In this document: piece after piece, positions 1 through 42,756 of the stretch | Position numbering within the stretch: position 1 is the stretch's first letter | How the letters are laid out: each line of letters begins with the position of its first letter | Assembly (NCBI GenBank): GCA_024636955.1 | Contig: JAGXGB010000026.1 | Coordinates: forward strand, 1 to 42,756 | DNA length: 42,756 bases | Origin: Bacteroidales bacterium | GTDB taxonomy: Bacteria > Bacteroidota > Bacteroidia > Bacteroidales > Lentimicrobiaceae | Direction of reading: 5' to 3' | The notes under the pieces: generated by a model | The model's input: only the letters and a program-made list of their open reading frames with translations | What the model was told of the DNA's origin: nothing | Database searches by the model: none | Made by a program: the position numbers and the translations under genes

Positions 1-1
1 A

Positions 2-3000
2 GCTGGTGCCATAATATATGTTAATTCCAATGGCACCTTTACACGATCGGCAGTTGGCTCATTCACTGCTGTCGGTGAATATGGAGAATTTACAACCGAT
101 GCTTCAGGAAATTATACGGGCTGGTTTATTACTGAGCCAACCACCAACACACGTTTTACCCCGGGTAACCAGGTGTTTATGCGTATACGGCTAAACGACG
201 GTAACGGCGGAACAACTGCAGCTCATTACCTTACAATTACTGAGAGTGTTACAGTACTGAGCTTTTCTACAGGAACCACAGCTATCGACGGAACAGCCAT
301 AAGAGCTGAATCAATGGCAGTACCTAAGAACTTTTCAATGCTTTATGATAATGAAGCCGGTACCGGAAGACCTCTCTGTGGTACAAGTATTGAAGCCACA
401 GGAGTTGACTTTTCAACTCTGTTGTATGCATCATTCTTCCAAACTTCAGTAGCCGGAGTTAATGGCGCCTGGGGTGGTATAGTCCCCAATGTTAATACCA
501 ATGGTGTGAAGTGCATTGAAGAACGCAGTTTGGCCACCGGCAATATAGTGAATGCCAACACATCGCCTGATGGCATGTGGGGGACTACCAATACTGTGAA
601 TCCAGCAGGCGGTATAAGCAATGTACTGGTGCTCGACTTAACACCATTGTCAGAAATAACTGTAACACCCACTTCACTTACCGGATTCAGTTACCTGCTT
701 GGAAACGGTCCGTCAACACCCCAATTATATAACGTAAGTGCAACAGAGTTGGTTGGAACAGGCAATATTGATGTTTTAGCGCCTGTAAATTATGAAATAT
801 CATCTGATGGAATCAACTGGCAAACAAATGTTGCACTACCTTTTGCTGCCGGTATTATAACTAACCAGCCGGTAACCATACATGTAAGATTAAAAGCCGG
901 ACTTGCTTCTGGAAGTTATAATAATGAATTTATTACCCACTCAGGAGGTAATGCACCACAGGTTACTGTATCCTGCTCAGGACTGGTAACTGCGCCTGCA
1001 CCGGTGTTGGCATCAGAAGTGGTACCTGAATACATTCAGGGTATAAATGGCACAAACCCACAACGAGTACCTCTCTCATTTTACATGAGTATCAATAATC
1101 TTGTGCCAAATGCCACCTATCGCTATTACAATGGCGCAGTGCTGGAGAGTGATCTTCCTGGTGCTGATGGTGCCGGAACTATGATCATTGCAAACACCAC
1201 CGGAACATTTACCAGGACAGAGGTGCCTACAATGGCAGCCGGCTTCGGAGAACTAACAGCAAATGAAACCGGTGAATGGAGTGGCTGGCTAATGCTTGAA
1301 TCAACAGGTGATGCACGGTTTACTCCGGGTAACATGTTGTATATGCGCCTTATGCTTAACGACGGAAACGGTGGAACTAGCTGTGCTTACAGGCTCACTT
1401 CCTCTACCGCTGCTTCAGTTATAAACTTCGGTACCGACAATGACCCTGACACCGGAACAGGTATAAGAGCAGTATCAGCTTCTGCTTCAGGTAATATGAT
1501 CTACCTGTTCAGCAATGAGGAAGGTACCGGCAGGCCATTATATGCCACAAGCATTGAAACCACTGATATAGATTATACTGCGGTGGGGTTGTATGTTGGT
1601 TTTTATACCACTGCGGTTGAAGGCACCAATGGCTCATGGGGAGGCATTGTTCCCAATGTGCTTCCTTCCGGCCTATTAAGAATTGAGGAGCGCAGCCATA
1701 TTGACGGCAGCATAGTAACATTCTGGACTACAACTGATGGAGTATGGGGAGCAACAGATACCCGCAATCCTGTTGGTGGTGATGCCATGGAGCTGGTAAT
1801 TGATCTGCTTCCTCCACCTGTACCAGAAATTACTGCAACTCCCACTTCGCTATCAGGGTTCAGCTATGTTGAACAATATGGTCCTTCGGCTTCACAATTT
1901 TATTTATTAACAGCTGAAAATCTGGAGGGAAGCGGCAATATAGATATTGTTGCCCCAGTTAGTTATGAAGTATCTCTTGATGATACTACCTATACAACAT
2001 CATTACAGGTTCCTTTTGCTGATGGCCTAATCACCGCACAACCGGTAACAATTTATACCCGCTTAATAGCTGGTTTACAGGCAGGCACATACAATGAAAA
2101 TATCATTCACACCGGTGGTGGTGCAGATACTGCAATAACAGGGCTCAGTGGAACAGTTGAACTGCCACCGCAGCCCCAGTTGTCTGACGTTCTGTTACCA
2201 ATATATATACAGGGTGGCGAAAGCAACAGCAACCGTGTTCCCATGGCATTCAGAGCTACACTTGTAAACCTGAGCCCTTCTTCTACTTATCGTTACTATA
2301 ACAAAGCAGTTGTTGAAGCAGACGAACCAACATATACAGGGGTAGGATATCCCATTATTGTTGATTCAGATGGTATCTTCACCCGCACTACCGGTAACTC
2401 ATTGGGCACACCTGGACAGTATGGCGAATTTATTACTGATACTGATGGTAGCTACACTGGCTGGTTTATGCTTGAGCCAGTAAACAACCAGAGGTTTGCT
2501 GCAGGCAATCAGCTATACATGCGTGTAATGATAAACGATGGAAACGAAGGCACCGATATTGACAAATACCTCACCAGCGCTGAATATACATCTGTATTGG
2601 AATTCACTACAGAACCAGGTGTTAATGGTGGTACTGCAATAAGGGGCACAAGTTATGATGCCTCAGGCGACTTTGTATTCCTGTACAATTCTAATGAACG
2701 TCCGCTTTTTGGAACAAGCATTGAATCTACAGGAATTGACTTCGCTGCCACAGGCGTATATGCCCCCTTTTATGCCAATACCGTTGCAGGAGAAAACGGT
2801 GCATGGGGAGGCATTGTGCCAAACACTAACTCTGAAGGTGTACAGATTATAAAGGTTTACTCTAACGAAAACCGTTCATTAGTTAACACTTACGGTATGC
2901 CAACAGGCGTATGGGGAATGACTGACACGCGTAACCCGGCTGGGGGCGTTGGTGAAGCGCTCTTCATTAACCTGCAAACCATCAATACAACAAACATTCA

Positions 3001-3223
3001 AACCCCATTAGCCGCCATTTGGTACAACGGAAGCACAATTTCAGTGCGCCCGGCCGATAATGATAAATACACTTTCACCCTCTTAAACCTACAAGGAAAA
3101 ATAGTGGTTAAACAAGATCTCACAGGTCAGAGGGAAATCAGCATCAATGTGCCGGCAGGGGTTTATGTTGCCCGGTTCATGAGTAATGGAAGGGTGTATG
3201 CTCAAAAGTTGGTGATAAGATAG
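2..3223 (+). CDS. T9SS cargo protein with alternating repeats, 5' truncated
   Basis: The reading frame is open from base 2, so the gene begins before the window; 1073 codons are visible. Two kinds of unit alternate. Unit A, about 265 residues, contains tyrosine-rich segments such as ATYRYYNGAV and YMRLMLNDGNGG; the copies lie near 2-640 (partial), 1000-1810 and 2170-2965. Unit B, about 115 residues, starts with a TPTSLTGFSY-like motif and has an Ig-like strand pattern; the copies lie near 650-995 and 1820-2165. The last ~75 residues form a type A T9SS sorting domain: a beta-rich segment with LLNLQGKIV, then GVYVARF and a basic KLVIR end. The product is probably secreted and attached to the cell surface. 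The first methionine in this stretch (base 173) is internal, because the sequence before it matches the equivalent part of the other A units. The function of unit A is unknown to me. Confidence 0.85.
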   Translation, partial: AGAIIYVNSNGTFTRSAVGSFTAVGEYGEFTTDASGNYTGWFITEPTTNTRFTPGNQVFMRIRLNDGNGGTTAAHYLTITESVTVLSFSTGTTAIDGTAIRAESMAVPKNFSMLYDNEAGTGRPLCGTSIEATGVDFSTLLYASFFQTSVAGVNGAWGGIVPNVNTNGVKCIEERSLATGNIVNANTSPDGMWGTTNTVNPAGGISNVLVLDLTPLSEITVTPTSLTGFSYLLGNGPSTPQLYNVSATELVGTGNIDVLAPVNYEISSDGINWQTNVALPFAAGIITNQPVTIHVRLKAGLASGSYNNEFITHSGGNAPQVTVSCSGLVTAPAPVLASEVVPEYIQGINGTNPQRVPLSFYMSINNLVPNATYRYYNGAVLESDLPGADGAGTMIIANTTGTFTRTEVPTMAAGFGELTANETGEWSGWLMLESTGDARFTPGNMLYMRLMLNDGNGGTSCAYRLTSSTAASVINFGTDNDPDTGTGIRAVSASASGNMIYLFSNEEGTGRPLYATSIETTDIDYTAVGLYVGFYTTAVEGTNGSWGGIVPNVLPSGLLRIEERSHIDGSIVTFWTTTDGVWGATDTRNPVGGDAMELVIDLLPPPVPEITATPTSLSGFSYVEQYGPSASQFYLLTAENLEGSGNIDIVAPVSYEVSLDDTTYTTSLQVPFADGLITAQPVTIYTRLIAGLQAGTYNENIIHTGGGADTAITGLSGTVELPPQPQLSDVLLPIYIQGGESNSNRVPMAFRATLVNLSPSSTYRYYNKAVVEADEPTYTGVGYPIIVDSDGIFTRTTGNSLGTPGQYGEFITDTDGSYTGWFMLEPVNNQRFAAGNQLYMRVMINDGNEGTDIDKYLTSAEYTSVLEFTTEPGVNGGTAIRGTSYDASGDFVFLYNSNERPLFGTSIESTGIDFAATGVYAPFYANTVAGENGAWGGIVPNTNSEGVQIIKVYSNENRSLVNTYGMPTGVWGMTDTRNPAGGVGEALFINLQTINTTNIQTPLAAIWYNGSTISVRPADNDKYTFTLLNLQGKIVVKQDLTGQREISINVPAGVYVARFMSNGRVYAQKLVIR

Positions 3224-3251
3224 GTTAAGGCCCCCCGGCCAACCTATGTAG

Positions 3252-3280
3252 AGAGACGGCATGCTAGCCGTCTCTTTTTT
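3252..3280 (+). terminator. Rho-independent terminator
   Basis: A perfect 9-bp stem (AGAGACGGC at 3252-3260, GCCGTCTCT at 3267-3275) with a 6-nt loop is followed by a T run, 28 bases after the stop codon of the T9SS gene. Confidence 0.85.
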
Positions 3281-3309
3281 ATGCACCTATCGAGACCTGC
3301 CATCTTGAA

Positions 3310-3352
3310 AGAGGAAGCACCAATGCGGCTTTGCTACATTAGTGCTTTCTCT
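3310..3352. terminator. Long imperfect hairpin between convergent genes
   Basis: Arms 3310-3325 and 3337-3352 pair over 16 positions with only two non-Watson-Crick pairs, enclosing an 11-nt loop. The hairpin lies between the plus-strand T9SS gene and the end of the minus-strand phosphate operon. It lacks a good T run on either side, so calling it the operon's terminator is tentative; it could instead be an mRNA 3'-end stabiliser. Confidence 0.45.
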
Positions 3353-3397
3353 AAAATCATACAATATTACCACTCAACTCAATGAGAAGGAAAAGGA

Positions 3398-4453
3398 TTA
3401 AAAAAACAACCCCAAATTAACATACAACCCTGAAGTATTAGGTCTTCCATCTATATCAATTTCATAGAGGAAGGTGCGATAATTTAATGCAAGGTTAACA
3501 TTTTTAACAGGCTTGTATTGTACACCGCCCATAATTAGTGAGCCTCTCTGTCGAGTCCATGATGATTCAATATTTAGTGGTATCTCCCTATTGAGATTAT
3601 CATAACGGGCAAAGATTTCAAATTGAGGGTTGAAGATATAGGTGCCGAATACTGAGATGCCACCTGAAGTATATTCTTCAGCTGGAGCGCGGAAGTTGGT
3701 GGCGTTGTTCATAAAGTTGTATTCAACGCCAACCCTGAACAGGTCTTTTTGCTCATATCCAAGGAAAGCAGAGAGTACTGAAATGGTTGATGTATCTAAA
3801 ACAGCACCAGTAGGTAGTCCGGTAAATATGTCATTCCTCCTGAACTTGTTAGCCATTACATCATAGTGCAACCTGGCGATTAATCCGGTGGCAGGCTTGA
3901 TGGTAGCATTAGCACCGTACTTGTGTACACCGAAGTTATCCTGAATACCTTTATAACCTTCACCATTAACAGCATATAGATTGAATGATATAAAATCGTT
4001 CAATGGAAGCTCGGCGCTTAAACCTAAATCGGCAGTGGTACCCATGCCATATTCATCATTAAAGGTTTTCATGATATAACGGTAACCCCAAAATTTATCC
4101 TGCAGGTCGAAATGTTTCAGTGGAATCATACCGAACGATAATTTCAATTCTGGTAATACTGCCCATTCCATATAAGCGTTCTTTGCCCATGCAGTGAAGG
4201 CTTTAGCGTCATTATCATAGGAAACATCAAAGATTACCCTTCCTGAAAGATTTTTTGCGAAGTCGTACTTGTAACCCAGGTATGCCCTTTCAAGGTTGAA
4301 GGAACTGGTGCGTGTAACATCCTGTGTAAGGTCGTACTTGTAATTGAAGAATACCACTCCAATACTGCTTCCTCCTGGTTTGAATTCATTTTGTGCTTTG
4401 AGGGAAATGGCACCGACAAGCAGTAACAGTGCAATTGCTAATTGTTTTTTCAT
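3398..4453 (-). CDS. Outer-membrane porin-like protein of the phosphate operon
   Basis: 351 residues with a signal peptide (about 1-20, ending SLKA before QNEF) and then a run of alternating hydrophobic and aromatic beta strands ending in a C-terminal aromatic residue (GLYVNLGLFF), as expected of an outer-membrane beta barrel. It resembles the OprO/OprP-like phosphate porin group. It is the last gene after pstS, pstC, pstA, pstB and phoU on the same strand, 71 bases beyond phoU, so a role in moving phosphate or polyphosphate across the outer membrane is likely. The substrate is inferred from position, not from residues I can point to. The 71-base gap could hold its own promoter, but I see no clear TAnnTTTG element there. 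Confidence 0.75.
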   Translation of the reverse strand: MKKQLAIALLLLVGAISLKAQNEFKPGGSSIGVVFFNYKYDLTQDVTRTSSFNLERAYLGYKYDFAKNLSGRVIFDVSYDNDAKAFTAWAKNAYMEWAVLPELKLSFGMIPLKHFDLQDKFWGYRYIMKTFNDEYGMGTTADLGLSAELPLNDFISFNLYAVNGEGYKGIQDNFGVHKYGANATIKPATGLIARLHYDVMANKFRRNDIFTGLPTGAVLDTSTISVLSAFLGYEQKDLFRVGVEYNFMNNATNFRAPAEEYTSGGISVFGTYIFNPQFEIFARYDNLNREIPLNIESSWTRQRGSLIMGGVQYKPVKNVNLALNYRTFLYEIDIDGRPNTSGLYVNLGLFF

Positions 4454-4524
4454 GGTGGTTATTTGGTTTGATAGTGTGGAATGCGTGATTTATTTGAATC
4501 AATAGGTCAAATTAATAGGCATGC

Positions 4525-5196
4525 TTATTTTTTATGCTTTTTATGCCTCAGTATTCTGGCTTCTTTATGAAAGATAATCTCCTCAGCAATGTTTTTTATA
4601 TGGTCGCCTACGCGTTCAAGCTTTCTGACCACTACATAGAGGTTCAGGCAAGCATCTACATCGGCAGGGTTGTCTTGCAAATGTCGGGAAATTAACTGAA
4701 TTGCATCATCCTGAATTTTATTAAGTATATCATCTTTGACAAAAATAGTACGCAATGCAATTTCACCGGTATCATTTTCCATGGCTTCAAGGGTGGTAAG
4801 CAGCATGATATGACAGGTTACATACATGTGGTTAATATTCAGCATTGAAATCAAATCATGCTTGAAAGGCTGCTCACTGCGCTTAACAATGCGGGCGATA
4901 CTGCGGGCATAATCACCGATGCGTTCGAGGTTAATATTGATCTTCAAGGTGGAAAGTACAAACCTGAGGTCGTTGGCTACCGGGTTATATAGTGCAAGGA
5001 TGTTCTCACAGGCTTTCTCGATATTTACTTCCAGTCCGTTAATCCGCTTCTCATAGCGTATAACTTCATTGGCCAGGTCGACATCAGCATTGTTTAAGGC
5101 ATCACCTGACTTATCAAGCTGCAGCAGCACCAGGTTGGCTAACTCGATGATTGAACTTTTCAGGTTTGCTAATTCAATTTCAATTTGTGGTATCAT
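4525..5196 (-). CDS. phoU: Phosphate signalling regulator PhoU
   Basis: 223 residues made of two repeated three-helix PhoU domains (about 15-100 and 118-205). Each carries the typical helix with RIGDYARSIARI or RVGDHIKNIAEEI, whose acidic residues bind metal in this family. PhoU connects the Pst transporter to the PhoR sensor kinase and keeps phosphate uptake in check. It follows pstB by 21 bases, the normal order. The C-terminal HKKHKK tail is strongly basic. No phoR/phoB pair is found in this window. Confidence 0.93.
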   Translation of the reverse strand: MIPQIEIELANLKSSIIELANLVLLQLDKSGDALNNADVDLANEVIRYEKRINGLEVNIEKACENILALYNPVANDLRFVLSTLKININLERIGDYARSIARIVKRSEQPFKHDLISMLNINHMYVTCHIMLLTTLEAMENDTGEIALRTIFVKDDILNKIQDDAIQLISRHLQDNPADVDACLNLYVVVRKLERVGDHIKNIAEEIIFHKEARILRHKKHKK

Positions 5197-5217
5197 GTTT
5201 AAGTACTTTTATATATT

Positions 5218-5970
5218 TCAGCCGAATCGCCCGGTTATATAGTTCTGTGTTTGCAGATGAGCCGGCTTCAGGAACATCCTTTTAGTAGTATCATACTCAA
5301 TCAGCTTACCCATATAGAAGAAAGCGGTTTTGTCACTGATTCGACCGGCCTGTTGCATATTGTGGGTAACGATAACAATGGTATAACTTTTCTTGAGTTC
5401 AAATATAAGGTTTTCGAGCTTACTTGTTGATATGGGGTCAAGTGCTGAAGCAGGTTCATCCATCAAAATGACTTCAGGCTCTACCGCCAATGTGCGTGCA
5501 ATGCAAAGGCGTTGTTGCTGGCCGCCTGAAAGAGAGAATGCAGGTTTTTTAAGACTGTCCTTCACTTCATCCCACAATACAGCTTTTTTAAGCGACGTTT
5601 CTACTACTTCATCAAGTTCAGATTTTTTATTCATACCCTGGATGCGCATACCGAAAGCCACGTTTTCATAGATACTGGAAGGAAAAGGATTTGGTTTCTG
5701 GAACACCATGCCTACCTTTTTTCGCAACTCTTCGGTATTAACAACAGGATCGTAAATATTAATGTCGTTGATCAGTATCTCTCCTTCCATTCTGAAGTTC
5801 TCAATGTAATCGTTCATGCGGTTGAAAAGTCTGAGGAAGGTAGATTTACCACAGCCCGAAGGACCGATAAGGGCTGTTACCTGGAATGGATCGATAATCA
5901 TCGATACATCCTGCAAGGCATGATTATCGCCGTACCATACATTTATATTTTTTGCAATTAGCTGATTCAT
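5218..5970 (-). CDS. pstB: Phosphate ABC transporter ATP-binding protein PstB
   Basis: 250 residues, the usual length for PstB. The Walker A motif GPSGCGKST is at residues 36-44. The ABC signature LSGGQQQR and Walker [13 protein letters not shown] follow, and the switch histidine lies in VTHNMQQA. PstB hydrolyses ATP on the cytoplasmic face to drive phosphate import through PstC/PstA. It starts 10 bases after pstA ends, within the same operon. Confidence 0.96.
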
Positions 5971-5980
5971 TTTTTTCTTT

Positions 5981-6838
5981 TTACCATTTAACTTTTTTCT
6001 GCCACTTATTGCGCAAGTATATACTTATGCCATTAAGGACAAAAGTGAGGAACAGCAGGACTATTATACCTGCTGAAGCGTTGACCTGAAACTCAGGCTG
6101 TGGCCGGGAAGTCCAGTTGAATATCTGTATTGGCAGTAGGGTATAATCATCAAGCGGCGAATTGGGAATAAACGGAACATATACCAATGCGCCCACAACA
6201 ATAAGCGGAGCTGCTTCACCGATGGCTCTGGCCAATGCCAGGATTATACCGGTAACTATGCTTCCTGAAGCTGCCGGCAAGAGTTGCCTGCTAATAGCTT
6301 GCCAACGTGTAGCTCCGAGGGCATAGGCTGCCTCTTTGATGGTACGGGGTACTGCTTTAAGCGACTCGCGAGTGGTGACAATTATTACGGGAATAATTAG
6401 CAGGGATAGTGTGAAACTCCCGGCCAACAAACTTCCTCCAAGTCCAAGGTACCGGTTAAAAAGCGCCAGCCCGAGTATGCCATATATTACCGATGGTACC
6501 CCTACCAGATTAGAGATGTTAATTTCAAGCATCCGTGAGAAAAATCCCTTCCTGGCATACTCCTCCAGATATATTCCTGCTGAAACACCAAGGGTAACTG
6601 AGAATATGATAGTAAGAGCAAGCATCCAGAAAGTGCCTATAAGAGCAGTATAAATACCTGCTTTTTCAGGAAATCGTGAGGGTAATGAGGTAATGAAATC
6701 CCAGCTAAGCCGTGATAGTCCGGTTTGCAATATAATAAAGATGAACACCGCAAGCATTATCAGACCCAGTAAGGTGTTGAGAATACCAAAGTACTTGAAC
6801 AGTGAATCATTGAGTCTGTTTTTCTTTGTTCTATTCAT
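5981..6838 (-). CDS. pstA: Phosphate ABC transporter permease PstA
   Basis: 285 residues with about six membrane segments. The ABC-permease EAA loop reads [20 protein letters not shown] and contacts PstB. It forms the inner-membrane channel with PstC. Its ATG overlaps the end of pstC by 8 bases (ATGAATAG), so the two are probably translationally coupled. The order and sizes are standard for the family. Confidence 0.95.
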
Positions 6839-7709
6839 ATTGCCTGTGGTATTTGCGTTTAAGCCAGAGACTTATGTTATTCATCACAAAAGTGAGCAGA
6901 AAGAGCACCATTCCTGCAGCGAAGATGGTACGGTATTCGAGGGAATCTCTTGGCACATCGCCCAGACTCACCTGCACGATGTAAGTTGTAATTGTTTCAA
7001 CAGGCACCAGCGGATTAAAAGTAAAATTTGGCTGCTGTCCTGCTGCAATGGCAACGATCATAGTTTCACCAATGGCCCTTGATACTGCCAGAATTACCGA
7101 AACGATTATACCTGAGGAAGCTGAAGGTATCAACACCCTGAAAACTGTTTGAAACCGGGTGGCTCCCATGCCATAAGATGCATCGCGCAGGGTACGTGGT
7201 ACTGCAAAAAGGGCATCTTCGCTTAATGACGATATCATGGGAATGATCATAATACCCATCACAATACCCGGCGACAATGAATTAAAGCCCGCCAGACCGG
7301 GTATGAACTGTTGCAGGAAAGGAGTCACAATTGTAAGGGCAAAAAAACCATAAACTACCGTGGGTACTGAGGCCAGTACTTCGAGCATTGGTTTAACTGT
7401 TTTACGAAAGTTGCGGTTTGCATACTCATTCAGGTAAATTGCTATACTAAGACCTACTGGCAGGGCTACCAGTAGGGCAATAAGCGAAGTGAGGAAAGTT
7501 GCAGAAAGTAGTGGCCAGATTCCAAACTCCTTTTTTGAAAATAATGGTGTCCATTCTGTACCTGTAAGAAATTCCCAAATTGACACGTCAATAAAGAACC
7601 TACTACTCTCATAAATGAGGATAACCAGAATCCCGGCCGTAGTCAGGATAGTCATCAGGCCACTGGCAGCAAGAAGTTTTTCTATTACTTTTTCTTTAGT
7701 CCTTCTCAT
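6831..7709 (-). CDS. pstC: Phosphate ABC transporter permease PstC
   Basis: 292 residues, about six transmembrane helices, with the EAA loop AVPRTLRDASYGMGATRFQT. It pairs with PstA to form the inner-membrane phosphate pore. It is 71 bases downstream of pstS; I see no hairpin or promoter-like element in that gap, so it is likely on the pstS transcript. The last bases overlap the start of pstA. Confidence 0.95.
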   Translation of the reverse strand: MRRTKEKVIEKLLAASGLMTILTTAGILVILIYESSRFFIDVSIWEFLTGTEWTPLFSKKEFGIWPLLSATFLTSLIALLVALPVGLSIAIYLNEYANRNFRKTVKPMLEVLASVPTVVYGFFALTIVTPFLQQFIPGLAGFNSLSPGIVMGIMIIPMISSLSEDALFAVPRTLRDASYGMGATRFQTVFRVLIPSASSGIIVSVILAVSRAIGETMIVAIAAGQQPNFTFNPLVPVETITTYIVQVSLGDVPRDSLEYRTIFAAGMVLFLLTFVMNNISLWLKRKYHRQYE

Positions 7710-7780
7710 GTTGTCAGTGTCATTATTCCTATAAGTATGTTATGCGTTTCCTGAATCTGATGATACCAGAGTATAAATCA

Positions 7781-8758
7781 CTATTTTACAGGTTGCAGGG
7801 TACTAATAAAAGTTGACCATTTGGCTTTTACCTCAGCTGTTTCATTATCAGCCAGTGGAATATAACCTACTTCGCTTGCAAGCATGGATGTATTATCGAG
7901 GTAAAATGTTACAAAGTCCTGAACAACTTCCTTTTCAGCCGCTTTGCTGTTCACATAAATGAACAATGGACGTGAAAGTGGAGTGTAAGTTTTATTCTTT
8001 ACTGTTTCCAGGGTAGGTAAAATAGCACCCTCACCATTGGATGGGTCTTCATCGTCAACAGCCAGCAATTTGAGTTTGTCCTTATTGTTTTCAAAGTATG
8101 CTAGTCCGAAAAAGCCCAGAGCTCCTTCATCAGAAGCAACGCCTTGAACTAAAACATTATCGTCCTCACTTGCTGTATAATCGCCTCGGCATTGCTTGGC
8201 CTCGCCCATTATAGCTTCGGTGAAATAGTCGAAAGTACCTGATGCAGTGCCTGCACCATAAAGCTGTATAGGCCTATCGGGCCAGTCACTGCGCACCTGG
8301 TTCCAGCGGGTAACAACACCTTGTGCGGCAGGTTCCCAGAGCTTTTTTAATTCGGCAACAGTGATATCACTTGCCCAGTCGTTTGCCGGATTCACCACTA
8401 TAGCCATACCATCATATGCTATCAGCAATTCAACAAAGCTTATGTTGTTGGCAGTGCATTGATCGATTTCACTTTGTTTAATAGCACGTGATGCATCGTT
8501 AATGTCGATTTCACCGCGACTGAATTTCTTGAAACCTCCACCGGTTCCTGATTCACCAACAGTAACTCTTACACGGGGATAGGCGGCAGTATATTCTTCG
8601 GCAACAGCTTCGGTAACCGGATATACAGTGCTTGAACCATCAATAGAAATGGATCCTTCTTTCTCTCCGGCTTTACGAGGTTCACCACATGATGCAAGTA
8701 GTGCAACTATTAGCACCGGAAATGCGAAATTTTTAATGTTTAGACTCATTTGTTTCAT
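7781..8758 (-). CDS. pstS: Phosphate-binding lipoprotein PstS
   Basis: 325 residues. The N-terminus is a lipoprotein signal with lipobox LASC (lipidated Cys24), so the protein should be tethered in the periplasm. Phosphate-binding segments typical of PstS are present: DGSSTVYPVTEA, then GESGTGGGFKKFSRGEIDI. It captures phosphate and hands it to PstCA. The first ATG is used here; Met4 could also serve as the start without affecting the signal. It is the first gene of the six-gene phosphate operon and has the best promoter evidence of that operon directly upstream. Confidence 0.95.
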   Translation of the reverse strand: MKQMSLNIKNFAFPVLIVALLASCGEPRKAGEKEGSISIDGSSTVYPVTEAVAEEYTAAYPRVRVTVGESGTGGGFKKFSRGEIDINDASRAIKQSEIDQCTANNISFVELLIAYDGMAIVVNPANDWASDITVAELKKLWEPAAQGVVTRWNQVRSDWPDRPIQLYGAGTASGTFDYFTEAIMGEAKQCRGDYTASEDDNVLVQGVASDEGALGFFGLAYFENNKDKLKLLAVDDEDPSNGEGAILPTLETVKNKTYTPLSRPLFIYVNSKAAEKEVVQDFVTFYLDNTSMLASEVGYIPLADNETAEVKAKWSTFISTLQPVK

Positions 8759-8776
8759 AACCTATAATTTAAGGTG

Positions 8777-8784
8777 CAAAATTA
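8777..8784 (-). promoter_or_regulatory. -7 promoter element of the pst operon
   Basis: Read on the minus strand, TAATTTTG matches the Bacteroidota -7 consensus TAnnTTTG exactly. It lies 18 bases upstream of the pstS ATG and 20 bases downstream of the Pho-box-like repeats, which sit where a -33 element would be. Confidence 0.6.
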
Positions 8785-8804
8785 TTCCCAGTATATTAAT
8801 TAAT

Positions 8805-8833
8805 TCTTAAGAAATTGTTACGAAAAGGTTAAG
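8805..8833 (-). promoter_or_regulatory. Pho-box-like 11-bp phased direct repeats
   Basis: On the minus strand three 7-mers begin exactly 11 bases apart: CTTAACC (8833-8827), CGTAACA (8822-8816) and CTTAAGA (8811-8805), each separated by four A/T-rich bases. PhoB and PhoP response regulators bind repeats with this period; the Bacillus PhoP box is TTAACA-like. The placement just upstream of the -7 element suits an activator of pst transcription. Period and position are seen; the regulator is inferred. Confidence 0.6.
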
Positions 8834-9006
8834 CTTTCTTGATTCTGTTTAATTATTGTATTACTTTTATCGTTCTCGTTATAACAAAGTCCGATAGCTT
8901 ATATTACTAATGTTTTTTCTTACCGGGGACTTGCAAGGATTACAGGAAAGTTTCAAGTAAACTATATATGCCATTGCATGATTCACACCTTAAACCACAT
9001 TCTGTT

Positions 9007-9741
9007 ATGAGAAAAATGATCTTTTCACTAGCATTGTTAGCAGCTTTTGCATTCGCTTTGCCTGCCCAGAACAATGAAATTGTACAATTAACGAACAAAG
9101 TTGTGCAACTTGAAAATTCCAATGCCAAATTGAATAACCAGATAAGGGCCAATCAGAAAGCCATTACTGACCTAACTAACCAGTTAACCGCTTCAAATGA
9201 AGCACTCCTTTTGGTTCAGGCCGATCTTAAAAAGACGCAGGAATCACTGGAGCTGTATTCAGGTACTTTTGACAATAGAATTACCCAAACTGAATTAACA
9301 TCAACGCAAAAAATTGATTACTTAGGAAAGTCTATTAGCAATACCACGCTTTACTGGATCATTGCTCTTTTGGTGGTTGCATTTGTTACACTATTCCTAT
9401 ACTGGCAGCTTAAAACTCGAATTACCAAAGAGAAAATGTCGATTACAGAAACTGTTAAAACTGGTAATGAACAGATGAAGGCAGATATTTCAGGAGTTAT
9501 CACCAAGAATGTAGACGACCTGAAATTCATGTTCACTGGAGATGTGAAAAAAACCAATGAATCACTCACTGAAAGATTCAGCAAAGCAAATGAAGATCTT
9601 CGCAACGAGTTTAAGATCAACTTAAAGCTTGCCACCGAGGCATTTGAAGAACAGAAGAACAAGTTTGAATCTCAGTTGAAGGTCCTTCAAGCTGAAAACC
9701 AGAAAAGTGCCAAGTCACAACCAAAAGCTGATGCTATTTAG
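9007..9741 (+). CDS. Coiled-coil membrane protein of unknown function
   Basis: 244 residues from the ATG at 9007, chosen because it begins a clean signal peptide (MRKMIFSLALLAAFAFALPA, then QNN); an upstream in-frame ATG at 8968 would put 13 polar residues before it. After the signal comes a Gln/Asn/Leu heptad-rich coiled coil (about 22-85), a transmembrane helix (about 114-135), and a second, charged coiled coil (about 140-235). Predicted topology is a periplasmic coiled coil joined through the inner membrane to a cytoplasmic one, which would suit a scaffold or signal-transmitting role. I do not recognise a family. It is divergent from pstS and not clearly in an operon. Confidence 0.7.
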   Translation: MRKMIFSLALLAAFAFALPAQNNEIVQLTNKVVQLENSNAKLNNQIRANQKAITDLTNQLTASNEALLLVQADLKKTQESLELYSGTFDNRITQTELTSTQKIDYLGKSISNTTLYWIIALLVVAFVTLFLYWQLKTRITKEKMSITETVKTGNEQMKADISGVITKNVDDLKFMFTGDVKKTNESLTERFSKANEDLRNEFKINLKLATEAFEEQKNKFESQLKVLQAENQKSAKSQPKADAI

Positions 9742-9876
9742 AAAATGAGCATACAATGCGCTTCTGTTTTATGGCCGATAGGCTTTAGGAAAAGAAGGCA
9801 TTTTTAAGAAACTACTTAAAAGGTGGTATATAATGCAATCGGTTGCTAATTAATGTCCGAGTGTATTATATACCGC

Positions 9877-9909
9877 TTTGCTTTCCCTTCCGCTTTTTAT
9901 TTATATTTG
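9877..9909 (+). promoter_or_regulatory. Promoter of the S8 protease gene
   Basis: TATATTTG at 9902-9909 matches TAnnTTTG, with TTTG at 9877-9880 in the -33 position 21 bases upstream. It lies downstream of the first in-frame ATG (9853), which supports initiation at 9934. Confidence 0.6.
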
Positions 9910-9933
9910 CTTCACATAAATCCTATTTATACA

Positions 9934-11559
9934 ATGAAGCAAATTACTATTATTCTTCTGGTCGCACTATCAATTACTGCAACAGCCCAGCCCCGTGGAA
10001 TCTCATCAATAGACTCACTTGATAAAGCATATGTTAACTGGTATAACCTAAGTCCGGTAATTGATAAGATTGAAGGCGCTGCTGTTGAACAGGCATATGC
10101 TGAATTGCTGAACGGCAGGATACCAGCTAAGAAAATTGTGGTTGCAGTGATAGATGGAGGTGTTGATATTCACCATCCTGAGCTTGAAGGGAAAATATGG
10201 ATAAATAGCGGTGAAATTGCAGGTAATGGAGTAGATGATGATAACAATGGTTTTACAGATGATGTGCATGGCTGGAATTTTATTGGGAATGCCAAAGGTG
10301 AAAATGTAGTTATGGAGAATATGGAATATGTGAGGATACTACGGGAATTAACCCCGCGCTTTGGCAATATTGCAAGCAGGAATGATGTAAAGCCTGAGGA
10401 CATGAGGCACTATGATCTATACTTACGGTGCAAAGCTGAATATGACAAGGAATATAAAAAGTACACATCATATAGAAATGGTGTGGAGCAATTTGAGCAA
10501 AGAATCAAAGGGCCGGAAACCGTTTTGAAAGCATACTTGAAAAAGGATGTTATCACAGGTGAGGATGTAAAGGCTATTAAAACAAAAGATGAGCTTGTAA
10601 AACAGTCGAGAGATTTCTTTTTAAAGCTATTTAAAAGTGGATTCAGCTATAATGGTATTGCTTCTATTAAAAAGAACACAAATGAATACCTTGATTACCG
10701 GCTTAACTTAGACTACGACGCCCGGCTTGTGATTGCCGACAACCCAAGTGATATTAACGATACTAATTATGGTAACAGTGATGTTAAGGGTGAACGATCA
10801 TACCATGGTACACTGGTTTCAGGCATCATTGCAGCTACTCGTTATAATAACATGGGTATTAACGGCATAGCGGGCAACGTTGAGATAATGGTTCTGCGGG
10901 TAGTGCCTGACGGCGATGAGCGCGACAAGGATGTAGCACTTGCAATCAAATATGCAGTTGATAATGGTGCCAACATCATTAACATGAGTTTCGGGAAGTA
11001 CTTTTCAATGTACAGCCATTTAATGGATGATGCCATAAGGTATGCCGATGAGCGTAATGTATTACTGGTTAAATCAGCAGGTAATGAAGCTGATAACCTC
11101 GACCTCATTGACTGTTATCCATCAAAAACATATAATGACGGTGGGTCAGCCAAGAACTGGCTCACCATTGGTTCAACTCAAAATAAAAAAGGAAAGAAGT
11201 TCTGCGGGAGTTTTACAAACTATGGCAAAACAACCGTTGATCTTTATGCACCCGGTGTAAACATTGTATCCCTTTATCCTGAAAACAAGTACGACATGGC
11301 TAACGGCACCAGTTTTTCAGGGCCAGTGGTATCGGGCGTTGCAGCTCTTGTATGGTCATACTTCCCAGAACTTACTGCCTCAGAATTGAAGGAAATTCTG
11401 ATGAACTCGGTTAATAAATACCCTAAGTTAAAGGTTTATGTCCCAGGCAGGAAAAAGGAAAAGAGTAAATTTTCAGAACTTTCAGTTACCGGAGGTACAA
11501 TAAGTGCTTATGAAGCTATCAAGCTTGCCAGTGCCAGGAACCAAAGTCAACAACTATAA
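9934..11559 (+). CDS. Secreted subtilisin-like serine protease (S8)
   Basis: 541 residues from the ATG at 9934. This start gives a proper signal peptide ending ITATAQ and lies just after a promoter-like sequence; the earlier ATG at 9853 is upstream of it. The catalytic triad is visible: Asp74 in VIDGGVD, His291 in YHGTLVSG, and Ser460 in NGTSFSGP, with the oxyanion Asn in SAGNEAD. Asp and His are 217 residues apart, compared with about 30 in classical subtilisins, so about 180 residues are inserted between them. That segment is charged and helical-looking. No T9SS tail is visible, so the protein is probably periplasmic or exported another way. Its 3' end overlaps the convergent gene on the minus strand by 41 bases. 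Confidence 0.9.
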   Translation: MKQITIILLVALSITATAQPRGISSIDSLDKAYVNWYNLSPVIDKIEGAAVEQAYAELLNGRIPAKKIVVAVIDGGVDIHHPELEGKIWINSGEIAGNGVDDDNNGFTDDVHGWNFIGNAKGENVVMENMEYVRILRELTPRFGNIASRNDVKPEDMRHYDLYLRCKAEYDKEYKKYTSYRNGVEQFEQRIKGPETVLKAYLKKDVITGEDVKAIKTKDELVKQSRDFFLKLFKSGFSYNGIASIKKNTNEYLDYRLNLDYDARLVIADNPSDINDTNYGNSDVKGERSYHGTLVSGIIAATRYNNMGINGIAGNVEIMVLRVVPDGDERDKDVALAIKYAVDNGANIINMSFGKYFSMYSHLMDDAIRYADERNVLLVKSAGNEADNLDLIDCYPSKTYNDGGSAKNWLTIGSTQNKKGKKFCGSFTNYGKTTVDLYAPGVNIVSLYPENKYDMANGTSFSGPVVSGVAALVWSYFPELTASELKEILMNSVNKYPKLKVYVPGRKKEKSKFSELSVTGGTISAYEAIKLASARNQSQQL

Positions 11560-11857
11560 TAAAGAGGATTACAATATTTACTAAGGTGCCGAATTTGGTG
11601 TCATGCCAATACCTGATAATAAGCAGTTGCGAAATTATCACTGCTATTGACCCGTATATCCACCATTGTTTAAGATCATAGAATACCATAACCGCCACCA
11701 CCTCGAATAGCAGGAAAGTTATCAACCAGGCAAGCCCGTAAGGTTTAGATACTGGTATCTCATATCCTTTATCTTTCAGTAGTCCGAAAGCTCGAAGAAA
11801 ACCTATTATATGTACAAGTCCGTGTCCGGCAATTAGTGCAACAAAAAAAGTATGCAT
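11519..11857 (-). CDS. Small four-helix membrane protein
   Basis: 112 residues, mostly hydrophobic, with about four predicted membrane helices and a short basic loop (around LKDKGYEIPVSKPYG). The N-terminus has HGLVHIIGF and a conserved-looking tryptophan pair lies in the middle. I do not recognise a named family. It is convergent with the S8 protease and overlaps its last 41 bases, so the two transcripts would be complementary at their 3' ends. Confidence 0.65.
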   Translation of the reverse strand: MHTFFVALIAGHGLVHIIGFLRAFGLLKDKGYEIPVSKPYGLAWLITFLLFEVVAVMVFYDLKQWWIYGSIAVIISQLLIIRYWHDTKFGTLVNIVILFIIVVDFGSWHWQA

Positions 11858-11939
11858 TATTAGCAGTTTTATAAAAATGAAACAACAGTTCGGTGCTTAA
11901 TTTTTAGTGGATGATATATCAATAGCTGAATTTGATTGT

Positions 11940-12692
11940 CTATTTAACATTATCATCAAGCTTTTTGCTCAAATGAGCAACCATTCTTTTCAATTCCTGC
12001 AAATCTTCTGCACCTGCTATAGGTGCTGAACGATCTTCAGCATCTCTTCCAATGAAGAATGTAGCCAGAGTAGCGGTGACATATCCAAAGATGGCATAAC
12101 CATAAAGGGCCAGTATGAATGCCAGTCCCCTGCCCTCACCTGTTAGTGGCCAGAAATCACTTCCGGAAGTAATTACCCGCATGGCAGTCCACCAAAGTGC
12201 AAGTCCATATGTTTCAAATCCCTGGTTGCCCCTTTCAATAGCAAACATACCGGCAGCCCCGCCAAAAATTACAGCTATTGACAAGAGCAGAACATAAGCA
12301 AAGCCTCTACGCTGCATGGTTGAAGCAAGGCTTTTCATGCTTCGGTTCAATGATGAAACCACTCTAATCAGGCGAACACCCCGTATCAGACGCAGCACCC
12401 TTAGCACCCTGAACAGTCGTATGGCAGGGATAATAAGTGAAATTGCTGTCAACCAGTTTGTTTTAAAAAACTTGAGTTTATGGGGCGCGAGTATAAACTT
12501 TACAAGAAAGTCGACAATAAAAATTCCCCATATTGCATAACTAACATACTCAAGTACCGGATTTAGCCCCCATATAAGTTCAGCACTTATGAGCAGCAGC
12601 CATACAAATCCTAGAAAGATTATCGGACCTTCAAGTACATTATCCAGGGTTTGTATGAGACTGGTTCTTTCCTCTTCTTCTTCCTTTTTCAT
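11940..12692 (-). CDS. Voltage-sensor ion channel with non-canonical filter
   Basis: 250 residues from the ATG at 12692, which begins MKKEEEEERTS; an earlier in-frame ATG at 12740 would add 16 residues. It has the six-helix ion transport fold. The S4 voltage sensor carries seven arginines at every third position (92, 95, 98, 101, 104, 107, 110). The pore loop reads TSGSDFWP at 175-182, where potassium channels have TVGYGD, so selectivity cannot be assumed. The C-terminus (about 228-250) is a short coiled coil, ELKRMVAHLSKKL, probably for tetramer assembly. It is likely an inner-membrane cation channel. Confidence 0.8.
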   Translation of the reverse strand: MKKEEEEERTSLIQTLDNVLEGPIIFLGFVWLLLISAELIWGLNPVLEYVSYAIWGIFIVDFLVKFILAPHKLKFFKTNWLTAISLIIPAIRLFRVLRVLRLIRGVRLIRVVSSLNRSMKSLASTMQRRGFAYVLLLSIAVIFGGAAGMFAIERGNQGFETYGLALWWTAMRVITSGSDFWPLTGEGRGLAFILALYGYAIFGYVTATLATFFIGRDAEDRSAPIAGAEDLQELKRMVAHLSKKLDDNVK

Positions 12693-12818
12693 ATGCTGAT
12701 TATCTGTTCCTATATGTATGGAACAAACAAACAGGAACATTCCCTTATAAAATAATCAAGGAATTTAGTTCAATTATTGGCATAGATTATTGCAATCCTA
12801 TGCTCTGACAGAGTACTA

Positions 12819-12902
12819 TAATTTGCACTGGCAATAAATAGCAGTTTAGATCAGACTGAATAATTTGCAATGGCAATGAATTGCAGGTTAAATCAGATTG
12901 TA
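12819..12902. repeat. 42-bp imperfect tandem duplication at the AOR 3' end
   Basis: Two adjacent 42-base units (12819-12860 and 12861-12902) match at 35 of 42 positions. The second includes the stop codon and the last codons of the aldehyde oxidoreductase gene; the first lies just past it. It looks like an old local duplication of the gene end. Confidence 0.7.
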
Positions 12903-14701
12903 AATTCCAGTTCTAACTCAGCAAGTTTTTCCGCTGAAGGTTTGCCGGTTTTAACATCCCAGCCCCTGTCAGTATAATACTTCTCAATCCATCCTTCAAA
13001 GTCAGCATGGGTTGCAAGTACGCCTTCACCTTTGCCGTAAGTGTGGGCATCAGTAAAGAAACGCTCGGGCAGTTTATCATCTGCGCGGTCAAAGCCTTCA
13101 CGGCAATTGAACATCCTTTCTAGATTAAAGATGCGTTCACCAATACGGCTGAACTCTTCGTCGTTCATTTCAGCACCAGTAATAGCTTCTATGAAGTTTC
13201 TGTAAGAGGTTTCATCCTTATACCAGTTACTTGCAAAACTGCAAGCACCCAGGGAATCCTGCAAGGCACTGTGATCCTGTCGTGAGGGACCTGAACTATT
13301 AAGATGGCATGCTCCACGGTTTGCAGTAGCATAGGTTATCATCATTCTTTCAGCGTTGGTATTTACATTCCATGCTGCCAGTTCATGGCCTTTAACATGA
13401 ATAGCAAATGCTTCAGAACCCTGACCTATGTCCTCAGCCAATGCTTTTACACCGATTGAAGCCAGTTGGCCGATACCTTCGCGTTTTACGATCTTATGGA
13501 TCATAGCTATTGAAGAATCAACATCACCCCACTTGAGGTCAATACCATCCAAATAGTTAATATCGATCATTCCTTTTTCCCGTGCTTCCATGAGAAAGCC
13601 CAATACATTGCCGGCAGTAATGATGTCGATGCCATAATCATCGCATACATAAATGATTTTGTTTAGCCCGGCGAGGTCAGATATCAGGAGATTTGCACCT
13701 ACCATGGTACCTGTTTCATATTCAGGACCATCGTGCACAACACCTCCATATGCACCTTTAGCAAAACCACTCTTCTTGCAAGCAAGATGACAGGAAAAAC
13801 AAGCAAAATCACGCTTCCATATCTGTGTTCGGGCAGCTTTTGTATTGATCATTTCAATTTCCTTGAAGGTGCCTTCTCTGTAGTTCCTAACTGCCATTGT
13901 ACCGTTATCGCTTGAATACTGCAGCGCATTGGCCGTTCCACCTTCGCGCCAATGGCCCACACCTTCTGTATCCTCGCGGAATGCTGTTCGTACCTTGTCG
14001 AGAAGATCAAGGTACATTTTATGCTTTGCCAGGTTAGGTTGTTGTGAACCTTTGACAACAATAGCCTTTAGGTTCTTGGAGCCCATAACAGCCCCAACAC
14101 CGCCGCGACCGGCAGCACGTGCTGCTGTATTCAGCACACTGGCGTATGAAACCAAATTTTCGCCACCCTGACCTATGTAGCATGATTGGTAGCCCTTGCC
14201 ATATTTATCAATAAGCACCTTATCGAAATGCTCAGTACCCATACCCCAGTATGGGCGGGCATTCATGATCTGCACTTTGTCATCCTCAATCAGTATATAC
14301 ACCGGTGACTCTGACTTGCCCATTACTACAATACCATCATATCCGGCAAACTTAACTTCCGGACCAAAAAAGCCACCCATATTGGCATAGGAAACAGTAG
14401 AAGCATGTGGGTACTTTTTGTTCAGCGGGGAAGTACGTGGGGACTTAGCAACTACACAAGTGCGAGATGATGAAGGAATTGGTAAGCCACTGAAAGGACC
14501 GGGCATGAAGCATAGCGGGTTCTCAGGCCCTAATGGGTCTATACCGGGATCTTTAATACGGTCCCATAGAATTTTCATTCCTAGTCCCCTGCCGCCGGAG
14601 AAATTTTTTAAGTCTTCCTTGCTGATTTGAGTTTTTTGAATTACCCCAGTGGTGAGGTTTATGTCAAGTAGTACACCGTATTGTCCGTATATCTTATCCA
14701 T
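12893..14701 (-). CDS. Aldehyde:ferredoxin oxidoreductase (W/Mo)
   Basis: 602 residues, the usual AOR length, from the ATG at 14701 (MDKIYGQYG); a longer start at 14788 would add 29 residues unlike the family and run into the preceding gene. The [4Fe-4S] ligands are C301-x2-C304-x3-C308 and C487. Pterin-binding motifs GGRGLGMK and GRGGVGAVMGSKNLKAIVVKG are present, as are GPEYET and KGHELAAWN near the active site. It should oxidise aldehydes to acids (or run in reverse) at a tungsto- or molybdo-bispterin centre, passing electrons to a ferredoxin. It has no signal peptide. It follows a Tat-type ferredoxin gene by 10 bases, its likely electron partner. The exact aldehyde cannot be told from sequence. 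Confidence 0.92.
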   Translation of the reverse strand: MDKIYGQYGVLLDINLTTGVIQKTQISKEDLKNFSGGRGLGMKILWDRIKDPGIDPLGPENPLCFMPGPFSGLPIPSSSRTCVVAKSPRTSPLNKKYPHASTVSYANMGGFFGPEVKFAGYDGIVVMGKSESPVYILIEDDKVQIMNARPYWGMGTEHFDKVLIDKYGKGYQSCYIGQGGENLVSYASVLNTAARAAGRGGVGAVMGSKNLKAIVVKGSQQPNLAKHKMYLDLLDKVRTAFREDTEGVGHWREGGTANALQYSSDNGTMAVRNYREGTFKEIEMINTKAARTQIWKRDFACFSCHLACKKSGFAKGAYGGVVHDGPEYETGTMVGANLLISDLAGLNKIIYVCDDYGIDIITAGNVLGFLMEAREKGMIDINYLDGIDLKWGDVDSSIAMIHKIVKREGIGQLASIGVKALAEDIGQGSEAFAIHVKGHELAAWNVNTNAERMMITYATANRGACHLNSSGPSRQDHSALQDSLGACSFASNWYKDETSYRNFIEAITGAEMNDEEFSRIGERIFNLERMFNCREGFDRADDKLPERFFTDAHTYGKGEGVLATHADFEGWIEKYYTDRGWDVKTGKPSAEKLAELELEFTI

Positions 14702-14711
14702 GGTTTCCTTT

Positions 14712-15377
14712 CTAATTTGCATAATAGCGTTCAAACAATATATCAGCAATTTCCTGCGGCGATTTGCCAAAAAAGGCTCCATTAACATCTACATCATGGA
14801 ACGACAGTGCACCATAAGGACAGTGTTTCACACACTGCGGATCACCACTGCAGTGGTCGCAGATATGCCCTGGGAAGTTGGTTGCCGGATTCATTTTTAT
14901 TATGCCGGTACTGTCAGCTTCGCAAGCACGCGCACATGAGCCGCAGCTTATACACAATTCATGATTGGTAAGGATAGCCATTGTTTCCTTATCCCTGTAT
15001 ATTGCTCCATAGCCTGTATTTTCATCGGGACTTGAAGGGCATGCATTAACACACGGAGTATCAGGACAATTGGCACATACAGAAGGTATATCCACATCAG
15101 GGTTGTAATGGTAAACCTGTATATTCCCCAGTTTTGGATTGCCTAATCCGTTGTACGATTCACCATCAATTATTACTTTATGATGAAATGCTGAGCAGGC
15201 TGTTTCACAGGTGCGGCAACCGGCACACTTATCGAAGTCAACTACAATTGCCTTGAGCACACCATTGGCGGGTCCATTGGCAAAAAGGAAGTTAAACTTC
15301 CCTATTACAATCATGCCACCGCCACCTATGGCCAGCAACCGGAGAAATTCTCTCCTTCCTGATTTTTGTTGAGTCAT
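14712..15377 (-). CDS. Tat-signal four-cluster ferredoxin, partner of AOR
   Basis: 221 residues. A twin-arginine signal (GRREFLRLLAIGGGG) occupies the N-terminus. Sixteen cysteines fall in four groups (51/54/57/61, 101/104/109/113, 142/145/148/152, 173/176/182/186), enough for four [4Fe-4S] clusters, as in DmsB/HybA/YdhY-type electron-transfer subunits. It is the first gene of a two-gene operon with the aldehyde oxidoreductase. The Tat signal suggests the periplasmic side, while the AOR has no signal of its own; the two may be exported together or the motif may be vestigial. Confidence 0.9.
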   Translation of the reverse strand: MTQQKSGRREFLRLLAIGGGGMIVIGKFNFLFANGPANGVLKAIVVDFDKCAGCRTCETACSAFHHKVIIDGESYNGLGNPKLGNIQVYHYNPDVDIPSVCANCPDTPCVNACPSSPDENTGYGAIYRDKETMAILTNHELCISCGSCARACEADSTGIIKMNPATNFPGHICDHCSGDPQCVKHCPYGALSFHDVDVNGAFFGKSPQEIADILFERYYAN

Positions 15378-15481
15378 ATATCTTATATCTGAATTTACAG
15401 TTCTTGTATGTTTGAGCTCGTATGTCGGAAAATTAATGCAGATATTACTTCTCAGGCTGAAATGCTGAAAGGTATTTGTCG

Positions 15482-16861
15482 CTAGTGTTTCGAAATTACT
15501 ACTTTTTTATTTTCTATTCTTCCCTGCGATTCAATCTGCATAATATATATACCGGGCGAAAGTGCGCTTACATTAAGCTGAACCCTGCCCCTTTCATTAA
15601 CTACTTTAGAGAGAGCGATCCGGCCATGTGAATCAAGAAGTTTAACACCTGCAATTATGCGGTTACCGGTTCCTGAAATGGTTACTAAGTTTGTTGCAGG
15701 GTTTGGATATGTAGTAAAAAAAATTTCTTTTTCATTTTCACCTATGCCAAGGTCAATATAGCTGTATTTTGCTTCATACCGATATGCAGTGAGTAGTACA
15801 AAAGGGTCATGCTTCTTATTATAGTATTGCTCGAGGCGCCCTACCCATGGTAACCAATTACCGTCAGCCCATGTTTCATACTTTCCTTCAATAGTGCTTC
15901 CATTGGCATCGCTGATATAAGTGCACCTGTCGTAATTTGTCCATTCAACATCCTTCTTTTTCTCACGAAAAGTTTGAACAAGGTTCTTATCTGCATCATA
16001 TGAACGATTGGTAACGAAATAATCTACCCATTGATCCTCATGCTTTTCAGCTTCCTTTATACTGGTTAAATTACCGGCTGCATCCCAGGTATAAGTGTAT
16101 CTTAACAGCTCAACCAGATTAACACCATCATAAGATTGCGATTCAGTTCTTGTACTTATTTTTCCATCATTTTGATATGTGAAATCAGTTTTAATTGATA
16201 ACCTCCAGGCATTGTTTGCAAATTCTTCAAATAACAGTGAAGTTAGCTTACCCTGAGCATTTCGGGTGTATGTTTCACGCTGGTTGTTTACCAATTCAGT
16301 ACCTGAAGCTATTTGAGCAACCATTGTTTTGAGGCTATCCATTGAGTCATAAGTATATACTTTACTCAGTAAAGTTTTCCATCCTCCTGCCCAGGTATTT
16401 TCAGTGTATCCTGTAAGGTTTCCACGGTTATCATATATGTATTCAAACCGGTAGTAATTTGACCATGTAGTATTGTACTTCCAATCCTGAATTTGATGGC
16501 TCAACAATTGCTTGGCAGCATTATATTCATAGAGTGATAATGATGCATTTACAATACTGTCGGGAAATACCTTCTGAGTTAATGTGGTACCTAAATTACC
16601 ATTCTCATCGTAAGTATAGCTCTTTCTTATGGAGATGTTCCACGGGTTAGTACCCCAGTCCTCATGAAATTGCATGGTTACTTTTCCCTGTGGATTATAT
16701 GTTTGGCTGTATTGTTCAATAAGCCCATCAGTGTCATATAGTTTTATAGTATCCCAACCATAGGTGTACATAGGGCCAAGAGAAGTCATATCAGGTAACT
16801 GAGCTGATAGGTTTATCCCTGAAATGATAAAAAGAACTGAGAGTAAATGTTTTACATTCAT
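15482..16861 (-). CDS. T9SS cargo protein with YD-like repeats
   Basis: 459 residues with a signal peptide (ending INLSA, then QLPD) and a type A T9SS sorting domain at about 380-459 (TYPNPATNLVTISG, then SPGIYIMQI). Between them are about nine repeats of roughly 35-40 residues, each containing a tyrosine-led motif such as YTYDENGNL, YIYDNRGNL, YTWDAAGNL or RSYDADKNL, resembling the YD repeats of Rhs/teneurin proteins. The likely product is a cell-surface beta-solenoid-like protein. Function is unknown. It and the next minus-strand gene downstream both encode T9SS cargo but are separated by 128 bases. Confidence 0.8.
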   Translation of the reverse strand: MNVKHLLSVLFIISGINLSAQLPDMTSLGPMYTYGWDTIKLYDTDGLIEQYSQTYNPQGKVTMQFHEDWGTNPWNISIRKSYTYDENGNLGTTLTQKVFPDSIVNASLSLYEYNAAKQLLSHQIQDWKYNTTWSNYYRFEYIYDNRGNLTGYTENTWAGGWKTLLSKVYTYDSMDSLKTMVAQIASGTELVNNQRETYTRNAQGKLTSLLFEEFANNAWRLSIKTDFTYQNDGKISTRTESQSYDGVNLVELLRYTYTWDAAGNLTSIKEAEKHEDQWVDYFVTNRSYDADKNLVQTFREKKKDVEWTNYDRCTYISDANGSTIEGKYETWADGNWLPWVGRLEQYYNKKHDPFVLLTAYRYEAKYSYIDLGIGENEKEIFFTTYPNPATNLVTISGTGNRIIAGVKLLDSHGRIALSKVVNERGRVQLNVSALSPGIYIMQIESQGRIENKKVVISKH

Positions 16862-16989
16862 ACCGGATAAAGATTAAAATAAATTAATAAATGAGCTTGA
16901 CGTTTTCAGTTATCCACAGCTGAATTTCTTGTAAAATTAAGCAGTATGATTTGATTATCAAAGGCATTTCATAAAATGGTGTAAAAAAC

Positions 16990-17847
16990 CTATTTCTTAA
17001 TGAACCGGCCTGTATTTTCAACTAAATCACCCTTTAATTTAAGCAAGTATATACCGCCGTTAAGCTCCTGAACCTTAACCTTGGTCAACCCGGCAGCAAT
17101 GGGACTTTGCACTATTATACGACCGGCAAGATCCAATATCATGAGCTCTTTGAACGATGTGTTGTCTGGAAGTTCAATATTCAGTTCATCAGTAGCAGGA
17201 TTAGGGTATATATTTGCATTAGCAGGATCAATTAATGGAACATCAACCGCCATCGTAACAACCATTGGCAGAGTGGTACTAATACTGGCCGGACAGAATG
17301 AGGGGGCTGCAGTTGCCCAATAAGTGCCGGCATCCCGAATATTATATGTTGCATTTGTAGCCCCATCAATTGAATCACCATCTCTATACCACTGGATGAG
17401 TGTATCGTAGGGAGGATTATTAATTGATACAGGAAATACGGCACCTTCATCCAGTATAAACGTTTCAGTTTCAGGATCAAAGGTAACACCATCAACAAGT
17501 TCATACATTGTAAAAATAGGCAACCAGGCATAACTGTCAATTTGTAACGTGTCTGACTCATATGGCTGAGCATCAATAGTAGCGATCACTTTCAGGAGCG
17601 CCTGGTCGTAAGTGAACCAGTCGTACGTAAAGGTTGAACCGGTAGCCCCTTCTATTGGCACAAACTCATCCTGAAGAAACCAATATTTGAAATACCACTG
17701 ATAACTATCAAAAACAGGATTAGTTACATAGGCTGTACCTTCAGTATCAGGACACAACATTGTATCACCTTCTATATCAGGGTTAGTTTGAGCATTCAGG
17801 TTTATGAAACTCATCAGGAAAACAGAGAGTAAAAATATAGTTTTCAT
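16990..17847 (-). CDS. T9SS cargo protein with Ig-like segments
   Basis: 285 residues: signal peptide (about 1-19, ending NLNA), two Ig/PKD-like stretches with a YQWYF motif and a WYRDGDSIDGATNATYN motif, and a type A T9SS sorting domain (about 205-285, NIYPNPATDELNIELP through GGIYLLKL). Probably secreted and surface-attached. Function is unknown; no catalytic motif was seen. Confidence 0.78.
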   Translation of the reverse strand: MKTIFLLSVFLMSFINLNAQTNPDIEGDTMLCPDTEGTAYVTNPVFDSYQWYFKYWFLQDEFVPIEGATGSTFTYDWFTYDQALLKVIATIDAQPYESDTLQIDSYAWLPIFTMYELVDGVTFDPETETFILDEGAVFPVSINNPPYDTLIQWYRDGDSIDGATNATYNIRDAGTYWATAAPSFCPASISTTLPMVVTMAVDVPLIDPANANIYPNPATDELNIELPDNTSFKELMILDLAGRIIVQSPIAAGLTKVKVQELNGGIYLLKLKGDLVENTGRFIKK

Positions 17848-18030
17848 AACTTTAAGATTTAGTGAGTATTAGCTTAAAGAATTAACAAAGAATTTTTGGA
17901 TATTACTTAAGATGAACAAGATAAGGGAAGGTTGCACCTAATATTTTAGCACAATAACTTAAAGTTGAATAGACCCACATCATTTTTTTAATAAACGAAC
18001 GGTGGAATATTGAATTGGTTATTAACTATA

Positions 18031-19194
18031 TTAAGGAATCTTGAGGTAGCTTTTTATATGCTTGTCGGAGATATAATATAGCGTTGTGCCAACAATCATG
18101 CCGATTAGGTAACCGTATGGCAGAAAAGCTGCAATCAGAGCTGTAAGCAGAGCAATGAAGAAGCTCTTTTTTGAGTCGATTATATCCTTGATAAACATCA
18201 TTAGCCACAAACCCTCAAACAGTAGGATTATGCCTAACACTGGCAAAGGAAATATATTAAGTACTAATTGAAAGCTACCGCTGAAGAACAGTCCCAGCAT
18301 TAGAAACAGCGTACCATAAATGAACACAGATCCTCCGGTGCGGGCACCAAAGGCATAATGTCCGGCCATTCCGCCTGAACCATGACAGGTGGGAATGCCA
18401 CCAAGCATTGGGTTGATGATGTTGATGAGCGAATAGGTTAAACTAATCTTTTTCAGAGTGACCTTCTTCTCAGGAAACAAATCTCCGGCTATGCGGTGTG
18501 TTGCTATTATTGAATTACCTATCGACAAGGGGATTTGCGGAAGGGCAAGAATAATGAAGCCTGTGAGGATATCAGTCCAGGTAGGTTTGTACAGTTCGGG
18601 CATCGCAGGTAATACCGGTCGAATATCACCAAGCACATCAAAATGAGTAACAAGGGCATACAGTATGCCAAGCATAATTACAAATATTGCAGGTGGATAT
18701 TTGCGATTTCCCATCAGAACAATAGTAATGATAAAAGCAACGAGAGCAATTAATATACCGTTCCAGGAGTCAGACATCACATACTCTCTGAGCGCTATCA
18801 TTGAAAGTTGTATACCCAAACCAAATTGTATGCCCCTCACCACTACCCTGGGAATATATTTTGCTATCAGGTTAACAGCGCCTGTAACAGTAAGCACCAG
18901 CATCACCAGACCGATTGCCAGACCACCACCATAAATAATTTCAGGTGAAATCTTCTGGGCTATTACAATCATAGCAACCGCTTTCAGAGGCTGCACAGGC
19001 ATAGGAATTCCGTAAAGAAATGCTGTGATAATATGCATAGCCCCATAGGCAATCAACACATTGGCACTATTAAGTCCACTAGCCAGTATCATGCCCACAA
19101 TAAGAGGCAGATCAGTGCCAATATCACCGAATGCACCGGATAATTCATTCCGGTTAATGCTGATTCTTTGTTTTATAAATTGAACTAGTTGCAT
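18031..19194 (-). CDS. MOT1-family molybdate (tungstate) transporter
   Basis: 387 residues with about ten or more membrane helices. Two hallmark motifs of the MOT1 molybdate transporter family are present: PMPVQPLKA at 64-72 and PTCHGSGGMAGHY at 268-280. The family relates to SulP sulfate permeases but lacks their STAS domain, as here. It lies about 2.6 kb from a tungsten/molybdenum aldehyde oxidoreductase on the same strand, so it may supply that enzyme's metal. Tungstate and molybdate cannot be told apart from sequence. A TAATTTTG element (19202-19209, minus) sits only 7 bases before the ATG. Confidence 0.85.
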   Translation of the reverse strand: MQLVQFIKQRISINRNELSGAFGDIGTDLPLIVGMILASGLNSANVLIAYGAMHIITAFLYGIPMPVQPLKAVAMIVIAQKISPEIIYGGGLAIGLVMLVLTVTGAVNLIAKYIPRVVVRGIQFGLGIQLSMIALREYVMSDSWNGILIALVAFIITIVLMGNRKYPPAIFVIMLGILYALVTHFDVLGDIRPVLPAMPELYKPTWTDILTGFIILALPQIPLSIGNSIIATHRIAGDLFPEKKVTLKKISLTYSLINIINPMLGGIPTCHGSGGMAGHYAFGARTGGSVFIYGTLFLMLGLFFSGSFQLVLNIFPLPVLGIILLFEGLWLMMFIKDIIDSKKSFFIALLTALIAAFLPYGYLIGMIVGTTLYYISDKHIKSYLKIP

Positions 19195-19201
19195 GAATCG
19201 G

Positions 19202-19209
19202 CAAAATTA
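19202..19209 (-). promoter_or_regulatory. -7-like element close to the MOT1 gene start
   Basis: TAATTTTG on the minus strand matches TAnnTTTG. It ends 7 bases before the start codon, so a transcript from here would have almost no 5' leader. No good -33 element was seen at the usual spacing. Confidence 0.35.
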
Positions 19210-19269
19210 GTTTAAAAAAGTATCTGAGAAGGTCAAATGCGATTGGTTAACTCTAAATGAACTTTTAGA

Positions 19270-19277
19270 TATCTTTG
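19270..19277 (+). promoter_or_regulatory. -7 element of the ECF sigma gene
   Basis: TATCTTTG matches TAnnTTTG and lies 56 bases upstream of the sigma factor ATG. A TTGG at 19244 is a poorly spaced -33 candidate. Confidence 0.45.
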
Positions 19278-19333
19278 CAAGCATCCGATAGCATAATATA
19301 GCAGGCGGCTTTTATATCAGTAATGAAACCGGG

Positions 19334-19888
19334 ATGCAGCAACTTGACCAAAACAGTTTTGAATCATTGTTCCGCTCTGAATACAAAGGGCTTTGTTTCT
19401 TTGCGCAAATGTATGTAAAGGATAGTGAGGCAGCGCGTGAAATTGTGCAGGATGCATTTCTGGGACTTTGGGAAAAGAGGGAAACAATTGATACTTCCAG
19501 AAACATCAGGTCATATCTTACAACAGGTATCCGCAACAAATGCCTGAACTATCTGCGTGATAACAAGAAGTTCCACACAAACCTCCTGGAAATAGAGAAT
19601 CTTCCAGCAAATGAGGAACAATTTGATTCTATTGATTCTGATCATCTTACTGAGCAGGAGTTGCACACTTCAATACAAACTGCCATAAATGAATTGCCTG
19701 AAAAGTGCAGGGAGGTCTTCCTGCTAAGCCGCAACGAGAATCTTAAATACAGAGAAATCAGTGAAAAATTAGGCATATCGGTAAAAACAGTTGAAGCGCA
19801 AATGTCAAAAGCATTACAATACCTGAGGACCCGCCTGGCGGGCTACCTTAAAATAATGATATTGTTAATTTTATGTCTTAAACAATAA
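19334..19888 (+). CDS. ECF (FecI-like) RNA polymerase sigma factor
   Basis: 184 residues. Sigma region 2 is at about 8-75 (FRSEYKGLCFFAQMYVKDSEAAREIVQDAFLGLW, within the family pattern) and sigma region 4 at about 120-170, with the helix-turn-helix NLKYREISEKLGISVKTVE. Factors of this class are held by a FecR-type membrane anti-sigma factor and released by a TonB-receptor signal. The next genes are exactly such a FecR protein and receptor, so it probably transcribes this cluster. Confidence 0.93.
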   Translation: MQQLDQNSFESLFRSEYKGLCFFAQMYVKDSEAAREIVQDAFLGLWEKRETIDTSRNIRSYLTTGIRNKCLNYLRDNKKFHTNLLEIENLPANEEQFDSIDSDHLTEQELHTSIQTAINELPEKCREVFLLSRNENLKYREISEKLGISVKTVEAQMSKALQYLRTRLAGYLKIMILLILCLKQ

Positions 19889-19933
19889 GGGTAATAGCGG
19901 ACTTAAGTGTATAACTGACGGACTATAAATAAA

Positions 19934-20917
19934 ATGGACGAAAAGAAAACATACTTCAACAACCTGATGGTTAAATATTTTCAAGGTGAAGCATCACCTG
20001 AGGAGATAAACCATCTTTATGACTGGTTGGCTGAAGACCCTATTAACAGGAGTTTATTTGAAGAACAACACCAAACCTGGATGTTGCTTACAAAAGACGC
20101 TATTGCGTCCTTAGATATTGACAAGGAATGGGATAGTTTCTCCTCCCGCATAATAGTTAAAAGGAGAACGAAAGTTATAAGCATGCTGAGTTCATGGAGG
20201 GTAGCAGCATCCATTGTTGTATTTGTGATATCGGCCGCTATACTATATTACCTTATATCCACTCCTGAAATGACGGAAGTTTATGCTGAAGAAGCTAACA
20301 TTGAGCATTTACTGCCCGATGGATCGGTAGTTACTTTATACAAGGGGTCAAAAATTGGATATGCGGCATCGTTCGTTAAAGAAGAGCGCAATGTAACCCT
20401 CGAAGGAGAGGCCAATTTCAATGTGCAACATGATAAGAAACACCCCTTTATAGTATCAGGTAATAATTTAAGGATCATGGTACTTGGCACAGAATTTAAT
20501 GTGAATACCAAGGCTGGCGATGGTGAAATGAACGTAGTACTTGAAACAGGTACGGTGTCTTTGTTTTTTAAAGGCAACGAATCAGAAAACCTGATACTTA
20601 AACCAGGCGAAGCTGCGTTTGTCAATACTGAAGAAAAGAGCATGCAAAAGTCGGTAAATACTAACCCCAACTATAATGCATGGCTAACCGGTAACATCGT
20701 TTTCAATAATACTGCGTTGGAAGAGGTAGAAGAGATACTTGAGAAAGTATATCATGTAGAAATAGTTATGGATGAAAACTTGAAAGATTGCACACTTACT
20801 GCTACCTTTGAAAAGCAATCATTTGACCAGGTAATAAATGTCATCAGCGAAACACTCGGAATTAAGGACAGTCGCAGTAAAGATAACATCATCTATCTCG
20901 ATGGGAATTGCAGGTAA
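19934..20917 (+). CDS. FecR-family anti-sigma factor
   Basis: 327 residues. A cytoplasmic N-terminal part (about 1-85) that should bind the sigma factor is followed by one membrane helix (about 90-110, VAASIVVFVISAAILYYLI), then a periplasmic FecR domain (about 115-220, with LPDGSVVTLYKGSKI and VLGTEFNVNT) and a C-terminal DUF4974-like domain (about 255-325). It is 45 bases after the sigma gene and overlaps the TonB receptor gene by 17 bases, so the three are co-regulated. Confidence 0.92.
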   Translation: MDEKKTYFNNLMVKYFQGEASPEEINHLYDWLAEDPINRSLFEEQHQTWMLLTKDAIASLDIDKEWDSFSSRIIVKRRTKVISMLSSWRVAASIVVFVISAAILYYLISTPEMTEVYAEEANIEHLLPDGSVVTLYKGSKIGYAASFVKEERNVTLEGEANFNVQHDKKHPFIVSGNNLRIMVLGTEFNVNTKAGDGEMNVVLETGTVSLFFKGNESENLILKPGEAAFVNTEEKSMQKSVNTNPNYNAWLTGNIVFNNTALEEVEEILEKVYHVEIVMDENLKDCTLTATFEKQSFDQVINVISETLGIKDSRSKDNIIYLDGNCR

Positions 20918-23564
20918 ACTGATCAAGGCCCTAATCCTGAGTCTGCTGTTTCTCACAATTACCATTTCTCTCAAAGCCCAGAACCTGGATAAGGTAATTA
21001 CCATAGATCTCACTTTACAACCTTTAGTAAACGTACTTAATGAGATCACCAAAAAAGGTGATATCCGGTTTTCATACAATCCTCAAAAAATACCCTTAAG
21101 CGAAGAAGTTACGTTACGGGCCATCAACAAACCTGTAAAGGAAGTGCTTGATGAGTTGCTTACACCTTTGAACATAAGCTATTCTGTCACAGGCAGGCAT
21201 GTGGTGCTTAAAAAAGTAGCTTTATCTCAGAGAGGTGAAGTAGTTAGAAAGCTGCATCTTAATCAGCACACCATCAGTGGATTTATCCGCGACAGCATTA
21301 ATGGTGAAGTAATAATTGGCGCAGGTATTTATGATAAAGTTTCGTTGAAAGGCACTATCTCAAACGCATACGGCTTTTATTCACTAACACTGCCCGAAGG
21401 AGCATACACAATAACATACACTGTGATTGGTTATGCACCACGCAATATACTTATAGAACTGGGGAATGACCGCAGGCTTGACTTGTTCATGCAGGAAACG
21501 TCCATTAAAATGAATGAAGTGGAAATTGTTAGTCAACCTGAATTAGCAGTAATTGACCATGTTGGTGGACAAGTACACCTGTCGTCCATTACGCTTAAAC
21601 GAATGGCTGGCTTTGCAGGTAATACAGATGTGATCAAATCCCTTCAATCAATTCCGGGAATTGCAGGATTCGGTGATGGTTCATCATTTTACTATGTGCG
21701 GGGGGGTGATAAAGATCAAAACCTGATGCTCATAGATGAAGCGCCAATTTTTAACCCTGCTCACCTGTTTGGCTTCTTTTCAGCACTGGCACCCGATGCC
21801 ATAAAAGATGTAAAAGCATACAAAGGGGATTTTCCAGCTTCTTATGGTGGAAGGCTATCATCAGTTATAGATATCAGGGCACGGGATGGTAACCTTAACA
21901 GGCTTGGGGCATCAGGTAATATTGGCCTCTTCACCACTGACCTTACCATTGAAGGCCCAATTATGAAAGAAAAGAGTTCATTTATACTTTCGGCACGACG
22001 TTCAAACCTTAATTGGCTCACCCAAGTCAACAGTCTTAGCGAAAAGTCTTTTACCATAAAGTTTTATGACCTGAATGCAAAGCTAAACATCAAGCTTAAC
22101 GATAAGAACCGCATATTCCTCACTGGCTTTACAGGAAAAGACGACTTCAGCCGCTTATCAGCCGCAACCGTTACTACCTTTGGCCTTAGCTGGAATAATG
22201 CTACCGGAACCATTCGCTGGAACCATCTTTTTAACAACAAGCTCTTCATAAATACTACTGCCATCTTCAGCGAGTATAATTATTACCTGTACATGTCGCG
22301 TGAGCAAGATGACTACTGGACTTCCTCCATCATGACCCGCGCGCTTAAGAGCGACTTATCATGGTTCATTAAACCAGGTAATACCTATCGTGCCGGCATT
22401 GAACTTAGCAACTACCAGTCTAATCCCGGCAATGTACATTTTACTGATGAGCTTACACAAAAAGCTGCACCTCGTGTATCACCATATAATTCGCTGGGCC
22501 TGTCAGGTTACTTTAGCAATGAGCGGATTATAGGTGAAAGAATAACCTTAAAAACCGGATTGCGTGTGAGTTCGTGGAGGAATTTAGGCCCTGCAACTGT
22601 ATATTTCTTTGATGCAGCATATCGCCCGTTTGATACCATTGAGGTACAAAAGAGAAGTTTCTATTCGCCATATATCAATGCTGAACCACGTTTGAATATT
22701 ACGTATAAATTGTCGGGTTCATCATCATTAACAGCAGGGTATAGCCGCACAGCACAGTACCTTCAAATATTATCGAATTCAACCAGTCCATTCACATCAC
22801 TTGATATATGGGCTCCTGCAGGTCCTAACATAAAACCCCAAAAAGCCGACCTTCTAACACTTGGATACTTAAAATCATTTAAGAAACTGCAGTTTAGCAC
22901 TGAGGTATTCTATAAAAAGCTTTACAATCAGATTGATTATAAAGACCATGCAAACATGCTTTATAATCCGCTTATAGAAGGTGAATTACGTTTTGGAGAT
23001 TCTAAATCATACGGACTGGAAGTATTGTTGCGCAAAAACGAAGGAATAATTAGTGGCTGGGTTGGCTACTCCTATTCCAGAGTATTGAAAACTATTGAAT
23101 CTATTAATTCAGGAAAAGAATTCCCTGCATCATTCGATCATCCTAATAGTATTTTTGCCAACGTTCTGCTATCAGTAGCCAGGCGCTTAGATATTACAGC
23201 CGGTTGGGTGTATATGACCGGCTCCCCGTTCACCTCCCCTATCGGATTTATGCAATATAACGGCTCTACTGTTCCAATATATGGAAATAAGAACAACGAC
23301 CGTTATCCGGATTACCACAGGCTCGATCTGTCAATGACAATCAAACTGAACGATCCCAATAAGCGCTTTACGCACAATATAGTATTGTCGGTTTACAATG
23401 CATATGGCAGAAGCAACCCTTTCTCCATCAGCTTCAACAAAATCATGGACGACAGAGGCAATATCCACATCCCTGCTGACCTCAGTGGAGATTTAGAAAT
23501 TATTCCTACCAAAATCTCAGTTGCAGGGGCTATTCCTTCAATAAATTACACCTTTAAGTTCTGA
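20901..23564 (+). CDS. TonB-dependent receptor with signalling N-terminus
   Basis: 887 residues from the ATG at 20901. That start gives a signal peptide ending SLKAQ; an earlier ATG at 20838 would add 21 residues deep inside the FecR gene. Domains in order: STN signalling domain (about 28-95), CarboxypepD_reg-like domain (about 120-205), plug (about 225-330, with YYVRGGDKDQNLMLIDEAP), then a long beta barrel ending in F. The STN domain contacts FecR, so ligand binding can be signalled to the sigma factor. No SusD follows; instead a DUF4249 lipoprotein gene starts 3 bases later. The ligand is unknown: siderophore, peptide or metal complex are all possible. Confidence 0.92.
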   Translation: MGIAGKLIKALILSLLFLTITISLKAQNLDKVITIDLTLQPLVNVLNEITKKGDIRFSYNPQKIPLSEEVTLRAINKPVKEVLDELLTPLNISYSVTGRHVVLKKVALSQRGEVVRKLHLNQHTISGFIRDSINGEVIIGAGIYDKVSLKGTISNAYGFYSLTLPEGAYTITYTVIGYAPRNILIELGNDRRLDLFMQETSIKMNEVEIVSQPELAVIDHVGGQVHLSSITLKRMAGFAGNTDVIKSLQSIPGIAGFGDGSSFYYVRGGDKDQNLMLIDEAPIFNPAHLFGFFSALAPDAIKDVKAYKGDFPASYGGRLSSVIDIRARDGNLNRLGASGNIGLFTTDLTIEGPIMKEKSSFILSARRSNLNWLTQVNSLSEKSFTIKFYDLNAKLNIKLNDKNRIFLTGFTGKDDFSRLSAATVTTFGLSWNNATGTIRWNHLFNNKLFINTTAIFSEYNYYLYMSREQDDYWTSSIMTRALKSDLSWFIKPGNTYRAGIELSNYQSNPGNVHFTDELTQKAAPRVSPYNSLGLSGYFSNERIIGERITLKTGLRVSSWRNLGPATVYFFDAAYRPFDTIEVQKRSFYSPYINAEPRLNITYKLSGSSSLTAGYSRTAQYLQILSNSTSPFTSLDIWAPAGPNIKPQKADLLTLGYLKSFKKLQFSTEVFYKKLYNQIDYKDHANMLYNPLIEGELRFGDSKSYGLEVLLRKNEGIISGWVGYSYSRVLKTIESINSGKEFPASFDHPNSIFANVLLSVARRLDITAGWVYMTGSPFTSPIGFMQYNGSTVPIYGNKNNDRYPDYHRLDLSMTIKLNDPNKRFTHNIVLSVYNAYGRSNPFSISFNKIMDDRGNIHIPADLSGDLEIIPTKISVAGAIPSINYTFKF

Positions 23565-23567
23565 ACC

Positions 23568-24443
23568 ATGAACCGGAGATATAACATAGCCGCATCGTTC
23601 TTACTAACTGTGATTATCATTTTCATTCACACAGGCTGTGAAAGGGAAGTTTCATGGCCTTTAGAAAATATCGAAAATGATTTCGTTGTAGTTGAAGGTG
23701 TCATAACCGATGAATACAAGCATCAAACCATTAAGCTAAACAGGACTATCTCATCACCAAATGAAACTCCTGAGCCGGTTTCAGGCGCAGAAGTACTTAT
23801 TAGCACAGTTGATAGTGTTTACACATTTTCAGAAGATTCAACTGCACCGGGGATTTATAATTCAGTTGTACCGTTTGCAGGAATTGTTGAGAATGAATAC
23901 ACTCTGTTTTTAAATGCAGAAGGTAAGATTATAACAGCTAAAGCAATTATGCCACCAGGGGCTGATTTCCAATTCCTGAGATATAGCCGGCAGGGGAACA
24001 AGGAAATGCTATATAATATAGTGTGGGTGGCCAATCAATATAATGCAGACCGCCCTGCAATGTACGAGATAATGCTCGACTGGTCGATGGTTGCCGGGTA
24101 TGAAAATACATCTTATGATAGTACACATGCAAGGCTGCTTTATTACACACTCCCAACCCTTGATGTTAGTCAAATGTTTGCACCTGCAATGGAAAATGTA
24201 CCTTTTCCACGGGGTACACTAATAACTGAGAAACGATACTCTCTAACTACCCAACACGCTGCATATTTAAGGGCCATGCTTGCTGAAACAAAGTTTCAGG
24301 GTGGTCTCTTCAATTCTGTTCCTTCAAATTTGCCGGTTAACCTGAGTAACAATGGACTAGGCTTTTTTGGCGCATGTGCTGTAACTATCAAAACCAGGAT
24401 TGCTGGCAATGCCCCACAAAGAAATTCAAATGAAGATAAATAG
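23568..24443 (+). CDS. DUF4249-family lipoprotein
   Basis: 291 residues. The lipobox is IHTGC (Cys24). The beta-rich body includes VVVEGVITDEYKHQTIKLNRT and SGAEVLIS, typical of DUF4249 proteins, which regularly follow TonB receptors of this STN type in Bacteroidota. It begins 3 bases after the receptor stop, so the two are surely co-expressed. It is probably an accessory surface or periplasmic lipoprotein helping ligand capture; the exact role is unknown. Confidence 0.85.
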   Translation: MNRRYNIAASFLLTVIIIFIHTGCEREVSWPLENIENDFVVVEGVITDEYKHQTIKLNRTISSPNETPEPVSGAEVLISTVDSVYTFSEDSTAPGIYNSVVPFAGIVENEYTLFLNAEGKIITAKAIMPPGADFQFLRYSRQGNKEMLYNIVWVANQYNADRPAMYEIMLDWSMVAGYENTSYDSTHARLLYYTLPTLDVSQMFAPAMENVPFPRGTLITEKRYSLTTQHAAYLRAMLAETKFQGGLFNSVPSNLPVNLSNNGLGFFGACAVTIKTRIAGNAPQRNSNEDK

Positions 24444-24579
24444 CAAATAAATTATCTCAACTTTAGTGTCTTATTCTGGCTATTTCAACAATTTTTCAAA
24501 ATTTATCTAATCAGAGATCAGGGTATAATAGAGTTTATGTGTATTACATGACAGACAACAAAACCAAAATTAGAAGAAC

Positions 24580-25524
24580 ATGAAAACCACTAAATTATTT
24601 TTTCACGTAGCTATAATTATTGCAATAACAGCGGTCACGCTTTCCTCATGCAAAAAAGATAAGCTCGAGAAGGGGAGTATGGATTATACTTCAGTTTCCA
24701 ACCTGTCAGATGATGAACTAAATGTAGAACAGGTATCAAATGAATCAATGGAAGATGTTGAAGGTTTTCTGAACTACCAGGGAAATGACAACTTTAAATC
24801 AGGTGGCAGGGTTCCATGTAATGCTACTGTTGATTCAACAGAAGTTGTTAACGATACAATTACCATCTATATTACTTATGATGGGCTTTCATGTAATGGT
24901 CGCAGATATCGGACCGGCCAGGTAGAGATCAAAAAGCGCGTGGGAACTCACTTTGGTAGGCCCGGGGCAAGTGTACAAATCAGGCATATAGATTTTACTG
25001 TTAGTGCTCCTAACGGCAGCCGGGCTATGACTATCAACAGCTCAAAGATTTTTACCAATGTTACCGGTGGATTTGTATTTATGCTTGGGCATAATGGCTT
25101 CAACTCATTGGTGCATCGCTTACAGGGCAGAATGAATATCAGCTTCAGTAACGGAACCTCACGCACCTGGCTTGTTGCCCGTCAGAAGACTTTCTCAGGA
25201 ACACGTGGTAACCTGTTGCTTAGTGTTGATGGATTCGGTAGTTCAGGTGATTATACTAATCTGGTTACCTGGGGCACAAACCGCAATGGCGAAGACTTCT
25301 TCACTCAAATTTCTGAATCTATTGTATACAAACAGGCTTGCACATGGGATCCTGTTTCAGGTTCAAAGTTCCACCAAATTCCATCAGCCGATAAAAGTGC
25401 ATTGGTTCTATTTGGATATAACAGTGATCTGCAACCAATCACCGGTGATGAATGCCCTACCCATTACCGTATTGACTGGCAAAACGGTACTTATACAGGA
25501 ACAAGGTTTATCCCTCTGCCATAA
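24580..25524 (+). CDS. Lipoprotein of unknown function
   Basis: 314 residues with lipobox LSSC (Cys24) followed by an acidic, flexible stretch (about 30-75) and a beta-rich domain containing four further cysteines (in RVPCNATV, GLSCNGRRY, KQACTWDP and GDECPTHY), which could form two disulfides in the periplasm. I do not recognise the family. It stands alone, 136 bases after the DUF4249 gene and just before a strong terminator. Confidence 0.7.
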   Translation: MKTTKLFFHVAIIIAITAVTLSSCKKDKLEKGSMDYTSVSNLSDDELNVEQVSNESMEDVEGFLNYQGNDNFKSGGRVPCNATVDSTEVVNDTITIYITYDGLSCNGRRYRTGQVEIKKRVGTHFGRPGASVQIRHIDFTVSAPNGSRAMTINSSKIFTNVTGGFVFMLGHNGFNSLVHRLQGRMNISFSNGTSRTWLVARQKTFSGTRGNLLLSVDGFGSSGDYTNLVTWGTNRNGEDFFTQISESIVYKQACTWDPVSGSKFHQIPSADKSALVLFGYNSDLQPITGDECPTHYRIDWQNGTYTGTRFIPLP

Positions 25525-25581
25525 GAATTAATCCATCACCGCATTGCCTAAGCTATTACCGCATGGGGGCATGCTGAATCT

Positions 25582-25610
25582 AAAGAGACGCAATATTTTG
25601 CGTCTCTTTT
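25582..25610 (+). terminator. Rho-independent terminator
   Basis: A perfect 12-bp stem (25582-25593 with 25598-25609) with a TATT loop ends in a T run, 57 bases after the lipoprotein stop. It separates the receptor/lipoprotein region from the peptide-modification cluster. Confidence 0.85.
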
Positions 25611-25741
25611 ATTTATTTCCTACACCACTTCTGTCCGGTTTATCAGGGTAAACTATGATAAATAATCTCTTTCAAAGTATCTCTTATTTAGATTTTTAAA
25701 AAGAATTAGTGATACTAATGCGCTTTATCGGAAAATTATTG

Positions 25742-25749
25742 TAATTTTG
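25742..25749 (+). promoter_or_regulatory. -7 element upstream of the thioredoxin gene
   Basis: TAATTTTG matches TAnnTTTG and is 62 bases before the ATG of the anchored thioredoxin. The -33 region has no TTTG at good spacing. Confidence 0.5.
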
Positions 25750-25811
25750 CGTCGTCGTAAAAGTTACTTCAAAATCAACAGAATTTCTCAAACAGATCAA
25801 ACTACTAACCA

Positions 25812-26231
25812 ATGTCAATTACAACAATTATAGTATTTGCAATAATAACAGCAATCATTGCTTACTTCTGGTATGCAACTAAGAAAATGAAGAATATGCC
25901 ACTGGTGGCTGAGAACGAGCATATAGTTACATTAACAAATGCCAATATGCAGCATCAGATTAAAAATGGTGTTTCGCTGGTAGATTTTTGGGCTGCATGG
26001 TGTATGCCCTGTAAGATGATGGCGCCGGTAATAAATGATGTTGCACAGGAAGCAGCAGGCAAAGCAAAGATTTGTAAGCTTGATATACAGGAGTTTCAGG
26101 ACATGGCTGCTAAACACTCTGTGAGAAGCATTCCAACAATGATACTTTTCAAGAACGGTAAAGAGATTAACCGCTTTGTTGGAGTTAAATCAAAAGACTT
26201 CCTTATGAATGAACTCAACAAGGTATTATAA
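25812..26231 (+). CDS. Membrane-anchored thioredoxin
   Basis: 139 residues. An N-terminal uncleaved membrane helix (about 3-22) is followed by a full thioredoxin domain (about 35-139) with active site W63-C64-M-P-C67 and the cis-proline in RSIPTMILF. The anchor is followed by lysines (ATKKMKNM), so if the positive-inside rule holds the thioredoxin domain faces the cytoplasm. It heads a run of same-strand genes and is 2 bases before the DUF6132-like gene. It likely gives electrons to a partner in the methyltransferase/radical SAM cluster downstream. Confidence 0.88.
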   Translation: MSITTIIVFAIITAIIAYFWYATKKMKNMPLVAENEHIVTLTNANMQHQIKNGVSLVDFWAAWCMPCKMMAPVINDVAQEAAGKAKICKLDIQEFQDMAAKHSVRSIPTMILFKNGKEINRFVGVKSKDFLMNELNKVL

Positions 26232-26233
26232 TC

Positions 26234-26473
26234 ATGAAGGAAAATTGCGAAACAAATCAGAATTCAAGCACTCTTAAGGAAAAGCTATCATCCCCGCGTT
26301 TCCTCAAAACATTAATTTTTGTTGTTGTGGGTTCATTAGCCGGTTATCTCTACTACTATTTTGTAGGCTGCAATTCCGGCTCATGTGCCATAACCTCAAA
26401 CCCTGTTTCGAGTGTTCTTGCAGGTAGTGCATTAGGTTATTTTATAATTAACCGCCCTTGTCAGGTTTGCTGA
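26234..26473 (+). CDS. Small DUF6132-like membrane protein
   Basis: 79 residues. A soluble N-terminus is followed by two membrane helices (about 24-44 and 58-74) separated by a loop with the motif VGCNSGSCAITSNP; the C-terminus is NRPCQVC. The central Cys-containing motif is what I recall from the DUF6132 family. The two Cys pairs would suit metal or persulfide binding or disulfide exchange with the adjacent thioredoxin. Start is 2 bases after the thioredoxin stop. Confidence 0.75.
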   Translation: MKENCETNQNSSTLKEKLSSPRFLKTLIFVVVGSLAGYLYYYFVGCNSGSCAITSNPVSSVLAGSALGYFIINRPCQVC

Positions 26474-26551
26474 TTATTTTATAAGGGATGCATAACTTTG
26501 GATAGTTGCCTTTGTTACTAATAACAGGAGAGAGCATTTGAAATCATGACA

Positions 26552-26583
26552 TTTGAAAATAAAAAAATATTGAATTATCTTTG
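26552..26583 (+). promoter_or_regulatory. Near-consensus promoter at the methyltransferase start
   Basis: TTTG at 26552-26555, then 20 bases, then TATCTTTG at 26576-26583: a good match to the Bacteroidota -33/-7 consensus. The methyltransferase ATG is only 5 bases beyond, so transcripts from here would begin at or beside the start codon. A second -7-like element, TAACTTTG, is at 26493-26500 and would give a normal leader. Confidence 0.55.
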
Positions 26584-26588
26584 AATAA

Positions 26589-27236
26589 ATGGAAATAAAA
26601 GAAATAAATGTTAGGTATAGCCAGCTTGCAGAAACAGAATGCTGTCTCTCATGCGGCGGAGCTTTGAATTACGCAGTTGCTCAACCCGGTGAAGTTTGTG
26701 TAGATCTTGGAAGCGGACGCGGTACCGATGCAATAAGAATGGCTGAAGCAGTTGGTGAAGATGGATTCGTTTACGGATTGGATATCTCTGACGGAATGTT
26801 GCAGACCGCACGAAAGAATGCAGAGAAACTTGATGTTAAAAATGTAAGCTTCATCCGCAGCACACTTGAGAAACTGGAACTGCCGGATAAAGTTGCCAAC
26901 TTGGTCATTTCCAATTGCACACTAAATCATGCATCAAACAAACAAGCTGTGTGGCATGAGATTCATCGGATACTCAAAAAAGGCGGACGCTTTGTAATCA
27001 GTGATATCTATGCAGTTGAACCAATAGCCGAAGAGTACAAAAATGATCCTGTGGCGGTTGCAGAATGCTGGGCTGGAGCAGTTACACGTGAAGAGTACAT
27101 GAAGCATCTGGTGAATGCAGGTTTTAGCGAAGTGGAGATCATTGAAGAATCAACTCCCTATGCTAAAGGGAAAGCTCTGGTGGCCAGCTTTACCATTGCG
27201 TCAAAGAGATCATTGAAATGCAATTGCAGTAATTAA
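26589..27236 (+). CDS. ArsM-like SAM-dependent methyltransferase
   Basis: 215 residues. The SAM-binding loop is VDLGSGRGTD (about 38-47), with acidic Asp65 in YGLDIS. Cysteines lie where arsenite methyltransferases keep theirs: ECCLSCGG (18, 19, 22), SNC (110) and AEC (160); the last two are 50 apart, as I recall for Cys174 and Cys224 of algal ArsM. The C-terminus KCNCSN adds two more. Known ArsM enzymes methylate trivalent arsenic with thioredoxin as reductant; thioredoxins are encoded on both sides here. But the next genes are a Cys-rich peptide and a radical SAM enzyme, so the target may be the peptide or a bound metalloid. No arsR, arsB or arsC is in the window. Confidence 0.82.
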   Translation: MEIKEINVRYSQLAETECCLSCGGALNYAVAQPGEVCVDLGSGRGTDAIRMAEAVGEDGFVYGLDISDGMLQTARKNAEKLDVKNVSFIRSTLEKLELPDKVANLVISNCTLNHASNKQAVWHEIHRILKKGGRFVISDIYAVEPIAEEYKNDPVAVAECWAGAVTREEYMKHLVNAGFSEVEIIEESTPYAKGKALVASFTIASKRSLKCNCSN

Positions 27237-27300
27237 TTGAGGAATAAAACCATAACAAATCGAGAGTAAAACAAGATTTCAATAATAAAAACATTACAAC

Positions 27301-27405
27301 ATGAAAACAGTGATCAAGAAAAAAATTACGACTAAAACAGTAGTAAAGAAAGAAGCTTTATGCTGTGCCAAGACTTCAAAAACAACTCCCGGCTGTCACG
27401 ATTAA
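27301..27405 (+). CDS. Cys-containing precursor peptide, candidate RiPP substrate
   Basis: A 34-residue reading frame, ATG at 27301 and TAA at 27403-27405. The stop overlaps the radical SAM gene start as TAATG, which is strong evidence that it is translated and coupled. The first ~19 residues are Lys/Thr/Val-rich (nine lysines overall) like a leader; the rest carries Cys21-Cys22, a Thr/Ser/Lys stretch, and ends P-G-Cys32-His-Asp. A short leader plus Cys-rich core beside a SPASM radical SAM enzyme is the usual layout for peptide maturases. It lies 64 bases after the methyltransferase. The mature product and cleavage site cannot be predicted. Family not recognised. Confidence 0.7.
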   Translation: MKTVIKKKITTKTVVKKEALCCAKTSKTTPGCHD

Positions 27406-28733
27406 TGAACTTCTCAAAACATAACATTTATTCACTGATAGATGGTTCTGATAACCATTATATAGTTAACCTGCTCAGTGGGAGTGCCGATATACTGGAT
27501 CCCGAGGAATTCCGAATGCTAGGCGATTACATGGCGGGAAGGGAAGTACCTGCAGAATTCCTTACTGAGCTTGAGTTGAAGGGTTATGTGGTGGATGAAA
27601 CTAAAGAAGTAAAGCTTTACAAGCAAAAGTACCTTGATTTCATAGATTCAAGGGACGATGATGAAATACAGCTTTTCTTCGTTCCTAATTATAGTTGCAA
27701 TTTCGCTTGCACCTACTGTTACCAGGATGAATACTCAAACAAAAGCAAGCCCGGATCGCAGGAAATGGTTGATGCCTTTTTCAGATACATAAACCTTGAG
27801 TTTGCAGGACGACGTAAATACCTCACGATCTTTGGGGGTGAGCCACTAATGAATTCTCCTGCACAAAAGGAGATGATCAGTAACCTGGTTAATCAGGCTA
27901 CCGACTCCGGTCTCGAGATCTGCATCGTAACCAACGGTTATTCGGTAGTTGACTATATTGACATACTGAAAGCCGGCCGGATAAGGGAGATACAGATAAC
28001 ACTCGATGGTATTGGAAGCATACATGATTCCCGGCGCTTCCTCAAAGGCGGTGGTGCCACGTTCGATAAGATAGTTGAAGGAATTGATGCATGTTTACGA
28101 AATGAATTGCCTGTTAACCTGCGTATGGTGATTGATAAGGAAAATATTGGCGGACTACCTGCTTTAGCTGACTTCGCAATAGCCAGAGGCTGGACTGCCA
28201 GCCCGTACTTCAAAACCCAGGTAGGCAGAAACTATGAACTTCATCACTGTCAGGCCACTGCCGGTAAACTATTCGACCGTTTCTCAATGTATGAGCAAAT
28301 CTACAAGCTTACTGAAGAGCATCCACAGATTGCAGAGTTTTATCAGCCTTCGTATTCAATAACAAAGTATCTGGCTGAAAACGGCACATTGCCCGATCCT
28401 CTGTTCGACTCATGCCCTGCATGTAAAACTGAGTGGGCATTTGATTATACAGGGCAGATTTATTCATGTACCGCAACCGTGGGTAAGGAAGGTGAATCAC
28501 TGGGCACATTTTATCCTGCAGTAACGCGTAAGGATGAAATGATAAAAGCATGGGAAGAAAGAGACGTTATCTCCATTGAGGCATGTAGCAATTGCAGTAT
28601 GCAACTGGCTTGCGGTGGAGGCTGTGGTGCTATTTCAAAGAATAACACAGGCACAGTGCATTCACCTGATTGCCGCCCTGTGAAAGAACTTCTAGGACTT
28701 GGTTTTTCAGCTTTTAAGCTTGATCAGAGTTGA
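27405..28733 (+). CDS. Radical SAM/SPASM peptide maturase
   Basis: 442 residues from the ATG at 27405, chosen because it overlaps the peptide stop by one base; an in-frame ATG at 27360 would lie inside the peptide gene. N-terminal ~85 residues look like a small peptide-recognition domain. The radical SAM cluster ligands are C98-x3-C102-x2-C105, with GGEP at 144-147. The SPASM domain is complete: C340-x9-G350-x4-C355, then C394-x2-C397-x5-C403-x3-C407, and C423, giving two auxiliary [4Fe-4S] clusters. Such enzymes use SAM to form a 5'-deoxyadenosyl radical and crosslink or otherwise modify a peptide. The adjacent 34-residue peptide is the obvious substrate. Confidence 0.9.
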   Translation: MNFSKHNIYSLIDGSDNHYIVNLLSGSADILDPEEFRMLGDYMAGREVPAEFLTELELKGYVVDETKEVKLYKQKYLDFIDSRDDDEIQLFFVPNYSCNFACTYCYQDEYSNKSKPGSQEMVDAFFRYINLEFAGRRKYLTIFGGEPLMNSPAQKEMISNLVNQATDSGLEICIVTNGYSVVDYIDILKAGRIREIQITLDGIGSIHDSRRFLKGGGATFDKIVEGIDACLRNELPVNLRMVIDKENIGGLPALADFAIARGWTASPYFKTQVGRNYELHHCQATAGKLFDRFSMYEQIYKLTEEHPQIAEFYQPSYSITKYLAENGTLPDPLFDSCPACKTEWAFDYTGQIYSCTATVGKEGESLGTFYPAVTRKDEMIKAWEERDVISIEACSNCSMQLACGGGCGAISKNNTGTVHSPDCRPVKELLGLGFSAFKLDQS

Positions 28734-28838
28734 TTGTTGGTTCTGCCCTGGTGGCATACCAATGAGATGGTATATTAGAATTACCTGACAGAATAGAGTA
28801 TCACGATTAATAAATATAGATTATTAGAATCATAGAAC

Positions 28839-30107
28839 ATGAAAGAAATAAGTGCAGCAGAATTTGAAACAGAAGTATTGGAAGGTGGGAAAGTAGTACT
28901 TGACTTCTATTCCACCGAATGTCCTCCATGCGAGGCCCTTGCGCCTAAATTTGAGGGATTGTCAACACTATATGGTGATGACATTAAGTTTGTGAAGATG
29001 TTCAGGCAGGAAAACAGGGAACTGGCAAATGAATTAGGAGTTAAGTCGTCACCTACCCTGCTATTTTTCGATAAAGGAAAAGTTGTAGCCGATTCACTTT
29101 CCGGAGGTATTAAACGCAGTGAAATTATTCATCATCTTGACACAATGTTGCCTCAGGATAGGGTTGATCAGATCAAGTCAGGCATCAAACCTTCGGTATC
29201 TGAATTTGATGTTATCATACTGGGAGCAGGACCCGGCGGACTAACCGCAGGACTTTACCTCTGCCAAAGCAAGATCAACACAGTGCTTATTGATATAGCA
29301 CTACCGGGCGGACACGTTTCCACTACACATGAAGTATCAAATTACCCGGGGTTTATTGAACCACAGCCAGGTTATATGCTTTCGCACAACATGTCGGAAC
29401 AAACCAAATTATGCGGTACCGTTTATAAAGTAGCGGTTGATGTCACCAAAATTGATCTGGAAAAGAAAGAAGTAATCATAGATGAATTTGAAACCGTAAG
29501 AGCAAAGAAGATCATTATAGCCACCGGCACATCACCTAATCTTATGGGCATTCCCGGTGAGAAAGAACTGAAGGGCAAAGGTATATCCTACTGTGCAACC
29601 TGCGACGCGAAATATTATGGCGACAAGGAAGTAGTGGTTGTTGGAGGTGGCAACTCAGCAGTTGAGGAAGCTGATTTTATTAGCAAATTTGCAAGCAAGA
29701 TTACCATGGTGCATCAGTTTGCAGGTTTTACTGCCAACAAACATGCGCAGGAAAAACTACTGGCAAACAAAAAAGTGAGCGTACTCTTTGAACATGAACC
29801 CAGGTCGTTCGTGCGTGAAGGCGATAAGATGATAACACTGGTTGAAAATCTGAAAACAAAAGAATTAACACGACTGGAAAGCGACGGCGTATTTGTTTTT
29901 ATCGGCATGAAACCCAATGTTGCACTGTTTGACAACAAACTTGAAACCGATTCATGGGGCTATATAAAAACCGATGAGGACATGCGTACAAGCATACCCG
30001 GTATATATGCCGTAGGTGATGTGATCAGTAAAAAATACCGACAAATAACAACTGCTGTAGCTGATGGTACCATTGCTGCCATTGCCATAGCCAAAGAATT
30101 GAATTAA
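28839..30107 (+). CDS. Thioredoxin / thioredoxin-reductase fusion
   Basis: 422 residues. An N-terminal thioredoxin domain (about 1-105) has the active site C28-P-P-C31 and cis-proline at 72. After a linker, a flavoprotein reductase domain (about 123-422) has the FAD loop GAGPGG (129-134), the redox pair C252-A-T-C255, and a nucleotide fold GGGNSAVEEA (269-278). The family's NADPH motif HRRDxFRA reads HQFAGFTA here, so the arginines that bind the 2'-phosphate are gone; it may use NADH or another donor. The order thioredoxin then reductase is the reverse of the Mycobacterium leprae fusion. It follows the radical SAM gene by 105 bases and probably powers the cluster's thiol chemistry. Confidence 0.88.
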   Translation: MKEISAAEFETEVLEGGKVVLDFYSTECPPCEALAPKFEGLSTLYGDDIKFVKMFRQENRELANELGVKSSPTLLFFDKGKVVADSLSGGIKRSEIIHHLDTMLPQDRVDQIKSGIKPSVSEFDVIILGAGPGGLTAGLYLCQSKINTVLIDIALPGGHVSTTHEVSNYPGFIEPQPGYMLSHNMSEQTKLCGTVYKVAVDVTKIDLEKKEVIIDEFETVRAKKIIIATGTSPNLMGIPGEKELKGKGISYCATCDAKYYGDKEVVVVGGGNSAVEEADFISKFASKITMVHQFAGFTANKHAQEKLLANKKVSVLFEHEPRSFVREGDKMITLVENLKTKELTRLESDGVFVFIGMKPNVALFDNKLETDSWGYIKTDEDMRTSIPGIYAVGDVISKKYRQITTAVADGTIAAIAIAKELN

Positions 30108-30127
30108 CAGTAAAAAACAAAAATATC

Positions 30128-30532
30128 ATGAGCACAAACCAATTTATCATTGAGCAGGTAAGTCCTTTCAATGTGAATGAAACTGTTGAAAAGATCATTG
30201 AAGTTGCAACCCGCAAAGAGTGGCAGAACCCTGCCAACCATGATCTCCAGAAATCACTTGCCAGGAGCAACAAACATGTGCGGCCAGTGCAGGTAGTTGA
30301 AATATGTAAACCTGAATACTCAGGTACTATGCTTGAAAAGAATGATGAGCGAATTGTATCTGTGATGATGCCATGCCGCATATCAGTATACGAGAAAGAA
30401 GATGGTAAAACTTATATTGCTTTACTCAACACTGCTGCTATGAGCGAAGGCATGCCTGAATCAATAGCTGGTGCCATGAAAGGTGCATCAGATGAAAGTT
30501 TTGATATTGTAAGGGAAGTAATAAGCAACTAG
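30128..30532 (+). CDS. DUF302-domain protein
   Basis: 134 residues, no signal peptide. The DUF302 pattern is visible in VRPVQVVEICKPEYSGTML, MMPCRISVYE and TYIALLNTAAM. The two cysteines (in EICKP and MPCRI) are typical of this family, whose function is not established; members often sit near thiol or sulfur redox genes. It starts 20 bases after the thioredoxin reductase fusion, probably in one transcript, as the last gene of the cluster. Confidence 0.83.
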   Translation: MSTNQFIIEQVSPFNVNETVEKIIEVATRKEWQNPANHDLQKSLARSNKHVRPVQVVEICKPEYSGTMLEKNDERIVSVMMPCRISVYEKEDGKTYIALLNTAAMSEGMPESIAGAMKGASDESFDIVREVISN

Positions 30533-30585
30533 GCCTGCAACAAATTACCCTTGTTTGGCGGGCATTATTTCTTAAAAATAATTAT

Positions 30586-30593
30586 TACCTTTG
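30586..30593 (+). promoter_or_regulatory. -7 element of the tRNA-Arg gene
   Basis: TACCTTTG matches TAnnTTTG and lies 13 bases before the tRNA 5' end, the right place for tRNA transcription. Confidence 0.55.
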
Positions 30594-30606
30594 CACAATC
30601 CAAATT

Positions 30607-30678
30607 GGCCCTGTAGTTCAATGGATAGAACGGAAGTTTCCTAAACTTTAAATATAGGTTCGATTCCTATCGGGGCTA
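30607..30678 (+). tRNA. tRNA-Arg (anticodon CCU)
   Basis: All arms fold: acceptor stem GGCCCTG with CGGGGCT (two G-U wobbles), D stem GTTC/GAAC, anticodon stem GAAGT/ACTTT with loop TTCCTAA, and T arm ATAGG-TTCGATT-CCTAT. Positions 34-36 read CCT, decoding the arginine codon AGG. The 3' CCA is not encoded. A terminator follows closely. Confidence 0.93.
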
Positions 30679-30690
30679 CTACTATAAAAC

Positions 30691-30728
30691 ATAAAAAAGC
30701 TGCCGGATTATACCGGCAGCTTTTTTAT
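30691..30728. terminator. Bidirectional terminator between tRNA-Arg and FAS1 gene
   Basis: A perfect stem of at least 14 bp (30693-30706 with 30713-30726), loop ATTATA, with A6 on the 5' side and T6 on the 3' side, so it can end transcription from both directions. Confidence 0.9.
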
Positions 30729-30740
30729 GTACTTGAAAAT

Positions 30741-31682
30741 TTATGGGAGTAAAACTGCATCAATTGCATGAATTACACCATTGGTTCCCTGCACATCTGT
30801 GGCAACCACATTCACATCTGAATTGATGGAAACACCTGATGCACTTACCATTAACTCGAGATTATTACCCTCATTCAAGGTAGGTACTGATCCACTGGAA
30901 ACCTGAGCTGCCGTTACATTACCTGAAACAACATGGTATAGAAGGATTGGAGTAAGTTGCTCAGCTGTAAGGTCGTTTACTCCTGAAACGCCCAATGTAG
31001 CAAACAGTGCATCAAAGGCACTATTGGTTGGGGCAAAGATTGTAAATGGACCATCTGTACTCAGAGCTTCAACCAATCCGGCTTTTATTACAGCCAGAAC
31101 AAGTGTGCTAAAATTAGGATTGTTTATAGCATGATTTACTACGCTTGCAGGCAAAATAACCTTATCAATTGCATGGATCACACCATTTGATGCCATTACA
31201 TCAGCAACAATTACTTTGCTACCGTCAACTGTAACACCGGAATCTTTCTTTACAAATAATTTAACGCTATTGTTACCGGGAGCTCCGGTATTTAATGAAG
31301 GAACGTAACCTGAAGCAGTGATATCAGATGAAGCAATTTTACCTGCAACCACGTGGTTGAGTAATATAGGTGTTAGTGTTGCTGCATCCAAATCAGCAAT
31401 TCCGCTTACGCCTAACTGATCAAAAAGTAGTTCAAATGCATCATTGGTAGGTGCAAAAACTGTGAATGGACCATTTCCCTGCAATGTTGTTGCGAGATTG
31501 GCTTTAGTAACCGCCTCTACAAGAATAGAAAAACGTGCATCAGCAGATGCAACTTCCACTATATTTTTAGGCGCTTGTACAGGAACCTCCGGGGTTTCCT
31601 CATCTTTTGAACATGAAGTGAACATCGTAAATGATGATACTGCTATGGCCATAAGGCTAATTTTAAAAAATGTTGTTTTCAT
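30741..31682 (-). CDS. Lipoprotein with two FAS1 (fasciclin) domains
   Basis: 313 residues. Lipobox FTSC (Cys24), short acidic linker (SKDEETPEVP), then two FAS1 domains (about 38-170 and 180-313). Each has the family's GPFTVFAPTNDAF / GPFTIFAPTNSAF box and a later VHAIDKV or HAIDAV segment. FAS1 proteins are usually adhesion or matrix proteins at the cell surface. It stands alone, with a 10-bp inverted repeat about 50 bases upstream of its start. Confidence 0.92.
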   Translation of the reverse strand: MKTTFFKISLMAIAVSSFTMFTSCSKDEETPEVPVQAPKNIVEVASADARFSILVEAVTKANLATTLQGNGPFTVFAPTNDAFELLFDQLGVSGIADLDAATLTPILLNHVVAGKIASSDITASGYVPSLNTGAPGNNSVKLFVKKDSGVTVDGSKVIVADVMASNGVIHAIDKVILPASVVNHAINNPNFSTLVLAVIKAGLVEALSTDGPFTIFAPTNSAFDALFATLGVSGVNDLTAEQLTPILLYHVVSGNVTAAQVSSGSVPTLNEGNNLELMVSASGVSINSDVNVVATDVQGTNGVIHAIDAVLLP

Positions 31683-31731
31683 AACCGCTTGACTTTTAAT
31701 GTTTATAGTTTATTTGTTGTTTATGATGCTT

Positions 31732-31763
31732 AAACAGTGAATAAATACTTTTGTTCACTGTTT
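31732..31763. repeat. 10-bp inverted repeat upstream of the FAS1 gene
   Basis: AAACAGTGAA (31732-31741) and TTCACTGTTT (31754-31763) are perfect reverse complements with a 12-nt spacer. It starts 49 bases before the FAS1 start codon and could be an operator or a 5'-leader hairpin. Confidence 0.6.
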
Positions 31764-31896
31764 TTGTGTTTTTGTTAAACATTTTAATTATTGTCTTATT
31801 GTCCTCAACGGAACTGTCCGGCCACTCCCCTTATCATTTTCATTTTACATTCATTTTTCCCTACTTAATTATACCTTAGTATCAGGCATATTTAAT

Positions 31897-31962
31897 CAAT
31901 GTATAATATACATTGCTTTAACAAGGTTGGTACATGGTTGCTATTAGGTTCATACATGGTTG
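31897..31962. promoter_or_regulatory. Palindrome plus helically phased direct repeats
   Basis: CAATGTATA-A-TATACATTG (31897-31915) is a 19-bp perfect palindrome with a single central base. TACATGGTTG then occurs at 31931-31940 and 31953-31962, starting 22 bases apart, two helical turns. This is the arrangement of transcription factor binding sites, but no clear gene begins next to it. Confidence 0.4.
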
Positions 31963-32256
31963 TATAAAATAAATCTTCAATTTATCTGAATCCTGACTTC
32001 GAAAATCAGTTCCTTGATTGATTTTAGAAAGAGCGCCTATAAGATTTACTCTGCACTACTATATGGATTAAGGTATAAATTAAATAACAGGCTTTCAGGG
32101 GAAACTGTTAGAATCCATCAAATCGATAAAGATTGCGACTACAAGAGATTCTTGTGGAAATGGGTTTGTTTAATATTATGCTATATTACTCAAACAACGG
32201 AACGAATAACAGAGAAATAAACGCCCAAGTCAGAATGCTAAAGTTTTAAAGCTTAA

Positions 32257-32312
32257 GCTGAATGCTGAATGCTAACGGCTAAATGCTAACTGCTAAATAC
32301 TAAATACTGTAT
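32257..32312. repeat. Eight tandem 7-bp repeats
   Basis: Eight consecutive heptamers of the GCTAAAT type: GCTGAAT twice, then GCTAACG, GCTAAAT, GCTAACT, GCTAAAT, ACTAAAT and ACTGTAT. Intergenic heptamer tracts of this kind occur in Bacteroidota and cyanobacterial genomes; their role is not known. Confidence 0.75.
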
Positions 32313-32353
32313 TCAAAACAAATTACAGCTTCAGCTACACATCGATGGTATAC

Positions 32354-32406
32354 CATAAAAAAACAACCGCTAATAAACTATTACATAAATAGTTTATTAG
32401 CGGTTG
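32354..32406 (-). terminator. Terminator of the sortilin-like gene
   Basis: A 17-bp perfect stem (32364-32380 with 32390-32406); read on the minus strand it is followed by a run of seven T. It begins 28 bases after the stop codon. Confidence 0.85.
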
Positions 32407-32434
32407 AAGTAACGCTTAGAAAAGGCTTAAACCA

Positions 32435-35400
32435 TTAATTCCAAACTGGCAGTCTCCCGGTGGTATAAGGCACACCCGCAAGTTCCATTCTATTTTCTAA
32501 ATCCTTTAGTTTTACTTCGCCTAACTGCCTTAATTGATTGATTACCTGCGGAAATTCTTCCTGAAGGATTTCAAGGCTTCGGCGATGTGTAGAAGTTGGC
32601 GCAGAGGTTGACGACCAATGGGCATAAATTATATTGCCCAGCCGTTCCATTAATGGCACTTGTGCAGGTGGAACTTCTTCGCGACTAGCTTTTGGTTCTG
32701 TTCCATGAAGTTGGAAGAGCAAATCAGTGGTTTGCTGCAATGCCTGATAAACTTCCTGTTGTAATTCATAAGAAACGCCTGGTGTTTGATGCACTGCTTG
32801 TAGCATAGATGTAAGTTGTTCCTGAAGTTCTTCAGCATACGTTTCTGCTCCCTGCACTTTACGGGCTACCGTTGATACTTCCTTCTGGAAAGCAACCAGG
32901 ACTGCCCTGTCGGGTGCAGGTAATGTAGTATTGTTAAGTACTTTAGCTGTAAAGGAAACCGGCCCTGCAAGTACTTTGGTTTCTCCTCCTGAGTATAATG
33001 ATAAGGTAACAGAGAATTGTCCCGGCATAACCAGCATACCATTGTTACCTTCAGCGAATGGATCAAACTTACCACCGTTTTTCCTTATCGGCTGGGTGCC
33101 ATTATTACGCAGGTTCCATACTTTTCGGTTGACACCTTCTGATGGCTTTTCATATAAACGTCGAACATGATTGCCTGAAGCATCAGTAATATCAAAGATA
33201 AGATGTGGTTTTATTTCATTGTCTTCAGCTCTAAGTTCAGCTACCGTTGGTTGCGGAATAGGCTCACCTTTTTTAAACAGTTCTTTGTCTTTTTCACGAC
33301 GTAACTCTCGCAGGGTTTTAGGAACTTCTTTCAGGTAGTAAGTAAAGGTAGCACCAAAATCAGGGTTCTTTGCACCGTAATAAGTTGACCCTTGTCCGTA
33401 TTTACCACCGGTTTCCACAAACATAAGTGCATCTTTGATTTCAAAGATATGCGACTCTTTAGCAGCAATTTCTTTAGTATATTGCCTTAAAGCTGAATAA
33501 TTTTCCAGAATATAGAAACCTCTGCCGAAGGTTGCAACCACAAGGTCGTTCTCGCGTTCCTGTATTACAATGTCGTTTACACGGATTATTGGTATACCAC
33601 TTTTGAGTTGAGTCCAGATAATGCCACCATCCACTGTAAAGAACACGCCAAACTCGGTGCCAACAAACAGAAGGTTAGGATTTATGTGGTCCTGTGCAAT
33701 AGTGTGGATGGTTCCATTTTCAGGAAGATTGCTGCTAATAGATGTCCACGTTTTGCCCTTATCATTACTCTTGAGTATGTATGGTTTGAAGTCGTCACGA
33801 AGAATATTGTCAAAAGAGGCATAAACAACATTTTCATTGAAGCGGTCAGCCAGTATATCAGAAACATAGGTATATTCAGGTACACCAGGGAAAGTGGCTG
33901 TTTTATTCCAGTTCTTTCCATCTTCGGTAAACTGTATTAGTCCGTCATCAGTTCCTACATAAAGTAAGTTTTCTTTAAGGGGCGACTCATCGAATGAGAC
34001 TATAGTTCCAAACAGCGAAGTTGAGACATCCTTTGAAACGGCATCGGAACTCCAGTATTTATCCATAACTTTCCAGGTGTTCCTGTCAGCACCGGTGGTT
34101 AAGTCATCAGAGATTACTTCCCATGTATCGCCTCTGTCATCACTCCTAAAAACTTTATTGGCAGCAGTATAAAGCCTTTTATGATTGTGTTTACTTAACA
34201 CCAGTGGTGTATTCCAGTTCCATTTGTAAGTATCCTCACCTTTACGCGGTTCAGGCCTAAGGTCAATAGCTTCACCGCTTTTCCTGTCGTATCTAACCAT
34301 GTTGCCATACTGAGCTTCAGCATAAACGATGTTTGGATCAGTAGGATCAACAGCGGTCCAGAAACCATCACCACCATTAGTAACAAACCATTCATCGCTG
34401 GTTACACCAAAACTGCTGGTATTCCTGGAAGGACCTCCCATGCTGTTGTTGTCCTGGGTACCACCATATACATAATAGAAAGGTTCACTGTTGTCAACAT
34501 TCACACGGTAGAACTGGGTAACAGGTAAATTGCTTTTGAAGAGATACTCTTCACCACCATCCCAGGTTTCATAAATACCGCCATCGCCACCGATCAGGAA
34601 GTGGTTGGTATTTTTAGGATCGATCCAAAAAGCATGATCATCAACATGTCTTGCTTTCAGCCCTAGTCTTTTCCATGTTTTACCGCCATCAGCTGTAACA
34701 TGTGATACAGTTTCCATTGAATAGACTTTATCAACATCAACCGGGTCGCAGTATATTTCATTATAATACTGCCCCTGAGCAGTATGATCACTCATTTTTG
34801 TCCATGATGCACCTCTGTTGGTGCTTCTATAAAAGCCGCTTGACTCATTGGCAGCTTCAATGATTGCATAAATATAATCAGGGTTAACTGGTGAAATAGC
34901 TAAGCCGATTCCTCCCATATCATCACCTGGCAGCCCTGAAGTAAGTTTATTCCATGTAGCCCCGGCATCAGTTGATTTATAGATAGCTGTTTCAGGACCT
35001 CCGCCGATCTTTGTATTAACGTGCCTGCGTCGTTGCTCACTGGTAGCATAAAGAACATCAGGATTGCGTGGATCAAGCAAAACGTTATTGATGCCTGTAT
35101 GGTCACTCACGTTGAGCACTTTGTTCCATGTTGTACCACCGTCAGTTGTTTTGTATAAACCTCGTTCGCCGCCTGGTCCCCAAACAGAACCTTCAGCAGC
35201 AACATAAACAACGTTTGTGTTACGTGGGTCAATAGCGATCATTCCAATCTGGCGTGAATCTTTAAGTCCCATATTCTTCCATGATTTTCCGCCATCCAGG
35301 CTTTTATAAACACCATCGCCATAACCAAGTGCCCGTTGGTGATTGTTTTCACCGGTACCTGTCCAAACAACATTAGGGTTTGAAGGATCAAGAACCACAC

Positions 35401-35722
35401 AACCAATAGAGTATGATCCATGATTATCAAATACAGGAGTCCAGGTAGTACCGGAGTTAACAGTTTTCCATATATGACCTGAAGCTACTGCAACAAAGTA
35501 CTCTTGTGGTTTTTCAGGATTAACCGCGAAATCAGCAATACGACCTGACGCATAAGCCGGTCCGATTGATCGGAATTTCATTCCACTGAAGGCGCTGCTT
35601 TTGAGTGTATCAGCCTTCTCTGCAGCCTTTTTCTTTTGGGCATAGGCAGAGGTTGTAAATACAAATAATATGGCTAACGTGACTAACAAGCCATGCTTTA
35701 GAATGTAATTAAGTTTTTTCAC
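32435..35722 (-). CDS. Secreted sortilin/VPS10-like BNR-repeat protein
   Basis: 1095 residues with a signal peptide (ending TTSAYAQ). The start codon is GTG: an in-frame stop lies four codons upstream, so no ATG alternative exists there. Two-thirds of the protein is made of Asp-box (SxDxGxTW-like) beta-propeller repeats, for example KSLDGGKSW, KTTDGGTTW, KSTDAGATW and RSDDRGDTW, typical of the sortilin/VPS10 and glycosyl-hydrolase-like propeller group. The C-terminal ~330 residues hold an Ig-like domain (VWNLRNNGTQPIRKNGG) and a helical region. No clear T9SS tail. It probably binds or degrades a polymer outside the cell, but no sialidase active site is evident. Confidence 0.87.
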   Translation of the reverse strand: MKKLNYILKHGLLVTLAILFVFTTSAYAQKKKAAEKADTLKSSAFSGMKFRSIGPAYASGRIADFAVNPEKPQEYFVAVASGHIWKTVNSGTTWTPVFDNHGSYSIGCVVLDPSNPNVVWTGTGENNHQRALGYGDGVYKSLDGGKSWKNMGLKDSRQIGMIAIDPRNTNVVYVAAEGSVWGPGGERGLYKTTDGGTTWNKVLNVSDHTGINNVLLDPRNPDVLYATSEQRRRHVNTKIGGGPETAIYKSTDAGATWNKLTSGLPGDDMGGIGLAISPVNPDYIYAIIEAANESSGFYRSTNRGASWTKMSDHTAQGQYYNEIYCDPVDVDKVYSMETVSHVTADGGKTWKRLGLKARHVDDHAFWIDPKNTNHFLIGGDGGIYETWDGGEEYLFKSNLPVTQFYRVNVDNSEPFYYVYGGTQDNNSMGGPSRNTSSFGVTSDEWFVTNGGDGFWTAVDPTDPNIVYAEAQYGNMVRYDRKSGEAIDLRPEPRKGEDTYKWNWNTPLVLSKHNHKRLYTAANKVFRSDDRGDTWEVISDDLTTGADRNTWKVMDKYWSSDAVSKDVSTSLFGTIVSFDESPLKENLLYVGTDDGLIQFTEDGKNWNKTATFPGVPEYTYVSDILADRFNENVVYASFDNILRDDFKPYILKSNDKGKTWTSISSNLPENGTIHTIAQDHINPNLLFVGTEFGVFFTVDGGIIWTQLKSGIPIIRVNDIVIQERENDLVVATFGRGFYILENYSALRQYTKEIAAKESHIFEIKDALMFVETGGKYGQGSTYYGAKNPDFGATFTYYLKEVPKTLRELRREKDKELFKKGEPIPQPTVAELRAEDNEIKPHLIFDITDASGNHVRRLYEKPSEGVNRKVWNLRNNGTQPIRKNGGKFDPFAEGNNGMLVMPGQFSVTLSLYSGGETKVLAGPVSFTAKVLNNTTLPAPDRAVLVAFQKEVSTVARKVQGAETYAEELQEQLTSMLQAVHQTPGVSYELQQEVYQALQQTTDLLFQLHGTEPKASREEVPPAQVPLMERLGNIIYAHWSSTSAPTSTHRRSLEILQEEFPQVINQLRQLGEVKLKDLENRMELAGVPYTTGRLPVWN

Positions 35723-35831
35723 TGTATAAGTATTAGTTGATGGATGATAGTATCAACCAGCGAAATTAAAGAAAAGAAGTGATGGTACAGCGTTAACTAT
35801 AGAGAGGATAAAAATTCCTGATAAGTTTTAA

Positions 35832-36278
35832 CTATATGGAGAGAACAAAATTCTTAATATTCAAGCCATTATTGTGATAATGCCAATTGATGGATACTAC
35901 TTTTGCGATGATTTTTTTTAACAATTCAAAGTCGGCAGGTTTACGAATATAAATATTGGCACCGAGTCTGAACGCTTCTTCCATGTCCACACTTGCATTT
36001 GAGGTTGAATAAATTGCAATGGGCAGATCAATCAATCCAAGCACATTTCGTATTTCATGAAGGCATTCAAAGCCATCTTTACGCGGCATATTTAAGTCTA
36101 GAAAAAGCAGGTGAGGGCGCTTTTCGGGCTTCTTCTTCAAGTATTCTATAAGGAAAACTCCATCAGTAACCATTTCAAGCACGGTATTAAGTTTCATACG
36201 CTCTATGGCTTCCCTGAAAAATTGTCTGTCATCCTCGTCGTCTTCCGCGAGCAGGATAAACATCTGGTCGTTGTTCAT
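35832..36278 (-). CDS. Single-domain response regulator (CheY-like)
   Basis: 148 residues, receiver domain only. Acidic pocket E12-D13-D14, phosphoacceptor Asp61 in FLDLNMPRKDG, Ser91/Thr92 in IYSTSNA, and Lys113 in RKPAD are all in place. There is no DNA-binding domain; receivers of this DEDEDDRxFFxEA type are common in Bacteroidota and usually work with a hybrid kinase. No kinase gene is next to it. Confidence 0.9.
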   Translation of the reverse strand: MNNDQMFILLAEDDEDDRQFFREAIERMKLNTVLEMVTDGVFLIEYLKKKPEKRPHLLFLDLNMPRKDGFECLHEIRNVLGLIDLPIAIYSTSNASVDMEEAFRLGANIYIRKPADFELLKKIIAKVVSINWHYHNNGLNIKNFVLSI

Positions 36279-36496
36279 GTTTAACTCCTATATTTATAAT
36301 ATTATGCCTCTTAAGTCAGTGGTAACTAAGGACATCCTAACCTATAACAAATTCAATTTTACTATTTGCAGCATCCACTAAGTGAATATGTTGCATCTTA
36401 ATGATAAATAACAATAAAACCGGTCAAATTGTTAATCCTTACTTCCATTATACACAACCTGCAGCTAAACGATAAAGTTAATCAAGTTTTCACAAT

Positions 36497-36512
36497 TGGC
36501 ATAAATAATGCA
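36497..36512 (+). promoter_or_regulatory. Possible sigma-54 (RpoN) promoter for the manA-like gene
   Basis: TGGCATAAATAATGCA has the -24 GG and -12 GC pairs with the required ten bases between them and differs from TGGCAyr-N4-TTGCa at one place. It is 51 bases before the ATG. RpoN is found in many Bacteroidota, but one match alone is weak proof. Confidence 0.35.
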
Positions 36513-36562
36513 GTTAGATTAATGTTGTAATTTTATACCCTCAGTTAGTAAAACCGATAACT

Positions 36563-37555
36563 ATGGAACACAAACTATATCCGCTAAAATTTAACCCGGT
36601 TCTTAAAGATAAAATATGGGGGGGGAATAAAATAAAAACCGTTCTTGGAATTGATTATAGTCCATTACCAAATTGCGGCGAAGCATGGGTACTATCAGGG
36701 GTTGAGGACAATCCTACCGTTGTTGCAAACGGCTTTCTCGCAGGCAATGAAATGAATGAGCTTGTTGAGATCTATATGGGCGATTTGATGGGCGATACTC
36801 TGTATGACAGATTCGGCAATGAATTTCCTATACTTGTTAAATTTATTGATGCTGCCGATTATCTTTCTATTCAGGTGCATCCGGATGATGAACTGGCAAT
36901 GAAACGTGGAGTAGGAAATGGAAAGTCAGAAATGTGGTATATCATGTCAGCTGACGAGGGTGCAGAACTGATTACAGGCTTTAAAAAAGACTCTAATAGA
37001 GAAGAATACTTGTCGTATCTGCATAATAATAAGGTGACCGAACTATTGAACAGGGAGAAAGTAAAAGCAGGCGATGTATTCTATATGCCCGCCGGAAGAG
37101 TTCATGCTTTGGGTCCGGGCATTCTGCTTGCAGAAATACAACAAACTTCCGATACAACTTATCGCATCTACGATTGGGATCGTGTTGATGACAAAGGACA
37201 AGCGCGTGAACTACACACTGAAGAGGCGCTTGATGCAATAGACTTCAAGTCACACAATGATTATCGTTCAGAATACAGGGAAGTAAATAATGGTTCTTCC
37301 AATATGGTTACATCGCAATACTTTACAACCAATATCATTGTATTGGACAAGGTTCTTGCAAAAGACTACTCAGAGCTTGATTCATTTGTAATATACGTTT
37401 GTGTTGAAGGTAGCGTAACGCTGGTTCACGACGGACAGGAAGAAAAACAGGTGACTCTTTCACAAGGTGAGGCAGTGCTTCTCCCGGCAGTAATTGACAG
37501 GGTGGATTTAATTCCTAAAAAAAAATCAAAAGTATTGGAAGTATTTATAAATTAG
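36563..37555 (+). CDS. manA: Mannose-6-phosphate isomerase, class I
   Basis: 330 residues, typical of the short bacterial type. Zinc ligands are visible: Gln and His in SIQVHPDDELA, Glu in KSEMWY, and His in AGRVHALGPG. It interconverts mannose-6-phosphate and fructose-6-phosphate in the cytoplasm, linking glycolysis with mannose and GDP-sugar synthesis. The gene stands alone, with 63 bases before the next one. Confidence 0.93.
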   Translation: MEHKLYPLKFNPVLKDKIWGGNKIKTVLGIDYSPLPNCGEAWVLSGVEDNPTVVANGFLAGNEMNELVEIYMGDLMGDTLYDRFGNEFPILVKFIDAADYLSIQVHPDDELAMKRGVGNGKSEMWYIMSADEGAELITGFKKDSNREEYLSYLHNNKVTELLNREKVKAGDVFYMPAGRVHALGPGILLAEIQQTSDTTYRIYDWDRVDDKGQARELHTEEALDAIDFKSHNDYRSEYREVNNGSSNMVTSQYFTTNIIVLDKVLAKDYSELDSFVIYVCVEGSVTLVHDGQEEKQVTLSQGEAVLLPAVIDRVDLIPKKKSKVLEVFIN

Positions 37556-37618
37556 CAGCCTGAATTTTAAGTTAGAAGGCTAATTTCCAGATAACTTAAT
37601 TAAAAACGCAACCTTACC

Positions 37619-38140
37619 ATGAAAAATGTAATTACTCTGCTACTGCTGATTTTCAGTATCAGCATTCTCTCTGCCCAGGAGTCAGACAAAAACCTGCGTC
37701 AGTTGCCTCAGGTAACTGTTAAGAACCTATCAGGCCATAATATAAATACTGCCGAACTCAGCAATGATGGAAAGCCAATGATCATTAGTTTCTGGGCTCT
37801 CTGGTGCAAACCCTGCATTAACGAACTTACTACCATTGCTGATGTATATGACGAATGGACAGAAGAAACAGGAGTAAAACTTGTTGCAGTTTCAATTGAT
37901 GATGCACGTTCAACTGCCAAGGTGGCACCAACAGTTAATGGTAAAGGCTGGGAATATGAAGTGCTCCTTGATGCTAATGGGGACTTTAAAAGAGCAATGA
38001 ATGTGAATATGATACCGCATACTTTTCTTTTAAATGGCCAGGGCGAGATTGTTTGGCAACATACATCCTTTAGCGAGGGTAGTGAACTTGAACTGATTGA
38101 GATGGTGAGGAAACTCAATTCCGGATTGCCCATAGAATAG
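37619..38140 (+). CDS. Secreted TlpA-like thioredoxin
   Basis: 173 residues: a signal peptide (1-19, ending ISILSA) and a TlpA/ResA-like thioredoxin fold with active site W62-C63-K-P-C66 and cis-proline in NMIPHTFLL. It should act in the periplasm as a thiol-disulfide exchanger. It is 58 bases before the DUF6029-like gene and heads a run of three genes whose last member, an Omp28 lipoprotein, also has a Cys pair, so they may share redox work on an outer-membrane partner. Confidence 0.9.
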   Translation: MKNVITLLLLIFSISILSAQESDKNLRQLPQVTVKNLSGHNINTAELSNDGKPMIISFWALWCKPCINELTTIADVYDEWTEETGVKLVAVSIDDARSTAKVAPTVNGKGWEYEVLLDANGDFKRAMNVNMIPHTFLLNGQGEIVWQHTSFSEGSELELIEMVRKLNSGLPIE

Positions 38141-38198
38141 CAGTGTGCAATCAATATCAGATCAGGCAACAAATCAACAACCATCAAATAACCATTGT

Positions 38199-39866
38199 AT
38201 GAGAAGACTGTACACGCTTGTTTGTACTTTTATACTGATAACCACAGGGACGCTCACAGCACAGGATCTTTTGCAAGGAAGAGTATCAGGTAACTTTCAG
38301 CTTGATGCACAGCTATACCAGGCTGATAGTGCTATTGGTGCGGAAGATGTGAGTGAGGCAATGCTAATGAACTCCTTTGCGAATATAAATTATACACAAG
38401 GTAATTTTATTGCAGGCTTACGGTTTGAATCATACCTAAATCCTATTAAGGGATATGATCAACGCTATAAAGGAACGGGTGTGCCATTTTGGTATGCTTC
38501 ATGGCAAAAAGAAAGTTTTGGAATCACGGTGGGCCATTTCTACGAACAATTTGGTAGTGGCATGACACTGCGGAGTTATGAGGAGCGCAACCTTGGTTAC
38601 GACAATGCCATCAAAGGAGCCCGTTTTATATTCCGACCTTATAAAGGTATTGCTATCAAAGGGCTTATTGGAACCCAAAGGTTCTTCTGGGAATCAGGCC
38701 CCGGTATAGTACGTGGACTTGATGGTGAATTTGCTATCAACGACCTTCTGAATATCCTATCTACTGATTTACCCAGATTTACACTCGGAGGAAGCTTCGT
38801 AAGTAAGTACGAGCCTTCAGCTAAAATACTTGTGAATAGCGACCAGATACTCATACTCCCTGAAAATGTAGCTGCCATATCAACCAGATTAAACATTCAT
38901 CATAAGGGCTTTGCAATAGATGGCGAATATGCCCATAAGTATAACGATCCTTCAGCAATAAATAATTTCATTTATAAAGAAGGCCGATCATTGCTATTGC
39001 AGGCATCATATTCACAGAAGGGGTTTGGAATGCTCCTATCTGGCAAGGTTACTGATAATATGAGCTTCAAATCAAAGCGCACTGAGCGTGGAAGCATGCT
39101 CGACATTAATTACCTGCCGGCTTTAACTCGTCAACATGCTTATACACTTGCTGCTATGTATCCCTATGCTACCCAGCCAAATGGAGAGATAGCGCTTCAG
39201 GGACAAGTAAATTATAAGATCAGCAAGGGTACTCTTTTAGGTGGCAAATACGGTACTGATATAGCTATAAACTTCTCAAATGTCACATCTATCAACCGAG
39301 ATTCAATCAATAATGAAACTCCTATTGGCAAAACGGGAACTTTAGGTTACAAGACTAACTATTTTGACTTTGGTGATGAGTTATATTTCAGGGATTTTAA
39401 TATTGAGATACAGCATAAGTTTAATAATGAATTTAAAGCACTGGTTTCATGGATCAACATGCATTACAATATAGATATAATTGAAGGCCATCCGGGTGAA
39501 GAAGCAGTAAAAGCAAATATCTTTATTGCAGATGTAACTTATAAATTTAGTTCGAAAAATGCACTTAAGGCTGAAGTTCAACATCTTGCAACTAAGCAGG
39601 ATGAGGGGAACTGGATGCAGGCAATGGCCGAATTCACTTTCTCCCCCAGGTGGTTTTTTACTTTGATGAATCAATACAATTATGGGAATGATGATAAGGA
39701 CCGCCGTTTTCACTATCCAACTGTTGCCGTTGGGTATACACAGGATTCAAACAGGTTATCTCTTAGTTATGGTAAGCAGCGTGAGGGCATAATTTGTGTT
39801 GGTGGGGTTTGTCGTAATGTTCCTGCATCTAATGGTCTTTCAATCACACTAAGCAGTAATTTTTAG
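38199..39866 (+). CDS. DUF6029-like outer-membrane protein
   Basis: 555 residues from the ATG at 38199, which begins a signal peptide ending TGTLTAQ; an ATG at 38145 would add 18 polar residues before it. The rest is beta-strand and aromatic-rich, ending in an F as outer-membrane barrels do, with a conserved-looking GHFYEQFGSGMTLRSYEERN near residue 110. It matches what I recall as the DUF6029 family of Bacteroidota, often next to TlpA and Omp28 genes, as here. Function unknown. Confidence 0.8.
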   Translation: MRRLYTLVCTFILITTGTLTAQDLLQGRVSGNFQLDAQLYQADSAIGAEDVSEAMLMNSFANINYTQGNFIAGLRFESYLNPIKGYDQRYKGTGVPFWYASWQKESFGITVGHFYEQFGSGMTLRSYEERNLGYDNAIKGARFIFRPYKGIAIKGLIGTQRFFWESGPGIVRGLDGEFAINDLLNILSTDLPRFTLGGSFVSKYEPSAKILVNSDQILILPENVAAISTRLNIHHKGFAIDGEYAHKYNDPSAINNFIYKEGRSLLLQASYSQKGFGMLLSGKVTDNMSFKSKRTERGSMLDINYLPALTRQHAYTLAAMYPYATQPNGEIALQGQVNYKISKGTLLGGKYGTDIAINFSNVTSINRDSINNETPIGKTGTLGYKTNYFDFGDELYFRDFNIEIQHKFNNEFKALVSWINMHYNIDIIEGHPGEEAVKANIFIADVTYKFSSKNALKAEVQHLATKQDEGNWMQAMAEFTFSPRWFFTLMNQYNYGNDDKDRRFHYPTVAVGYTQDSNRLSLSYGKQREGIICVGGVCRNVPASNGLSITLSSNF

Positions 39867-39927
39867 ATTAACCTTTTTATCAAGCATATGATTTAAACAA
39901 AATCTAAACACGGTAAAATCTTATAAA

Positions 39928-40821
39928 ATGACCTTTAAAAGAATACTTCAATATACCCTAACCATTCTTTCATCAAGTGTTCTGATGTTTTCATGTGATA
40001 AGATCAATGAACCATTCACACAAAAGATAGTGGTTGATACTTCTAGTATTGATACCTCCAATATAGACACTACAGAGTTTCACCAGAAGCGCATACTGCT
40101 TGAAGATTACACAGGACACCAATGTGTTAATTGTCCGGCTGCTGCAATTATTGCTCACAACATTGAGAACACTTTTGGAGATAAAGTAGTGGTGCTGGCT
40201 ATTCATGCCGGCTGGTTTGCAAAAGCAACAGCCGGAGGTGATTTTACAGCTGACTACAACACCGTAGTAGGCACTGAGTGGGACACATATTTTGGAATCT
40301 CAAATGTTGGCAACCCTTTTGGAATGGTTAACCGCATCAAATATACCACAAGTGAACATATTCTTTCCCCTGAAGCTTGGAGTACTGAAGTATTCAATAT
40401 GTTGGAAGACACAGTGGTTACAGTTGATCTTAATATAACCAATCTTTATAATATTGAAACCCGCAAGTTGGACACAGAAATTGTAGTTGAGTATTTGCAG
40501 GTTCCTGATAAAGATCTGAGCTTAATAGTAGTGCTGAAAGAGAGCGGTATAGTATCACCACAGAAAAACAACGCTCCATCTTCAGGCCCCACCCCTATTA
40601 TATATGACTACGTTCACAACAACGTTCTGCGCGATGCAATTAACGGTACCTGGGGTTCAGTGATTTCAGGAATCAGCTCAGTGGGCACAGTTAAAAAGTC
40701 ATATAGTTATACTCTTAAAGATAATTTTGTAGCTGAAAATTGCAAGGTTGTAGCATTCATTTATGATGAAGATACAAAGCAAATTTTCCAGGTTGCTGAA
40801 AAAGAAGTCATAATAGAGTAA
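39928..40821 (+). CDS. Omp28-family outer-membrane lipoprotein
   Basis: 297 residues. Lipobox MFSC (Cys23), then a Ser/Asp/Thr-rich linker. The thioredoxin-like domain begins with LLEDYTGHQCVNCPAAA (Cys66 and Cys69), typical of Omp28 proteins. The C-terminal part is beta-rich. It is 61 bases after the DUF6029-like gene and probably ends the three-gene operon. The CxxC pair could exchange disulfides with the TlpA protein encoded upstream. Confidence 0.88.
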   Translation: MTFKRILQYTLTILSSSVLMFSCDKINEPFTQKIVVDTSSIDTSNIDTTEFHQKRILLEDYTGHQCVNCPAAAIIAHNIENTFGDKVVVLAIHAGWFAKATAGGDFTADYNTVVGTEWDTYFGISNVGNPFGMVNRIKYTTSEHILSPEAWSTEVFNMLEDTVVTVDLNITNLYNIETRKLDTEIVVEYLQVPDKDLSLIVVLKESGIVSPQKNNAPSSGPTPIIYDYVHNNVLRDAINGTWGSVISGISSVGTVKKSYSYTLKDNFVAENCKVVAFIYDEDTKQIFQVAEKEVIIE

Positions 40822-40943
40822 ACATTCATAGGTATAAGTTACTGCCTATTGAATGATAATAGTTCCCATCTTGCCACCAATTATCCTACTATTATTAGGT
40901 TACTTTAAGTGACCTTCAACTGAGTAACCTCCAAATAAGTACT

Positions 40944-40970
40944 ATTCTACTGATTTTCAATCAGCAGAAT
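40944..40970 (+). terminator. Weak hairpin after the Omp28 gene
   Basis: A 12-bp stem with one A/C mismatch and a TTC loop; only TT and then A-rich sequence follow, so termination would be inefficient. Confidence 0.35.
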
Positions 40971-41157
40971 TTAAAATAATGTAGTCTACACCAAACAATA
41001 AAATCGGCATTATTATTGTTAATGAATTAGCAATGAAAGCGTGAAACCTTTTATCTGCCTGAAATTTTCATCACTATTGATCACATGTAGATTACTACAT
41101 ATAATACAATAAATGAAATATCAGAGTTGAAACGTATTCAAACTTCTATAATCTTTA

Positions 41158-41165
41158 TACCTTTG
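41158..41165 (+). promoter_or_regulatory. -7 element of the carboxyltransferase gene
   Basis: TACCTTTG matches TAnnTTTG and lies 63 bases before the ATG. No convincing -33 element was seen. Confidence 0.5.
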
Positions 41166-41228
41166 CAATGATTTATCCTCAACACTTGTTAAGAGAGGTG
41201 AATTTAAGCTATTAATGACAATTCGGAG

Positions 41229-42756
41229 ATGAACAGGAAATTGCTAATCAGAGACTTAACCTTACGCGACGGACAACAATCACTATTTGCAACCCGCATG
41301 ACCCAGGCGCAAATTGACAAGGTACTACCGCTTTACAAAGAGGCTGGATTTTATGCTATGGAAGTGTGGGGAGGGGCCGTTCCTGATTCTGTTATGCGAT
41401 ACCTTAATGAGAACCCCTGGACTAGGCTGGAAAAGATAAAAGAAAGCATGGGTGGGGTTTCAAAGCTAACAGCCTTATCAAGAGGCCGTAATCTATTTGG
41501 TTATAATCCATACCCTGATGATGTTATTGATGGCTTTAACAGGAATGCAATTACTTCAGGAATTGACATCATGCGCATATTTGATGCGCTCAATGATACA
41601 GTTAACGTTGAAAGCACTATAAAGTCAGTAAAAAGCAATGGAGGAATAGCTGATTGTGCTGTTTGCTATACTGTTGACCCGCACTTTTCAACAAGAAATA
41701 AAATCAGGAATGCCCTTCAGGGTAAGCCCATAAACTCACGTATTTTTACTGATGATTATTACGTACAGAAGGCACTGCAATTGCAGGATATGGGTGCTGA
41801 TATGATCACAATTAAAGATATGGCAGGCCTGATTCCTCCACTCCGGGCAGGCCGGCTCATAAGGCTGTTGAAGAAAAATCTGTTGGTTCCTATTGACTTC
41901 CATACACATGCAACACCCGGTTACGGACTTGCATCAATGCTTATGGCGATCCTGAATGGGGTAGACGTCCTCGATACTAATATAATGAGCTTTGCCGGCG
42001 GCCCGGCAGCTTCTTCTTTTGAAATAATTCAATTATTCTGCAATAAGCTTGATATTGACACTGGCGTTAACCTGAATGCAGTGGTGAAAATTGATGCCCA
42101 GCTTAGGGAAATCAGGCATGAACTTGCTGAATATGATTCGTATAAGAAATTTCCAATTGATTTTGATATTACACGGGATAAACTGCCAAAGGATATTGAC
42201 AATTTATTTGAACTGGCAATTGCATATGCCAAGTCAGAGAAGGAAGACGATTTGCTTAATGCCACTCAGCATATTGAACGATACTTCAATTACCCTGAAC
42301 CTGATGAAAAGGTTAAAGATGCTGAGATACCGGGTGGAATGTACACCAATATGTTGATGCAACTTAAACAGCTCAAGCTTGAACGGTTACTGCCCAGAAC
42401 CCTTGAACTCATTCCTACAGTAAGAATGGCTGCCGGATGTCCCCCTCTTGTGACTCCTACCAGTCAGATAGTAGGCGCACAAGCTGTTAATTGCGTGATT
42501 GATGAAGCAAAGGGACAACCAATATATACAACCAAATCAATTCAGTTTGTGAATCTGGTTAAAGGTGTTTACGGTAAGACTCCAGCTCCTATTGACCCTG
42601 ATTTTCGCTATTTAATTGCTGGAGTAAAGGAAGAAACACCCTACGATACCCGCTACTATAAACGACAGGAAAATCCTGTATTTTATGAGTATGGTGATGT
42701 CAAATTAGCATCAGGTGAAAAGGAAGAATTACTGCTCGAACTCTTTCCATCGGTAG
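41229..42756 (+). CDS. Biotin-dependent carboxyltransferase subunit, 3' truncated
   Basis: 509 complete codons are visible and the frame runs off the end of the window. The start ATG follows GGAG closely. The TIM-barrel carboxyltransferase fold shows metal ligands Asp14 (TLRDGQQSLFATRM), His225 and His227 (HTHATPG), and the lysine that is normally carboxylated, Lys196 (TIKDMAG). A PYC/OADA conserved domain follows (from about residue 300). The classical motif TLRDAHQSL reads TLRDGQQSL, as in the oxaloacetate decarboxylase alpha / transcarboxylase 5S type. It moves carboxyl groups between carboxybiotin and pyruvate/oxaloacetate. Whether a biotin domain is fused at the C-terminus cannot be seen. 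Confidence 0.9.
   Translation, partial: MNRKLLIRDLTLRDGQQSLFATRMTQAQIDKVLPLYKEAGFYAMEVWGGAVPDSVMRYLNENPWTRLEKIKESMGGVSKLTALSRGRNLFGYNPYPDDVIDGFNRNAITSGIDIMRIFDALNDTVNVESTIKSVKSNGGIADCAVCYTVDPHFSTRNKIRNALQGKPINSRIFTDDYYVQKALQLQDMGADMITIKDMAGLIPPLRAGRLIRLLKKNLLVPIDFHTHATPGYGLASMLMAILNGVDVLDTNIMSFAGGPAASSFEIIQLFCNKLDIDTGVNLNAVVKIDAQLREIRHELAEYDSYKKFPIDFDITRDKLPKDIDNLFELAIAYAKSEKEDDLLNATQHIERYFNYPEPDEKVKDAEIPGGMYTNMLMQLKQLKLERLLPRTLELIPTVRMAAGCPPLVTPTSQIVGAQAVNCVIDEAKGQPIYTTKSIQFVNLVKGVYGKTPAPIDPDFRYLIAGVKEETPYDTRYYKRQENPVFYEYGDVKLASGEKEELLLELFPSV

Follow-up and report, generated by a model that had tools for sequence, protein, structure and literature searches.

A conserved cassette of a short cysteine peptide, a SPASM radical SAM enzyme and an ArsM-like methyltransferase that looks like a pathway for an undescribed peptide-derived cofactor or soft-element carrier

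What might be made by a cluster that sets an enzyme of the arsenite methyltransferase type beside a very short cysteine-containing reading frame and a radical SAM enzyme? Such a cluster lies in the window, the whole 42,756-nucleotide stretch analysed here (Bacteroidales bacterium, Lentimicrobiaceae; contig JAGXGB010000026.1 of assembly GCA_024636955.1). The initial annotation had listed seven same-strand genes as one candidate peptide-modification system, and all seven are present at 25812-30532:

25812..26231, + strand: thioredoxin with an N-terminal hydrophobic segment; accessory (TIGR01068, 114.5 bits, cut-off 96.8)
26234..26473, + strand: DUF6132 small membrane-type protein with Cys motifs; accessory (PF19628, 24.6 bits, gathering 23.2)
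26589..27236, + strand: short ArsM-like SAM methyltransferase; core (NF008823, 185 bits, cut-off 263)
27301..27405, + strand: 34-aa precursor peptide; core (homologues at 85/90 loci, pS/pN, neighbour-independent profile searches)
27355..27402, + strand: codons of the conserved C-terminal peptide core ALCCAKTSKTTPGCHD (family AxCCxKx[S/T]xxxxGCHD)
27405..28733, + strand: SPASM-type radical SAM peptide maturase, N-terminal part RRE-like; core (CX3CX2C and SPASM Cys, fold match to CteB)
28839..30107, + strand: thioredoxin-thioredoxin reductase fusion with CPPC and CATC motifs; core (PF00085; TIGR01292, 311 bits, cut-off 343)
30128..30532, + strand: DUF302 protein; accessory (PF03625, 52.2 bits)

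Comparison across 90 loci divided this set. The constant core is four of the seven genes, namely the ArsM-like methyltransferase, the peptide, the SPASM radical SAM enzyme and the thioredoxin-thioredoxin reductase (Trx/TrxR) fusion, with neither a peptidase nor an exporter of its own. The other three genes (membrane thioredoxin, DUF6132 and DUF302) are accessory, and the proposed system stands for the core but not for all seven members. Thioredoxins like that of the window, in whose translation a CMPC motif was read, are found in many loci but not all. DUF302 is clustered in at least 37 of the 90 loci and DUF6132 in at least 41, both lower bounds, with ten loci having only ~1.5 kb of flank. 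The 39 Spirochaetota-type loci (some genomes twice) contained no DUF302, and DUF6132 in one only. The relatives scan covered the best 80 of 192 relatives, and the 90 loci include some genomes twice (e.g. L003/L042 and L005/L078), so that counts are not over independent genomes.

The conservation of the 34-residue frame shows that it is a real gene, because a homologue adjoins the radical SAM gene in 85 of the 90 loci, as counted with a search pattern that forced the CC, GC and H/N/Q residues. In the remaining five, the peptide lies elsewhere beside the methyltransferase in three genomes and the contig starts at the radical SAM gene in two. This adjacency, with the co-occurrence described below, upholds the earlier proposal of an undescribed RiPP-type cassette, which loss of the frame beside the radical SAM gene in relatives would have undermined. 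A profile search in which no residue was forced, run over 50,593 distinct stop-ended frames of 228 loci with a profile built from 20 members that may miss far relatives, returned 129 distinct ends. Eight positions of the tail AxCCxKx[S/T]xxxxGCHD were identical in 129/129, and none of these ends lacked CCxK and GCHD. Within the 16-residue core pS was 0.81 and pN 0.096, synonymous sites being far diverged, and the near-fixed end extends across Bacteroidales, Ignavibacteria, Kapaibacterium, Spirochaetia and Myxococcales records. The lysine-rich leader (MKSL[VI]KK) is followed by a variable middle segment; three cysteines lie in the core and some leaders add two. For the most distant pairs, mean identity was 71% for the peptide core versus 38% and 40% for the enzymes, with a pattern that forced C-14, C-13, K-11, G-4 and C-3; the r of 0.93 from this comparison comes from loci that are not all independent genomes. 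The peptide matched no NCBIfam family and, in Pfam, only BTK below threshold. Long frames round four Myxococcales-type peptides, considered as possible enzyme-substrate fusions, proved to be other-frame read-through over the upstream gene.

The neighbouring radical SAM enzyme has the CX3CX2C and SPASM cysteine pattern, with C98/C102/C105, C337, C355, C394, C397, C403 and C407 present in 83/83 enzymes, C423 in 82/83 (one X) and C340 in 80/83. It fell below all NCBIfam cut-offs, including those of CefB NF038107 (148 vs 600 bits) and TIGR04463 (144 vs 525 bits), its best families over nearly full length, and of the SCIFF maturase TIGR03974 (76.8 vs 425 bits). CteB (5why) was the best fold match to its AlphaFold2 model (pLDDT 91), with E 8e-18, TM 0.66 by query and 16% identity over 458-483 columns, and is the closest solved structure by sequence as well. 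Residues 1-90 of the model (block means >=90) form three strands and then helices, the comparison being one of whole chains. An in-frame ATG at 27360 would give a longer protein.

Several bacterial groups, distant from one another, have scattered members with the cassette, and its parts occur together. The phylum labels used here are taken from the titles of related or included records. Among 392 genomes of the window's phylum, peptide and radical SAM enzyme match 6, identical for both and including the window's own. In 198 genomes of a Spirochaetota-type phylum (G494), 32 have the peptide, 32 the enzyme and 31 both, the two exceptions being contig ends. A peptide-led search of a Myxococcales-type phylum (G496) found the peptide in 11 of 235 genomes; an ArsM-like gene stands beside 13/13 of these peptides, and a radical SAM gene beside 12/13 and, for the remaining one, elsewhere on its contig (contig-end and neighbour checks used the forced pattern C-14, C-13, K-11, G-4, C-3). 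The cassette-type methyltransferase is found in exactly the 10 of 99 relatives that have the radical SAM enzyme, own genome included (Fisher p 6e-14), at a cut of E <=1e-60 that was chosen once the gap down to 1e-37 was known. A single peptide copy was present in 6/6, 32/32 and 10/11 positive genomes of the window's, Spirochaetota-type and Myxococcales-type phyla, respectively. Plasmid spread was rejected, as 72,556 plasmid records gave two weak matches of ~27% identity.

On balance, we consider it probable, if far from assured, that the cassette yields a ribosomally made peptide whose C-terminus is modified and thiol-based, and that this peptide serves the cell as a conserved cofactor or carrier for redox or sulfur handling and not as an antibiotic. 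Its best reading is a RiPP pathway for a thiol-based cofactor-like peptide, like mycofactocin or SCIFF. In such a pathway the radical SAM enzyme would bind the leader through its RRE-like N-terminal part and modify the core via a deoxyadenosyl radical; a Cys thiol linked to carbon, or an altered C-terminal Cys-His-Asp, would be the likeliest modification. The ArsM-like enzyme may put a methyl group on a soft atom of the peptide, in the simplest case Cys sulfur, via its three-thiol pocket. Electrons from NADPH would pass through the fused reductase to thioredoxin, keeping the methyltransferase and the peptide cysteines reduced, and the fusion may also recycle the finished product.

Several lines of evidence favour this reading. 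Peptide, radical SAM enzyme and methyltransferase co-occur; methyltransferase and peptide relocated together in three genomes; the core is better kept than the enzymes and is single-copy in nearly all positive genomes; and the nearest fold is that of CteB. Cysteine methylation has precedents, in that AS3MT, an enzyme of the ArsM type, transfers methyl groups to its own cysteines when arsenic is absent (PMC9013690, in part) and PtyS methylates cysteines in the precursor of a RiPP (PMC11285071, in part). Sulfur and redox families, namely YgaP-like, OsmC, sulfur transport, rhodanese and Cys/Met enzymes, are found among the neighbours, each in at most 10 of 114 proteins as raw counts without background control; the 114 comprise 113 of 154 picked by eye, near-duplicates left out, and one from locus L114. 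Against it, the core has no peptidase or exporter, so that the release of a small cofactor would depend on a general protease. The AS3MT automethylation is raised by glutathione only, and not by thioredoxin, its reductase or NADPH singly, according to the available part of PMC9013690. Individual genomes also depart from the rule. Two (L068, L074) have no ArsM-like match anywhere, their contigs breaking at the radical SAM start, the expected place of the gene; G049 has no reductase within the 15 kb examined; G892 has three cassettes; and G101 has a fragment of a second cassette-type methyltransferase.

One feature of the methyltransferase also counts against the preferred reading. Its C22, C110 and C160 align with C72, C174 and C224 of CmArsM, positions that bind arsenite in ArsM (PMC5552862, in part), and are invariant in 70/70 cassette enzymes as well as in 23/23 other ArsM-family proteins; keeping all three would be unusual if the enzyme meets no metalloid. 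With ArsM (NF008823; CmArsM 4fr0/4kw7) it shares the fold, the SAM motif and these three As(III)-binding cysteines, and ArsM/AS3MT chains make up all of its first 13 Foldseek matches. It differs in being shorter (205-217 aa in 10 cassette members vs 266-406 aa in the 23 others) and in having lost the N-terminal CCG..CC segment; the segment equivalent to that around CmArsM Cys 44 is missing, and a CC pair stands at 18-19 in 67/70. Four members score 185, 192, 186 and 208 bits against NF008823, all below the cut-off of 263, and the enzyme also scores below the cut-offs of the arsinothricin and arsenosugar subfamilies (NF040538, 97.5 vs 500; NF038099, 77.2 vs 400). CC18-19, C37, H114, W122, Y141, E159 and W161 are typical of the 10 cassette members, several of these residues being absent from a distant Spirochaetota member (L180).

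These cysteines raise a fairly unlikely alternative, namely that the three core cysteines of the peptide hold As(III) (or Se, Sb), that the ArsM-like enzyme methylates the element on the peptide, and that the radical SAM enzyme may join the element to carbon, in the way that ArsL and ArsS work on small molecules. Organoarsenical synthesis involves two known pairs of an ArsM and a radical SAM enzyme (PMC8552651, in part), and thioredoxin and thioredoxin reductase are named as cofactors supporting arsenic methylation in vitro (PMC9013690, in part). However, the cassette's radical SAM enzyme belongs with the SPASM peptide maturases while ArsL probably has a single cluster (PMC8552651, in part), and the N-terminal Cys segment is gone. 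The surroundings are no more favourable, as the 114 neighbour proteins matched 103 Pfam families, the 25 commonest of which include none for arsenic, and a second ArsM homologue was not significantly commoner with the cassette (6/10 vs 30/89 genomes, p = 0.16). An arsenic-resistance context was rejected on the same two counts. The earlier suggestion that the peptide is S-methylated or bears As or Se accordingly fared unevenly: the retained arsenite-binding cysteines speak for it, the neighbourhood does not. It is less likely again that the peptide is a carrier of an organo-arsenic or organo-selenium centre, in which the three core cysteines would present the element, the ArsM-type enzyme methylate it, the SPASM enzyme fix it to carbon and NADPH-thioredoxin drive the cycle. 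If true, this would be the first element-bearing RiPP class of such kind, widespread and essentially invariant.

A metal ligand is a further candidate, though we think it quite unlikely. Here the modified Cys/Cys/Cys/His/Asp tail would bind soft metals like Cu(I), Hg(II) or Fe, with TonB uptake in some hosts, and the conserved Cys, His and C-terminal Asp of the peptide would suit such a role. A TonB receptor lies between the methyltransferase and peptide genes at L114 and, from the translation, downstream of the radical SAM gene at L115, and a plug domain occurs in 4 of the 114 neighbours. These receptors fit a transported metal ligand and to that extent count against a thiol cofactor, but they are found in only a few loci at varying positions, and TonB receptors are common in Bacteroidota. 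The neighbour clusters of the 90 loci contain no recurrent exporter family, and the core hardly varies.

A simpler scheme, in our view improbable, leaves the peptide unmodified: the Trx/TrxR fusion would reduce it as a small carrier in redox or sulfur work, and the radical SAM enzyme and methyltransferase would have other substrates. The dedicated reductase is present in 87 of the 90 loci, with C28, C31, C252 and C255 invariant in 75/75, and some neighbours are sulfur-related; the near-perfect co-occurrence of the peptide with a peptide-maturase-type enzyme and the shared movement of the methyltransferase-peptide pair argue against it. Antimicrobial RiPPs usually have cores less kept than their enzymes, and an antimicrobial sactipeptide or ranthipeptide, to whose thioether-forming maturases the enzyme is related, is highly improbable given that the core is near-fixed while the middle segment varies, that almost every positive genome has a single copy, that neither exporters nor immunity genes recur in the neighbour clusters and that the cassette spans several phyla.

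The thiol-based cofactor reading can be set beside described systems, none of which matched in the family libraries and literature searched. A known family was rejected, since NCBIfam, Pfam and PADLOC hold no curated family for the peptide and no NCBIfam model was passed by the radical SAM enzyme or methyltransferase. In PADLOC, four proteins gave no full-length defence family and only partial domain matches to viperins and mads_2. No description of the gene set was found among the papers listed in the literature covered, which left out preprints and most subscription journals, and the available part of a Bacteroidales RiPP survey (PMC10352776) mentions neither thioredoxin nor arsenite. SCIFF (CteA-CteB) shares a short Cys-rich precursor and a SPASM maturase, the N-terminal domain of the peptide-binding type being putative in the cassette enzyme. 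It differs in having six Cys in forty-five residues, against three in the cassette core, and the review (PMC8326336) does not mention thioredoxin and, in its accessible part, names no ArsM-like enzyme. For CefB and TIGR04463 the cassette's radical SAM enzyme lies far below the cut-offs, and the peptide has no NCBIfam model. The arsinothricin (arsQML) and arsenosugar (ArsM-ArsS) pathways share an ArsM working with a radical SAM enzyme, but their products are small molecules, ArsL probably has one cluster and no peptide is described in the portion of PMC8552651 seen. MftA and PqqA are short precursors with a nearly fixed C-terminus, handled by a SPASM enzyme, and all three traits recur in the cassette. 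One radical SAM enzyme of the mycofactocin pathway targets Tyr and Val (PMC8326336, in part), whereas the cassette core has no such Tyr target and no separate RRE chaperone or peptidase; it is instead Cys-based and tied to an ArsM-like enzyme and thioredoxin reductase.

A 16-residue core that hardly changes, next to enzymes whose identity drops to ~40%, marks a needed, defined chemical product, as in PQQ and mycofactocin. If the preferred reading is true, mostly uncultured lineages would have a nameless thiol-based peptide cofactor with its own reductase. An ArsM-type methyltransferase would have been captured by a peptide pathway, and other substrates of the arsenite pocket, and peptide metalloid chemistry, would become testable questions.

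All seven same-strand genes described in the initial annotation are present (25812-30532), on contig 50 of the 3.22 Mb draft genome to which the window belongs. The constant core of the cassette consists of four of these genes, and a tRNA gene lies directly downstream:

26589-27236, plus strand: ArsM-like methyltransferase (constant core)
27301-27405, plus strand: 34-residue peptide (constant core)
27405-28733, plus strand: radical SAM/SPASM enzyme, whose likely start overlaps the peptide stop (constant core)
28839-30107, plus strand: thioredoxin-thioredoxin reductase fusion (constant core)
30607-30679: tRNA-Arg (CCT), immediately following the cassette

The cassette is real and of RiPP type; no description of it was found in the literature searched or the family libraries scanned. 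Ninety radical SAM loci were compared, 10 from a search of relatives (own genome included) and 80 from genome contigs (best 80 of 192). Among these best 80 of 192, most records were titled Bacteroidales or Bacteroidetes, and many isolate labels carried lake names. The initial annotation had proposed looking for the peptide frame beside the radical SAM gene in relatives, and a homologous peptide was kept there at 85/90 loci. Judged from sequence, its suggestion of a RiPP-type pathway appears sound, the peptide co-occurring with both the radical SAM enzyme and the methyltransferase. Two of the five loci lacking the peptide (L068, L074) are on contigs that begin at the radical SAM gene; the genomes of the other three (L049, L060, L062) have the methyltransferase-peptide pair at another site, in L049 about 10 kb off on the same contig. 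Across 83 distinct core DNAs, synonymous and non-synonymous differences per site were 0.81 and 0.096 respectively, and every fixed core residue was encoded by at least two different codons. The peptide gene is a real gene.

The peptide core is the C-terminal 16 residues, AxCCxKx[S/T]xxxxGCHD, with positions counted back from the C-terminus. An unforced profile search of all fetched loci gave 129 distinct 35-residue ends, all of which contain A-16, C-14, C-13, K-11, G-4, C-3, H-2 and the C-terminal D (residue counts were printed for 126 ends, the remaining three being read from the same output). Q-15 is found in all except two of the 129, with Ser or Thr at position -9. The N-terminus, MKSL[VI]KK, is often retained and looks like a recognition leader, while the middle segment varies.

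In 79 of the 85 peptide-bearing loci, the methyltransferase is found upstream in the same orientation. Five of the other six are truncated at contig ends, and at L008 (= L114) it is found 2.8 kb further upstream, beyond a TonB receptor. TonB-dependent receptors occur in or next to a few cassettes, at differing positions (L114:5767-8019, confirmed singly by Pfam; L115:5346-7388 and L076:9295-11598, from translation reading or a pooled scan). In the window's phylum, a peptide profile that ignores neighbours matched 6/392 genomes (own genome included), the same six matched by the radical SAM protein. Among 198 genomes from the phylum of G494 (a record titled Spirochaetia), each was found in 32, with 31 in common; in G685 the peptide is near a contig end, where the initial portion of a divergent radical SAM frame runs off, and in G562 a radical SAM fragment stops at its contig's end. 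In the phylum of G496 (titled Myxococcales), 11/235 genomes contained 13 peptides in total, all 13 adjoining an ArsM-like gene and 12 a radical SAM gene; for the thirteenth peptide, in G742, the radical SAM gene is on the same contig. The short ArsM-like enzyme was found in exactly the 10/99 relatives having the radical SAM enzyme; further ArsM-family proteins, sharing no more than 39% identity with it, occurred in 30/89 genomes without the cassette radical SAM and 6/10 with it. Counting against strict co-occurrence, no ArsM-like match was found in the L068 and L074 genomes. The reductase fusion is present in 87/90 loci; two of the three exceptions fall at contig ends, and none was found within the 15 kb examined in G049. 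One group of Spirochaetota-type genomes differs in having the reductase upstream of the methyltransferase. Distances between methyltransferases correlate with those between radical SAM enzymes (r 0.93, 106 loci that are not independent). The core cassette genes belong together.

Among the 762 pairs whose radical SAM enzymes are most distant, identity was 38% for these enzymes and 40% for the methyltransferases, whereas the 16-residue cores had a mean identity of 71%. A single peptide per positive genome was found in 6/6 (window's phylum), 32/32 (G494 phylum) and 10/11 (G496 phylum) cases, the exception being G892, with three peptide-methyltransferase-radical SAM sets on contigs C70, C80 and C149 (L212, L213, L205). 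Better kept than the enzymes and mostly single copy, the core shows the pattern of a fixed product, not an arms-race antibiotic.

For the predicted methyltransferase fold, ArsM and AS3MT rank ahead of all other matches, and all three arsenite-binding cysteines are retained. Yet the protein is short, lacks the Cys-bearing N-terminal segment that 23 other ArsM-family proteins carry, and falls under the NCBIfam cut-off in 4/4 members scanned. It therefore follows the ArsM design and is at most a candidate arsenite methyltransferase. PMC9013690 reports that AS3MT S-methylates its own cysteines without arsenic, an activity raised by glutathione, whereas thioredoxin, thioredoxin reductase or NADPH given singly did not raise it. 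S-methylation of precursor cysteines in RiPPs is described as known and rare in PMC11285071.

The radical SAM enzyme has the CX3CX2C and SPASM patterns and scores far under named maturase cut-offs (top-scoring: CefB, TIGR04463). Its closest solved protein is CteB, the SPASM maturase of the SCIFF/CteA system, also the best, loose match (TM 0.66, rmsd about 8) to a structure model based on 22 family members (pLDDT 91). In the model the N-terminal part is strand-strand-strand-helix and would be RRE-like; in CteB the leader binds to the RRE as a strand (PMC8326336). An extra cysteine, C282, is found in 83/83 close members and absent from the most distant ones.

Neighbours were sampled as 114 same-strand proteins (113/154 picked by eye with near-duplicates dropped, plus one from L114). 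The 25 commonest of their 103 Pfam families include DUF1847, a YgaP-like membrane domain, 4Fe-4S, Crp, DUF134, OsmC, TonB plug, class V aminotransferase, sigma factors, metallo-beta-lactamase, Cys/Met enzymes, sulfur transport and rhodanese. No arsenic family is among these 25 (78 rarer ones lie outside the listing). Compared with no background control, the neighbours lean towards sulfur chemistry or general redox functions more than towards arsenic defence. A DUF1847 protein lies between radical SAM and reductase genes at L031:9333-9884 and 16 other loci. At 20/90 loci the opposite strand encodes, at around -1.8 kb, a ~150-residue protein with an IS1595-type zinc ribbon (L045:298-759, minus strand; Pfam check on a single copy), which may be a domesticated transposase-like regulator. 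A DUF5714 protein is near the cassette in four Spirochaetota-type loci (in L188 it starts at -1485 relative to the radical SAM gene), in three of which it directly precedes the ArsM-like gene (Pfam check on one copy). In six Spirochaetota-type loci, some possibly from the same genome, a MarR-type regulator containing a CC pair is encoded upstream of the methyltransferase (L195:5480-5935); this regulator may act as a switch that senses thiols or metals.

The radical SAM gene was found in no other genome of the window's genus (0/18 at E 1e-30). Three genes upstream of the cassette (20838-25524) are in the same order in 5/5 same-genus genomes examined (of 18), and the stretches fetched from these contained no cassette gene, which fits gain in this lineage or loss in others. 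As those stretches also contained no tRNA, the tRNA-Arg site may be an integration site. Beside this tRNA is a two-domain fasciclin protein (30741-31682, minus strand).

An element-bearing peptide is a possible product. Our best reading, held with modest confidence, is that the cassette makes a thiol-based, cofactor-like peptide.
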